A stretch of 64,000 nt of DNA from Ceratodon purpureus. Its lineage: Eukaryota > Streptophyta > Bryopsida > Pseudoditrichales > Ditrichaceae. The translations under genes and the position numbers were made by a program. This document shows positions 1 to 64,000 of the stretch, piece by piece. The stretch covers positions 17,693,542-17,757,541 of the forward strand of contig CM026424.1 of the NCBI GenBank assembly GCA_014871385.1, given 5' to 3'. The notes below the pieces were generated by a model. The model worked only from the letters and a program-made list of their open reading frames with translations, was not told the origin of the DNA and made no database searches. Each line of letters begins with the position of its first letter. The first letter of the stretch is position 1.

Positions 1-404
1 CATACATTACCTTAGCATTTGCTATTGTTTTTCCCGCGCTAGAGTCCGCTAAAATTGGCCGTTCCTTAGATTCTAAAACCCAGAAAAATGCTGCGTAAAG
101 CTGTAAGGGAGGAGGATGACCAGAATCACTACAAAGTGCCTGCTCCTGATTCGAAAGTGGTTGTTGATGGTGCTGTTGTCGTTGCCGCGAACAGCGTCGC
201 TGCCAGGCCTGCTTGGGCGGGAGAGGAGAGCGATGAATGCGACGGGTGAGACCAGAGATGTCCCAGTGAAGTTTCATATCTTTGTTGAATGATGATTTGA
301 GTTATCTACGAAAACTGTAGATATATGAGGGTGGGAAAAGAAAACTGTCGGGAGTTGCAGTTGATCAAATAGAGTTATTTGTAAAGGCATCCGGTATTTG
401 ACTT
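1..404. other. Intergenic stretch with one short ORF
   Basis: The only candidate is a 53-codon ATG ORF on the plus strand at 88-249, starting MLRKAVREEDD and ending WAGEESDECDG. It is richer in GC than its surroundings and ends at GGGTGAG, so it could be a first exon with a donor at its end. No partner exon or family is recognised. The remaining bases show nothing. Confidence 0.25.
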
Positions 405-724
405 AGATACCATGAATTTTGCTTTATTGTATTTTTTTTTTACTTCAAATAGTTGGGAGGCATGGAAGAACTTGGTGGTCTCACTATATTTGGTGTGTAA
501 GAGCTTGGTGGTCTCACTATATTTGGTGTGTAAGAGCTTGGTGGTCTCTAAACCCAAGGAAAACTAGTTCTCAAGGATGGAATGACGGCAAAACTAGTTT
601 TCCTTGAGTTTAGAGACCACCAAGCTCTTACACACCGAATATAGTGAGACCACCAAGTTCTTCCATGCCTCCCAACTATTTGAAGTAAAAAAAATAATAC
701 AATAAAGCAAAATTCATGGTATCT
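405..724. mobile_element. Foldback (long inverted-repeat) element, about 320 bp
   Basis: Two arms of about 130-165 bp are near-perfect reverse complements. The left arm begins AGATACCATGAATTTTGC at 405 and the right arm ends with its complement at 724. The loop of about 20 bp lies near 573-592. The left arm carries one extra tandem copy of a unit of about 37 bp (GTGTAAGAGCTTGGTGGTCT and following), so that unit is present twice on the left and once on the right. Reading frames through the arms are by-products of the repeat. No clear target duplication is seen. It is either a MITE-like foldback element or a locus giving a long hairpin RNA. Confidence 0.75.
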
Positions 725-2370
725 TTTTAAAACACAAGGTGACTTTAAGGATAACTCTAATATATGTTATTTTTTGACTACCATTAAGATGCCCCAGTGT
801 TAACAAATTTACGGGGAGAAGCGAGGTTTAATGTAATAGTGGCCGCTTGATTTTTGCGAAAAATCGATTAAACCCTTTAAGGTCCCGATTCAACATTGTT
901 TTCAAAGATTTGTTATGAAATGGTTGATAAAAAACGAAATTGGACTTCATGTACAAAACAAAGTTGTCAATGTCAATGTGAAGATAACAACTATACGGTT
1001 GGATTCATCATATTCATCATAAATATTTTTAAAATTATTTTGTAAGGTTTTCTCTTCAAATTCAATTAAAAATCCAAAGTTTACACAACTAAAATTTAAA
1101 ATATTGTAATGAAATTAGAATAACATGCACTACGAGATGGTATGGTTTCCATTATTTGATCCTACTTATTATGAAAAATCATGTTTAAGGTCTTTCCTTT
1201 TGAACTAAGATTGAAACTTGACATAAATCACTTTTGTAATTTTTCAATATTTGTGATCTCATTGTTTGGATTTTCAATCCAATAATTTATCAAAGGCCCT
1301 TTTTCATTGTCAAAGCCCGTCCTTTGTATCTGAATTTTAGCCGACACCTCCTTTTGAATAATCAAGTATATCTTTAGGTTTCATAGGTTCTTTGTGGGTA
1401 AAAATTGCATGAACATATTCCTAACCCACCTAGGAACAAGAATTTGAAGAGCCTCAACTCAAATTCACATTTGAAATTGGTTATAAATTTGGCTTATGAA
1501 ACACTTCAAAGCCATTTTGCAACAAGGGATTTTATTTTTATTTTTTTCCAACTTCGAACATTCTGATCTCACTAACGGTAAAGAATTTGAGTCTAAGATT
1601 TGGGATAGATGTACATGTACAAGCAAGGTACTAGACCTTATGGTACTTCTCCTAAATATGTCAAAAATTTGAAAATATGCACCTTGTATTGAACAAGGGC
1701 AATGTTGAGGATTTTTGACAGTTTTGAGGCCTTTCGACTTTAAGGGTTAACATTTCATTTATAGTTTTTTATGTAACATCCTCCTCCAATGATTTGCCTA
1801 CCTTTCTAGTGTCCATACCAGGTAGGTTCAAAAACTAGAATTATGGTAAGTGTTTACAACACTTAAACCCTAGAAATTACTGTATTCTAAGACTTATGAT
1901 TTCAATTGCAAGAAGCTGTTCTTACATTTGTTGACAATTTCATATGGTAGTTTGTCGCAGTAAGCATGTTTCAATGGCTCAAACCACACAAGCTGCTTCC
2001 ACCGTAACCCCACCTTCTTCCTTCTTGCCTATGATGGTCGACATACAGACTTGCTATAAGGATAGATGTGGCACTCGCATTAGAATTGGACCCATAGACC
2101 CGAGAGAGACCCTTCTCTCTTTCATTTGTTCTAGATTCGTCAATTCCCAAAAGGGAAGAGTAGTTTTGATTTACTGATCCTTTGCCCGATGGACAGTGAC
2201 TCATTATCATTACAAACAGACACTTTATTCACGCCGGCCCCGTGAAGGAACTAGAGTTTTTATTATTACTGTTCTAGATTCTTTCTTGTTTATTATTCAC
2301 TTTCTCTGCAAGTATTTAACCCGAGAGCTCACATTCTTGAACTAAATTGTGAACATTATAAATTTATAAG
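725..2370. other. AT-rich intergenic DNA
   Basis: Nothing gene-like is recognised. A 77-codon ORF at 1944-2177 and its antisense partner show no family motif. Homopolymer runs and AT-rich sequence dominate. Confidence 0.5.
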
Positions 2371-2460
2371 TTCCTACCCGGCAGGGCGGGTTCCTGCCCC
2401 GTCAGGGCGGGTTCCTGCCCTGTAAGGGCGGGTTACTCGAAGGGCAGGGCGGGTGCCCTG
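2371..2460 (+). repeat. GC-rich subterminal repeat cluster, left
   Basis: About four tandem units of about 21-24 bp are built on CAGGGCGGGTTCCTGCCC. The same motif occurs in reverse orientation at 4497-4640, so the two clusters bracket the kinase-like pseudogene. Inverted subterminal repeat clusters of this type are known from several DNA transposon families. No true terminal repeat or target duplication was identified. Confidence 0.6.
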
Positions 2461-2602
2461 CCCTTTCCAAGCTCACTTTTTTCTTCACTCTGCCGGTTGC
2501 CAAGCACCACTATACTTCTTCATTGAGTTGGTGTGGGCACTTGGCGGAGTCCTTTTTTGCGCACTAGGAGGATTTTTTGCCGTTTTTTTTTGTGATTTGG
2601 AA

Positions 2603-4267
2603 ATGGAGGTTGAAGGGGGCCAGAGGTCGCGTAAGCAACATGAGTATCAAGACTTTGATGCTCCTCCAAATCGTGTAGAGGAAACAGAGGAAACCCACGG
2701 AAGGACATAATCAACAAACCCTTCATCATCGGGATCGAAGAAACGGAAGGGAAAGAAGAAGAAGAATAAGGGATCAAATAAGAAGAATTCAAACAATCAA
2801 GTGCTTGGGGAGCAAGAGACTCCTCTTATGCCAACCGAGGAGTATCTCGCATTCGCTCGAGGGTTGGTATTTGTTTCTATACGGTACGGGATGCTTCCAT
2901 GATGCATAGGACTTTTATCGATCTAAACGAAGAAGGGTTCACCAATTTTTGCCAGCAGCTGCACGAATGTTTGGAGAAAGCCTTTGATAACGATGAGAAA
3001 CTTTTTAATTGGACCGACTTCTACGACCACGGTGCATGGTTGGATAGTAGGGTGGTAGAGTTGACTACCAACACCGTGGAGGCTTGGACTTATATCTCGG
3101 GGAAAAAAACGACGGACAAGAGCAACTGGACATTTGAAGACGGGGAACTGGTTGCGAAGCTAGAGACGGTGAAAAGTTTTTGTCAGCTCTACTCGAAAGG
3201 TCGTGGCAAGAAGCATCAACGATGGAAAGCAAAAACTGAGGATTTGGTTATGGCTCACTGCAACAGCGGAACTTTCAAGTGGCTAGACCAACCGTTAGCG
3301 TGGTATCCATGCTGGGGCAGCGTATCCAGGGTGGATATGGGAAGGTGACCAATGTGGTGCTTACGAAACTACAACACATTCCTAGCTGGATTCCCTTCGC
3401 GCGTAAGCAATTGACAAATGTTGACAACGAAAGAGCGAAGCCCATGGCCATCGTAAACGAGGCGGGGTGTTGTCCCGTGAAGCATCCAGGAATCATCAGA
3501 CTATCGTACTTGCATTCTAGAACGATAGAGGGGTTTTCGCTATGGTGGAATGGAGGTAGCTTCAAAGATTTTGAGACCAATATAAATCGGAAAGTCCCTC
3601 CGCACTTGGAGTACCACGAGATTCCAAAAGTACTCGACTCAGGGTTATCCAATTTACAGCTGTAGTGGGTTGTTACATTCCGTAAGAAACGACTGGAGTT
3701 GGCATTGTCGTTGCTTGTCATTGTGGGGAAGTGCCATGATGCAAGTTATCTATACAACGACATTACTCCAAGCAATGTTCTACTCCACTTCGACGATTGG
3801 ATACCAGAGACGGTGTACATCGGGCTTTGCGATTGGGGGATTTCCAGTCGAGTAGTGGAGTAAGCGCCATCGAAGTATGGATTCAAAACGCAAAAGGAAT
3901 TGGACGAACAACGAGCAATGCAAAAGTGGGTGGCACCAGAATTATGGTTTTTATTTGGTCCACAAGATTCCGAGAATGCCCTGAATATTATGGAATCCAG
4001 GCACTTGTATTCCAAGGCAGCATATGCATTCTCCACCGGGTGGTTAGCGCAACACATTTGGCAGGAAGAGTATGATAAAAGGTACTTTATGCCGCACCGC
4101 CCTGAACGCGCCCACAATCACGAGTATCTCCGCTACAAATTGCAAGGCCTCCAAGACCCAAATGTGTCCAAAAGGTTGACAGTGTCCGATGCTATTGAGG
4201 CCTTGGAGAAGCATCCATTTAGTTGGACCATGCCTATGTGTTGTTTCCGCAATTTGGCTCTTTAGTT
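2603..4267 (+). pseudogene. Broken protein kinase-like gene inside a repeat-bounded unit
   Basis: An acidic and Lys-rich N-terminal part (KKRKGKKKKNKG, a likely nuclear signal) starts at 2603. A region of unknown fold follows at 2899-3290, and then a protein kinase domain is readable across several frames. The glycine loop GGYGKV lies near 3335. A segment like HPGIIRL plus WWNGGSF matches the hinge region near 3482-3560. A catalytic-loop variant YNDITPSNVLLHF lies near 3752, where HRDxKxxN is usual. A DFG variant CDWG lies near 3830 and an APE motif WVAPE near 3930. RLTVSDAIEALEKHPF near 4170 matches the C-lobe end. At least three frame breaks and stops interrupt it, so it is a pseudogene here. 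The YND and DWG changes suggest a divergent kinase family, not a standard receptor or MAP kinase. GC-rich inverted clusters flank it, so it may be cargo of a transposon; that is inference. Confidence 0.65.
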
Positions 4268-4496
4268 TACTGATCTCCGAAGTTAGTGTATGGCTATTAT
4301 ATGTAGAAGGATTACATGGAATTTTACGATGATATATTTACTTTCAATTTTGCCAGTATATATAATATATGAAGCAACCTTCTCATATCCAGTGTGTGTC
4401 CACATGTTTGTATGACATGTTTAATTGCATTGTTTTAATTTGATTGCAGGAATTCACTCATTCACACCTAAACTTGCATACACAAATTGTACCCCA

Positions 4497-4640
4497 TAGC
4501 ATCCGGGAAACCCGCCCTCCCACCTGAGAAACCCACCCGCCCAGCACTTGGGAAACACGCCCTCCACCTTAGAAACCCGCCTTGCCATAGAGGAATCCGC
4601 CCTGCCATGGAGGAATCCGCCCTGCCCTGTTTTCTAAACC
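4497..4640 (-). repeat. GC-rich subterminal repeat cluster, right
   Basis: Six or seven units read GAAACCCGCCCT or GAATCCGCCCTGCCAT on the plus strand. This is the reverse complement of the motif at 2371-2460. The cluster lies about 230 bp after the end of the kinase-like pseudogene and ends near a TTTAGGGTTTAG-type motif. It is read as the right subterminal region of the same unit. Confidence 0.6.
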
Positions 4641-5488
4641 CTAAACCTGAGGGACCACCCTCCGTTGCATGCATGGTGTACTGCTACAGTGCAAAAAAAA
4701 AAAAAAAAAAAAAAACCCTGCACCTAGTGACCTATGTCCTTGAGATACAAAAAAATGTTTAAAAAAAAATAAAAATCACATAAGTTGTTAAGTGCTTTAC
4801 AACATTGAACGATATACATGACGGTTGAGGATACTTTTAGCGATTTGATCCCTTTTGAAGTTTATCTTGTTTTTTCGGTTTCAAATTACTGAAAATGCAA
4901 GTGATACCCTTATGCTTGGTTAAATGGCATCGTGCACACTCTAGCAAAGTAAGGATGAACAGTCTTCAACCATTCAAAACCTTGTATCTGTGCTTCAAGC
5001 CCTTTCTCATAATAGGATGACAAAAGAAGTAATTGGCATAATGTGTCTTTTCCTGTCCACAAGTCGAAGTGTGTTGAGTAAATCTCACTTGATAATGCAT
5101 TGTGGTGATTATCATGACCTTTACCATAGAAATACTAGGATGATCAAAAACATTGTACTAACTGTATCACTTCCCATTCGTCTCTAGCTATGAGACAGAA
5201 ATTCCTGCAAAATACATGGGCACCTGTAGAAAAATGCAAAAAATATATATATTGAACTTGGTCACATTCTCTCCACAACACAATAATTGGCACGACACCC
5301 GAATCTTTTCACACCTCGTGTAGAAGCAACACACGCTGAAGCTTTGCCTTGCTGGCTCTCATGCCCAATTCGATTCACAAATCGTAATGACCATAGTACT
5401 GCTGATGACAATATCAGTGCATGTGTCCAACCACAACCCCGGGTTGTACAGACAAAGTCGATAACTCCCCGGATCGAAAGAATGTAAG
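4641..5488. other. Intergenic, with a poly(A) run
   Basis: A run of 22 A lies at about 4692-4714. It could be the tail of a retroposed sequence, but no body is recognised. The rest is ordinary AT-rich DNA. Confidence 0.4.
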
Positions 5489-5789
5489 GTCGAGACACCC
5501 ATTTCCAAACAGGGACCCAAAACCGATCAGGCCTAATTTCTAGATTGTGAAAGAATAGATGTACCTCATTCGTACATTAGAGAATATTATCAGTTTTGGG
5601 TCCTAAAGTACTTTTCACTTTATTAATTTGTACAAATTTCAATATTGGGAAATATTTCATGGAAAAATTTTCATTCTCCGCGAAAACTAACTTCCAATCC
5701 AAGAAAAATATCACCCTATTAATGGCTGGTCCAGAAATAGTCTAGGTAGCTTAAGTTATCAGTTTTAGGTGCCCCGACCTTAGTAGAGC
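5489..5789 (+). repeat. Direct repeat copy 1 (about 300 bp)
   Basis: The segment from GGTCGAGACACCCATTTCC to CCCCGACCTTAGTAGAGC recurs in the same orientation at 5880-6184 with scattered changes. Shared landmarks are TTTCTAGATTGTGAAA, ATATTGGGAAATA, ATTCTCCGC and TATTAATGGCTG. No coding potential is seen. Confidence 0.7.
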
Positions 5790-5879
5790 CTCACCGGAGC
5801 ACTACATAGATGAGAATTAGGTGAGACTTATGAAACAACTGAAAATGCACAAACGAAATAGTTTGTGCAAAGAACAGCT

Positions 5880-6184
5880 AAGGTAGAGCCACCCATTACC
5901 AACCGGGGACATAATACCGATCAGGTCTAGTTTCTAGATTGTGAAATAACATATGTACCTCATTTGTACATTAGAGCATATGACCAGTTTTGGTTCTTGA
6001 GATACTTTTCGCTTTGAAAAATTGTACGGATTTTAATATTGGGAAATAATTCACAAACAACTTTGCATTCTCCGCAAAAACCAACTTCCAACTTGGGAAA
6101 AATATCACCTTATTAATGGCTGATTCAGAAATAGTGTAAGTGTAGGTAGCTTAAGTGATCGGTTATGGGTGGCTCAACCTTAGT
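5880..6184 (+). repeat. Direct repeat copy 2 (about 300 bp)
   Basis: This is a diverged copy of 5489-5789, separated from it by about 90 bp. It may reflect an old local duplication or two adjacent insertions of one element. Confidence 0.7.
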
Positions 6185-6532
6185 AGATTGCGTTTGAAGT
6201 ATATTCATACACAATATGCATGAAGAATTTTTTCGAGAAGACGCTCATAAATGACAAATCCAAAAGAAATCGACTTTGAGGGGGTCTCATTGCCTCATAC
6301 GCATTTGAAATTTGCTATTACATGGTGGTTGAGATCATGATAGAAACTTTAAAGTAATTCATTTTGAGTTATAATAAACCGATATCAGACCAACTTTAAA
6401 ATGAAGGAGCGGCACTACACTCTTCAACATAATGCCCTGGTTCCAGTTCATGAAGTTTATTGCCATCATGAAGAATTTCTATTCAAATCTACCATATGTT
6501 ACAAAAGCTTTTTAGACACCAAAATAGCCATC

Positions 6533-6934
6533 CATTAGGAGAAAAATCGGGTCACAAAAAGGCCGTGTAAGCGGCACGTGAGAGAAAAAAACAGGCGCTG
6601 CTTTGCGTACTTTTTGACATGCCACCGGCTGTGCCACCGTGGTGCCAGCAACCGCCACGGGGGCTCGAACCAATGACCTCTGAGCGAGGCGTGTGGAGGG
6701 CACAATCTACAGTGCCGAGCTGACACCATCTGCCCACTTGGGACCAAACCCCGAGATAAGTCGTTCATGTCTCAAGAATTATTCCGAGAACTGTTAATCA
6801 CAGTGCGCCACGCAGTTCTGTGCGGGCAGCGACTCTGGCACCCGCTGCCAGCGATAGTGCGGGGGGCAGCAGGGAGTTCACCTAGAAAGGGCAGGCTTAC
6901 ACGGCCTTTTCATGACCCCAAATTTCTCCTAATG
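6533..6934. mobile_element. TIR element (402 bp) with a tRNA-like interior
   Basis: Terminal inverted repeats of about 40 bp lie at 6533-6572 and 6895-6934. Both begin CATTAGGAGAAA and both contain AAAAGGCCGTGTAAGC. The interior is GC-rich compared with the flanks. On the minus strand it contains a tRNA-like segment (listed separately). No obvious target duplication was found. It is a non-autonomous element of unassigned superfamily. Confidence 0.7.
6650..6745 (-). repeat. tRNA-like (SINE-head-like) segment
   Basis: Read on the minus strand, GGTTCGAGCCC at 6661-6671 fits the RNA polymerase III B box (GGTTCGANNCC). An A-box-like TGGTGTCAGCTCGG lies about 45-55 bp upstream, at 6716-6728. The spacing suits a tRNA-derived promoter. 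The cloverleaf is not intact, so this is not a functional tRNA gene. It is either a SINE inside the TIR element or a polymerase III promoter belonging to that element. Confidence 0.5.
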
Positions 6935-7928
6935 AATAATGACAAAAAATCAAACTCGATTTGCACCACAGTCCTAGTAGAAAAGAAGCATGTAGGTGTC
7001 AGAAGCCAACCCAGCCAGGAACACTGGAACAAATCTTTTCAACAGGCACTGTACAGGGAAGGGATTGATAACAAGTGACGAATTTTTGTGATTACAACTA
7101 CCATTTCCTAAACTCTCCGAAATAAGTGTCAGTCGTGTCATATTTGGAAGCACCTAACATTGTGGATAGATTTGCAGCACCGACAGAATTCCTGCTGCAA
7201 AGCAAGCCAAGAATAGGACTTGTTTGTTGTCAAGTCCTTAAACTTGATGAGACTCTATTTTTGCCTACATATTCGTAGACGTAAGAAGAAAAAGGAGGGA
7301 AGGAAGACAGCACTGGAAGGCACAAACAGCTGAGCCCTCAAGAAGGTACAATCCGATCATAACACCCCTTGTCCGTCAGTCACTGGTTGTTATACAGGAG
7401 TTATCATTCGCTAGTCCAGTTCCGAGGTTACCATCACCCTATGCACCACTCTAAAATTGCACAGGAAGAGGGTAGGAGGGGGGCTTCACGCACTTTCTTA
7501 ACACTAATCATCGAAGCTGGAACTGATTTCCTGTCTCAAAGATCGCCGTAATGAGATTCACGAATTGCACCTATAAATAGAAATGTATCATTACATTATT
7601 ATTCGTTTTTGGTATTGTTCACTCTTTACAATTAAATGTGTTTTTTGATTCATTTCACTATCAAGACATGTGGGTTTAGGGTTTGGGGTAATCTCTACAC
7701 AAATGTATGTTTTGTGTTGCCACACTATATGATAGAAGTTTGCTTTTGAATTTTTTTACTGAACAAACAGCTATCTATACCACTTAGAAGGGGCAATCTT
7801 GTGAACATAGTCGGTACATTCTTTGATCGAAAGTAAAGAGTTACAGCAGTTATATATCAATCAATCTGGTATTTACTAAACATATATTCTAGTGTACTGA
7901 GATTTGGGATGGTTGTTGCTGTATGCAG
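6935..7928. other. Intergenic
   Basis: No gene or repeat is recognised. The stretch leads into the first readable MSH3-like exon at 7929 and shows no upstream MSH3 exons. Confidence 0.4.
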
Positions 7929-10374
7929 ATTGTGATGGCAATGTCAGACATTGTTGTGCAAGCACTGGCACTCGTATTGCGCTACCTCAGGCAGTTTGGG
8001 TTGGAAAAAGTTCTTCAAATCGGAGCTTCCTTTTGCACGTTTGCAGACCATAGTGAGATGAGCCTCTCGCCAAATGCTCTTCGGCAGCTTGAGGTTTTTA
8101 CTTCTGCACCTGAACATCGCTTTGGGTCACTGCTTTTTATTTTGAGGTATTTATCTGATTCTTTTGGTGTTTTGCAGATTCTAAGAAACAATGGAGACGG
8201 AACTGACAAGGGCACTTTACTTTGGCTCATGGACCACACTCACACCCCTTTTGGTGCACGCTTGATGCGTCATTGGGTAAGCCTTGCCATTATTGTGGTC
8301 TATTTACGTAGTATATTAAGGCAGGAAGAAGAATCTACTTCCTAACTTTGCAATTAATGACTCATAATTGAATAGATGGGCAATTCCGTCACAAACTGTT
8401 ATTTCGGTGGCATATTTGGTTATGCTTCCAAAATGGTGACATTACAGAGCACCCATTTCTTTTCTGTAATATCACTATCACCCTCTTTTTCTACTAAATT
8501 CTAACCTCCTTAAAAGTGCCATTTTAACAGAATTGAGGTTATTGTAGATGACGCACCCACTGCAGCAGCATGAAGCAATTGCGGCGCGGTTAGATGCAGT
8601 AACTGAAATAGCGGAGTCCATGGGCAGTGTGGGAGTTGCCCAAGGAGATGGAGCTCATTATAATAAATGGAAGGGTGGAGGTTACATTAGCCGCGGTGGT
8701 GTTGGTGAAGGTGGAAAGAGCACCAAACAAGGGCTTCTGGCTTCGCTCTTGTTGTCTTTAGGGAGATTGCCTGATGTCCAGCGGGGTATCACTCAAATTT
8801 TTCTCCGCACTGCTACAGCTGCTGAGGTACTGTCAATATCGAAGCACTTTTATGTTTCCTACTTTTAATATTTATACTAGAAAATGCTTCAGTTCGTGGC
8901 TCATTTTAAGAGAACATTATCCTCAGAGGCTGACTCTTGCAATCTTAGGCCTTATAAATCTCAATCTAAGAATCCAATCGTAGGATCTTAAGATCTTAGA
9001 GTTAACTCAATTTACTACTCATATATTTGATTTCAAATTGGTAATTCTTTTTAACTAAAAGATCAAAATGTTGGAAGTGGGGTGAAAATAGGCTCTCCAA
9101 GAATCTTACAAAACTTTTTTGGGGTTGAGTTGGAAAGCTGTGTATGACAATGGAAATTGTAAATACCGGTCTCTTCCCATCGAAGTTTGTATTTAATAGT
9201 TGAAGTAGAAAATGCTTCAGTTCATCATCTAGGCAGCGTGGCTAAAGGTATAGAAAACACATTTCACAGAGCCATCTGGCCACATTAAAACTTGTGGTTG
9301 AAATGGTGTTATAATTATCAACTAGATTTACCTCTGGGGAGGATATACTATCAGTGACTGAGATTAGAGGATTACATTCAATGTTGAGACTTTCAAAACG
9401 GAAAGTTGTAGCAAAGGTGTTAAATCATGTATGTGTTTGTGTAGGTGCAGTTTGTATCGGTGGTGCAGGGGCTTATTCGAGCAGCAAGACAGCTTCGTCA
9501 GCTAAAGCTTCATAAGAAAGAAGATTCAGAAATGGAGGTGGACGATGAGGATTCACAGGATGTGAACTACGCGCTTCTAAGACGTCTTCTGGCAGCAGCT
9601 TCATCAGTTTCCGTATCTGAATCTGCCGCTCAACTTCTATCTGCTCTTAATACCGATGCCGCAGCTTCTGGCAATAAACTTGACCTCTTCCATTGCAAAG
9701 ATGGTCGATTCCGTGAGGTTTATACTCTCACCACTCATGTTATGGGTCATGGGTTCGAATCCGATAGCGAGTATACTTACTGTCTGATTTGGAAAAAAAT
9801 GACGAGTATAACTTAATAGGTGAAAGATTGTGTCAGATTGTGACATTCTAATTACCATTTTTGTCACAGGTTGCAGAATGTCGAGTTGCCATCAAGGCCG
9901 TCGAGCAACAACTTGAGGAGCTTCTTCCTAACCTTCAAAAAGTCGTCAAGTTACCGAGGTTGGAGTATGCAAGTGTGGCCGGTACAACTCATTTGATTGA
10001 GGTGAAATTAGCACTTAAATTTACTGATTTTTTTGACAGTCTCGTTTTACATGTTTCCAGTTTTCTTATATTTGTAGTAGACTTTGATGTCTTGGAGCTC
10101 AGTACGTTATACATTATCATTAGGAGTACATGATATGTGCAACCAGGTTCCTGCGGGAAGGCGGGTGCCAGCAAACTGACTCAAGGTGAAGGCTACGAAA
10201 GCGGTGGATAGATTTCATCCACCGGAGGTATTGGAGGCATTAGATGCTCTGGCTCTTGCAAAAGAGCAGCTCAGAGTCACATGTGGGCAAGCTTGGGATG
10301 CTTTTCTAGCAGATTTCGCTTCACATTACGTGGACTTTCGGGCAGCTGTTCAAGCTCTTGCTGCCCTCGATTAA
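7929..10374 (+). pseudogene. MSH3: MSH3 (MutS homologue) fragment, broken
   Basis: Six exons splice in phase 0: 7929-8093, 8178-8276, 8548-8826, 9445-9717, 9870-10001 and 10147-10374. All borders are GT-AG. They read as the lever and clamp region (MutS domains III and IV) of plant MSH3, the partner of MSH2 that recognises insertion-deletion loops. Key strings are LSPNALRQLE, LLWLMDHTHTPFGARLMRHW, THPLQQHEAIAARLDAV, LPDVQRGITQIFLRTAT, RFHPPEVLEALDALALAKEQL and FRAAVQALAALD. The N-terminal mismatch-binding and the C-terminal ATPase domains are absent. Within the last exon a TGA at 10177-10179 replaces the Trp expected in the family string VPSNWVKV, and the frame ends at TAA just after ALAALD, with no donor site. 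Retained introns indicate a DNA-level duplication, not a retrocopy. A working MSH3 gene presumably lies elsewhere. Confidence 0.8.
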
Positions 10375-10479
10375 AATACCACTCTACCAAAATACGATTA
10401 TATCATTGTCACTTTTTATCATTCTCAATTGTAAACAATTGTTATATATTGCTATAATGTAATAGAAAAGTACTTGATA

Positions 10480-11720
10480 TATTTGAGAGACAATATTCTC
10501 TCGTGTCTTGTCTTGTTAGGATGATAAGAACCTTCAAAATTTTATCCAAAATGTTAATACTGTTTTGTCTTGTAATTTTGAATCTGTTGGAAACTAATCT
10601 TTATCATCTTGTCTTGTTAGCATATACCTTTGTACTTCCGGATAATTTTTTTTCAATGCCTATTATTGTAAGTCAAAAAAGACCTTTAGACAATATCTCT
10701 AGTGTCTTGTGATCTTGTCTTGCAACTATCTTGTCTTGTAAATTTGAAACTATTGGAAATATTATCTATAATTGTTTTATCTTGTTAAAAAAACCATTGT
10801 ACTTTTGGACAATAGTATCTAGTCTTATAAGATGAGAATATTGGATAGTATTATGTAGTATCTCTCTTGCTAGGTTGAAGGGCCAAAATAATTTATCCAA
10901 TATCTTGCTAATGTCTAGTCTTTGTCTTGTCTTGTTGATAAAAACCTTTGCTATTGTCTAGTCTTGTCGATTTGAAACTGCCAAAACCTATTTTGTATTG
11001 TCTTGTCTTGTTAAAAAACCCCGTGTAGTTCTTGACAATATTCTTTATAGTCTTGTCTTGGAAGTTGAAAAAAAATCTCTTGAAAATGAACAAGAAAATC
11101 TCTATAAATTATTAGGATGAAAAAAACCTTCAAATTCTTATTCAATATCTTGCTACTATCTAGTCTCGTCAATTTAAAAGTGTCGGAAAATATTCTTTAT
11201 AGTCTTGTTAAAAAAACCTGTACTTTTCAACAATAATCTCTACTATTTTTTCCTTTTAAGTTGGAAAAATCCTTTAAACAACAATTTTGTTATTCCTAGT
11301 CTCCTTTTACTTAGAAAAATCCATTTATTCTTGGATTGAGAATGTTTTGTGACGAAAAACGACTTTCTGCCAATCAATAGATGCCACCTGGCATGAAGAG
11401 GCAATTTCCAAATCATTCTCGGACCAAGAATGTGAGGGGCCATTGAACTCTTGGACATTGGCACAAATTGGCTCGTTAGAAGAAAAAATTGCTAAAGCAA
11501 TTCTTGGGCCGAGAAAATCTCAATTTCTCCAAAAAGTAGCATTTTAACAAATTTGCCTATTTTAAATAGTTGAAGACATCTGTGGTGTCTTGCCTTGTCA
11601 TGAAAGAAGCCTTCCCAGCTTTACATAACATCAATTTATTGTCATCTCTTATCAGTTGAAATTTTTTTCATACTGTGGAACAATAAAGACCTCTCTAATG
11701 TCTTGTCTTCTCAGATAATA
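10480..11720 (+). repeat. Degenerate TCTTGTCTTGTTA repeat field
   Basis: The motif TCTTGTCTTGTTA or GTCTAGTCTTGT recurs more than a dozen times, often followed by AAAAACC and a 'TTTGAAACT' block, at irregular spacings of about 40-130 bp. It looks like a decayed tandem satellite. No coding sequence is present. Confidence 0.55.
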
Positions 11721-13261
11721 GACCAATTATAAAATTCATTATCATTGCAACGATAATTTTTTATTACAAATCAGATATATAAAAGCTAAGGTAACACCAT
11801 ATTTAATAATTCCAGAGATTTTGAAGTGCTAAGGACTCTAGTCAATTAGAGTAAACCACCTTTGAGAAAACTAAAATCCTAATACATGTTGGATAACAGC
11901 AATATTTTGATTTAACAATCTATAGTGGGTGTAAAAATTATTCTCCTTGATTGGAAGAGTAATACTTTCATAAAGGAGAAATTTTCCCAATTTATCATAC
12001 ATGGTGTTAAATATTCCTAGTTTTTGGACCTAAGAATAGAGTGATCCTATAAACAATTGATAATATCAATGTATCATCTTTTGAGGTATAAGAAAAAAAA
12101 TTTATAAAGTATGAAATTGGTTTATATTTATCACACACCTAAGCTATTAACCCCTAAAGTTCCTTGTGTTTTTGGGAGCTTGAAACCTCAAAACTGTGAT
12201 TTTCTACCTCTATGCACCCCCGGGAGTGTGAACCAATTTTATTTTTATTTTTATAGACTTTCAACTGTAAGATCTTGTAACTAAGCTTATTTGTAGTTAG
12301 AGTTCCAAAAATTGACCGTTGGATGTTTATCATTTCCAAGATCGTAACATCCAAAGTTTGTGCAAAAGTTTTTTAGGTGTTGCTCAGGAGGCATTGTCTC
12401 CACGGTGCAAAGGGGGACTTGAAGATTGTTACCCCAAACATTTTGCTCACATTTTTTTCCATGTTGATAACTAATTTGGGTATACTCATGCGAAACTTTA
12501 GAGACTCATTACTCTTTCTTGACCTTCATGCAATTTATTCTCTAGAAAAAGGTCTAAAATCAACGATATAGTAAAACATGCATCACATTAGCTAAATTTG
12601 GTTTAAGAATAAATAGAACGGTTGTGAGGTGCCATTATAAGTTTATGAATTTTCTAAAAAAAAAAGAATTAAAAAATTCTTAAATCTCAAATTTTGAGAG
12701 AAAAAAATATAAAATTACTTTCAAATTGGAAGCTTGATGTTGGAAAATTTTAAGGGGTACCCTTGTAAAATCTGCAAAGATTTCATCATGGGTCACTTTG
12801 AACTTTGAACAGGTGTCTGGTTAACGACATGTTACCCAAAAAAAAATTCGAAAAATTGTCAATTACAAAAAGTTTTTTTTAGCCTTAGTTGGGCTTGAAA
12901 GCGATATTTTGAGTTTTAAAATTCTCAAATTGGACAATGACTTTGTAAATTTTTTTACACACACCTTGTAGTATAGGGAACATGTAGTACAAATCTTAGG
13001 CAAAAATATTAATTTTAACCCCTTCATCTAGGCTGCCCGAAATAGCAAAAGCCATTTTGGCTTTCTTGGATCTTTAGGGGTTAAGCATTTAAGCCCTTCT
13101 TTGGGATATTTGAGAATGGACTTTTAAGAACATAGTACTTTTCTTATATTTAGGTAATGGATTTATATTTTCTATTTTCATTATACTTGTATTACAAAAT
13201 TGTCCCAAAATTGAAATTTATATAATGTGGAAAGTCTTGTTTATTGAATTGCAAGAAGTCA

Positions 13262-13264
<3 letters not shown>
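11721..13264. other. AT-rich intergenic DNA
   Basis: No gene, terminal repeat or tandem array is recognised. Short ORFs here lack family motifs and have the base composition of random AT-rich DNA. Confidence 0.5.

Positions 13265-13332
<68 letters not shown>
13265..13332. repeat. (AT)n microsatellite
   Basis: Alternating A and T for about 68 bp. It yields a spurious Ile-Tyr repeat ORF. Confidence 0.95.
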
Positions 13333-13335
<3 letters not shown>

Positions 13336-15817
13336 GGTGTGCTACAGTATTCTGTTCTCTGTAGACGATGCATTGAAAGTCAATACTCGAAGTTGACATG
13401 GCCGAAGTTGAAGTATTCCTATCGTTTCAGGACACAACCGAGCCTTTCATATTATACTGTCATAGTCCAGGGCTTAGTGTATTTGCATCTTCAGTAGGTC
13501 CTCTATACTTGTTGAAGATCGGAAGTTAGAAATTGTGTGCGACACGATGCTGCTGCATAGACCGGCATAGTGCACCGAAAGTTTCCCATACCTGACCTTT
13601 TTCAGGAAGTGCAGTTGGCACAGCCGAAATTGGTCTTTGTAAATGTAACTCAATGATCTCCTATCCCTCGGGTTAATAATTAACCTTGCATCAAAGATTG
13701 CAGTCACTGATTGTGCATCTTCTGTGGGATTTGCTATTTTAAATTGCGTAATCCAGGATCGAGAAGTATATGTGACTACTTAGGAGCCAACCGTACACTT
13801 GGTCGCTGAGTGTCCAACTACAATATAAGAATCGGTAGATTTCATCGTCACTTGATGTCCGTGGATTCATGGCGGTATTGTTGCACACCACGAAAATACT
13901 CAAGACATCTCATTGTGAAGTCAAAACTTGTAGATTTTGGCGAGGGAGTGATGGAGCTCATGCAGCAGATACAGCCCTTTCTGTTGGGGACGAGGATGGT
14001 GTACACTGCTGCCTATTCCGATGCTCTTCGATCTGCCCAACTATGCTACAGTTTCAAGGTTAGGTGGCAACTTGCAAGCTCTGAGGAGCTACTGTAGTGT
14101 AACATTGGCCTGGCCAGTAGCGTAGTTATCTCTTGACCATTGCACACTCAGCTCTTTGAGTCAATTCTTGTGCGCTTACGGTGAGGAGGGCGTGGAAAGA
14201 AGCGCAGCAATCACATCGGTGCCGCAACATCTGACTTCCACTGTGGAGGGCCCCACCCAGCAGACGTTTCTTTTCTCCTTTGGTGTCTTCAAACATGGCA
14301 ACAGAAGGAAGTACGCTTTGCTCTTTGAGTTTAACAGAGTGGTCTACAGTGAACTCAAATCGATTCTTTCTGAAATCATTGTGCATATATATTTTAAAAA
14401 TTTGATTTTGAGTAATTCAACTATAGGATATTGTAGGATATTGTTCAAAGCCATCTAATTAGTCTACTATACCTATCAAGGGTTATCAAATTTGACCGTA
14501 TGCATCTTGAAATATATTTAGTCAAAGTTCCATTTTAAATTTTTTATTACAGATTTTTAAATTTTTTATTTGTAATAACAGCATTTTAATTTCAGGCACA
14601 GCGACCCATTTCGGGCTTCTTGGAGCCGATCAGTTGTGCTTTAGCCGTTTTGAGGAATTTGTGAGGCATGCTTGTGTGTTATGTTAATGTTAATGTTACC
14701 TGAGGGTCATTGACAAGTACTTTTCTCAGAAAATAGTAGAATCTCAATTTCTGGTATATTTTTATACTTTTAAGAAAATAGAGGTAAGTTGACTTGTAAA
14801 GGGTGAGGTGTAAAGAACACTCACATTCAAACAAGCTATTTTGAGGGATGCACATTCCCATAGTCCATATATAAGGGAGAGTGCTCAATAATGGCTCAAA
14901 TTTCAGATTTTCTAATATGTAGTGCAGTAAGTAAACAAACAGTGTCAGCAATTGTCATGCATGGGGAAAGTAAATGGAAGGATAGTCAAAGTGGATTCAT
15001 CATTTCTAGACTTTTCTACAATTCACTATGAATTTTTGAAGGCAGTCTCATAGGTGTTTCTAAAATGGTGCCCTAATTTTGCACCCTATAATGTTTGCCG
15101 TGAGTACATGCTACTGTTGAGTGAAGAAGCTATTATGTACCTCTGGGTGAAGAAGCCTAGTGCTCCATTATTGGTACCGCTCCAGTTTTGAGCACTCTCC
15201 CTTAAACGCATCGCACCATTCCAACAGCACTTCCAAAAAAGAGGTCAATTTTTTGCTTTGTTCTTACAGAAGTAAAATGTCTTAAATGAATCAAAATCGA
15301 GTTTAGCAATCTCGAACGAACCAATTCAAGTTCTTAATCAGTTCATAAGCTTCGGATTCCCTACGTTCTGCTTGAATTAGCATCTCGTATCTGTTTCTGA
15401 ATCTTCGTGGATTACATTATCTTTTTGTATCTGTAGTCAAGAATGGGATTCTTAGCAATTTAGCAATTGCTAACAAGCCAAGTGTAGCTAATAACCCCTA
15501 ATTAGTTTATGAGCCAAGTGTAGCTTTCTGCTTGAATTAGCTTCTCGTTCCCTTGAGATTCTCGCAATAGAGCAATATTTAACCTGCACATTGACATGAA
15601 TTTACTCTTCCCGATTGAAGAGATTTTGGTTTTTATCTAACTATGGACGTCGTTGCAATGTGCAATGAAGTGAGAGTACTTTCAAGGATTGTGAGAGTGA
15701 AAGCAAAGATAAATTCATTCTAGGTGAGTATCGAGTAATGCGAATTATTCATAAATTTTGATAGCCCAAAGTTTATACATGTGCTTATGTCATTGTGGGT
15801 CGTTTGCAGGATTCAAA
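13333..15817. other. Intergenic, nothing recognised
   Basis: Mixed-composition DNA. ORFs of up to 100 codons at 13810-14097 and 14126-14458 overlap in several frames and show no family motif. A strip at 15430-15560 contains two copies of AGCCAAGTGTAGCT and two of CTGCTTGAATTAGC, so it carries a small local duplication. Confidence 0.4.
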
Positions 15818-17514
15818 ATGGTAGGAGCTTTACTGGGGTATGCGTATGGAGCTAGTATCACTTTAAAGCTGCATCAGAATTCGTTATCACCGAAACCATT
15901 CCACAATCCTCAGCTAGGTTGCAACAACCCGTCCCTCAAAAGAATTGTCGCCAATGTCAATAGCACTTCCAGACGAGCAAATCTCAGGAGAAGGCAATCC
16001 CTTGGAAATGGAAAGCAACAACGTGATACTCGCCTTTCATGCTCTTTTGAATCCAACTTCACCGACACTTTCCGTGATGCTGGCATCGAAGTCGTCAAAT
16101 CTCTTGAGGAAGCCGAGACTCAGTCCCTCAAAGCCGTCTCTGAAGTCGAAGACTTGCTTGCAGAAGCTGACAAGGGGGAGCCTCAAGACTCCAAGAAGAA
16201 GGTACCTCATTTACCACAAATTAGTACTCTCAAATAGCAATGCATCTTCATTCGCAAGAACATGATTGATGAATGTCGTGATTTCAAACAGTGTTGCTCT
16301 CCAAAAGCAAACAGTATTGCACACAATAACAATGTATCTTTGTTTATAGAGAACCGATTGCAAGGATACATTGATGAATGTCGTTCTGATTTTAGACAGT
16401 ACTCGCAGAAGCAATTAGCACTATCAATGCATCTTACTCTCAGAGAGAATCAAATGCAAGAACAAGATTGATGAACTTCGTTATGATTTCAAACAGTACT
16501 TTCAGAAGCAAATAGTTTCTCACACATTGCTTTCAATAACAATGCATCTTCACTCATATACTTCCAGAGAGAATCGACTGCGAGTACAAGATTGATGAAT
16601 ATAGTACTTCGTGATGTCAAACAGTACTTTCAATGGCAATGCATCTTTCTTAACATACTCTCAGAGAGAATCGAATGCGAGAATAAGGTTGGTGAGATTT
16701 TACGAAAGAGATCGTTTCAGTGAATGTGATAATCCAATGCCATTGGGATTGCGGGGTGCAGGTGGTAGAGTTAGAACCAGGGTCAGCAGTGACAGCGGTG
16801 AGAGAGGCATTAGAGACGATATGGACAGAAGAGAAGATTGAAGCCGATCCACTTCGTTTGCTAGAGCCAGAGGAGGTGATGGTGGCAGCAGCCAAAGTGG
16901 CAGAGGCATTAGAAGGGGAGGAAGAAGGGCACGTTCCAGGGCAAATGTACTTCCACATGCTGGAGCTTGTGTCTCCATTAGCAGCGCCTGTGATGGTGCA
17001 AGACTTCAGCGAAATAGTGGAGTCTTCAGACGACGAAGAAGAGGAAGTCGTGGGATTCATGATGCACGCAGATACAGTGGAGCATTTCAAGAAACCGCCC
17101 GTGGTGGAAGAAGTGCGCTCGTTTTTGTCCAAACAATTTATATCTCACCAAAACTATTTTCTATTTATACCAAAATGTATCAAGTATAATGTACTTTATA
17201 TTTATACCAGTACTTTAATTTTCTCGGAATTGCAACAAAACACGAGGCCAACCAACATGGCGCAGGTTGGGTTCCACTATTGCCTCAAGGGTGAACCATT
17301 GTCTCGGAGGGTGGGGACCTCCTATATAAGCGTCTTGTACTTGTGCCAAGAATCAATTCTCTTGATATCCTCAAGCTTCTATTGGCGATTTGCATTTGAG
17401 AGCTCTCCCACCTTCTTCTTCTTGGTTGAGGGAGGTATCCGGATTGGGACAAGTGTTGTTCGTGATCAATCGCTTTTGAAGTTGTGCGAAATATACTTGC
17501 GGAGGAGAGAGTAA
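15818..17514 (+). CDS. Hypothetical, possibly plastid-targeted protein, two exons
   Basis: A reading frame opens at ATG 15818. The first 128 codons end at 16201 before a GTACCT donor. A likely acceptor TGCAG at 16757-16761 leads in frame into an acidic exon that stays open to 17514. The first exon starts MVGALLGYAYG and continues Ser/Arg-rich and acid-poor, like a chloroplast transit peptide. It then becomes helical and acidic (EVVKSLEEAETQSLKAVSEVEDLL). Exon 2 (VVELEPGSAVTAVREALETIW, with an ESSDDEEEEVV stretch) keeps a coding-like composition to about 17130. After that the codons turn AT-rich, so the true end or a further donor is probably near there. No family is recognised. The intron is full of tandem repeats. 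The gene model is moderate and the function unknown. Confidence 0.4.
16240..16700 (+). repeat. Tandem repeats inside an intron, about 4 units
   Basis: Four diverged copies of a unit of about 100-130 bp contain CAATGCATCTT, CTCAGAGAGAATCGAATGC, AAGATTGATGAATGTCGT and TTTCAAACAGTACTTTCAGAAGCAA. The TGATGAATGTCGT-type cores lie near 16265, 16371, 16467 and 16593. They fill most of the intron at 16202-16761. Confidence 0.75.
17323..17330 (+). promoter_or_regulatory. TATA-box candidate
   Basis: TATATAAG lies in a GC-richer context (CTCC-TATATAAGCG), about 200 bp before the small ORF at 17530. A start of transcription near 17355-17360 would give a leader of about 170 bases. Confidence 0.4.
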
Positions 17515-17529
17515 AAACTCAACCACGCC

Positions 17530-17676
17530 ATGGACGCACGTCGCCGGGTTGCAGTGAAAAACCACAACAATGGCGTTGGCAACCTTGTGGTGTTTGGCAT
17601 ATCTTTGGTCTCAATGATTGCGATAGGCATATACATGTACGATGTCTACAACAACATCATATCCGCAATGCAATAG
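17530..17676 (+). CDS. Candidate 48-residue single-pass membrane protein
   Basis: ATG at 17530 sits in a good plant start context (CGCCATGG). The 48-residue product begins MDARRRVAVKNHNNGVGN. A hydrophobic stretch of about 18-20 residues (LVVFGISLVSMIAIGIYM) follows and it ends DVYNNIISAMQ before TAG. The layout is a short basic head, one membrane helix and a short polar tail, as in many small organelle or ER membrane subunits. A TATA-like box lies about 200 bp upstream. No family is recognised and no second exon is evident. It could be a small host gene or a chance ORF within an old repeat. Confidence 0.35.
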   Translation: MDARRRVAVKNHNNGVGNLVVFGISLVSMIAIGIYMYDVYNNIISAMQ

Positions 17677-18923
17677 ACTTAAGTAACCGGTGTGCAAAGT
17701 GGACACCACACATATGTATCACACATGCTTGGGGCATGTTTTGGAGGAAGAATCAATCCCCTCCCCACCCAATTATAATAAAAAGCGACTTTGTTATGGC
17801 ACACTTATCTCGTTCTTGGATTCTCTTATGATTCACCTCACGTTCTTTTCTAGATGCATCTAATCATTGGATCGGAAGAGACAAGCTGTGTATCACAACT
17901 TAGCAAGTTTTTCATTTGTTGAAGCCGCAAATGCCCGTTATGAGACCACTTTTGATGCTTGAGGGATGCAAAGTGAATACTTGATTAAAATTTGAACAAC
18001 AAATCCTACAACGCCGTAAAACATGCAAAGGCGGGGTGCTCATTCCGTGTACCTCTAGGCTCTAGGCTTGGTGGTGTAATTGCTGGTAGAACATAGTTGT
18101 GGATTCAGCTCCATCCACACACCTCGGTGCTAGAATATAGTGCTCTCTAGCATGGCGAATTCTCGAAAGCCTCAAGTGCCTATTTGTCAAGAAAATTAGT
18201 TGATATATTTGAGAGACAATATTTCTCAAGTGCATATAATAGTAAATTCTACACACCATTTATAACAAAAGGCACTACACAATAAAAAGACGTAAAACTT
18301 AAGGACTGCCAATTCACTCACGTTGTTCGACATGGCAGATGACCCGTCGTTTGGCACCACAGACGGGAGTTGCACGTCTTCCATCGGAAGAGCTCCATCA
18401 CCTGCTCGAACTTCCTCGACCGGAGAAGGAGCTACCGGCGATCGTCTTCAGCTCTTGTGGATTGCAGACTTGCCCTTTCCATGCACTGCCCTTGCTCCAG
18501 CAGCAGAAGCAGGTAGAGCGCTCGGTATGCCACGCACTATTCTTCTGGTGCGGCACCAACGAAGTACAATGCACATCTGTTTGTGCACATTCGGCGGTAA
18601 ATGTAACACCAAGGCAGAGCATTAACGTCCCATGACATCACCATCACTTGCGAGCTCCGTAGCTTGATGAACAAGAAGCTTGGTGAGAATGCAGCCGGCG
18701 AAAACGGCAGCGTTGAAGCGGGAAGCGGGAATGATCACGATGAAGCGGGAAGCGGGAATGAGGACGATGAAGCGAGAAAGATGAAACGGGCCGCCAACCA
18801 ACAAAACATCGAATGAATCAAATTTTGTGCCTTCTGTTCAATCTGCTCTGCTTTGTCCTTTAAATTGTGCTCTTTCTATTGGGAGAATTAACCATTTTTT
18901 GTGTTGTCCATATGTTGTAGAAG
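17677..18923. other. Intergenic, possible upstream part of the pogo-like element
   Basis: A Cys-rich frame at 18339-18635 and a Gly/Asp/Glu-rich frame at about 18651-18815, containing two copies of EAGSGN, could be remnants of an element's leader exon, but neither is assigned. A 22-bp string around TATTTGAGAGACAATAT at 18202 also occurs near 10480. Confidence 0.3.
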
Positions 18924-20445
18924 ATGGCTGCCCCTCGCATGCCGTTTGTTGAAATCCCAGAAAACATCCGCCATCTCCAACAAGTCTCCACATTGAGCGT
19001 GCAAAAATCTGTAATTCTTTGGATGGTTGAGGATGAGACACTGCGAGGAAACGAGGGCCTCAACGCCAGGACCATTCAGCAGTTCCCTGAACATTTTCGA
19101 GGTCAATGTGCTGCAAACTTAGTCAAGGCCAATCGTTGGTGGCGACAGCGCCACGAGTTTACAAATGAAGGTACTCTTGGATCTATTTCATGCTCCCGTG
19201 GTCTTGTGCAAAAAAAAAGACGCTTATATCCTAAAGCCAAAGCAGGTCGGGGACAAGAACAAAGTGCATGGGTCGAGTATTTGTATCCAAGGGTCCTTGA
19301 GCAGTATAGAAAATCAGGAGTTAAGTTTTCTGCTAAACTTCTTCGTGAGTTAGCATTGTCTATTCTAACTACACCCGATTCTGAGTTTAATATTCATTCC
19401 ATTGATCCAAAAGATAATATTTTGCTAACAGCAAAAATTACTAACAGTTGGATCCAACAGTTCATGGATTCACAAAACATAGTACTTTTATCACAACGTG
19501 GTAGGTTGATATGCACTCCCTCAAAAGAATTGCATATAGAAATGCACACTGCATTTCATATGGGAGTCTTACGGAGAGGTTTCTTGTCAGGAATCTTTCA
19601 TGAACATCTTATGGAGAACTTAGATGAAACTCACTTTGTTATTAATTTAGATAATGGTAAGACTCTGGAATTCCGTGGTGACACATCTGTAAAATATACA
19701 GATGTTGTCTCGGGAGGAGAGTCTATGACTCTTGTTGTTAGGATTTCTGGGGGGCGCCGTTCCACTATAGAAGCTCCTATGATCATTTTTACAAATGAAA
19801 ATAGAAGCTATCCTATTCGGGGGTTAATTGACAATGTTCCTGGAGTCACTTACAGGTCTGGCCCTAAAGGTTGGATGGATCAGTCTATTATGCCTGAGTT
19901 TTTTCTAGATCCCCGTGCATATCAAGGTGATCTTCATGGACAACAAAAAATAGTTTGGTTGGACAATTGTAGTGGTCACACACTAACACCTAGACTAGAA
20001 GCAATTCTAACTTCAAAAAATACTAAACTAAATTACTTACCTCCATGTTCTACTCACTTGTATCAACCTGCTTACACATTTATAATTTCAAAAATTAAGG
20101 ACTCTTGGACTAGGAAATGGGAAGCAAAAAAAAACAGAATTGATACAAGCCAATCGATGGCAAGATCAAGCCCGTGTAGATGGTCAATGGTCATGGAAGT
20201 TAATTAATCCTAGCAAACGTTTTTTCCTTGAATTAGCTGCTTTTTGTGTTGATGATGTTAATAGGGAGGTAGATCATGATAACATTTCATATGCTAGAAA
20301 AGCTATGATAAGATGTGGTTTAGCATTAGGGCTTGATGGTACTTGGAGTGTTGCTCAATTATTCCCCCATTTACAGGAAATTGTTGGCAAACACTTGCAA
20401 TACTTCCAAGGCCAAGAAGTGCCTCCATTTGTTAGGGCACCATAA
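18924..20445 (+). pseudogene. pogo/Tc1-like DDE transposase, inactive
   Basis: The frame from ATG 18924 reads as a DDE_1-type transposase of the pogo/Fot1 branch of Tc1/mariner. An N-terminal DNA-binding region (residues 1-150) is followed by the catalytic core. The first Asp is in NLDETHF (near 19620) and the second in WLDNCSGHT (near 19960). The third acidic residue, normally in a QPLD or QPAD string after LPP, is Tyr here (LPPCSTHLYQPAY, near 20060), so the catalytic triad is broken by what looks like one base change. A one-base expansion of the A run near 20128-20136 shifts the frame; the rest continues in another frame to 20445 (WQDQARVDGQWSW to VPPFVRAP). No terminal repeats with TA duplications were convincingly located. 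It is a dead DNA transposon gene. Confidence 0.75.
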
Positions 20446-20514
20446 ATTGTAAGATTTATTTGTTTGTATATTTGAGATGTTGAGATATAAATAAAGCTTT
20501 GATTTGTATTTCAT

Positions 20515-20615
20515 TTTATTTATGTAAGCTCTAAGTTATGTAAGCTCTATGTTATGTATGTTTTATGTTATGTATTCTCTATGTTATATATGCTCTATTT
20601 TATATTTATTTATTA
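20515..20615 (+). repeat. Short tandem repeat, TATGTAAGCTCTATGT type
   Basis: Five or six units of about 18 bp, variants of TTATGTAAGCTCTATG, follow the transposase frame by about 70 bp. Confidence 0.6.
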
Positions 20616-21098
20616 CTTATTATGGTGTTAAGTGCTCTATAATTTGCTTTGTTTTATTCTTGATATAATGAAATTCAAATGAATCTCTCCTTTAGCATGT
20701 TGCATTGTGATTTTTTGTGCCATTTATCAAAGAAAATTATCTATGTATGTATTTTGCATTCTCAAAGTTAAGTTCCATGAAATTCAATTTTGATATACCA
20801 AATTTCAAACATATCATAATTCTTATGAGGTTCTCAAAATCTGCCTCCAAATTTTTATTTGAATTTCTACAAAAAATTTCATCTAACACTAAATGCGCTT
20901 ATGTAGAATTTCAAATTTACAAATTAGTACAAATAGTGTTAGAGTTGACAATTAGTGTTCTAATACTAATTGGTCAATTGACATTTAGTGTTTCCGTCGG
21001 CTAATAGTGTTTTCAACACTAATCTACCTATTTAGTGTAGATGTATTCCTCAGATGATAATACATTGATTGCTTAAAATAAAAATTTAAAAAATTTAA

Positions 21099-21103
<5 letters not shown>
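20616..21103. other. AT-rich flank with repeated TTAGTGTT words
   Basis: Between 20930 and 21050 the word TAGTGTT or its complement AACACTA occurs about seven times, including inverted pairs. It may be the decayed right end of a transposon, perhaps that of the pogo-like element. No matching left end is clear. Confidence 0.3.

Positions 21104-21166
<63 letters not shown>
21104..21166. repeat. (AT)n microsatellite
   Basis: About 63 bp of alternating A and T. Confidence 0.95.
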
Positions 21167-21169
<3 letters not shown>

Positions 21170-23052
21170 CCATTATTGAGCACCTTACCATGTCGGAGCC
21201 CAACCACATTCTCGAGGGAGCGTTGTGACGAGGATGGCGTCTTGTCCAAGACTGGTGGCCTCCGAAGTCAACATATGGTATGACTGTTCATCCTCCTCCG
21301 ACGGAGTCGAGCACTGTGTACCAATTCTTCACCCCATTGCCGAGCTGCCGAAAGACTAACTTCGCTATGTAACCCTCTACCTCGCTCATTGCTTTTTTCC
21401 TGATCTGACTGCTGCGGCGGTCCATTGCCGCTACGAGAGCTACGCATCAGCCGTGTTGATTCGAAACATGTATACCGATGCTTTCCCCGTTTGTACTGCA
21501 AATGCCGAAGGAAGGAATTTCTGAGAGAGGTAAAATTACTCACAGTTTAGTGGCTTCCGGTTGGATGTCTATGTGAGTTCTTTGGACACAGCCGAGTATG
21601 CCCAGACATATTTAGAGTAGGCTTTATTTCTTTAAGCATCTCTAGCATCAGCACGGATCTGTTTGCTTACAGAGGACTAGGGCTTGCGGAATGCTAGTGT
21701 GTCTGGTCTTGCAATTTCCGTCGCAATGCAGCAGTTTCAGTCCGATCCTTTAGGATTCTTCGTGCACACCTATTGGGTCTCTCGGTCGGGATGCTGTAGA
21801 GGGTCGAAAGCATGGGCCTTGAAAATCTGAACTCACTGTGTTTATGTAATTATTTTAGAATCAATGGTTATTGACAAGTGGATGTTATTGACAACAGTAT
21901 CAGAGCGCCTGCTGTTGTGTGGCGGACTCTTACCCTTTGGCGGCTTCGGCGGAAACGCTGCAACTTTGCTGTAGAGTTCTTTCGACGCGCTGGCCAAGAA
22001 CTGCTAGGTCACGACCTACTCTCGTCTTGTATAATTGATGTTATGAAAGCAAATTTTGTTATTTGAAACTTATTTTTCACAACCATAGTTTAAGTGTGAA
22101 GATGTTGTGTTGTGATGAAGTATAAGTTAGGAATAAGGGAAACAGTTATTAAACCGAGCATTGCCTAGAACTATTCACTTTGGATTCTTACCCATATCCT
22201 AAACATAAATATTTTTTTAAAAAAAAATTGTGCCCATTTCCTAGATTTTACACAAAAAAAAAAAATTAAAAAAAAAAAAAAAAAACCTCGTGTGATTGAT
22301 TTATGGTGATCACAAGCACTTCATATATAGTAATCTCCCGGTTAAGTAAGCGTATTTTTCACTAAAACTTTGGGTTCAAGATTTACTAGGTAAGCATATC
22401 ATGAATCATCATTTAGCATAAGTTCTGAAGGTTCATCTGTTTGGCTTTGAGGGAGACCACCCGGACTTTGCTCTAAAACGCTTCGTAGCGTTGTGATTCA
22501 TTGAGATGCTTTCCATTCGGGTTCTTTAACATTGGAGCAAAAGACAAGCTATTTGGGAGTAATCAATCTAAAGTACGCACCTACCAGCTAAGTATGCACA
22601 AACATCGCAGGTTCAAGTTGCGTAAAGTTCCATAAAGTTGCGTACATAAGCGGGCGACTATTGTACTGAACAGCACCACAAAGGTTAGCTCATAATTTCT
22701 AGTACAAGATATATCATAGTTCATGCAACCAACATCTAAAATGAACTATGAACTAATTTTTAGTGCCAAAAAGTAAGTGCAATTTGTAATTCTAGGCACT
22801 TAGGGAGTTAGGGGTTAATCCTAAACGTCTCCAACATCAAAATTCAACATTTGGATGAAGGGCAAAACTTTGAAGAGCCATAACTTCTTTGTCCAACGTT
22901 TGTTATTGACAGAATTTGTTGGGTTGAAACCAAATCAAGTATAGTTTCAATGATAAAATTGCATATACATCTAGGATGGTGTGAATTTATGGAATGCATG
23001 TTAGTGTAGGAATTTACCAAGCTGGATGCAAAAACTTGTGCTCATTAAATTA
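21167..23052. other. Intergenic, nothing recognised
   Basis: The 21170-22060 part has a higher GC content with no stable reading frame, like an old decayed element. Two A-rich runs lie at 22213-22284. The rest is AT-rich. Confidence 0.35.
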
Positions 23053-23471
23053 CAGTCTAACCTTGATAATGTCACCCTTGTTAATAGAACACCTTGATAT
23101 TGTCACCTAAAAATTTGAAACCGATTTTCATGGTGTAAAACTCCCTCGTTATTATCCCTGTCACCCTTGATAATGTCATTATTTTTCCAAAATCCGTAGT
23201 GTAAATGTGATAATATCAAATATGGATGGATGTATGGACAGATTATATAGATGAACAGACTTTGTGGATGGACAGATTGTATGGATGGACAAATTATATG
23301 GATGGACAATTGTATGAATGGACAGATTGTATGTATTTGGTTATACTCTAACCTTGATAATATCACATCATGCAGAAATCTTCAAAAAGTGACATTATCA
23401 AATATGTCACACCTTGTTTATATCACACTTTATGGTGAAACGGATGGTGTGATATTATCAAGGTTAGACTG
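23053..23471. mobile_element. mariner-type MITE (419 bp) with TA flanks
   Basis: The left end CAGTCTAACCTTGATAATGT follows TA at 23051-23052. The right end is its reverse complement (TATTATCAAGGTTAGACTG) and precedes TA at 23472-23473. The terminal repeats are about 27 bp. A third, internal copy of the TIR word lies at about 23344-23365. A TA target and CAGT-starting TIRs fit the Tc1/mariner superfamily. It has no transposase gene. Confidence 0.85.
23219..23330 (+). repeat. ATGGATGGACAGATTGT tandem repeat within the MITE
   Basis: Six or so imperfect copies of a 16-20-bp unit (ATGGATGGACAGATTGT) lie in the centre of the mariner-type MITE. Confidence 0.75.
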
Positions 23472-23974
23472 TATAGTGACAAATGAGAGCTTAAAATGAG
23501 AGGGAGGTCCAAAAAGTAAGTAACTTCCATCAAACAAGTGATGAATTTCAAACCCGTAACGAGCCTGATGAAGTCTGCAACCTGACACATACTCAGAATA
23601 ACAAAGCAAATGCTCCACATCCTTGGATGTCCCTTAAAATACTGCCCTTCCGCAGGGGCGCTGCTAGCAGATCCCGAGCACCGCTGAATCCAACTCCCCC
23701 CTCTTTCGTCCCCAAATCATTCACCATCGCCTGACTCAGGGCGCAAACTAATCACAACGAAACTCCCTAAACCCACAACAGGTCAAATTCAATCATACTA
23801 TTATTTTTATTCATCAACAAACCCCCGAATTTCGAACTTACACAGTAGGTGCAAGTGTAAGTACGACGACACGCGTCCCGATCTAGGCGTTGAAAACAGG
23901 CTTTGATTGTCTAGGTTCTTGAATTTTCGCTCAGAAACACGCAGCCGAGCTCCGCGGAGCTCTCAGCTGCAGCC

Positions 23975-24403
23975 ATGAATCGGGTGCGGGGCCGGCTGTC
24001 GCCGCTGCTGGGATCCACGCTCCGCTCTGCAGGTGCAGGCGGTGTCGCCAAGGGGATTCACCAGGTTGCGAGAGCTGGAGAGGTGCAGGAGCTTGGGAGG
24101 GGTCTAGGTCGGGGTTTTGCGACTGCTGGAGCGCTGGTGCAGGAGACGCCGAAGCAGCGGGGATGGGTCCGGAGGGTGGGCACTGTGGCGCTCGGAACTG
24201 GTGTTGCGGGTGCTGCGGCGTGGGTTGCTACTGGCGACTACCCGCTCAGGAGGATCACCATGTTGTATACGATCCCGACAACGATGGTCGCACCTCAGCA
24301 ACAAAAACCCACCACAAACCCTCCCTACAAACACTCAATTAGAAAATACAACCACATAAAAATAAAGGAAACTCAAAACCAGTACTCCGAATTCAAGCTG
24401 TAA
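23975..24403 (+). CDS. Possible first exon of a mitochondrial protein
   Basis: ATG 23975 opens a GC-rich frame after a GC-rich leader. The first 60 residues are rich in Arg, Ala, Gly and Ser with few acids (MNRVRGRLSPLLGSTLRSAG), as in a mitochondrial presequence. A hydrophobic segment GTVALGTGVAGAAAWVA and then GDYPLRRITMLYTIPT follow. The last string loosely recalls the start of ABC1/ADCK atypical kinases, but that is a weak guess. The coding character ends near 24285 and the rest of the frame is A-rich and unlike protein. No later exon is seen within 1 kb, so it is either a truncated gene or only the first exon of a gene lost here. Confidence 0.4.
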   Translation: MNRVRGRLSPLLGSTLRSAGAGGVAKGIHQVARAGEVQELGRGLGRGFATAGALVQETPKQRGWVRRVGTVALGTGVAGAAAWVATGDYPLRRITMLYTIPTTMVAPQQQKPTTNPPYKHSIRKYNHIKIKETQNQYSEFKL

Positions 24404-25704
24404 TTTGGCTGGCAATGACCTACTCCGAAGGGGGGAAAGCGGACGTGGAAGGCGCCCAGTGGCCGACCGTGCCCAGTGCAACTTCCCATGACGCGGTTGT
24501 GACTAAGCTCGCGACGCATACAGTGCCAGTCCTCGCCTCCGAACGCAGTGCTTTGCAGGGCCCGGTATGGGTCATTAAGCTGCACGGTAATAGGTCATGA
24601 CGCAAGGTAAATCTTTCCCCTCGCATCAAGTAATAAAAAAGTAGGTGGCAAAAGACGCTATTGGAGAAGGAAAGTTATTTCGTGACGGTGTCTGGATAGG
24701 AAAGTAAAACAAGTGACGGTTTTAGGATAACAGAGTAATTCGGTGACGGTTCTGGGATGGTGAGGTTTTGGGAGGGCTTTGGGGGTGACGGTGTTGGGGT
24801 GGGGAGGTGAAAGGAAGTGACGAATATGGGTGAGGGGAGTAGGAGCGAGAAGTTTGTGGAATAAAGTGACGGAGTTGGAGGGGCAGGGTCATGAATGCGG
24901 TAATAAACTCGGGGGGTGGGGCAGGCGACGACGGTACTGGAACGCCGCGCGGAATGCCCGCGGCAGCCGCGTAATGGCCGCTCGGCGGCGTTCAAGGAAG
25001 TCGCGGCATGGGTGCGCCTGTGGAGTTTCCCCCACTTTGGTCCTCCCCTCCCACGCCCCCTTGCGTCGCGCCGGCACCCCATGCACCACATGCTCCGTCG
25101 CACCACCCTCCCCTCTCCCCTCCGTCGCCACTCCACTCGCTAGTTCATCTCTCACATCACGGGAGCGAGAGCCGCAGTACCACTCTCGGCTCGGTTGTCT
25201 CCGGACCCCAGCTAGCCTACTAGGGAGGGAGGGGGTGTGTGACGTTGGTGTCAGACCCAGACTCCACAAGTGGAGCGGTCCAGTACTTCCACCCTCTGGT
25301 ACAGACACGACCCGCCCGCGTGGTTGTGGTAGTTCACTCGCTTGTTTCACATAGTGGTGTTTCGTGCGTGTGGAAGGTGGGGAGGTTTCCAAGGTAGCAG
25401 TTTTGGGACTGGCATTGTGGGGAGGGAGGGAGGGTGAGTGAGTGAGTGAGTGTTGTGTGGTGTTTTGTGAAACGGTCGTGGTGAGTAACTGGCGGATCTT
25501 GCCTGCATTGGTTGGGTGATGCAGATGTGGAGCAGCGTGCATAGGAGGTGAGGAGCTTGGCGAGTGTGGGACAGAGGTTGGTGGTTTTTTAGTTTCGGTG
25601 AAAGTGGCGGTGTTGGTGGGGTGGCGTAGTTTGGACTGAAGGTGGAGCGGTGCATGGCGCCGTCGAAAGCAGGCGCATTGACCTGCTTTCAGCCGGGGGC
25701 GACG
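24404..25704. other. Intergenic and promoter region with GTGACGGT repeats
   Basis: At 24681-24880 the word GTGACGGT or GTGACG recurs about six times at spacings of about 30-45 bp, in both T-rich and G-rich contexts. The GC-rich stretch at 24880-25350 has open frames on both strands, with low-complexity content (Arg/Pro/His-rich), and these are taken as non-coding. A (GTGA)n run lies at 25433-25452. The region leads into the LRR-extensin start. Confidence 0.4.
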
Positions 25705-28497
25705 ATGAGGAGCCTGCTGCTGTTGTCTGTGTTGGCGGCGCTGGTCGCGGGGCACGTAGCTACTGGTACGTGGTGGAGTGGTGTCTGGGTTGTTTCTGGG
25801 GCTGTATTTGGAGTGGTTTTGTTGGTGCATGTCATCTTCTCCAGTTTTCGGCGTGGTGAGGTTTTCTGGGTTAGTTTCGTTTGGTGTGTGTCCTGTGCCG
25901 GTGAATCTGCTGCAATGTCGATGTTCTAGCCGTGTTCTCCGCCGAAGGCGGCGCAATGTAGGTTCTTTTGGTATTGGTGTCTTTGGTTTGTAATATTCAA
26001 ATGTCGATGGTTAGGAATGGGAATGAGATGTCTCACAAGGGCTACGTCACTTCCGGGTTTTGGGGATGTCGCTTTCTTGTGCACCGGTTCTTGTACACGA
26101 GAACCAGAGCCGTGCTTGATGCTTGTCTTAGGTGTGTCTACATAGAGTTCTAGATTGATCCAACGAGGGATGTCTGGTGAGGGGCTCCTGATTGGATCCG
26201 TGGATTGTAAGTTGGAAGTGCTATGGCCTCTGTTTCCTTGAGGATACTTGTTGACACCGTTAAATCCTTCATTTCACAGTCACCCCATCTTTTTTTATTG
26301 GGAAGATCTCTAAGAACTGTTTTCTTAACGAGTGGAGAGAGTATCATCTCTTCATCATGGAAGATACAAAATCGATCCACTCGCTAGTAGTATGTTCATG
26401 CGCCACCTTGATCTGTTGACGCTCATGGATCCCAGCTTGTGGTTTTATTTCGCGGCGCATCGTGGTTTTTCTCATGTCAGACATGTGGGCCCATGTCACT
26501 CTGCCATTGACTCGTCTCCTCTGTCTTTACACATGTCAGCTGGCTGTTACTCTTGCATCCGTTCTTTATTGATTTGTATATCTTGTTTGTCTACAGATAG
26601 CCCTGGGTTCGGCCGGGGCGGAAACCACCCTCCTGGAGTGGGCCACCACCCCCCTGGCGTGGGTCGCCACGGGCCCGCTTGGAGTAAATGGAGAGCTTAC
26701 AAGGCTCTGCAGGCATGGAAGAAAGCCATCACTGACGACCCTGAAGGAGTTACTGAGACGTGGGTGGGGCCTGATGTTTGCAGCTACGAAGGAGTGTTTT
26801 GCTCTCCTCCTCTAGACCCGGAGCTGTCATATCTGGAGGTGGTATCAGGCATAGATCTGAACGGCGCAAACTTGAAGGGTACACTTGTGCCTGAGCTGGG
26901 TTTACTTCGGGAGATTGGATTGTTCCATTTGAACAGCAACCGATTTTACGGAACAGTCCCTGAGTCGTTCAAGTACATGAAAACTCTGTTCGAGCTGGAT
27001 CTGAGCAACAACAAGTTGAGTGGGCCGTTTCCCGAGGTGACCTTGGATATTCCGAATCTGGAATATTTGGATATTCGTTTCAACAAGTTTTATGGCAAGC
27101 TGCCGAAGGAGCTTTTCTCAAAGCCTCTTGACGCTATCTTCGTGAATAACAATAACTTCGACGGTGAGCTTCCCGAAACTTTTGGACAGTCCAACAGCTC
27201 TGCAATTGTTCTTGCGAACAACAACTTGAATGGAAAGATTCCAGAATCTATTTCGAAGCTGAGTAGCACACTTGAGGAGATTGTTGCGCTTAACAATAAC
27301 TTCCATGGAGGCCTTCCATCGAACATCGGGGATTTGGAAAATGTCCATCTCTTCGATTACAGTGACAATCGTATCACAGGAGGGTTGCCTTCCAGCATCC
27401 AGAACATGTCAGCTTTGGAGACTTTCGACATGAGCAAGAACAAACTCAGTGGAAAGGTGACAGCTGAGCTATGTTCACTCGACAACTTGAGTGCTGTTGT
27501 TCTTGACGACAACTACTTCACGGGTGTAGATCCTTCATGTGCTAGACTTGGCGACATCATTTCCCTCAAGGGTAACTGTGTGTCTGGCTCCTCTGGGCAG
27601 AAATCCTCGGCAACTTGTGCTGCGTTCTATTCACCCCCAAGCGGCCCCACACCTACAACTCCAACTACTCCCACACCCTCATCTCCTTCGCCTCCGGTTT
27701 CGTCACCCCCTCCTCCTGTTTTATCTCCTCCTCCTCCCGTGTCATCTCCTCCTCCTCCCGTGTCATCTCCTCCTCCCCCAGTTTCTTCACCGCCTCCTCC
27801 TGTTCTTTCACCACCGCCACCCCCTCCCGCAGAGGAACCCAGTCCTCCTCCTGCACCAGAAGGTGAATGTCCTGAAGGCTACAGGGCTGGACGCAAGTCT
27901 GGAAAGTGCTTCATGCTTGTCAAGGAGCCAAAGACATGGAATGAGGCTGAGTTCTACTGCCGGAACCAATCAGATGGTCACTTGGCAGCAGTTTCGGACT
28001 GGGATGAGCTCAAGGATCTTGGTCGTATGTGCTACAGGTCGAACGAAACTATTTACGGTGATGCTATTAATCCTTTGGGTCTTGGCTGCTACTTGGGAGG
28101 AAGGAGACCATATTCCATTAGCCCACCGACTAAGGGATGGAACTACCCCTTGTCTCCTTGTGTTGAGTTCAACCAGAGTTTCTGGAACTACGGAGAGCCC
28201 AACAACATGGGAGGATATGAAGGCTGTCTTACCATAAAGTACGAGTCTAAGGAGCAGGCGATGAACCCTGCCAAGCTTCCTTACATGCTTAATGACTTGA
28301 GCTGTGATGTCCAGCTGCCATTTATCTGCGCATTGACAAAATGCGAGGACGCTGGATGCGACTTGCCCGAGACTTGCAAGACCATGGGTGACTCAGACGC
28401 TAAGTGTTACTCGGACGGAAGCAATTCAGTTGGATACAATTGCGGGTGCAGCGAATCTTACCAGGCAGATGGTTCGGGCACATGTATTCCTAAATAA
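25705..28497 (+). CDS. LRR-extensin with C-terminal C-type lectin and EGF-like modules
   Basis: There are two exons, 25705-25765 and 26597-28497, with the 831-bp intron between them. The donor CTG|GTACGT and acceptor CTACAG join in phase 1 to give 653 residues. Residues 1-20 (MRSLLLLSVLAALVAGHVAT) are a signal peptide. The LRX/PEX N-terminus follows (ALQAWKKAITDDP, WVGPDVCSYEGVFC) and then about ten LRRs at roughly 100-330 (FHLNSNRFYGTVPESF, LFELDLSNNKLSGPFP). A Cys-rich cap comes next, then a Ser-Pro4 extensin stretch at roughly 355-440 with six SPPPP motifs. Residues 445-600 form a C-type lectin domain (CPEGYRAG, WNEAEFYC, GEPNNMGG, LNDLSCD, PFIC). An EGF-like module (CEDAGCDLPETCK to CGCSESYQADGSGTC) ends the protein. 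LRX proteins are cell-wall proteins that bind RALF peptides and pectin. The EPN string is the mannose-type sugar-binding signature of C-type lectins. The extra lectin and EGF-like modules are not part of the known LRX layout. Confidence 0.88.
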
Positions 28498-30700
28498 TTT
28501 ACATTTATCTAGTCTTATGCTTTCTTCCAGATTTGCCAGGGATCAGGGGAGCCATGGGCGAAGCAGCGAGGGCAGACGGATAGGATTAGTTTGGTGGAAC
28601 TGCGTTAGGCAGAGTTCGATTAATTAGCAGCAGGCAGTGCATGTGGTGGATTTGCTTAGGGAGTAGACAGATATTGGAAGGTCTTATCTCTTTTATTTAG
28701 TGAAGGTGATGTCGTTAGATCGGGGTAAACCTTGCCCTATCTCTCTCTTCCCGATTGGCAGCTAGACACCGGGCAATCAAAGATTGCTCTCTTATGGCAT
28801 CCTGCGCAGCCTTGGGGCATCAGACTGTCTCACTGCCCCTTGTGTGCTGGGACACAGCTCATGTAGTGAGGTGGGTTTGGTTACCAACTGGCATTTATTG
28901 ATTTCTATCCATTCAACTGCTGTGGTACATGTATCTTCAGGTGGTGGATTAATTCAGACGGGGTAGAGCTCGCTGCACTTCTCACTGTGCTAGGCCTCGT
29001 GCTCTTTCTGAGCTAGATCACTGCCGATTCTTTGACTGTGAACAATTATTCTTTTAGGTTCAATCCCTCCCTTTTTTTTGTAAAAGTTTGGTGTTTTTAT
29101 CCTCATCTTTTCATGTATGTCACCCCAATTTCAGTTTTTTAAATAAGATCTCAGTGACAATGCATGTGTTACCACGATCCCTCTACCGATTTCGGTCAAG
29201 TTTTTTTCTTTTCGCTCGATTTTTGTATCTTGCTCCGGATTGTGAATACACTTCGCTAACTTTCATTTGTTACACTGGTGAGATGTCTTTCCTGCTTGTC
29301 AAACGATTTTTAATCTCTTGTAAGCTTGCTAGCTATTCACGTCCTTCCTGTATATCCTCGCATCCTCGCATGTGGAATGAGAGTGTGGACCCTTCCAATC
29401 CAAAAGAAATCGAGTTCCGCTACCTGTAAATAATACTTTTCTGTCATGGAAACTGCAAACGGCAGGTGTGTCAATAATCTACAGGTGATCGAAAATTCTC
29501 TGGTACGTTCGAATGTTCGCTATAATCGAAATATAGACATCGCCATGCTCCACTACAGAAATCCCTAGCAGACCACAATTTTCATGATCTTCTGACCAGC
29601 TCGGCTCTTTTGCTTATTGTATCGATGCGATGAAGTCGCACGAAAACGAATTCTAATTCTTCGTACTGTGTTTCTAATGAAAGGCTCATACAATTAATTA
29701 GTGAAGTTAGAACTTTTGAAAACAAAGTTTGCCACACCAGTTGAAGCCTGCAGTGCACATGTTTCATGTTGCTTCATAATCTTTGAATTTCTGCTGTCTG
29801 GAGAAGAGTACAGCATAGGAGTGCGGTGTTCCAGCTGTGTTACATGCGATATATGTATTTTGGTCCTGGGAATGATGGAAGTTGTGAGTTCACATCATTT
29901 CTATCTACACATTTCAACCTTTGAGTGTATCTGGAGCGTTTGGCACGTGGAAGTTAAGTAAGTGGCATCTCAGGTAGAAATGATGGCCAGTGGTGTTGTA
30001 AGCCGAAAGCCCAGGTGAACCATCAACTCCAGCACTGTATCCGCCATCGGTTTCAACTGGCTTTTGACGCTAAGTTAGGTTAACTCTTCAATGCTGATAA
30101 GGTGGGGGATCTACTCTGTCTTAACAAAGCAGATTCTCATGGAAACGACTTGCTTGTGATAGCATTTCAAAAAGAAGTTCAACCCAAATATTTTCATACC
30201 TTTGGAGCTCATATGTAATGTACCTTAGGAGTAGCTTCGGCAAAAAATAATTCCAAATAAAAAAACTGGATTAAAAAAATAATTATGTTGACAATGAAAT
30301 TAAATTAGATGAATGATAAAATAACTTGAAATAAAAAGCATGAATTGAAAATCAAATAAATTAAAAATGTTTGAAGTGATCACATGAAGTCTACAAAAAT
30401 AACAAATATCCAATGAAATTTCATCAATTGTAGATGAAAGTTGAACTTAAAGTTATTTATTTCTTGAGAAGTTGAATTTTAAAATTACATTTTTTATTGA
30501 TCGACATCAAAATTTGAAATTTATTAATTATTCCACTGAGGGATGATGAAGCTGCCCTTAAACTATGGTATGCATTATTATTACAATAAATAATTTTTTC
30601 AAACAATATGAAATTGTGATTGTAATTTTTTTTCTACTAATGGTTATGTACGAGACTTCATTTCTATAAAGAATATGGTTGTCTATGCACATCTATACCT
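28498..30700. other. 3' flank and intergenic
   Basis: The first several hundred bases are presumably the 3' UTR of the LRR-extensin gene. No other gene is recognised. A 113-codon ORF at 29088-29429 has no family motif. From 30230 the sequence is AT-rich. Confidence 0.4.
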
Positions 30701-31031
30701 ACCCCGGACAGTAAACCTCGCCCTCGTCTTAATGACGAGGTGGGCCTTCCTTTTTTTTTTCCTTCCCCTTTAATTTTAGGAGACTTACGGTTTTCTTTTA
30801 GAAATTTTGATATTTTTAATGAAACTAAAAACTCCAAATAAGTCTATTAGTACCCACTATATTAATTTTGAGTGGTTTATGTATATAAATTTTTATTTTT
30901 TATTTATTTATTTTTATTTCAGTTTTTTTTCATCAACAAAACAATTATAAGGAGCTTTTAGCCCGCTCCAATGGGAGCCATCGTTGAAGGGCCCTCGTTA
31001 TTAAGACGAAGGCAAGATTTATTACCGGGGT
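30701..31031. mobile_element. MITE of 331 bp with 7-bp target duplication
   Basis: The element begins ACCCCGGACAGTAAACC and ends with GGTTTATTACCGGGGT-like sequence; the ends pair over about 45 bp with small gaps, including CGTCTTAATGACGAGG on the left and CCTCGTTATTAAGACG on the right. TATACCT flanks it at 30694-30700 and 31032-31038. The interior is AT-rich and has no gene. The superfamily is uncertain; a hAT relative with an imperfect 8-bp duplication is possible. Confidence 0.8.
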
Positions 31032-31099
31032 TATACCTACAATTACAATAATTTTTTGTAATTTTTATACTACATTAGTAGTTTTGTTGATTGATGTTT

Positions 31100-31669
31100 T
31101 TTTTTTTTTTTTTTTTTTTTTGTTTATTTGTTTGTTTGTTTGTTTTTTTTATTTGAACAAATGGCATCTTTATTACCATTGCAAGAGAGGAACAGGACAA
31201 AAATACACACCAAAACGGAGCCCAGATGAAACCGAGCTGGCGACTCGCGAGTGAAGAGAGTAAGTCACAGCCTGAATAAAAGTGCCCATAAATAAAAGTG
31301 CCCCTATCTGGTCGGGTAAATTGCCATCGAAGATTGACGCCAGCTCGAGTAAAGAAGAGGTCGTGGGGAGACCAGAGCCTGGTGAAGGCGGTCTCATCAC
31401 GTTGGGCCCCTGCCGGCCGATGGCTGCGCACTTCCTGTACTTTGGACCAGGCGGTGCGGGCCAAGTCCCGGTAGGCATCCCAGAGCTTGATATCCACCTG
31501 CTGCTGGGGCCATCGGGCGTGCGCAAAGACGAAGGCGTTCCGTCGAAGCCAGATGAGCCTGATGGTGGTGCCACGGAGCAACGACCAGAGGTGTTGAAGA
31601 GCGGGAGGCAGATCCGTCCCAAGAAGTCAGTGCTCCCAGGTGAGCTTCTGCCAAGGCTGAGGGCGCTGA
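31100..31669 (-). mobile_element. 5'-truncated LINE (L1-like) with poly(A) tail
   Basis: The insert lies in minus orientation. Its poly(A) tail appears as the T run from 31100. A 13-bp target duplication TTGATTGATGTTT flanks it at 31087-31099 and 31670-31682. The remaining frame (about 31170-31620) reads LLRGTTIRLIWLRRNAFVFAH then LWDAYRDLARTAW. This is the segment downstream of the reverse transcriptase, near the zf-RVT region, in plant LINEs. The endonuclease and reverse transcriptase are missing by 5' truncation, as is usual for target-primed insertion. Confidence 0.82.
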
Positions 31670-31727
31670 TTGATTGATGTTTAATTGCCTAAAAAAGATT
31701 ATTTAGTGCAATCTTTTTAAGGAAGTT

Positions 31728-32579
31728 TCATTGTTTTCTTTGAAATTTGTCAATGCAATCTTTCAAAGCCGGGTTAGGTAGAAAGTCCAAGTCCTGGCAC
31801 TTTGGTGATCCACAACTTGGACATTTTTTATGAACAACAAAAGCATCGGTAACACATTTCTTACAAAAACTAGCACCACAACACCGAACCAAAACAGGCT
31901 CTTTCATTGAATCATTACACAGCGAACATGTGAATTCTAGCGGAATCTCTACCTTGCGGAGCATTAGTGGACTCTTAAGCCTCACTTCTCTTGCAACTTC
32001 AAACTTAGAACCTAAATCCTTCACCATTCTCTCCCTTCTCCTAGCCTGCAACACTCTGGGCCTCACTACCTTCCTGTCTGCAGAAACCACAAAAGACGTT
32101 TCATGCACTTCCTTTGACAAGCTCGATGTTGTGCAGTTGCTGATCGACGCTGAATTTCCACTAGAATCCCTCTCGCTGGTCACGCAGGACACTGACGATG
32201 TGGAGTACACATCCTCACCAAAGCCATCATCGATGCAACTACTTCCAGATTCGCAATGGTTCGAGATTTCTCGCGCTTGGAGGCTTTGCAACGCTTGTTG
32301 TACCTCCACTTCTGTGATGACATACGCTGGCACTCGCTTCACCAACACCCGCGAGTGCCTCCGAATCTTACTGCTAGCACCAAGAATCTCTTCCTTCGTT
32401 TCTTCATCGAAGACCCTAAAATCAAATGCCTCCTTGACCTTCCGTTTCCGTTTCTCCAACGCCGGCCGGAACTTGAGGTCGAAGAGCTCGTCCTTGAATT
32501 GCTGAAGAGCAATGGAATCACCTGCTACCGGAATGAAGTCAAACTGCTGAGACGCAGTGAACTTAAAATGTACCGCCAT
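31728..32579 (-). CDS. DWNN-domain RING protein (RBBP6/PQT3-like), intronless
   Basis: One uninterrupted 283-residue frame. Residues 1-90 (MAVHFKFTASQQFDFIPVAG to RRHSRVLVKRVPA) match the DWNN domain, a ubiquitin-like fold found at the N-terminus of RBBP6, yeast Mpe1 and plant PQT3. A Ser-rich linker follows at about 110-165 and then a basic stretch (VVRPRVLQARRRERMVKDLG). The C-terminal RING/U-box type finger lies at about 215-260 (CSLCNDSMKEPVLVRCCGASFCKKC, then CPSCGSPKC) and DFLPNPALKDCIDKFQRKQ closes it, as in RBBP6. RBBP6 proteins act in mRNA 3' processing and as E3 ubiquitin ligases. This copy lacks the CCHC zinc knuckle that normally sits between the two domains. The absence of introns hints at a retrocopy. 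The frame is intact, so it may be functional. Confidence 0.82.
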   Translation of the reverse strand: MAVHFKFTASQQFDFIPVAGDSIALQQFKDELFDLKFRPALEKRKRKVKEAFDFRVFDEETKEEILGASSKIRRHSRVLVKRVPAYVITEVEVQQALQSLQAREISNHCESGSSCIDDGFGEDVYSTSSVSCVTSERDSSGNSASISNCTTSSLSKEVHETSFVVSADRKVVRPRVLQARRRERMVKDLGSKFEVAREVRLKSPLMLRKVEIPLEFTCSLCNDSMKEPVLVRCCGASFCKKCVTDAFVVHKKCPSCGSPKCQDLDFLPNPALKDCIDKFQRKQ

Positions 32580-32760
32580 AGTGGGCTCTCACTCTCAACT
32601 GCAATAACACAGATGGGTTTATAGAATCTCACTTTCAACCGCAATAAGAAAAATTATGGATCAATGAAGGGATGCAAGAGAGTAGGTAGAGTGTCCCGCA
32701 ATAACACAAATGCGTCAATGAAGGGATGCAAGAGAGTTTGTATAGTGAAGCTGCGTCCGC
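32580..32760. repeat. Duplicated segment upstream of the DWNN gene
   Basis: CAATGAAGGGATGCAAGAGAGT occurs at about 32662 and 32715, and a CTCAACTGCAATAA-type word occurs at about 32592 and 32635. This is a small local duplication in the presumed promoter or leader of the minus-strand gene. Confidence 0.6.
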
Positions 32761-33342
32761 CAAGAGTGGAGCCGATGCACTGTTCCGTGACTTGGAGTGC
32801 ACGCCAAGTCATTGAAGTTTCTTAGTGTCAGGGACGGGGGTCAAGGTTGTCTGCCCGAAACCGTCAGGGTTATATCCACGACCTGTGACGTTGTCTTTGC
32901 GCCTGATGGATTTCGGACTGATCATGATTCACGGTATCCGACATTCTCCATGTTGTATATTCGGCTGTTTTCTAGGCTGAGCAGTCTAGCGGGGCGGCCT
33001 AATTTCGGTACCTTCGTCGGTGCATTCCGTAGTTGACCTGTTTACACATGAGGGTTCTGGGTGCAGTAATTGTTTTAGTAATCTATGCATCGCACCACAT
33101 GATTGTTTCAGATATGGATTGCTGTTGATAACCAGCAGTTTTTCGACTCATGAGTACCGAGGTGTCTCACAGAAAATTCCATTTGGTTTTTATCCTGAGA
33201 TTTTTGGAAGTGGACATGGGTAATTGCACAACAATATGTAGATCGTTGCTAAGTAAGAAACCGTCAACGTTGTTCATTCTGACTGGGTAAACTTCGTTGG
33301 ACCTTACTGTACTGTACAATTTTTGTTGAGAATGCGCTCTTG

Positions 33343-33525
33343 CAGAAAGGATCCAACGCACCACTTACACACCCTCAAGACGATGCCATGATGCTGATGC
33401 ACATGATCTGACTTTGCAGACCTTTAAAAACAATTGCCCCTTCACGAGTCCAGGAGATGGAAGCTCAGATCATCTGCTGGAGGCCGTAAAATAATTTTCA
33501 AGAAATGTAGGAACCATAGAAGAAC
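33343..33525 (+). repeat. Dispersed repeat copy A
   Basis: It shares CAAGACGATGCCATG, CTGATGCACA, TCTGACTTTGCA, GAGTCCAGGA, TCAGATCATCTGCTGGA and ATTTTCAAGAAA with 36379-36559, in the same order and orientation. Confidence 0.7.
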
Positions 33526-36378
33526 GGGGCTACAACTTACAACCTGACAGGATCCTGGCAAGTCTGAGCCAGCGAGGAGCATCTTACAGGGGGCCATTCG
33601 TAACAGAAGTTCCGCAACAGCAGCAGTACGATTTGTGTCCCTATTAGTACCGTGCAAGTACTTAGTCGATTTGTTTGGGCTCTGGAATCCCCAAGGGTTT
33701 TTGAGGACCAGGCTCTCCTACCTTTGTTGCTCCGTGTGTACACTGACATATATGTGGTCGTCACACCAGCAATTATGGGGACTTTGATAGCCGACACGTC
33801 CAACGGGAGCTTTAAATTTGTGAAAGCACTTCGACACGAGAAGTATCATATCAACCATATTCTTGCACACAATCATATGGGACTTTCAATTCTTAACAGG
33901 TATAGTTGCAATAATGTTGATCCGGTCTTCAACAGAATATGATAATGCCTGTCAATTCAATGCTATAGAATTGTGCATTTACCCTTGCTTTGTTGTTCAA
34001 AATGTTGCTCATATGTCCGGTTTGAAATGGAGATTTAATTACGGAAATTTAACTTGATAGTCACGTATTCTAATTAGATTTGGCCCAACAATTTACATAT
34101 TGTTCCTGGAATTGAAAACAAACATTGATCGTCTGTGACAGTGTTAAGACTTCGTGCGTTCTGGCGGTTTGCGAATATTAATTGAGAGTCTAAATCACTG
34201 AATACCAATCTAGCCCAGTTCAATTCAATTTCGAGGACGCTATAGTCAACCGAAATAAATCAGAACAGAGTAACCAGAAGTAAGGCTAGACAGCTTCGTC
34301 TTTTTCGAACTGCTCAGCTCTTAAATTCTAAACCATGAAATGATAAGTTGCTTTCGAAAGGGGCGAACAGTCTCCAGTAATTCTTTGCGAAGTAAATCAC
34401 AGATGTCTATCCTTGTGAATGAAGTCGGTTTACGCAATTCAGTATTGTATTTTATCTGTGGACTTGGAAATTTGAAGGTTATGCGCATGGACATTTGCGT
34501 AGAAAGCACATACTAGACGAAACGCTTTCACTACAGGAAAAACTGGGCCCTAATCAACTGCTGGGGAAGAGAAAAGTGTTGTTCGGTGATGTTGAATTGG
34601 ACGTCTTGATTCGGACACAGGGAAGAGCTTTTAGTTGATTTCAAGAACTTTGAAATCTAGGTCCTCCACGTGTGCATCCTAGCTGATGACTGGATGATGA
34701 GTCAGCATTTGCGTTGGACCAGCCAATCCGATGTGGCATTAGCTTGGGACGTAGATTTCAAGATATGTACAAATTTTGGAATGTACATATTTTGGAATGT
34801 ATCTAGATTTCAAGATGTACATATTTTAGACAAAATGTCGCAATTTAATAGATATGAGGTTCAAATGAAATATCTCAATGGAATACCAATATGGTGTTAA
34901 AATGTCTTTATATTTCATAATGAATGTACGATGAACATTTTGTCACGATGCCATAAATCTATATCCTAGCGTACATCTAATCTACAACATGCCTAGATTA
35001 CTATATCACTATTTCACGCATGCTCAGCTTTCTCCAGAAGAGAAGGCTCACGCATGAGACGGCTGATGCGGCTTTGGTTGAACGGCTCCAATTTTGGCAC
35101 GCTCTGGTCATGGCTGCTATTGTGCTGCACGCCCTCTGACGCGGTGCTGGACGCCATGGCTCTGCAGCTCCCCGGGCTCCATGCTAACACCCTGCCGTTT
35201 ACTAAGCCTATAACCTGGTGTTTTGATGCTCGGGCCTGGGGCGCTACGGCGTGCAAGTGTACAGCAGTGAAAGGCGCCGTCACTCCAACTGACACCATTT
35301 CTCCCTTCCCTCAACTCAAAATGTCGTCCACGAGCTGGGGACAAAACCCAACCTAGAATCGTCGAAGAAAGCTGTTCGCTACCGGATCCCTTCACAGTTT
35401 TCTAAATAACGAAAGACAAAACCTGCTGAAACTAGAGATAGAACTCGCCCTTCACACCCTAAATGCCAGAGGTAGGTCGCCAACTTCCGTGCTGATCAGA
35501 AACAAACGTATTAATTCTGCAATTCACCACTTCATATCATCAACAATCGAACTACACTTAGTACCGATCTCCGTGCAGCTCCACACTGAACCACCTACTG
35601 TAAACCACAATTGAAATTTCCCACAGAGACATCATCATCTCCACGTCTCACACAACCCAACCAAGTGATTCGTCCTCCCCTACTGAACTAACGACCCGAC
35701 CCTAAAGACCAAGCGTGCGTCCAGGCAAAAACTTTTCAGAAAAATGAGAAACTCTTGTTCAAGGAGACGCAAAATGCAAACTCAAACCACACAATCGCAC
35801 ACACAGCTCCCGTCCTGCACACGTACTTCAACCACCGACATACATAATGCCCCACATTTCACCCATGTCCATCTTCACCGCCTGGTTCTGCTCAATCGCC
35901 CGCCTCCGTCAAGCCTCCATCGCAGCCACCTGCTCGTCATGGCGAGCCTCCGAATGAAACCCTAAACCCCAACCACGCAAACACAGACGGCTCCACAAGA
36001 TTAGTACCTTGTGCCGTCGTCTTCATTTCTTCAAATACTCTCACTAGTATCAACCCGGGTATTTCCACTCTTATCACAGGCCACGGAGATGACCACGTCA
36101 TCAGCGGGAATTCCCCCCAACCTCCGCATCAACACATTTTACTTGCTCCCTGACTCGGAAAATCGGCTATCTTGATTATGGGCTGCAAATCAACTAACAG
36201 CACGGCCCCCTGTTGGAACCAACACAGATCACTTGGTTTTTAGTTGATTCGCAGCCCATTTTCCTTGTAGTGTTTGTTGTATAATATATTATATATATAT
36301 GATATTGTGTAAATCACAGGGCGCCCGGAAGCCTTCCCTCGGGCAGTGGAAACAAAACGTAGAAACCAAGTCTCCACA

Positions 36379-36559
36379 GAAAGGATTCAGCGGATCACTT
36401 GCACAGTTTCAAGACGATGCCATGCTGCTGATGCACAGGACCTGACTTTGCAAATCCATTAAAGTAATTGCCCCATATCGAGTCCAGGATATGGAAGCTG
36501 ATCAGATCATCTGCTGGAAGCCACAATTTTCAAGAAAATTTAGAAATCATAGAAGCAAA
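36379..36559 (+). repeat. Dispersed repeat copy B
   Basis: Diverged direct copy of 33343-33525, 3.0 kb downstream. Nature unknown. Confidence 0.7.
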
Positions 36560-37061
36560 TTTGGACTTATGCATGGCTAATGAATATTTCATTGTAGCGA
36601 TCGGAGGACATGAAGACAATTATACTGTAACTTATCATTATATGCACTTGACGAAAGAGCTGAACAGCAAGGAAGTCTCCCAGGATACCAGTAGCCAAGT
36701 GTGGTTGGTTTTAGGTGTACAGGGGATTGTTGTTGGGTTTGGGCATTGGCTGATGGTGTTGGTTTCAGGAGCACGCTGTGAGAAAACTTGAAAACAGAGT
36801 GAGAGTAGAAGTGAGAGAGGTGGCATGCGTTCAAAGGCCGATGCAAGTCTGGCACTTCAACTCCAAAAGCCTGGAATTGTCATTCTGACCTCTGCAATCC
36901 GCCTTCCACACTTGTAAGTAACATCAGGAGTGAATCGTCGTCAGTGCAGAGTAGGATCACTGCATAGCACTCAGAATTCTCCCTCCAAAATCCTCCTTTG
37001 TACTAATCGGTGGGCTCCAATTTGCTGCCTCTGAGAGGCCGGAACACATCCATTGCCCACC

Positions 37062-38587
37062 ATGCTTGGGAGGATTTTCGGGAAGCCCAAGGAGCCGGTC
37101 TCCACCCTCTCCACGCTCGATAAGCTCAATGAGGTCAGTGATCCCGGTTCTGGAATTGGATCATTTGTAGATTGATGTGGAGGAGAAGAAGAGTTTCTTC
37201 GTTTTTTTCTAAACTTTTGGGTTTTGGGTGTAGTTAGGGTTTGGGTCCTTTGGGGTTGATTTGGGTGCGGTGGATTGATGACGCATGCAGACTCTGGAGA
37301 TGCTGGAGAAGAAGGAAAAAGTGTTGCAGAAGAAGATAGCGTTGGAGACCGAGAAGGCGAGGGAGTTCACCAAGTTGAAGAATAAGAGAGGTGAGGAGTT
37401 GGGTTTTTTGTTCCCCTTTTCTCCTTTTCTGGAATTGGGTAAATGTTATTGTCTGAGTGATGATGTGATTAGTTAGGGATTTTTCGAGCAGAACGCAGTG
37501 GTTGATGGGCGCCGATGTGTGGTGAGTTTGGCAGCTGCAATTCAATGTCTGAAGAAGAAGAAGTTGTATGAGGTTCAAGTGGAGCAATTGGGAAATTTCC
37601 AATTGCGCATCCATGACCAGGTCCGAGACTCCACTCTTCTTGCTTCATCTCATAACATCGAATCATGGACTGCATCTTGGAGATCACTTGAACCTTCGCT
37701 CACGTTGTCGTAATTCTACATTTGACCTAGTAGTATCTGTTTAATTTGCGCGTTCCTTTATTCTTACTGCCGCATATTTTTGTTTTCTTCTTATGCAGAT
37801 GATAATGTTAGAGGGTGCTAAAGCGACTACAGAGACTGTCGATGCTCTTCGCAGCGGTGCTGCAGCCATGAAGGCCATCCACAAAGCCACGTGCGATGCT
37901 TGTCCCTTCCAGTTCACATATCTTACGGAATTCTTTTCTGTCAATCTCCTGATCAGGGGTTTCTCGTGCTATAATTTTCCTGTCTCGAGCTCTAATTAGG
38001 AAACGCATTTCATTGCTAGGATACGATCAACAAGTTCATGTGCAACTATGAATTGTTAACCCTAATCTTCTGATGTTGTGGCACACAGGAATATTGACGA
38101 TGTGGACAAGACCATGGATGAGATCAATGAGCAGACTGAGGTCATGAAGCAGATCCAGGACGCACTCTCAACACCTATCGGAGGAGCAGCTGACATTGAT
38201 GAGGTAAACTTTGAGTTCTCATTTTTAGAGAATTTGCTTGCAGGGAATTGCAACTCAAATTTCTTGGTCCTGGTGTAAATTGACATCATGTGGATTATGT
38301 CTCGAATCATAACCCCTAAGTCTAGAGATCTACGTACTTGATAAGGTTGCCACAAGACCACTGTAGTTGTGAATTCACTTTTGATTATCTTACAGGATGA
38401 GTTGGAAGCCGAGCTTGAGGACCTTGAAGGGGCTGAGTTAGAGGAGCAGTTAATCAAACCTTCCACCCAGGAACTCCCTGCTACAGCTCAAACACATCGA
38501 CCTACTTCAGTTCCGGCTCAAAAGAAACCAGGTCAGAATGAGGACGAAGATGAACTTGCAGCTCTTCAAGCTGAAATGGCGCTTTAG
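37062..38587 (+). CDS. SNF7: ESCRT-III subunit SNF7/VPS32 (CHMP4)
   Basis: Six exons with GT-AG borders: 37062-37133, 37291-37390, 37535-37620, 37799-37890, 38089-38203 and 38396-38587. They join to a 218-residue protein, close to the usual plant SNF7 length. It starts MLGRIFGKPKEP. The basic coiled core follows (EKKEKVLQKKIALE, NKRAAIQCLKKKKLYEVQ, EQLGNFQLRIHDQ, MLEGAKATTETVDALR) and then NIDDVDKTMDEINEQTEV. The C-terminus is acidic (DELEAELEDLEGAELEEQ) and ends DELAALQAEMAL, the amphipathic segment that binds Bro1/ALIX. SNF7 forms the membrane-bending filaments of ESCRT-III in endosomal sorting. No defect is visible. Exons 2-3 and 4-5 join with split codons (phases 1 and 2), which supports the model. 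Confidence 0.93.
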
Positions 38588-39261
38588 AGACCTTCCATCA
38601 TGGAAGTCAGTTTCTATGATGATCTTCACATTGATTTTGTATAGGTTTATTCCAATTTTACATACATTTTGGCTCTATTTCTAGAGTGTTTGCGGGCATA
38701 AGGTATTCTAGCTCACATGTTGAAGTGAGCATTTTGCCTTGAGCCTTGATATTGTTTTGAAACATGTACTAAAATGTTGAAAAGTAAATATTATCCATGT
38801 CGAGGGGTGGTTTAAGTGTCTTATAAGACCAACAACTAGTTTGTTCATTTTAGATCAATCCTTGTACAAAACTTCTTGCTATAAATTTAAATATGTTGTC
38901 TTCAAAGCTTTAAGTGACTTAAATTATACCACGTGGATAACATCAATAATCTCTACATTTTCTAGTAAATTGACAAGATTCTTACTAAAGCTATGTTGAT
39001 TGAAGTTATCATGTCAATTAAAACTATTTTGTCAATCATAATCAATGTACATGTATTATAATGGAAAATTTACACGCTTAATTAAAAAATATGATTAATT
39101 CTTTATCTTTGCAAGATGATGATTATAAATTGGTTTTTATTAGATGATGATTATGTAAAATTTACAAAATCAATTCAACAATGTTATAAATTTTTATTAA
39201 TATAATTATACAAGCCTTATAATATATTCAAAAAGAGTTCTACATATTCTTTGTAATATAT
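38588..39261. other. Intergenic between convergent genes
   Basis: 3' flanks of the SNF7 gene (plus) and the expansin gene (minus). The sequence is AT-rich and nothing else is seen. Confidence 0.5.
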
Positions 39262-40363
39262 TCAAAAGTTAGAGCCTTCAAAAGTTTGTGAAAATTCCCA
39301 ATCTACAGGAGTTACATTCATAGATACTACTTCCGATTTATCACTAGCAACAGCTTTAAAAGAAAGAGCTTGTCCAACAAAATTCAATGTATTTTGATTT
39401 AGTTCCCAATTATCACCCCAATTACGTGTAAGAGGTTGCCAATCCGTATTTGATGCCTTAATATAAAGTTCTTGAATATCACCAGCACCAGCCACATTTG
39501 TTACCAAGACAAGGAAAAAATACTTATGTCCATTGATAGTGAACTTTATGCCTCCGTCCTTTAAACATGGCACCCTATCACAAACAATTCAATTTCAATG
39601 TTAATTGTTTTATAATTACAAGATTGTCAGTAAATATTCAATTTTAAATAATTTTTAAAAAATCAATTAAATCAATCAAAAGAAGATTTGTTACCTTCTA
39701 TAATTAACTGGGACAATACCAGCTACTTTTTGAGCAAATGTCAAAAAGATAGGTTCAGATAAGTCAAAATGTATTCTTGGCGGATCGCACCATGCATTTT
39801 CAGTTCCTTCTGGAGCTTTAGGACAAAAATTAGTAGTTGTAACAATAATAGATGATGCATTTGAATAACAATAGTCTGATTGACTAGAGTCACAAACTAA
39901 TTCAAAACAAGCTCCACAACCCGCTCCATCATTGAATAATGGAGCACTAACTGCTGCAGTGTTGATTCCATATCCTTGATTGTAAAGATTTTCATATCCA
40001 CATGCTCCACCTGCAATGATAATTTTTTAATTCATTAATCATTTATTAATAATGAGTCATGACGAGTGAAGATTATTTTTTCAAAATATATAATAATCAA
40101 TAAAATATTTTCTAACAATTAATATTTTAAAATATGTATCATTATTTCAAATAATTATATTAGTATATTTGATCTATTCTATTTTATTTAACAAATTAAT
40201 TACCTTGAGTTCCTGAAGCATCAGCTCCACCGTAGAATGTTGCATGAGCTGGACTCCACGATGAAGGTTGAAAATTTCCACCATGTACATACATAAAACA
40301 AAAACAATTAAGAAACATAAAAGATACTATAGTTACAACCAAATTATGATTAAAATGACCCAT
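39262..40363 (-). CDS. EXPA: Alpha-expansin (EXPA)
   Basis: Minus-strand gene of three exons: 40204-40363, 39695-40010 and 39262-39574. They join in phases 1 and 2 to about 262 residues, a normal expansin size. A hydrophobic N-terminus ([16 protein letters not shown]) is the signal peptide. Next come [20 protein letters not shown] and the Cys-rich six-stranded barrel domain ([22 protein letters not shown]), including the HFD motif of alpha-expansins. The C-terminal CBM63 module has [30 protein letters not shown] and GQALSFKA. Expansins loosen cellulose-xyloglucan contacts in growing walls without hydrolysis. The exon sequence is AT-rich like its neighbourhood. All key motifs are present, so it looks functional. 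Confidence 0.92.
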
Positions 40364-41359
40364 GACTTTTTTTTATAAGAAAACACAATATATATTTCTA
40401 TATAAATATATTTGAACAAAACAATATCACACACATATGAAGTTTATATAAGATTTAACATCATTTAAAACCATATTTATTAATCAATTATAGACCTTTG
40501 ACTACTCTAGTTACTAATTTGATTCCAATTAACTTTTTAGTATAATTTATCAATTTTAGAACAACAACTAAAGATCTTTACTACCTAATATATTTAACCT
40601 AACACATTCTTTAAAAGAAATCTATTATTAGATAGTTTAAACTTCAATGATAAAAAAGTAAAATCTATAATAGCATCAAAGCTTATACATAGAAACAACT
40701 CAACTTATAAAATACCTACGTACAAACAAGATTCGGACTTTGCAAATAAACAAACACTCATGTACTAGTCCCCAAAAGAAACTGGAGTTGTTCTCCAAAA
40801 TGGAAACAAATAAAAGAACATTAAAAAAACACCCAAAAACAAGTTACAACACCTACAAGTTGCACTTGTTATGTATCCCAAGAAACAAAAAACAAAACAA
40901 CCAAGTGAAGAAGAAGGAGACATGACATATCAGAGTCATGATAAGCCCAGACTCGTGCGGTACTGGTCCCATACTAAATGAAAGGAACCGTTGGGAACTC
41001 ACACACACGAGAAGATCCGTTGAAACCATCAAGTTCCAACTGCTGTTCCCCTGCTCCCAACGGACGCATACCCCAAAATCCACCACCGTCTCAAAACCCA
41101 ACACTTCACACGTCAAATCTAGGAATTTACTAGATAGTGTCCATATTGAGTACAGTGACCGTTTTGGATATGCGTCTCGTCCACGATAAAACCCACTGGC
41201 CGGGCTTCAGAGACCATCACTCCATCGCTGCAGTTAAGCTTTGATCCTGCTTCTTACCTCTTGTCGTTGACAAGCTGAAGTTGTTAGCTGCAGCTGGGAC
41301 TGTGCCACAGTGTTGGATTATTTTTTGGTGGAGAGGTGGAAGCTTGGCGGAGCTCATCG
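40364..41359. other. Divergent promoter region of expansin and AWPM-19 genes
   Basis: About 1 kb separates two gene starts on opposite strands. The left half is AT-rich, and the part from 40920 is GC-richer and belongs to the AWPM-19 leader. No clear shared element was identified by eye. Confidence 0.4.
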
Positions 41360-42574
41360 ATGGCGTTCAATATGGGCCGGAGCTTGTCTGCTCCGCTGCT
41401 GGTCATCAACTTTCTCATGTATCTCATTTCTGCTTGCTTGGCTGGCTGGGCTCTTAACCGCAACGTGGGTGCCACCATTGGCGTCGGTGCTGGCCCTGTA
41501 GGTAAGTTCTGAGAATTGTTAGAGCTAGCTGCGCCATTTGTGTTTGTGTTTGTGTTTTTGCTGTATGTTGTTGGACATTGGCATGGCTCATGCGTGGATG
41601 TTGTTCAGGTGTTTTGGGATGTCGATGTGGTATGTGCAGCTGTGTGTGTTTGTGTGGAGTTTTTTGACTAGTTTCTGCTGGTGCATATGATTCATGTTGG
41701 CTGTTTGAATGTGGTTAGGCCGTGGGGTGTGTTTTTCCTTGTTATTGAGAAGTTGAAGGTGGTTTTGAAGGATAGTCTATATTTCTATCGTCAGCTTCCA
41801 GTCTTGCCTTGGAGGTTTTGTAGGTGGAGATATTGAGGTTGGGGCTCATCTACCTAGTTAGTTATGATGTCGGGTGTTTTTCACAGAGATTTATGTGAGG
41901 CCATTTATCCATCAGAAGCTGGTAGAGATCAGAAACCATGTATATTGTGTTATGTTTTGTCATCAGTATGGTTTTTACAGGACCCAGACATAGGTCTTCT
42001 CAAATAGTTGGTAGCAATGGAAAATCATCTGACACCGCAGGAGCTATGGATTTCGATTGTGTTGCAGGGAACATTGTGACGCCAACTTTTTTGCCTCTGG
42101 CGCTCATCGCATGCATGGTGGGTCTGGCATCAGTGTTCGCTGGCGCTAACCACTTGCGAGTGTGGCGCAGCGACAGCTTGTCCTCGGCTGCCTCTACTTC
42201 TCTCATTGCGTGGCTCCTAACTCTGCTGGCCATGGGTGTGGCCTGCAAGGAGATTCACACGGGAGGTAGCAACCGTCAAAAAAGACTTGTAAGTTTTAAA
42301 ACTCACAACTACAGCTTTCCATCGACCCTAGCTGCATTGTCCATGACCTTGCAGGTATCTACCATGTGCAAATTCTCACTATTTTTGTTTCCATCTGATT
42401 CAGAAAACTTTGGAAGCCTTCATCATCATCCTCGCTTTCTTCGAGCTCCTGTACCTCCTGTCCTTGCAAGCGGGCTTCTTCAGAAGCAGCGATGTGGGTT
42501 ACACTAACACTAGGGCTACCAACATCAAGACCGGCACCGCGACGTATGGCACGCCAGCTGCTACCGCAGTTTAG
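41360..42574 (+). CDS. AWPM-19-like (PM19) membrane protein
   Basis: Three exons, 41360-41501, 42068-42288 and 42404-42574, with donors GTAAGT and acceptors TTGCAG and TTCAG, give 177 residues. Four hydrophobic segments are visible. The first is APLLVINFLMYLISACLAGWALN. Later ones include FLPLALIACMVGLASVFAG, SLIAWLLTLLAMGVACKEIH and TLEAFIIILAFFELLYLLSL. The AWPM-19 signatures HLRVWRSDSLSSAAS, WLLTLLAMGVACKEIH and KTLEAFIIIL are all present. In seed plants and mosses AWPM-19/PM19L proteins are plasma-membrane proteins induced by abscisic acid, cold and drying, and one rice member is reported as an ABA transporter. The small hydrophilic C-terminus (TNTRATNIKTGTATYG) is typical. No defect is seen. 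Confidence 0.9.
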
Positions 42575-43849
42575 CCAGAATCGATTGTCTGTTGGCCACT
42601 ACGACAGTTGGCCGATTTTTGAAGCTCCTCTGTCCATAGCAATGCAGGCAGTCTGTACGTAATCAACATTGTGAAGCAGAAAGAGAAAATTTGTAGTTTA
42701 TAGTTTACAATTTCTGTTTATTTTACTCTCGGCTAGCTGAGGAGGACCCTAGTACCATTTCATGGTACATCTCCCAACACTCTGTACCATATGGATTTCA
42801 ATGATAATTTACAAAAACTTGTTGCAAACCGTTGATCTTGTCCATTCGTCTAGTCAACTGCTCTTCTCTGAATGAGTAAACATCATCACGGTAAAACTGT
42901 GGGAAACCACGGTAGAAGTCCCTTCTCTTGACGGTCACAGAAATTGTGACCCTCGTGCCATTAAGTTCCATTTTGATACCAGAAGCTTAATATTCAAATT
43001 CGTTAATCACGAAATTCGACTTCATTTGATCCCTTTCACATGTTCCCGATCAGAGCCGAGCGATTGTACCAGAATGGTTCAGAGGAAATGAAAACCGTAA
43101 CTATTCCCAGCAAAGCGAAGCGACGTAATGCGCACTTAGGTTAGGTTTCGTCAATCACCATTTCGAGAAAATGGGAATTCGGAAGATTTATGCAGTTGTG
43201 AAACTACCTGGGTCCTGAATCAAGCAGATGTTCAATTGAAATCATTATCTCGAACGTTTTAGCATGTTCTTACTGGTGAGGACAAACCTGTCAGAGCTCT
43301 TACTCGTTACGGAAAACCCATTCATTTGAAAAATTGGCAGTTATGGACCAGGCCAATTGATAAAAATCATTATCTCGAACGTTATAGCTTTATGATATGA
43401 AGGGAACTTGGTTCTTGGTCGGTGTCATGACTTGTTGAATGAGCAGATCATGCAGCCGGCTGAACACGGAACATCTCTCTTCGCATCCATTCCACTCTCT
43501 GGTCGCCCCTCTCTCTCTGCCTGACTGATCCTCTGTCTCGTCTCGCTCGACGGCTTAACCCCAACGCCCTAATTTGTTCCAGCCCTTGCCATCTGCTCCA
43601 TCTCACTGGACGTTGAAGAGCTTCTTTGCCGCTGTAACAATCCTTGTGCTTCCCGGGCTTCAAGATACACCTTCAAAAGTGGTGTCTCTGGGGGACATTT
43701 ATCTTGGTTTTCTTCGTGCCGGGGATCGGCACAGTGAGCTCTTTTGGGCAAAATCCCTCTAGCTCATTAAGGTTCTCGTATTCTTGCACTATACCCATTT
43801 TTGTGTATTACAGAAACACAAGCAATTGCCGGTAACAGCCTCATGAGGG
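42575..43849. other. Intergenic
   Basis: 3' flank of the AWPM-19 gene. ATCATTATCTCGAACGTT occurs at about 43240 and 43363, a short duplicated word. Overlapping short ORFs at 43448-43835 have no family motif. Confidence 0.4.
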
Positions 43850-44003
43850 GCAGGTCGGGTTGCAGTACGTTTAGTCGAGATTTTAGAATAAATATCTTAT
43901 TTTTGCCATAGGCGATCATCGTGACTCGGAAAGTAGTGAATCTAGAATGGATTTGGTTAGACAAAAGATGGACTTGCAGGGCCTGTGCTACATTTGCGCT
44001 TGA
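43850..44003 (+). repeat. Dispersed repeat, about 155 bp, copy 1
   Basis: It shares TTAGTCGAGATTTTAG, TATTTTTGCCATAGG, GATCATCGTGACTC, TGAATCTAGA and GACTTGCAGGGCCTGTGCT with 60500-60655 in the same order. The unit is of unknown type. Confidence 0.7.
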
Positions 44004-44021
44004 GAATCTGCCTCCTTCTTA

Positions 44022-44429
44022 GAGCATCTCCAATGGAGACTCTGGGAAATGGCTCTGGCAGAGGCTTTGGGCGAGCTCGGGGAATGTGGCAGAGGGCACA
44101 AAAGTTGGTCCAGTGGCACCACACCCACCGGTGGCTCTCGACGTGAGAGGTGAGCCTGCGATGTGAGAGGTGCAGCCTGCTACGAAACTCTCCCGCTTCC
44201 CACCATCCTTACCGAAAAGGTGCAAAAACCAAGAAGATTTGCTTTGACTAGCTCTCAAGAGTGGTGTAGAGAGCTCTGTATATTGTGAGATTTGGCCGTG
44301 TCCTGGGCCTCCTTGCCAGAGCCCGACTTCCACGCTATTGTTGCAGAGTGAACGGTGCGATTCCACTTTCCGACGTTAGCAGCAGGTGGCCGTTTTTTTG
44401 CCCTCCCAGAGTCTCCGGTGGAGACGCTC
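44022..44429. mobile_element. Tourist-like MITE (408 bp) with TTA target duplication
   Basis: The left end is GAGCATCTCCAATGGAGACT and the right end is the reverse complement of GAGCGTCTCCACCGGAGACT. The terminal repeats run about 28 bp. TTA flanks both ends (44019-44021 and 44430-44432). TTA duplications fit the PIF/Harbinger superfamily. GAGCATCTCCA ends are common among plant MITEs. No transposase is inside. Confidence 0.8.
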
Positions 44430-44812
44430 TTAGGCTATCAATCAACTCGTACTTTCGTAGCGCACGGCACTATGGCTTACTGGAAGTTGGAAATACAATT
44501 GGCCAGAGGTGCTGAAAATTACACCTAGTGAGCTCAACTTTCTGCTCAGACTCAAAAAGTTAGGCATCCATCAAATTGGGTCAGGTGAGTAATTATTCTC
44601 AACAAGGAGAGATGCAGAGAGGATTGTTTCGAGTTGAAGCTGTAAATGGCATAAACTTGGTACTCCGCGTATACCCCTAAACATGGTTATAAAATCAAAA
44701 TTAGCCTCAGTGAGTTGTGAGCCTTGTGCATTAAGTTGGTGCATTTGAGGTCATAAGAAGCGTCCATCAGGTATAGGACATGTTAGAGCATCCCAAGTGG
44801 ACCTGTAAGCCC
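44430..44812. other. Intergenic
   Basis: No gene seen. At the right edge TTAGAGCATCCCAAGTGGAC at 44784 resembles a MITE end; see the finding on the insertion site of the large element. Confidence 0.35.
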
Positions 44813-44832
44813 TTAACCCCTTGAGCATGTTG
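44813..44832 (+). repeat. Left TTAA site and 16-bp TIR of the piggyBac element
   Basis: TTAA at 44813-44816 is followed by CCCCTTGAGCATGTTG. It pairs 20 of 20 with the right end. Confidence 0.9.
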
Positions 44833-45277
44833 CAAGCCATACTGGACTGCGGTTTGTAGTATTTGGCTGTTTGCACCCACTTACAGAGTGTATTAGGTTA
44901 TTGGCGTCAATAAGAATATGTGGGCATTGGAATGAGAATCATGAATCAATTTTTTTCAAAAAATAAAAAAATCAAACTAGCTCTCTAGAGAGAGCACCAG
45001 GTGGTATTCTGCGTATTCTAGGCAGATACACAGCAAGGCAGGCACCTTTTCTACGCGCCCCCCCCCTCTGACAACGCGTACACCAATGTGGGCATGGTGA
45101 CCGGCCCGACAGGTCAGAAGTTCGTTACCCTACTCTAGTGACGCTCCACTTCAAGCATTGGATCCAACAGCCGGAGGGGTGTTGGGCTTGAAGAGGATCC
45201 AGGTTCAAGGTTTGTGGGGAGGCTTCAATGTGATTTGTAGTTGTGGATTTGACGGCAGGGAGGTCTGAAGGCTGAGA

Positions 45278-48200
45278 ATGGCGGCCCAATGTGCAGAACG
45301 CATCTTCAATGAAGAGGAATTACTGCACTTGGGAGGCGAGTGTGTGAGTGTGGCACCACAATCAAGGTTCGGGGAGGGCAACGTCTGGGATTTGGAGAAG
45401 AGTATGGTCTGCTTTCTACTGTGTTGCTTCATGGGTAATGCAGATGCGCATCGTGCCATTGCCGGTCTGGAGAGGGAGGTTGCTGTCGAAGCACTTCGGA
45501 GCTGGGTGAGGGGACAGGGGCGGTCAGAGAGTACAGCGAGGAAGGTTGTTGATCTCTTGCAACCGGAGCTCTTGCTGTCAGAGCCAAGGCCTCGGACCTG
45601 GAATAGGAGAGGGAATTTCACGGAGGGGGAACGGAATCGATATTTGTGGTATCGCCACGCAGCAAGGTTGCTCGGTTGGAAGGAACGGCACCAATTTCCC
45701 GATTTTGTCAGAACCTTGCTCAAGACAGACATTTATCCAAGTTATGGAGGTCCTTCCGAAGCAGTCGATGAAGCAGCGCGCGAGGTCGCGATGTACACAA
45801 TCACCAGAATCGATGTTGGTGGGAGCATCGGCGCCACCAGTCCCACCCATGGCTCGGGTAACGCCGGACATGGTGGGCGTGGTTCTGTTTCCGGATCAGG
45901 TGAGTGGAGTTTAGGGTTCAGGGGCTGTCAATGAATGCTAGGTCCATGAGTTCGGTTGAAATTCGTTTTCCTTTGTATGTCACACTGCGTGGATACTGAA
46001 TTTCGGGTTCAGATTGGGGGGCGACCGTGAATGTCGCTGCCTTGGGGGAGCTGATGGTTTAGGGCTGGGCGGGTGAGGGGGGGATTCAATGCTGGGGCGA
46101 TGTGCAGGCGAATGTGGTAGGCGGGGTGGGAGAATTGATGGAGGCAGCGGAGGTGGTAATGAAGGTGAAGAGAACTCGAGGACCAGGAAAAAAGTTTGCG
46201 AAACCAGGGGCAGGGGCGGGGGAGGGGGGAATTCAATGTTCGGGAGTCGTTCAGGCGGTTGTGGCGGGCGGGGTGGGAGAATTGACGACAGTAGCGGAGG
46301 TGGTGACCAAGGTGAAGAGAACCCGCGGGCCGGGAAAGAAGTTTGCGACGGCAGGGGCAGGGGATCAAGACAATCCCGCTCCCCCCACGAAGAAGCCCGC
46401 AGCACCGAGGAGGAGGAAGCTGTCGGAGCCAAGGCCCTGTGCCATACTCGGGAGTGGAGCGACAGCGGTACAGCCACCTCAGGAGAAGGTTCCCGGGGTC
46501 ACGAAGCCACGGGGACGAAGAAGCAAAAATGTCGTGCATGAGGGAGAACAATGTGTCGATGAAAGCGGTCCGGGGGCACTGGCGGGGCCAAAGAGGACCA
46601 GGAAAAGGAAGGAAGCCGCTCAAGTGGTCGTGCCCCTGGGAATGGTCCCGGTATGTGAGGCGGTGGAGAATATCAAAGTAGGGGGGGTGGTGCCAGAGAG
46701 GAGGCAGCGACAAGGTGAGTGAAGGAGCTCACTCTCTCATTGGTAATTTACATGTGTGGAGTCTTTGTCGTTTTCAGCGTTGCTGTTGGATGGGGTCGGG
46801 AGAGTCTCGGTTCTGTAGAGGCAAAAGAGATGATCTGTTTGGTGGTACTGTGGGGGTTGGGGGGTGATTGGGTGCAGGGCGCACTGCCAAGAAATTTACG
46901 AAGGAAGAGAAGGGCAAGGGGAAATGGAGAAAGCCGAGAAAGCCAGTGCGGTGGCAAGCACCGACGGAGATCAGGCCGAGCGTTGAACTGGGGGTGACAA
47001 CGAGGGCGAGGAGGACCTTGAATTTTAAGTTACAAGAGAAGGTGGATGCCGATGAGGCCATCTGGGATGTGTTGGAGTGCTACCAGCCGCCAGAGTCCCA
47101 ACAGACATGTGACAGCATGGGTACCATGAATTTGGACTTCGATGAGCACGTTTTTGAGGAGCCGGAATGGACAGCGACAACGCCATTGTCTGTGAGGCAA
47201 TTCGATGGGAGTGATGTGCACGGGCAGGTTCGTGAGATGCTGCATGACAAGGGAGCAGTGCCGCGGGATTGGGATGTCCAGCGTGCGGGATGGGCTGTTC
47301 TCATCCCAAACAGATTCCTCTCGGAGTATTCTTTCCACACCGGTGAAACTCCGTCGTGGACACAAGGAGACGTTGTCGCGGAGTACCTGGATGGCGTTAC
47401 GGCGAGGCAGATGGTGGTGTGCGAGTTGGGGGGGTTCTCGGGCCACATCCACTTCCCAGCATGCGACGTGCGGATGGCTGCTGGACCGGGGGTGCGAGCT
47501 CAGGGTAGCGAACATGGGCATGGCTACGGCTGGTTCAAGCGCCAGAAGAATTTGGGAGCGCAGGCACTAAGAGGGAGAACTGAGGGCCAGGGGTCAGGAG
47601 CTACAAATGGGAGCGGGTTCGAAGAGTACTCCGATTATGTCAGGGACAACGCCCCTGTTCAAGGAAGATTTGGTGCACGCCCCATCGGCCAGTACAGAGA
47701 GCCCTCGGACGTAGAGGGGCCAGACGGGACCCAGGATTCCACAGCCCGAAGTACCTTCCCCCAGGTGCGTACTACCTTGCCTGACTACATGCTGTTTGAT
47801 GGTGGGACTGTGGATGGCGAAGAGGGTGGGGAGGCGCTGCCGTGTGAGTTGGGAGACTCCTCGGGGGAGGAGTGGATACCGGAATTCGGGGACGTCCTCA
47901 GCGGGTCGGACTGCGAGGAAGACTTCGGAGATTTGGCTCCAAGACGACCATCTATCCCGGGCGATTTTCACGACTGGTGCCACAGTGCGTCTGCCTTCAG
48001 AACCACTCACCTCGACGCGGCACAGCTGTAGGCAATGTACCGGGTGGAGTCGTGGCATGCGGAAAGTGTTTCTCTCTTAGAGAGTAGGGATAACTTTTGC
48101 GGGCCTACTCCAGGCCTCCGACACCCACCAGACTCTCTGCCCCAGCCTTCGTCTGTTTTTGATCTGTATTGGACTCCTGAGGTGCTGGGGAGGATTGTGG

Positions 48201-49579
48201 CCGAGACGAACCGTTACGCCAGGCAGGGGAGCGGAGTTCCAGGCGATGCGAGAACAAAGGGGGGCCCTCGGTGGAAAGATGTGTGCATAGCTGAGCTTAG
48301 AGCTAGGCTCGGAATCTGCATTCTAATGGGCGTGAAGAGACTCCCGTCCGTGAAGCATTACTGGATGCGCAAGGAAGGATTCATTCACTGCAGTCTAGTG
48401 TCCAGTGTTATGACACTTGCGAGATGGGAGGATTTGCTCAGGTGCTTGCACCTTGTGGATAATCGCGAGGTGGTCAGAGATGTAGGTTCGAGATAGTTTG
48501 ACAGGATAGCTAAAACGAGGTGGGTTGTTGACATGTTCGTGAAGGTGTCAAAGGAGATCTACAATCTGGAACGTGAACTTACAGTGGACGAGTGTATAAT
48601 TCCTTACAAGGGTAGGTATTGCTTTATTCGGCAATTCATGAAAGATAAACCAATCAGATTCGGGATTAAGTGCTGGGTCTTGGCCAGCTCGAAGTCCAGG
48701 TTCGTCTCCAACATTGAGGTCTACCTCGGTGAAGGCACTGGCCTCGGATGGTATGGGCTAGGATACCATGTCGTCATACGCATGGTCGAAGGTCTTGAGC
48801 GGAGGTGGCACCACCTGGTCGTGGACAATGCATTTGCGAGCGTCAACCTCTTCCACGAGCTCATGGCCCGAGGCATGTGGGCTACTGGAACTGTGCGGCT
48901 TTCCAGTAAAAATCTGCCCAGTGGCCTTTACCGCAATACGAAGGATGCAGAGAGAGGCTCCCTGCTAATTCGGGTTCATGATCACAGGCAGATGGCAGTT
49001 GTATCGTGGCAAGACAAATGTCTTGTCACACTGTTGAGTACTGCGGCTAGTCCCTGGGAGCCAGGCGTTTCTGTTCTCCGTAGAATACCTGGCATGAGAG
49101 GGCAGCTCAAGGTACCTTCCTCCCCTATCCATGTCCAATATCAGGAATACATGAGGGGCGTCGATGTCACGGATCAGATTCGAAGTAACTACTCCTCACA
49201 GCTCAAGTCCCATAAATGGTGGCACAAACTCTTTTTCTTCATTATCGACCAGAGTATGGTGAATTCCTACGTTGTCTACTGTTCCCAGATGGAGAGTCTC
49301 GGTTTGAGAGTTAGAACTCACATGCAGTTCAACATTGCTGTTGGCAAACACCTGGTGGCGGATTGGTTGCAGAAAAGGCCTCGCGCGGTGGCTCGTCCCC
49401 CTCCACGGCAGAGACGCCCTCCCCCTGTTCACTCCCACTGGCAGTCTTCATTGAAGCGGAAGTGCATCGAATGCGGTGCTATTGGGCGTTGGTATTGTCC
49501 TGCATGTGGATGGAAATGGATGTGCCGTCAAAGTTGCTACCATGTCATTCACGAGAGGCTAAGTCGCCTCCAATCCTAA
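45278..49579 (+). pseudogene. piggyBac transposase gene, spliced, two in-frame stops
   Basis: Exon 3 (46878-49579) holds the DDE_Tnp_1_7 core. The catalytic Asp residues are all present: TVDECIIPYKGR (Asp at 48587), LVVDNAF (Asp at 48824) and GVDVTDQ (Asp at 49163 and 49172). A Cys-rich zinc finger closes the protein (CIECG, WYCPACGWKWMC, CYHVIH). An acidic stretch (DSSGEEW, GSDCEEDFGD) precedes the core, as usual for piggyBac. Exon 2 (46108-46714) joins exon 3 through CAAG|GTGAGT and GTGCAG in phase 1. It encodes two copies of a basic KRTRGPGKKF motif, like an AT-hook. A first exon from ATG 45278 has a good donor at 45899|GTGAGT but does not join exon 2 in frame, so it has a shift or another border. 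Exon 3 is cut by TAG at 48029-48031 and 48494-48496. The protein is therefore probably not made whole. Confidence 0.82.
46076..46370 (+). repeat. In-frame 147-bp tandem duplication in the transposase exon
   Basis: The segment from about 46083 (GATTCAATG) repeats at 46230 with period 147 bp, i.e. 49 codons. Each copy encodes GGVGEL, AEVV, KVKRTRGPGKKFA and then Gly/Ala-rich residues, so the basic motif is doubled. A weaker third echo, GRTAKKFTKE, begins exon 3. Confidence 0.75.
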
Positions 49580-50165
49580 CGTGTTTCCTCATCTCTGCAC
49601 AAATGGTTGAACTTGGTTGCTGCAGGGTCGAGTACGGGCACTTCAAGGACTTGCGTGGGTGGGCGAGGTGATTTGCCGCACTCCTGGGCAGGGAAGTTAC
49701 AGTCGTGGCGCTAAACCAACCATGCGGCACAGTTGCTGAGGCGTGCGACTGAGAAGCCCCCAGCCCGCTTGACCGAGCTGCTGCTGCTAGTCTTCACGGC
49801 ATCCAGGATCTGAACGTGGTCCATTTCGGTCTTCATGCAAACGAGGAACTCCAGAACTTTGAACCCAGGGGGCACACCCCGCGGCACTGCAGTTTTTTGA
49901 GTAGTTGCAGGTGGTAGACTTCGTCTCCCAGAGGGATAGCAGGTAGTGTCTGAGACTCTACGTTTTGAATGACCACATTTCTGTAATGAGAAAGGCAGTT
50001 CGTTGCCTCGTTTTTCCAACCCCTACGATGGTGCCGGGACTCTTTTGTAATTGGTTTCTTTTTCCCCATTGTCCTGCTGTAATTGTTTCTGTTCATTTTT
50101 TTCAGCGTGCTTCACTTCTTTCCCTTTTGAATCCCTCGCATTCCCTTGTCCTTGATTGTGAACAT
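49580..50165. other. Spacer after the transposase gene within the piggyBac element
   Basis: Presumed 3' UTR and spacer. A minus-strand 102-codon ORF at 49711-50019 has no family motif and is not called. Confidence 0.4.
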
Positions 50166-51238
50166 TCCTTCCCCCCCTCCCCTTCTCACTGTTTTTATTT
50201 TTTTTCATTTTGGCCTTTGTCCATGTTATCTCTCTCTCCCTCATCTCATTCCCCCCCCTCCCCTTCTCTCTCTCCCTCTACCCCCTTCGCTGTTTTATCC
50301 TTCTCACTGTTTTTATTTTTTTTCATTTTTTCATTTGTCCATGTTATCTCTCTCTCCCTCATCTCATTCCCCCCCTCCCCTTCTCTCTCTCCCTCTACCC
50401 CCTTCGTTGTTTTATCCTTCTCACTGTTTTTATTTTTTTTCATTTTGGCCTTTGTCCATGTTATCTCTCTCTCCCTCATCTCATCCCCCCCCTCCCCTTC
50501 TCTCTCTCCCTCTACCCCCTTCGCTGTTTTATCCTTCTCACTGTTTTTATTTTTTTTCATTTTGGCCTTTGTCCATGTTATCTCTCTCTCCCTCATCTCA
50601 TTCCCCCCCTCCCCTTCTCTCTCTCCCTCTACCCCCTTCGCTGTTTTATCCTTCTCACTGTTTTTATTTTTTTTCATTTTTTCATTTGTCCATGTTATCT
50701 CTCTCTCCCTCATCTCATCCCCCCCCTCCCCTTCTCTCTCTCCCTCTACCCCCTTCGCTATTTTATCCTTCTCACTGTTTTTATTTTTTTTCATTTTGGC
50801 CTTTGTCCATGTTATCTCTCTCTCCCTCATCTCATTCCCCCCCTCCCCTTCTCTCTCTCCCTCTACCCCCTTCGCTGTTTTATCCTTCTCACTGTTTTTA
50901 TTTTTTTTCATTTTTTCATTTGTCCATGTTATCTCTCTCTCCCTCATCTCATCCCCCCCCTCCCCTTCTCTCTCTCCCTCTACCCCCTTCGCTATTTTAT
51001 CCTTCTCACTGTTTTTATTTTTTTTCATTTTGGCCTTTGTCCATGTTATCTCTCTCTCCCTCATCTCATCCCCCCCCTCCCCTTCTCTCTCTCCCTCTAC
51101 CCCCCTTCGCTGTTTTATCCTTCTTACTGTTTTTATTTTTTTTCATTTTTTCATTTGTCCATGTTATCTCTCTCTCCCTCATCTCATTCCCCCCCTCCCC
51201 TTCTCTCTCTCCCTCTACCCCCCCTCACTGTTTCGCCT
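50166..51238 (+). repeat. Minisatellite, nine units of about 118-120 bp
   Basis: Each unit contains TCTCTCTCCCTCATCTCAT, a C run, CCCTTCTCTCTCTCCCTCTA, CGCTGTTTTATCCTTCTCAC and TTTTTATTTTTTTTCATTTT. Two variants differ just before TTTGTCCATG: GGCC (A) or TTCA (B). The order is A B A A B A B A B. Long frames on both strands through the array are by-products of its three-frame openness. Confidence 0.92.
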
Positions 51239-51240
51239 TG

Positions 51241-51244
<4 letters not shown>

Positions 51245-51282
<38 letters not shown>

Positions 51283-51580
51283 CATTTGCCGAGCCCCTTC
51301 TTTCCCCGCCCCGCTGTGACCCTCCCCTTCTCTCTCTCCCTCTCTCTCCCTCTCTCCTTTCCCTTCTCTCCCTCTCTCCCTCCCCTTCTCTCTCTCTCTC
51401 TCGACTTCCCTGTCTCCCTCCCCCTCTCTCCCTCCCCCTCTCTCTCTCCCTCCCCCTCTCTCTGTCCCTCCCCTTCTCTGTCTCCCTCCTCTTCTCCCCC
51501 CCCCCCCTCCTCTCCGTCTCCTTCTCTCTCTCCCTCCCCCTCTCTCCCCTCTCCTCTCCCCCGCCTGTTTTCCCCTTATC
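51245..51580. repeat. Poly(T) of about 38 and CT-rich low-complexity tract
   Basis: A run of about 38 T (51245-51282) is followed by about 270 bp of CTCTCCCTCCCC-type sequence ending before the B3 gene leader. The tract may also serve as a pyrimidine-rich promoter or leader. Confidence 0.85.
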
Positions 51581-51599
51581 GGGCGGCATGGTCTGAGCA

Positions 51600-51901
51600 G
51601 TGCTGTGCATGGCATGGCACTGTTCATCGCCCGCAGCCCCCAGCCCGCAGTCCCCAGCCCCCAGCCCGCAGTCCCCAGCACTTGCGGTTTCCATCATCAC
51701 GACATCGACAGCTTGGGGGTTCACTGGAGACGGCGGAGAATTAATGGAGGGCGGCTCCTCTCTCCTTCACCCTCCCCCGAGATGGCGGAGCTTCTCTCAC
51801 TTCTTCCGCATCTCCTTCCCTCGTTGCCCGCCCCCACTCCTCCCTTCATTGTGCTCTTCTTCTCTCCAGGTGAAGAAACCCTTTGTTTTGTTTGGTTCGC
51901 T
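51600..51901 (+). promoter_or_regulatory. Presumed leader of the B3 gene
   Basis: Four copies of the short word CAGCCCGCAGTCCC or its shifted forms occur at 51630-51680. A pyrimidine tract ending in TCTCCAG at 51869 looks like a 3' splice site, so a leader intron may end there, 33 bp before ATG 51902. No TATA box is obvious. Confidence 0.35.
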
Positions 51902-53164
51902 ATGGCTGAGGTTCTCCACGGGGAGGTGCTGGACGACCTGCATGGCGTCGTGCTTCGAGAACTGGATGAGGTCCGCGCCTTCTACTTCGCTGTTTCCGTG
52001 AGGTCGCCCGGGGACCTTCACTACCTGGTATGCTCTCCCCCATTCCTTTGCTTGTTTGATTTCGGTTGTCCCTCGTTGGTTTTGCTGCTGATGCCCCGGT
52101 TGTCTGAGCGCAGGGGATCCCGAAGACCTTTACAGCGCGTTGTGGATTCCCCTTCTCCGACTCCGCTACCTTGGTGACATCCATCAGCAGCCCCGAGGAG
52201 TGGCGCCTCCAGCTGCGTCGCATCGAACCGGGTCGAGCCCCCTACGGTTGGGTGTCTGTTGGCGGCAAATGGGCGAAGTTTGTGACTGACCTGGACGTTG
52301 GTGTCGGCGACCTTCTCATTTTCGAGATGGTGGACGAAGATTGTCTGGTGGTCACGATGCACCGAGGCGGCTACCCGGAAACCGAGCCCTCCCAGGTCGA
52401 TGCGAAGGGACCAGGAGGCTCCGACCCGACGGGGGGGGGCTGCAACATCTCCCGGAAGAAGGTGGTGGATGGCGGAAACATCATCGGCAAACAAGTGGCC
52501 GAGGGAAGTCGAATGACCATCAAGCAGGAGGTCAAGACCCTAAACCTCAAGGGCAAGGAGGTGGCCCAGGGAAGCGGCATCCTGGGAAAGGTGGAGGCAC
52601 AGAGCCGCAATGTCAAGGGCAAGCAGGTGGCCGAGGGAAGCCATATCTCCCGCAAGAAGCCCCTGCAGACGTCGCAGAAGATCCCCGCCAACGCCAAAGT
52701 GGAGCCGGTGAAATGCAATGCCCCCGAAACAGGACGTGATGCCACCCCACCCCAGTTCCGGAAGACTCTCAGGAGGACCCACACCCTGCAAGGGAGGGCA
52801 GCCAGGCTTGTAAGTCCGTAAACCCCAAACCGTGCCACTGCTTTTTTTTCCAACTTGCTGAATCCATTCCCCTCTCCCCTCCCTCTGATTCTGTAATTTT
52901 TTTCCACAGGATATCCCCACGGCACATTGGCGAGCTGTGGGCCAGGATGCATTCGACTCCCACCTCTTCTGCCTCACAGGCCCAGTCAAGGAAAGCATTG
53001 TGCAGACTGATCTCTTCGTGACCCCACGACAAACCCAGTGCTTCTTCACTCAAGGCTGGTACGAGTACTGCTGGATGAACCACCTCAAGCTTGGGGACAC
53101 TCTCATCTTCACAAAGACCGGTCCTTGCGGATACTCAGTGGCTCACGCACTCTCCCCCCCTTGA
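51902..53164 (+). CDS. Two-B3-domain DNA-binding protein carried by the piggyBac element
   Basis: Three exons, 51902-52027, 52114-52809 and 52910-53164, all joined in phase 0, give 358 residues. Residues 1-135 form a plant B3 domain: FYFAVSVRSPGDLHYL, GIPKTFTARCGFPF, EEWRLQLRRI, YGWVSVGGKWAKFVTDLDVGVGDLLIFEMV. A linker of about 80 residues consists of seven imperfect 11-residue repeats (core KGKQVAEGSHI). Exon 3 holds a second, shorter B3-like fold (DIPTAHWRAV, QCFFTQGWYEYCWMNHLKLGDTLIFTKTG). B3 domains bind DNA in ARF, ABI3/VP1, RAV and REM regulators and share their fold with the EcoRII and BfiI DNA-binding domains. A run of C at 53154-53160 brings TGA at 53162. The next frame continues 34 codons (LEFLELLQF to DTLLFTKTGPAAFDVS), so a one-base slip may have trimmed the C-terminus. 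The gene lies wholly inside the transposon, in the transposase orientation. Confidence 0.8.
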
Positions 53165-53901
53165 GTTCCTGGAGCTTCTGCAGTTTCACAGTCGGAAGCA
53201 CTTCCACCATCCCGACACCTTGCTCTTCACCAAGACTGGACCAGCTGCTTTCGACGTCTCATAAATCATGGAGTGAAGTAGTTCTAAATTAGATCTTGTT
53301 GTTGTGGACTTTGTGTGAGACTTTGTTGTATAGCTTGATGTGCAGACTTTGTTGTGTAGACCGCGGATTGGGACTCGTTCTGTTATCTGCGGCAGTGGGC
53401 AAAGCTGCTCCCGCGATCCCTTTTTGTTCACTCTGTGGCTGGGCGGTTGGAAGGCCCCTGTCCTGTGACACCCCCCCCCCCTCACACCCCCGCCTGTGTG
53501 TCTGCTCCCCATTCGCCCCCCCCTCTCGCCAAATCTTGGCCGGTACTGTTCATACCTCTTCCACCGGTCACCTTTTCCCCCCGAACTTACTGTCGAAAGT
53601 CACCCTGCCCGCCACTTAGAGTGCCAGATACTAAATCAGACACTTTCTGACATCTGTATTTGCCCAGATTGAATACTCATACTGATTTCTGAGGCCATGA
53701 TACCCCCCCTCACTAATGCATTTTTCTAAATTTACACAGACATCAGCAGGAAAATGTAATTGCACAGTTCTCTTGCAGACATCACCGTGAATGTGTTCCA
53801 AAAATATAAAGCTCAAAATCGTCACCAGGATTACTTAATTTAGCAACTGTATACGATTTACTTGGCAGAATACGCACTGTAGAGCTTCTCATTGTTTTCA
53901 C
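53165..53901. other. 3' part of the piggyBac element
   Basis: Presumed 3' UTR of the B3 gene, a C run at 53470-53480 and AT-richer subterminal DNA. No further gene is seen. Confidence 0.5.
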
Positions 53902-53921
53902 CAACATGCTCAAGGGGTTAA
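53902..53921 (-). repeat. Right TIR and TTAA site of the piggyBac element
   Basis: CAACATGCTCAAGGGG at 53902-53917 is followed by TTAA at 53918-53921. It is the exact inverse of the left end. Confidence 0.9.
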
Positions 53922-54130
53922 GCCTCCATCCAGGTTAAAGGCTTAAGGGTCCTCTAAGCTCCCAGTGGTGACATCCAAATATCTTTCTCATCCAAGTCAC
54001 GACCTCTAACGGGCAAAAATCTTTAAATTTCAGCCCTTCAAAGGCCACCTTTAAATTGCCGGAAATAGGAAAGTTCAAGTTCTCATCTTTTTATCTTCTT
54101 TCCATTACACTTTGGTTTGGATTTCTTTTA

Positions 54131-54867
54131 GGGGGGAAGCACAATAAAGTGGACAACCAAGTGCAATATGTGATCACTAGGAAGTGAATATGAAGTGTGC
54201 TGTTTTTTATAGCTCAAAGCTGATTTTGAGCATTTTGGTGTAGTTTTTGAGCATTTTAGTCACTTTTTAAGGTGTCATAAGGTATCTTACACACATCTCC
54301 ATGAAAAAAACATCTTCAATTGAAACTTAATTTGACCCCTAGTTCTAAATCATGAAAATGAACTTTTCCAAAGTCTTCATTTCTTCATTTGGGGCCCTCT
54401 ATTGTCTTTAGAGGATGTTTTTTTCCAATTTAAAAAACAATGTTTGGTGAAAAAAACCTCACAAAAAGTTTCACCAAAAACAGTGTTTTAAAAACGTCCC
54501 AGGGATACTTTTCGCCAATCTAAGATTGCAAACATGGCCACCCGGATCATTTCTACAAGCGTAATGTACAAATGAAGGGCCCCACAAATCAAAAGTGATT
54601 TTTGTCAAAACTACAATGTAATACGGTCACTTTTCCAAATGATTGCATTCACTTTGTTCAACTTTGTGGTGTTCATAGAGGTGTCTCAACTCAACAATTA
54701 CGAACGCAAATTTCGGAAGTTATAGTATATCAAGTCTACTTTCCATACCCCAAACTTAATATCCCATCAAGAAGTTTTAGATGCCACTTTCTAGTGTGTT
54801 TAGACAAAAGGCTGAAATTGGCAATGACCTAAGCACTTTTGTGGTCCACTTTATTGTGCTTCCCCCC
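54131..54867. mobile_element. Non-autonomous TIR element, 737 bp
   Basis: The left end GGGGGGAAGCACAATAAAGT and the right end, its reverse complement, pair over about 25 bp, with GTGGAC and a few more bases included. TTTA flanks both ends (54127-54130 and 54868-54871). The interior has no transposase. A related, incomplete copy ends at 61221. The superfamily is not settled, as a 4-bp duplication is unusual. Confidence 0.8.
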
Positions 54868-54871
54868 TTTA

Positions 54872-55117
54872 CAACTTGTTAAAGAGTTTCACAATAACCA
54901 AGTAAAGAAATTGTTTACAGGTCAACTTAAGGAAGGACCGAAATTCCACTCAACCTGTAATTGGGATGTATGTGTCTTGTTTTAAGGGTTTACAATAAGG
55001 CGACTAATAGGAATGCTCATAGGATGGGCTAATGACAACTAATTTGCCGTGTTAAAAATCTTGAGCTAAACTAGATTATGACTTGAGAGCTGACTGTTGA
55101 AAGGTGGAACTTCTGCA
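54872..55117. other. Intergenic
   Basis: Nothing recognised. Confidence 0.4.
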
Positions 55118-55270
55118 GAAGGATTGTCCGGTTCAATTGACACGGATGGGGATGGCACCGTGAGCTATAAGGAATTTCGGAGGATATCAAGTCGTTCAGA
55201 TCTTCACATACTCCTGGTTCTAAGCTTCGAGGAGATACATCATACAGCTCGTACTCCAATCAATTGATCC
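55118..55270 (+). pseudogene. EF-hand exon fragment (CDPK-like)
   Basis: After an acceptor-like TTCTGCAG, the frame reads GLSGSIDTDGDGTVSYKEFRRI. DTDGDGTVSYKE at 55139-55174 is a full 12-residue EF-hand calcium loop with all ligand positions (D, D, D, E at 12) and the following FRR fits the exit helix. This wording is typical of the last EF-hand of calcium-dependent protein kinases. No kinase or other EF-hands are seen nearby, so it is an isolated remnant. A nearby frame (55425-55510, EEMISYQEVADTMRVACGK) may be another piece. Confidence 0.5.
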
Positions 55271-56984
55271 ATGATCACAGTTGCCATGTCTTTCTCTAAT
55301 ACTCTTTCAGTGTACTATGTAACTCATGTGGTTCCATTCTGTTAGAGTTTGGCTTCCCAACTCGTGGTCTTCTATTTTTGCTGGTGGAAAATTATTGATG
55401 CAGTTTTGAACACATATTGTGATTCAGGTCGTGAGGAGATGATTTCGTACCAAGAGGTTGCAGACACTATGAGAGTTGCATGCGGTAAAGACTTGTGTCC
55501 TCCCAACTGAATAAGGTATCTAAAACAACCTAGAGCTCCAAGTTTTGTTTGTTTGCAACTTTAGTTCCCAGTGATTGTGTAATTTCAAATTTTCTTTTAG
55601 AATTCAGTATAGAATCTGTGATAATGACTGGGTTTGATGAGCTGCTTTGATACAGCTTGTGCATCCGATAATGAAGACGTCTGACACAGATAAGAATGAT
55701 GTTTCGAACTTTAAAGAGTTCTGTTGTCTCCTGCACAACGCGACACAACCTGAGATTTGAGGAAGAAACAATTTTACGCCTTGCTTGATGTATCGTTATA
55801 AAACATCGGCTCATGAAAAACTCCCTTGGAAGCTCTTTATGTGTAACATAGACTGTTCTTTTCGTTTTACCATGTTTTCAAGCAAACTCTTAAGTTTTCT
55901 CTCAATCCCCTTGTGTCAAACGTCTGAAGCTTAACCCCGCTATGCCAGACAGAACATCTCTTTCTGCTCTGTCCGTTCATAGCTGGCCGCCTTCGAAGAT
56001 GGTCTCATCCGTTTAAGTTACTGAACATGATCCGCATGATGTGGAGATGGAACACCGACATTTCATTCCAGGCCAAATACTTTAAGATTACAAGGTCATT
56101 ATTTGTACACTGCGGATACCCCAGAAGTTTTAGTCAGTCAGAAATGTTGAACGTCAGGAGTACTTTGCACGAAAGTAGAACAAAAGAACTCATATAATGA
56201 GATTCTGCATCAATCACAAAGATGGATTAAAACGCACTATTATTTACACCATCAGCCGGTAGCTGTGTTGCAGAAGGCCCTTTCACCAATATCCTCTGTT
56301 TACTGTATACGTAGGTATCCAAATTTGGGCTCGTCTGCATTTTCAACCAAGAAAGTTTGATCCCACGCCTTTGAACCTTCTTACAAAACTGCGTATGCAC
56401 CTTCTCACACGATTGCATTTCACCGCAACTCAATATTACAGAAGCCCTACTTATGTTGAACAAACAGCCGCTGCCTCCTGTGCCATGCACACAAGCCAGC
56501 AAGCGTAGGTGAATGATCGAGCAAGGGGTTCTAGCTGTCGAAGTCACCCAACTTCCTTCGTCCTCTTCAGTGGGTGGAACACCAACTTTCAGCTTCCCAA
56601 CGGGTATTGCCATCACCAGAAACAAGGAGAGGCCACATCACTTTGGGACAATCTGCAGGCATGACACCAATACTTGTTGCATCTGAGCCATCATTTTTTT
56701 CGTTCTTCAACATCAGCCAATTTGGTTTCTGCAAGCAGGGTCAATCAGTGCTGCACTTCAGTTCTGTGAACATTACACCGTGCATATCACGAAGCACCTG
56801 GATGTGAACTTGAATACTGTATGGTAGCTCTACTAAAACGATGGTCTGCTACAACTCTCAACCAAATGCTTCAGATACGTGCTACCCCACCCCCAAAGCA
56901 TGTGGTGAAAAATTTCGGTTAAGCCCAGGTTACATGTTCGTGGAAAACTGGTCCTACTTTGACAACATGACCCACGAAGCTTAC
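55271..56984. other. Intergenic or 3' region of the SERK-like gene
   Basis: On the minus strand a possible exon near 56600-56730 (KPNWLMLKNEKNDGSD after a TTGCAG acceptor) could continue the SERK-like gene. No kinase motifs (VAIK, HRD, DFG, APE) are seen on that strand. Confidence 0.35.
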
Positions 56985-59772
56985 ATTTTGGAAGATCTTG
57001 TGAGTGCTTCCGGTTCTGACATACGATGATCGTCAAGCCCAGGATCAGGAATACCAGTACAGCTGCAGAAATGGCGCTAGCCAGAATGATGACCTTCCGG
57101 TTCTTGGACTCTGCATCAAAGAATCGCAACAAAAGTGACAACTGTGAGTTTGCATCAAGGTATGGAGATTCTCAACGAAACGCATCATTCAAGTTCGCTC
57201 CAGTGTCATCTTGCACCAAACTGGGGTTTTCAGTATTTTCCAGAAAGAACTCATAGCACTTGTGAGACTGATTCCCAAATTCGAACAGAGGTTTTGGACC
57301 ACCCTAATATGAAAATGAAGTTATTCACTAAATTCTGGCAGTTTCTTCAAACTTTGGCAGTTCAGGAAGTCCTCTCTAAACACGAATATGTAGTGTATTT
57401 TGAACCTCCAAGTCTCATTTTGGCAGGCATAAAATTGCGAAAGTAATGAATATCTCCAATGAAACTGTGTGCGGCCTTCAAGAGCTGGATTTCTGGCAAC
57501 TTTGTAGCGTACCTTGGTTTGGAGGAGCCATTTCGTTTGGTGGCGATAGTGTTGAGCCTGGAGAAGAAGATGAAAATGGGGCTTGACCGGGACAATCTTG
57601 GTTAACCAATGATCCACACAAGTTAATGTTTCCGATAAAACTGCGCAATGTGACAACAAGACCTTTCTTGTAAGGTACACGCACAGGCGTTTGCAAACAC
57701 ATATCCTAGTTTGCTTTTTCATGCCCGGCGAACAATGACAGGAACAGTGCAAGAGCATACCACGACGGAGGAAAGTAAGAGATCAACTCTAGTAGATAGC
57801 AATCAGAGTTTATTCGTCAGCAATATGCCTTCAGCGCGCGACGACTGGAATTCTGACAACATGCTACCCTAAGCAAACATCCCAGCTCGGCAATGTTTGC
57901 TTAAGGCTGGCAATGCAACTCAAGCAGTAATCATTTCAACTTTTGGAATTTACGGTCCAACGCATTGAGGCACCTGATGGGTGTGAAACGCGAGAAAGAA
58001 CCATTGTTCGGAACTTCCCCTGTCAAGTCGTTATACGACAGGTCCCTGTAAAAGATAGTGCAACAAAGTTGTTACAGGAACAATCTCAGACACCCGCTTT
58101 CCATTTAGAAAGTAGATGCGACGGTGGGAAGGACCAACACAAGCTCTTCACAAGATGAAAATCGTTTGGGTTCCATCTAGTTGAAATCTCGGATAACTCA
58201 AGGTCACAAGGAAGCTTACAGCTGCTGTAGTCCCGCAATGTTAGTTAGGGAAGAAGGGATGGAACCACTCAAGCTATTGTTGTTCAGTCGCCTGCCCACA
58301 ATAAGCTCACAACCAACCGACGTGTTAGAAGACGTTCAAATGCAGGGAAGTGAAATTTTCCAGAACCGAACCAACTGAAAAAGTGACGAAGCTCTGGACA
58401 TAGAATTTCCACACCAAGAGTATTCAACTTGTGGGTGAACAGGACATACAGAAATAGCAGATTGCTCAGCTGCCCTAGACTATCTGGTATGTTGCCAGTG
58501 AAGTTGTTTTGATAAAGGTCCAGGCTGACAAGAGCAGTAAGATTTCCCAGCTCTTTGGGTATTAGTCCAGAAAAGTTGTTACCATACAGCTCCCTGCATT
58601 GGCGACACCAGGAAAGAGCGATTAGGAGTGAACCTTTGTCATCAGTGATGGGCCCCCTGGCCACCGACGACCAAGAGAAACACACTCGCAAATGACACCG
58701 TAGCGGCCCGACTTTATCTTGGTCGAAGTAGAGTAAAACCAAGACCAGAGAGCGTCACGATCTGAATCCCTGAGGCTCCTCTCTTCCTCATTCAGTGACC
58801 GTAACGTGACCTCAATTCCGGACTGTTTCCAGAATTTTACTTAGTCTAACTGATGGCATTTCGAAGTCTCCGGAATTGATGTCGATCAGTCTCCAAGGGG
58901 GTTCAGGTATACTTACAGGTATTTGAGGTGGGAAAGGACCCCAAGTTCTGGAGCCAGTGATCCCGACAGGCCAGCATTCCCTAGATCCCTGTAAGTGACA
59001 CAATGCACTAAGAGCATGAGAATACTATATATGCAGAACCTTCTGCTCCGTCAACTACAGCCACCGGATGTGGTCCAGTTGTACGCTCTAGACCACCATA
59101 ATACCAGATCAGTCGGTGGACAGAATGTCTTTTTTCCGTTTGTAGATGATGATCTAATTCAATTAACATGGAAAAAATGCATAACATCCAGTCCGGATCC
59201 CACTGATGGGCCGTTAGGTTCGCTGTCGCTGCAAGGATATGCCATTTCCAGTGCTTGTGGCTTGGCTAGTTCAATGGTTCTCAGTGTGACCCGCCAAGTA
59301 ATGACACAGACACATAGTTTCAGCATTGTGACTAGTCAGGGAAGCGAAGATGAACATAAAATATGCGACATGTACAGCAAATGAAAGGGACCTACATTCG
59401 AATGACTCTGCTATCGGCCATATCGCAGGTAATATGAAGAAAGGGGCAGGGATTAATAAGATTAGCATCCCAGTTCTTTGTCCAGTCGGGTGGGTTGATC
59501 AAATTGTCCCGGAAAGCGATGAGAGCGTCGACTGTATAGCCACAAAATGTGCACTTCGTTATATTATAAGTTCAGGCTTAACACAGAAACACGATGATAT
59601 TCAGAATCGACGGACTGGCTATGCATTACAGATGCGAGATTGACCTAAAGTTTATTAGTCAAGCAAGACTGAACTGATGCGTACCTTCATAGATACCCAT
59701 CTGAGAGACGCCGGTCGGTATCAACGCGCTCAGGAGGACAAGGCACCACCACAGAGCCAGCTGAGGAGACAT
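56985..59772 (-). CDS. SERK-like LRR receptor, ectodomain and membrane segment, no kinase seen
   Basis: Eight minus-strand exons join in frame: 59685-59772, 59396-59531, 58917-58988, 58450-58593, 58220-58291, 57974-58045, 57513-57640 and 56985-57110. The four LRR-only exons of 72, 144, 72 and 72 bp, all in phase 2, match the conserved SERK/BAK1 exon plan. The product has a signal peptide ([17 protein letters not shown]), an N-cap ([20 protein letters not shown]), about five LRRs ([80 protein letters not shown]), the Ser-Pro hinge typical of SERKs ([23 protein letters not shown]) and a membrane helix ([25 protein letters not shown]). SERKs are co-receptors for brassinosteroid and immune receptors. 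After a GTAAGC donor at 56984 no juxtamembrane or kinase exon is found within at least 2 kb. It may be a kinase-less receptor or a truncated duplicate. Confidence 0.78.
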
Positions 59773-59854
59773 GGCTAGCTAAAGAGAATGTTGGAGATCA
59801 GAGTTGACTGCCTCGCTGGTGATTACAACGGTTGCACGGAGCTATGCACCGAAC

Positions 59855-59867
59855 TATGTATATAGAG
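59855..59867 (-). promoter_or_regulatory. TATA box of the SERK-like gene
   Basis: TCTATATACATAG on the minus strand lies about 85 bp upstream of the ATG at 59772, a suitable distance for a short leader. Confidence 0.5.
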
Positions 59868-59879
59868 ACTGCCCCAATT

Positions 59880-60499
59880 CCATCACGAACATGCGAGTCA
59901 GCCGTGAGCATGCGGCTGAACTCACTTCCAATGGGACACGACCAGTGGGTGGATATCTCTCAAAGTCAAGAATGAAATGACTGACTTCACATGGGGATTC
60001 CTCACCTTCAGTTCTCATCCGGGGAAATGTGGAATCTCCCCTTCCATCTGCCGGAGCGGGGCCTGCTGCACGAGAGCAGAATCCGCAGATCTGCCCACCA
60101 GATTCGCAGTCCGCCGCACCAATGGGGTTGAGCATTTTCAGCATGCACTGTGCACAGCACCGGCAGCATCTGGGGTGTAGCAACGGCGCCACACTGGCTT
60201 TGTTAGCAAGGGCAACGGGAATCTGCTGGTCGTCACACAGTCAACAGCTGACAGCCATCCCGATTCCATCCCACGATTCGATTCCTATTTTGCGGAGTTG
60301 GATACCTGGAGTGTGGAATGTGCAAATGGCGGACGTTTCAGTGTCTCGGGGAGATGCCAGAGTGGGTGGAGTTTGGATGTGCAGTTCAGAGTGCTCGTGG
60401 GTGTGAAGTGCAACAATGTTCCTCACCAGAATGCACAGTTGTGATCTCATTGTCGGGTTCTGCAAACCTTTTGTATGGTCACGAAGTGGATTCCAGGCC
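59880..60499. other. Intergenic
   Basis: Upstream flank of the SERK-like gene. Overlapping short ORFs at 59854-60527 have no family motif. Confidence 0.4.
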
Positions 60500-60655
60500 G
60501 GAGGGTGGTTGGGTTACGGTTCGTTAAGTCGAGATTCTAGGAACAAATTCTATTTTTTTTCGCCATTGGGGATCATCATGAGTCTGAAAGGACTGAATCT
60601 CGAGTGAATTTGATTGGGGTAGGGATTGACTTGCTGGGCCTGTGCTTTTGAGCAT
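60500..60655 (+). repeat. Dispersed repeat, about 155 bp, copy 2
   Basis: Diverged copy of 43850-44003. It runs directly into the broken edge of the 737-bp element relative. Confidence 0.7.
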
Positions 60656-61221
60656 TAGTTCTAAATTCTGAAAATGAACTTTTCCAAAGTCTTAATTTCT
60701 TCATTTGGTGCCCTCTATTGTCTCATATAGAGGATATTTTTTCCAATATGAAATCAATGTTCAGTGAAAAAAAACTCACAAAAAGGACCGTAGAAGTGAC
60801 CCTCTTAAAAAACATCCTTGCGGTGCTTTTGGAATTGTAAACCAATTAACAAGTGTATGAAATGACCATTTTAGAATACCTCTCAAACTTATGGAAGGCA
60901 GGACGCCATTAAATATTATTTTTTAGATAGTTTTGATTCTTTTTTAGCCACAAATTTTATCAAATGACTGCATTCACTTTGCTTGGATTGAAAGCCTTCG
61001 TACAATAACTTTAAAGTGTCTCTTTTGCACGAAAATTTTCTAAAGTGTCTACTTCGTACAAAAAATTTCAAAGTTGTAGGAAAACAAGTTGAGGATCTAT
61101 ATTATCCAAAAAAAATGAACTCAATTACATCTTTCCATCACTTTTGTGCAATTTATGCAAAAGGGCTGAAATTGACATTTAGATAAACACTTCTTTGGTC
61201 CACTTTACTGTGCTTCCCCCC
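60656..61221. mobile_element. Beheaded relative of the 54131-54867 element
   Basis: From TTAGTTCTAAATTCTGAAAA onward the sequence follows 54338-54867 (AACTTTTCCAAAGTCTT, TTTCTTCATTTGG, CCCTCTATTGTCT) and ends in the same right terminus, GTCCACTTTACTGTGCTTCC plus a C run, at 61221. The left 200 bp and left TIR are missing, replaced by the dispersed repeat. Confidence 0.7.
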
Positions 61222-61944
61222 TACACTCTCTCAAATAATTTTCAGGATTCTAAAACTCATTTGGCAGTTGTATAATTGTTGTAGTGATAGATGGACTTTG
61301 TACTTCGTTAATCTCTAAATGTTCTTGATGATTTTAGACTCAAAATTGCCTTTCCATACCTCTATGTGAAGCCAGCGACGCTATCCTGTGAGCGGTGAGC
61401 GGTGAGCACTAAATTTTCAATTCCGGTAAAAATTTGAATTTTTGAATTTTTTTTTGAATTTTTTTGAGAGCAATCAAACAATGATGAGCAATTTAGGAGA
61501 CTTCGTTGGAATATATGAATGCAAATAAAGTAGACCCTATAACCGTAGAATCAATAAAATGTGAATGGTTGGAGGGAAAATCTTACTGTTTAAGTCACAT
61601 ACAGAATGTATATCCAATTTTTTAAAAAAAATTTAAATTTTTTTTTTTATTGCATTTTTGTGCTCGCGGATACAAGAGAAGAATATTTCGAAGGTATGAT
61701 GGAATATTCTTCTCTCGGATCCGAGAGAAGAATATTCCCTAACCTTGGAAGATTTTTTTTTTTTGCTTTCATTTTACCACAAACACATTCGAGAGGTGGA
61801 CAATATATAAATAAATAGTGACCTTTATTTATGTTCTGCGGATTCCAAATCCATCACAAAGCCAAAAAAAATCAATTCCGCTATTCATATAATGTATTCT
61901 TGAACTGTATTGGTCACTTAATTTCACAGTCTAACCATAAGAAA
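61222..61944. other. Intergenic flank of the MULE gene
   Basis: It contains a GAGCGGTGAGCGGTGAGC triplet at about 61390-61408, T-rich runs, and the perfect palindrome at 61701-61738 listed separately. Confidence 0.5.
61701..61738. repeat. Perfect 38-bp palindrome
   Basis: GGAATATTCTTCTCTCGGA and its exact reverse complement meet at a central GGATCC with no spacer. A third, partial copy (AGAGAAGAATATTTCGAAGG) lies at 61675-61694. Flanking bases at 61700 and 61739 do not pair. Confidence 0.92.
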
Positions 61945-64000
61945 CTACTGAAGCGGTTCAGCAACTTTGGCCATCTCCAGAACACGCATAACTTCGTTGA
62001 AGCTGAAGCTAGGGGCGTGCATAAAAGTATCAACCTTGTAATCCATCTCACATAGATAGCGGAAGATATAATAAACATGTTTGCAGTACTTCCACTGGCC
62101 TCTTTTGCCAAGGGTTTCCAAAGTCATTTTCATGAAGTCGGGGCAAGTACATCCAGAGAAGTCCGTCATGGTGATACAATATATCGTTTCACTTGGACTC
62201 TTCAAGGAGATGACGCAGCCAAATCCTGGAAATGGAATCGATGTGACACTTGTCACCCAATAGTTGTTCATGAGACCCGCGGTGCTCCACTTGTTGCGGT
62301 GGTCGGAGGTAGGAGCGTCAGAACTTCTCCTCATGGCATATTCGTTTCAAGTCGTGGAGTGTGTATCCGGATCGACAGGAACCGGGAAATGACTCCTTGG
62401 AAGCGGCATATTAGCAGAAACCTGGAACTGACGACGAGGTGATAGTACCCCACGTTGTTGGAGTTGGAAGCTAGCCTCTTCAAGAGCCAAAATCTCTTTG
62501 ATGGTCAAGTTCGTGCCCTTTTTCACAGACCAACTCTGCGGGATAGATGGCCAGTCGATCACAAACAACTTCTTTGTGCCCTTCACACATCTATTAATGT
62601 CATCGGCGCAAAACCAGAAGTCAGTAGAAATATGGCGATCAGTTCTAAACTCCTTCTTCAGCCCTACATATGTAGAAGCAGGCGTACCATGTGTACCTCG
62701 GCGCACTCGGGTATCGTACTTCTCATTTGTATAAGCCTCCATTACTTGGCATTTTCGATTAGACTTGCCGGACAGTCTGACAATGTGCCACTTAGACGGG
62801 TCGCAATCTATCTCCTGCACTGAAGTAGTGTGTTCAACACCGAAGTCAGGTTGAGAGAGAGCCTCCTCAATGCGTGCTCTGGTGGATCTCGTGCCATCAC
62901 GAGGAATGGAATAATTCACTGTATCATAGCGATGCAAGTCATGACTCGAACCAGGCGGCAAATCTAACTTCCGTTTTGTAGATCCAAAGATCTCTGCACC
63001 TTCCAAGCCTCCTTTCTTTGTTAGTAAATCCTCGGCTCCCAGGTAGGAATTAACTGCCTCAGCAATAAACTTGGGGTCACCAGAGCGTTGAGCGTGGCGT
63101 AAACAAAGTTCTGCTCTGTCTGGACCTTTACCGCCCTTTCCTCCCTTCGGCCAAGACCGATAACTTGTGATCTGCATGAATGCTCGGATCATATCATCTA
63201 CTATTGCCTCCTACAAACAGGTCATTGTATTTCCTGATTGTTGAAGCCATCTGTTATGCACGGTTTCCGCAAGGTTGCAGGAAGGCATGTCGGCTCTCTT
63301 GTCAAGGGTAAGATCCTGGGAAATACAATAAATAAATCATGTCATTTTCAGGATTAAAGATAAAAAGCAAGGTATACTACTACTTGACGGAAGGTTTAGA
63401 GATGAATGAACTTACGAGCTCCATCGAGCCTCTCCATTGTCTGTATCAAAAGTGCTAGAAAGCCATCCAATCATTTAGATGACGCCTTCCTTCTTTAGTT
63501 GTGGCGCCTGACAAAAGCCACCACCCGCGGATGACGTTGTACTGCGCTTTTGCTTCCTCTTGGATCTTTGCGTCCTTCCATACTTTGCACAAAGCTTTGT
63601 GTTGGTCTTGAAAGCTTGGCAAGATATTCCGAGAAGTAGCCCTTAGAAGGCATTTTGTCCAGTGGAAAAGACAAGTGCGCTCGCGTTCTTCCATAGGATC
63701 ATTGGGATCTCCGTTCCTATACACCTTCCGAACAGCGTGCCAGTTGGCTTCAGCATTGTCAGCCATGAATCCTTTGAAATTTGTATTTTCAAGGCAGTTC
63801 TTGCGCATAGCTTCATTGAGCTAGAGCCAAAATAACTCCTGAGCAGCAGCATCTTCAGATTGCATATCACAAAGGGCAATTGTCATAACTTTACAATACT
63901 TACTGTCATAAACGTGGCATGCCATAGTGGTCCAATCAGCTACACGCCTAACATGGTCAAACATGATCCAGCAGTCTTGAAGATCACCTCCAGGCTGCAT
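61945..64000 (-). pseudogene. MULE-type transposase gene with SWIM zinc finger, partial and interrupted
   Basis: The gene enters from the right edge on the minus strand. The first part (64000-63455) has transposase strings: WTTMACHVYDSKYCKVMTIAL, MQSEDAAAQELFW, NFKGFMADNAEANWHAVRKVY and ERTCLFHWTKCLL. After an intron of about 100 bp (donor near 63410, acceptor near 63317), MPSCNLAETVHNRWLQQSGN and IRAFMQITSYRSW continue. A central region of unknown fold follows (63192-62350). The SWIM finger comes next (CTCPDFMKMTLETL to YCKHVYYIF, pattern CxC and CxH), with the end at 61945. Stops are visible at 63821-63823 (TAG), near 63213 and near 62347, so this copy is probably inactive. This family of long MULE-like proteins is common in non-seed plants, to my recollection. 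No terminal inverted repeat was identified. Confidence 0.75.

Follow-up and report, generated by a model that had tools for sequence, protein, structure and literature searches.

Results

A piggyBac element with a second gene

The window in this study is a 64,000-nucleotide stretch of a Ceratodon purpureus contig (CM026424.1). It was found that a 9,101-bp element lies at positions 44817-53917; its 16-bp inverted ends match exactly and are flanked by TTAA. Its features are as follows.

44817..44832, + strand: left terminal inverted repeat (TIR), CCCCTTGAGCATGTTG, exact, with TTAA outside at 44813-44816
45278..49579, + strand: piggyBac transposase gene, decayed (PF13843 matches, frames, in-frame stops)
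45278-45899, 46109-46714, and 46878-49579 (approximate), + strand: coding parts of the transposase gene, with splice sites predicted from GT/AG and open frames
50181..51260, no strand: non-coding CT-rich tandem array (117-bp unit, 9.2 copies) between the transposase and B3 genes
51902..52027, + strand: B3 exon 1 (42 aa), holding the initial part of B3 domain 1
52114..52809, + strand: B3 exon 2, the remainder of B3 domain 1 and then a linker with a recurring KGK-VA-GS motif (by eye)
52910..53164, + strand: B3 exon 3, B3 domain 2 and then the stop codon
53188..53294, + strand: stub matching an L010-type B3 gene, from the 3′ part of exon 3 into the sequence after it (75.9% over 116 aligned positions)
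53902..53917, - strand: right TIR, an exact match to CCCCTTGAGCATGTTG, with TTAA outside at 53918-53921

The original prediction of a piggyBac element with these ends was borne out by the exact TIRs, the TTAA on both sides, and the PF13843 matches. With up to two mismatches, CCCCTTGAGCATGTTG has three matches in the window, where 0.04 are expected from shuffling. The search for other elements with these ends, which had been proposed as a check, was successful: there are 18 exact copies of the TIR in the genome (none of the reversed control), and TTAA, the piggyBac target site, lies outside all 18. CCCCTNNAGNATGTTG is the end sequence of this piggyBac lineage inserted at TTAA, and the core of the TIR is CATG or GATG.

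PF13843 matches the frames at 48032-48496 (1.8e-21) and 48497-49579 (4.1e-47). The upstream frame at 45269-45934 has counterparts in seven other copies, and the long N-terminal part of the transposase has no Pfam match. The three Asp motifs of a DDE_Tnp_1_7 transposase were found near 48587, 48818, and 49157; the catalytic assignment among them is presumed here. A cysteine-rich C-terminus, judged by eye, starts at 49454 (KRKCIECG...CPACG...MCRQSCYHVIH), and such a domain is described for piggyBac in excerpts of PMC8086355. The presence of the transposase had thus been predicted correctly, but two in-frame stops (48029-48031 and 48494-48496) had been missed. The first position is a sense codon in all seven relatives covering it, and the second is a sense codon in six of the seven covering it. 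Because of these two stops, the transposase of the window copy is regarded as decayed rather than intact; other copies have open frames of at least 900 aa.

The three exons of the B3 gene are all in phase 0 and encode 358 aa with no internal stop. Against the Pfam B3 profile, the spliced protein scores 51.8 bits (cut-off 30.1) over two matched stretches, while the single domains of the window copy score 22.3 and 29.8 bits, below the cut-off. A B3 match at E up to 1 was obtained for 16 of 16 rows in each per-domain alignment (L009 was left out for domain 1, and L014, which has a stop, for domain 2). Pfam found no domain other than B3 in the spliced window protein. Thus, the three-exon gene with two B3 domains stands as a prediction from the open frame and the profiles, and so do the two B3 folds. 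When domain 1 was searched by itself with phmmer, no solved structure matched significantly, and a profile search gave weak matches (E 0.0033 and more); the nearest structures by sequence, all with weak E-values, were At1g16640, VRN1, TEM1, RAV1, NGA1, and ARF.

Co-occurrence of the transposase and B3 genes

Is the B3 gene a resident of these elements or a chance capture? Of 113 related transposase loci, at least 80 are followed on the same strand by a B3 gene at a distance of 1.2-7.3 kb, and none has one only upstream or only on the opposite strand; a shifted control gave a mean of 0.39 and a maximum of 3 of 113. This count includes matches to a more distant cargo B3 query (the first 150 matches). 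The initial B3 queries had detected 65-66 of the 113 main loci and 0 of 111 PF13843 loci of other lineages, and the distant query brought the latter to at least 5 of 111 (shift control: mean 0.5, maximum 4), with 106 lacking a B3 gene among the matches listed. No B3 gene was found within 10 kb at 33 of the 113 related loci among the matches listed. The low early counts are partly a detection limit, and the remaining absences may partly be alike.

Among copies with an open frame (at least 800 aa, no stop in the match) and at least 76% identity, a B3 gene lies within 10 kb in 19 of 21; in the remaining two it is further downstream, at about 20 and 37 kb. Below 76% identity, 6 of 14 open-frame copies have no detected B3 gene within 10 kb among the matches listed. 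The L016 copy has a 98% related transposase, and its downstream extension (L053) matched neither the B3 queries nor the window element; thus, the L016 copy is probably truncated or rearranged.

TIRs were paired from 100 of the 222 TIR matches, which gave 32 end-to-end pairs. In this set, all 18 pairs that enclose a transposase also enclose a B3 gene, 10 of the 32 are short pairs without either gene, and two short pairs enclose a B3 gene with no transposase detected. Where a transposase lies beside a single recognised end, 8 of 16 loci have no B3 gene within 13 kb (same 100 of 222 TIR matches). Among these TIR matches, B3-less copies with these ends, which could have spoken against residency, are only gene-less short pairs or single-end loci. 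Together, these counts (at least 80 of 113 loci; all 18 paired elements with a transposase) support the earlier suggestion of a resident gene over chance capture.

Replacement of the B3 gene with unchanged element ends

It was revealed that the window element has taken over the B3 gene of another subfamily in place of its own; nothing else was exchanged, and the left and right ends are still L010-like. The stub at 53188..53294 is read as a remnant of the replaced B3 gene. The B3 gene is a cassette that has been exchanged between subfamilies at least once, and the gene swap with its leftover stub is direct evidence of B3 gene exchange between transposons. Since the ends remained unchanged at the replacement, this speaks against subfamily-specific end recognition. 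Of five other copies inspected, four have CT-rich arrays with units of 116-132 bp at the same position; tandem arrays are present in five of six GAGC-type copies examined, and L009 and the distant element L052 have no such CT-rich array between the genes. In several copies, the B3 linker is also built of repeats. The array of the window copy goes with the transposase side rather than the donor of the B3 gene, which weakens the idea of a strict B3-array partnership.

Five complete elements were compared for words of 8-10 bases present in both of their subterminal regions. No such word internal to the TIRs is common to all; the best shared words, GTATTCTG and CTTGTGAG, are each found in three of the five. 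CATGCA, CACCTG, TGTCTC, and TGTCGG are known B3 sites, and they show no pattern common to the end regions of the five elements. It was considered whether the B3 protein may be an accessory transposition factor, which would bind the ends and aid transposase assembly as a second DNA-binding protein. Such a factor would fit the presence of B3 in all 18 paired transposase elements (from 100 of the 222 TIR matches) and the CATG or GATG core of the TIR, which presumably resembles some B3 sites. However, the window B3 gene was replaced while both ends stayed L010-like, the five complete copies share no motif beyond the TIR at both ends (8-mers in three of five), and B3 genes occur inside TIR pairs without a detected transposase. 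Thus, the previously suggested role of the B3 protein in end recognition was not supported, and an accessory factor seems rather unlikely.

Phylogeny and selection of the cargo B3 genes

The cargo B3s were compared with 12 host B3s picked by Pfam score. They form one clade (96/93). Neither the few copies nor the near-identical host gene of a sporadic host capture was seen, all 12 host B3s lying outside the cargo clade. The distances among B3s correlate with those among the transposases (Mantel r 0.717, p 0.0001, n=16). The tracking of the transposase tree by the B3 tree, which had been proposed as a check, is only approximate, the window B3 gene having been replaced. The domains differ between the cargo B3 subfamilies. 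The acceptor AG is kept in 15 of 16 copies before domain 1 and in 16 of 17 before domain 2, and the L009 B3 gene is decayed, with stops and lost acceptors. The median dN/dS is 0.33 for B3 (17 pairs) and 0.10 for the transposase. In all eight bootstrapped B3 pairs, the 95% interval lies below 1 (weakest, 0.22-0.95); six pairs with dS >0.3 have dN/dS of 0.09-0.36 with no draw at 1 or more, and for the two closest pairs, 23 and 7 of 1000 draws reach 1. These results indicate that the cargo B3s evolve under purifying selection and, with the single clade, the shared splice sites, and the co-occurrence, that the B3 gene is a long-standing part of the element.

Plant B3 proteins regulate host genes, and the B3 domains diverge among subfamilies. 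Both points would suit a selfish factor that acts on host genes, for example in silencing or in the germ line, and favours the spread of the element. The single retained clade and the transposase-correlated distances fit element-directed action at least equally, and I regard a host-manipulating factor as improbable. An ancient host B3 gene carried as passive cargo without function would match the decay of some copies such as L009, the dN/dS above that of the transposase, and the draws reaching 1 in the two closest pairs. This is very improbable: dN/dS values well below 1 speak against it, as in the six pairs with dS >0.3, and the splice sites are conserved and every paired transposase element has a B3 gene (18 of 18; 100 of 222 TIR matches). 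That this copy recently captured a neighbouring host B3 gene as a one-off event can practically be dismissed, with nothing in its favour and B3 genes at no fewer than 80 of 113 loci and in 18 of 18 pairs (100 of 222 TIR matches).

Discussion

PiggyBac elements are regarded as one-gene machines and are the basis of widely used vectors. The elements in this study share with the piggyBac superfamily (PF13843) the TTAA target, short TIRs beginning with CCCC, and a DDE_Tnp_1_7 transposase with three Asp motifs and a cysteine-rich C-terminus. They differ in the second resident gene with two B3 domains, in the long N-terminal part of the transposase, and in the distance between ends, 7.6-13.5 kb in 14 pairs of 6-15 kb (100 of 222 TIR matches). 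This lineage shows that the piggyBac superfamily can gain an apparent regulator, a second DNA-binding gene being present in every paired transposase-bearing copy found among these TIR matches. A search for piggyBac together with the B3 domain found no related paper in a scope with most subscription journals outside it, which is weak evidence of novelty; in the same scope, piggyBac in Ceratodon matched nothing beyond the word "piggybacking". Cargo B3s share the B3 domain profile with the plant B3 transcription factors listed above, and they form a clade separate from the 12 host B3s compared.

Retention of the B3 gene, its diversification, and its exchange between copies suggest that the element controls itself through it. 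I favour a piggyBac lineage whose second resident gene encodes a predicted DNA-binding regulator, probably acting on the element itself. Gene 1 encodes a DDD-type transposase for TTAA-inserted elements that end in CCCCTNNAGNATGTTG. Gene 2 follows it on the same strand, and its predicted protein has two B3 DNA-binding domains with a linker between them. This protein may bind element DNA and regulate the element's own expression, most likely via non-coding DNA inside the element, through either activation or anti-silencing in a transposon-silencing host; its role would be regulation rather than help in cutting the ends. B3 genes in short TIR pairs without a detected transposase are compatible with such action of their own. 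Since the host group has good laboratory genetics, these elements may serve as a system for direct tests of self-regulation, silencing escape, or assisted transposition.

VANC-type anti-silencing involves a protein that removes methylation and binds tandem repeats in the non-coding DNA of its own elements. VANC of the Arabidopsis VANDAL elements may be a functional parallel of the cargo B3; anti-silencing is putative here. In both cases, a transposon carries a second protein and the related proteins diversify (excerpts of PMC5735166 and PMC10398659). The CT-rich inter-gene arrays and linker repeats resemble the tandem repeats in VANDAL non-coding DNA and in the variable part of VANC (excerpts of PMC5735166). 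In contrast, the transposase here belongs to PF13843 and that of VANDAL is Mutator-like, so the B3 gene is not carried by a VANDAL element. It is tentatively suggested that a plant B3 regulator was recruited by a piggyBac lineage for sequence-specific anti-silencing or self-regulation and that elements exchange its recognition cassette, which would make it an independent B3-based counterpart of VANC. If this possible anti-silencing role is true, a transposase backbone might change its regulator via cassette exchange, as in the window copy.

HarbingerS and MuDR elements with SET genes and fungal DNA transposons with TET/JBP genes are described in excerpts of PMC12730594, whose main text does not contain the word piggyBac. 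These transposons resemble the present lineage in having a stable extra gene with suspected action on host silencing. Their products are enzymes on chromatin or DNA, whereas those of the present lineage are predicted sequence-specific B3 proteins.

The element and its two genes

Inward-facing exact copies of CCCCTTGAGCATGTTG, each with TTAA outside, were found at both limits of the piggyBac element (44817-53917), and these limits are as originally predicted. Gene 1, on the plus strand, matches the piggyBac transposase domain PF13843. Its product has three Asp motifs and is rich in cysteine at the C-terminus, and its frame is interrupted by two in-frame stops. A frame further upstream (45269-45934) recurs in seven other copies and is probably the 5′ exon of the transposase gene. 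A transposase part ahead of the catalytic core (46868-48031; 1076-2824 in L052, another genomic copy) is conserved and carries LIPNRFLSEYSFHTGETPSWTQGD...GYGWFKRQ; a Pfam search gave no match for this part.

Gene 2 was described as a three-exon gene for a protein with two B3-like folds. Its reading frame is open for 358 aa over three exons, and the spliced protein matches Pfam B3 over two stretches (51.8 bits). The top-ranked solved structures for the profile of each domain are plant B3 domains (At1g16640, VRN1, TEM1, RAV1 and NGA1), with weak E-values (0.0046 and 0.0033 at best).

Co-occurrence of the transposase and B3 genes

Is the B3 gene a resident of this lineage or a host gene captured once by chance? 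The genome (362.5 Mb, 151 contigs; the window is on contig C4) was searched with the C-terminus of the window transposase, which gave 116 matches in 113 loci among the best candidates, and B3 loci were pooled from three B3 searches. Since the lists contain the best candidates only, the co-occurrence counts are lower bounds; in at least 80 of the 113 loci, the transposase is followed at 1.2-7.3 kb by a B3 gene in the same orientation. None has a B3 gene solely upstream or solely on the opposite strand, and 33 have none among the listed matches. With the loci shifted at random (200 rounds), 0.39 loci on average, and never more than 3, had a B3 gene. Among 111 further PF13843 loci, at least 5 have a same-strand downstream B3 gene (shift mean 0.5, maximum 4). 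For copies with an open frame of at least 800 aa and a stop-free match, a B3 gene lies within 10 kb in at least 19 of 21 at ≥76% identity and in at least 8 of 14 below 76%.

An exact match to the terminal inverted repeat (TIR) is found at 18 places in the genome, always with TTAA outside, versus 0 for the reversed pattern. These 18 copies are distributed over 13 elements. All five long elements with both ends in the fetched sequence (the window copy, L009, L010, L014 and L018) carry both genes, and three short ones (855-908 bp) carry neither. For the remaining five, the fetched stretch contains a single recognised end; a B3 gene is present in L021 and in L015 (in L015 without a detected transposase), and no B3 was found in the fetched sequence of L016, L019 and L020.

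When up to three mismatches were allowed, TTAACCCCTTGAGCATGTTG gave 222 matches versus 36 for the reversed control. The 100 matches listed, all with at most two mismatches, were used for pairing; they fall into three main types of the form CCCCTNNAGNATGTTG and gave 32 inward-facing neighbour pairs. Both genes are present on one strand in all 14 pairs of 6-15 kb. Six longer pairs, up to 165 kb, perhaps contain nested insertions; four have both genes and two have B3 alone, and in one of the latter (L021) tblastn shows transposase pieces. Of 12 pairs below 6 kb, 10 have neither gene and two, possibly B3-only elements, have a B3 gene with no detected transposase:

C3:18380663-18382854, 2.2 kb
C11:12311534-12316823, 5.3 kb

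Thus, among pairs from the 100 of 222 TIRs listed, all 18 transposase-bearing pairs have a B3 gene. As a counter-observation, a transposase lies within 13 kb of 16 of the 36 unpaired ends in this list, and no B3 was found for 8 of these 16. Taken with the locus counts, the pairs argue for a resident B3 gene and against a one-off capture.

Contig C6 (110.5 Mb) holds 46 of the 113 transposase loci (41%, compared with a genome share of 30%; binomial p 0.024). In one B3 search, 43 of 102 loci have no listed related transposase within 12 kb (e.g., C3:17789140, C3:17832653 and C3:17848431), and some of these 43 are present as near-identical copies. Dense B3-domain clusters, presumably host genes, lie at C2:19.02-19.89 Mb, C2:21.34-21.35 Mb and C4:3.88-3.89 Mb.

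Relationships of the cargo B3 genes

Both B3 domains are alignable in 17 elements, with 36-88% identity to the window copy. The acceptor AG is retained before domain 1 in 15 of 16 elements and before domain 2 in 16 of 17; the exception is L009, whose B3 gene has decayed. The cargo B3s form one clade: in the domain 1 tree, a branch (96/93) separates all 17 from 12 high-scoring host B3s, which were picked by Pfam score and include three with very long branches, so that a nearer host B3 gene may exist. The B3 tree tracks the transposase tree approximately. Across 16 elements, B3 and transposase distances are correlated (Mantel r 0.717, p 0.0001), but the trees differ at the window copy and at L056, which groups with L058 in the B3 tree and with the partner of L078 in the transposase tree (both groupings starred). 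Several deep branches of the B3 tree are long and unsure. The median dN/dS is 0.33 for B3 (17 pairs, dS <1.5) and 0.10 for the transposase (12 pairs). After bootstrapping of B3, a value of 1 lies outside the interval in all eight pairs tested; in the two closest pairs, 23 and 7 of 1000 draws reach 1.

An apparent swap of the B3 gene in the window copy

The transposase C-termini of the window copy and L010 are 98% identical (dS 0.035), while 47% of sites differ between their B3 domains. The window B3 is instead near those of L014, L018 and L021 (dS 0.33-0.35), whose transposases are distant where measurable (dS 1.17 for L021 and 1.44 for L018). The 5′ flank of the window B3 gene has an identity of 0.74 to L010 and 0.45 to L018; the gene including introns, 0.57 and 0.78; the 3′ flank, 0.79 and 0.60. 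Site patterns are concordant with this profile (98 to 23, 84 to 319 and 171 to 50, respectively), and the switch points lie near the B3 start and stop codons. The sequence directly 3′ of the new stop codon is a stub left from the old gene, with 75.9% identity to L010 from inside exon 3 onward (116 aligned positions). The old B3 gene thus appears to have given way to that of another element, the probable mechanism being recombination or gene conversion. Both ends of the element are unaltered by the swap.

Possible role of the B3 protein

B3 domains bind DNA, which leads one to expect either a regulator or a helper that binds the ends. The latter would fit the suggested role in end recognition. 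However, the window copy exchanged its B3 gene without change at either end, and a search for a subterminal motif shared by the element ends found none; internal regulation is therefore ranked above end recognition. The B3 protein may thus be an internal regulator of the element.

CT-rich tandem arrays lie in the non-coding stretch ahead of the B3 gene in five of six copies examined of the GAGC type, one of the TIR types. In L009, L014 and L021 the linker of the B3 protein is encoded by 17-66-bp tandem repeats, which give a recurring KGKQ(V/L)AEG-like peptide. According to two papers (PMC5735166, PMC10398659), Arabidopsis VANC proteins bind motifs in tandem repeats in non-coding regions of their own elements and remove methylation, and their variable parts bear repeats. 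The likeness, tandem repeats both in non-coding DNA of the element and in the variable part (VANC) or linker (cargo B3) of the protein, is anatomical. It is a lead rather than a test, because the array did not move with the window B3 gene and is absent from L009 and L052. Transposons with stable extra genes are already known, namely VANC and, in other superfamilies, SET and TET/JBP genes (PMC12730594). In the literature searched, no paper connecting piggyBac with B3 was found; the present element is best read as a member of a piggyBac lineage that has, as its second gene, a resident B3 gene.

Neighbouring features

The window contains further open frames and genes. A combination of leucine-rich repeats (LRR) with a C-type lectin domain, as in the second of these, is not known to occur in plants; the lectin match there is weak (24.4 bits, cut-off 22.6).

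18921-20207, plus strand: open frame of 428 aa that has a DDE_1 endonuclease domain and probably belongs to a further DNA transposon
26329-28497, plus strand: 722-aa open frame for an LRR protein that has the LRR N-terminal domain and also weakly matches C-type lectin
31728-32588, minus strand: DWNN plus RING protein
41926-42507, plus strand: AWPM-19 family protein; the piggyBac element starts 2.3 kb to its right
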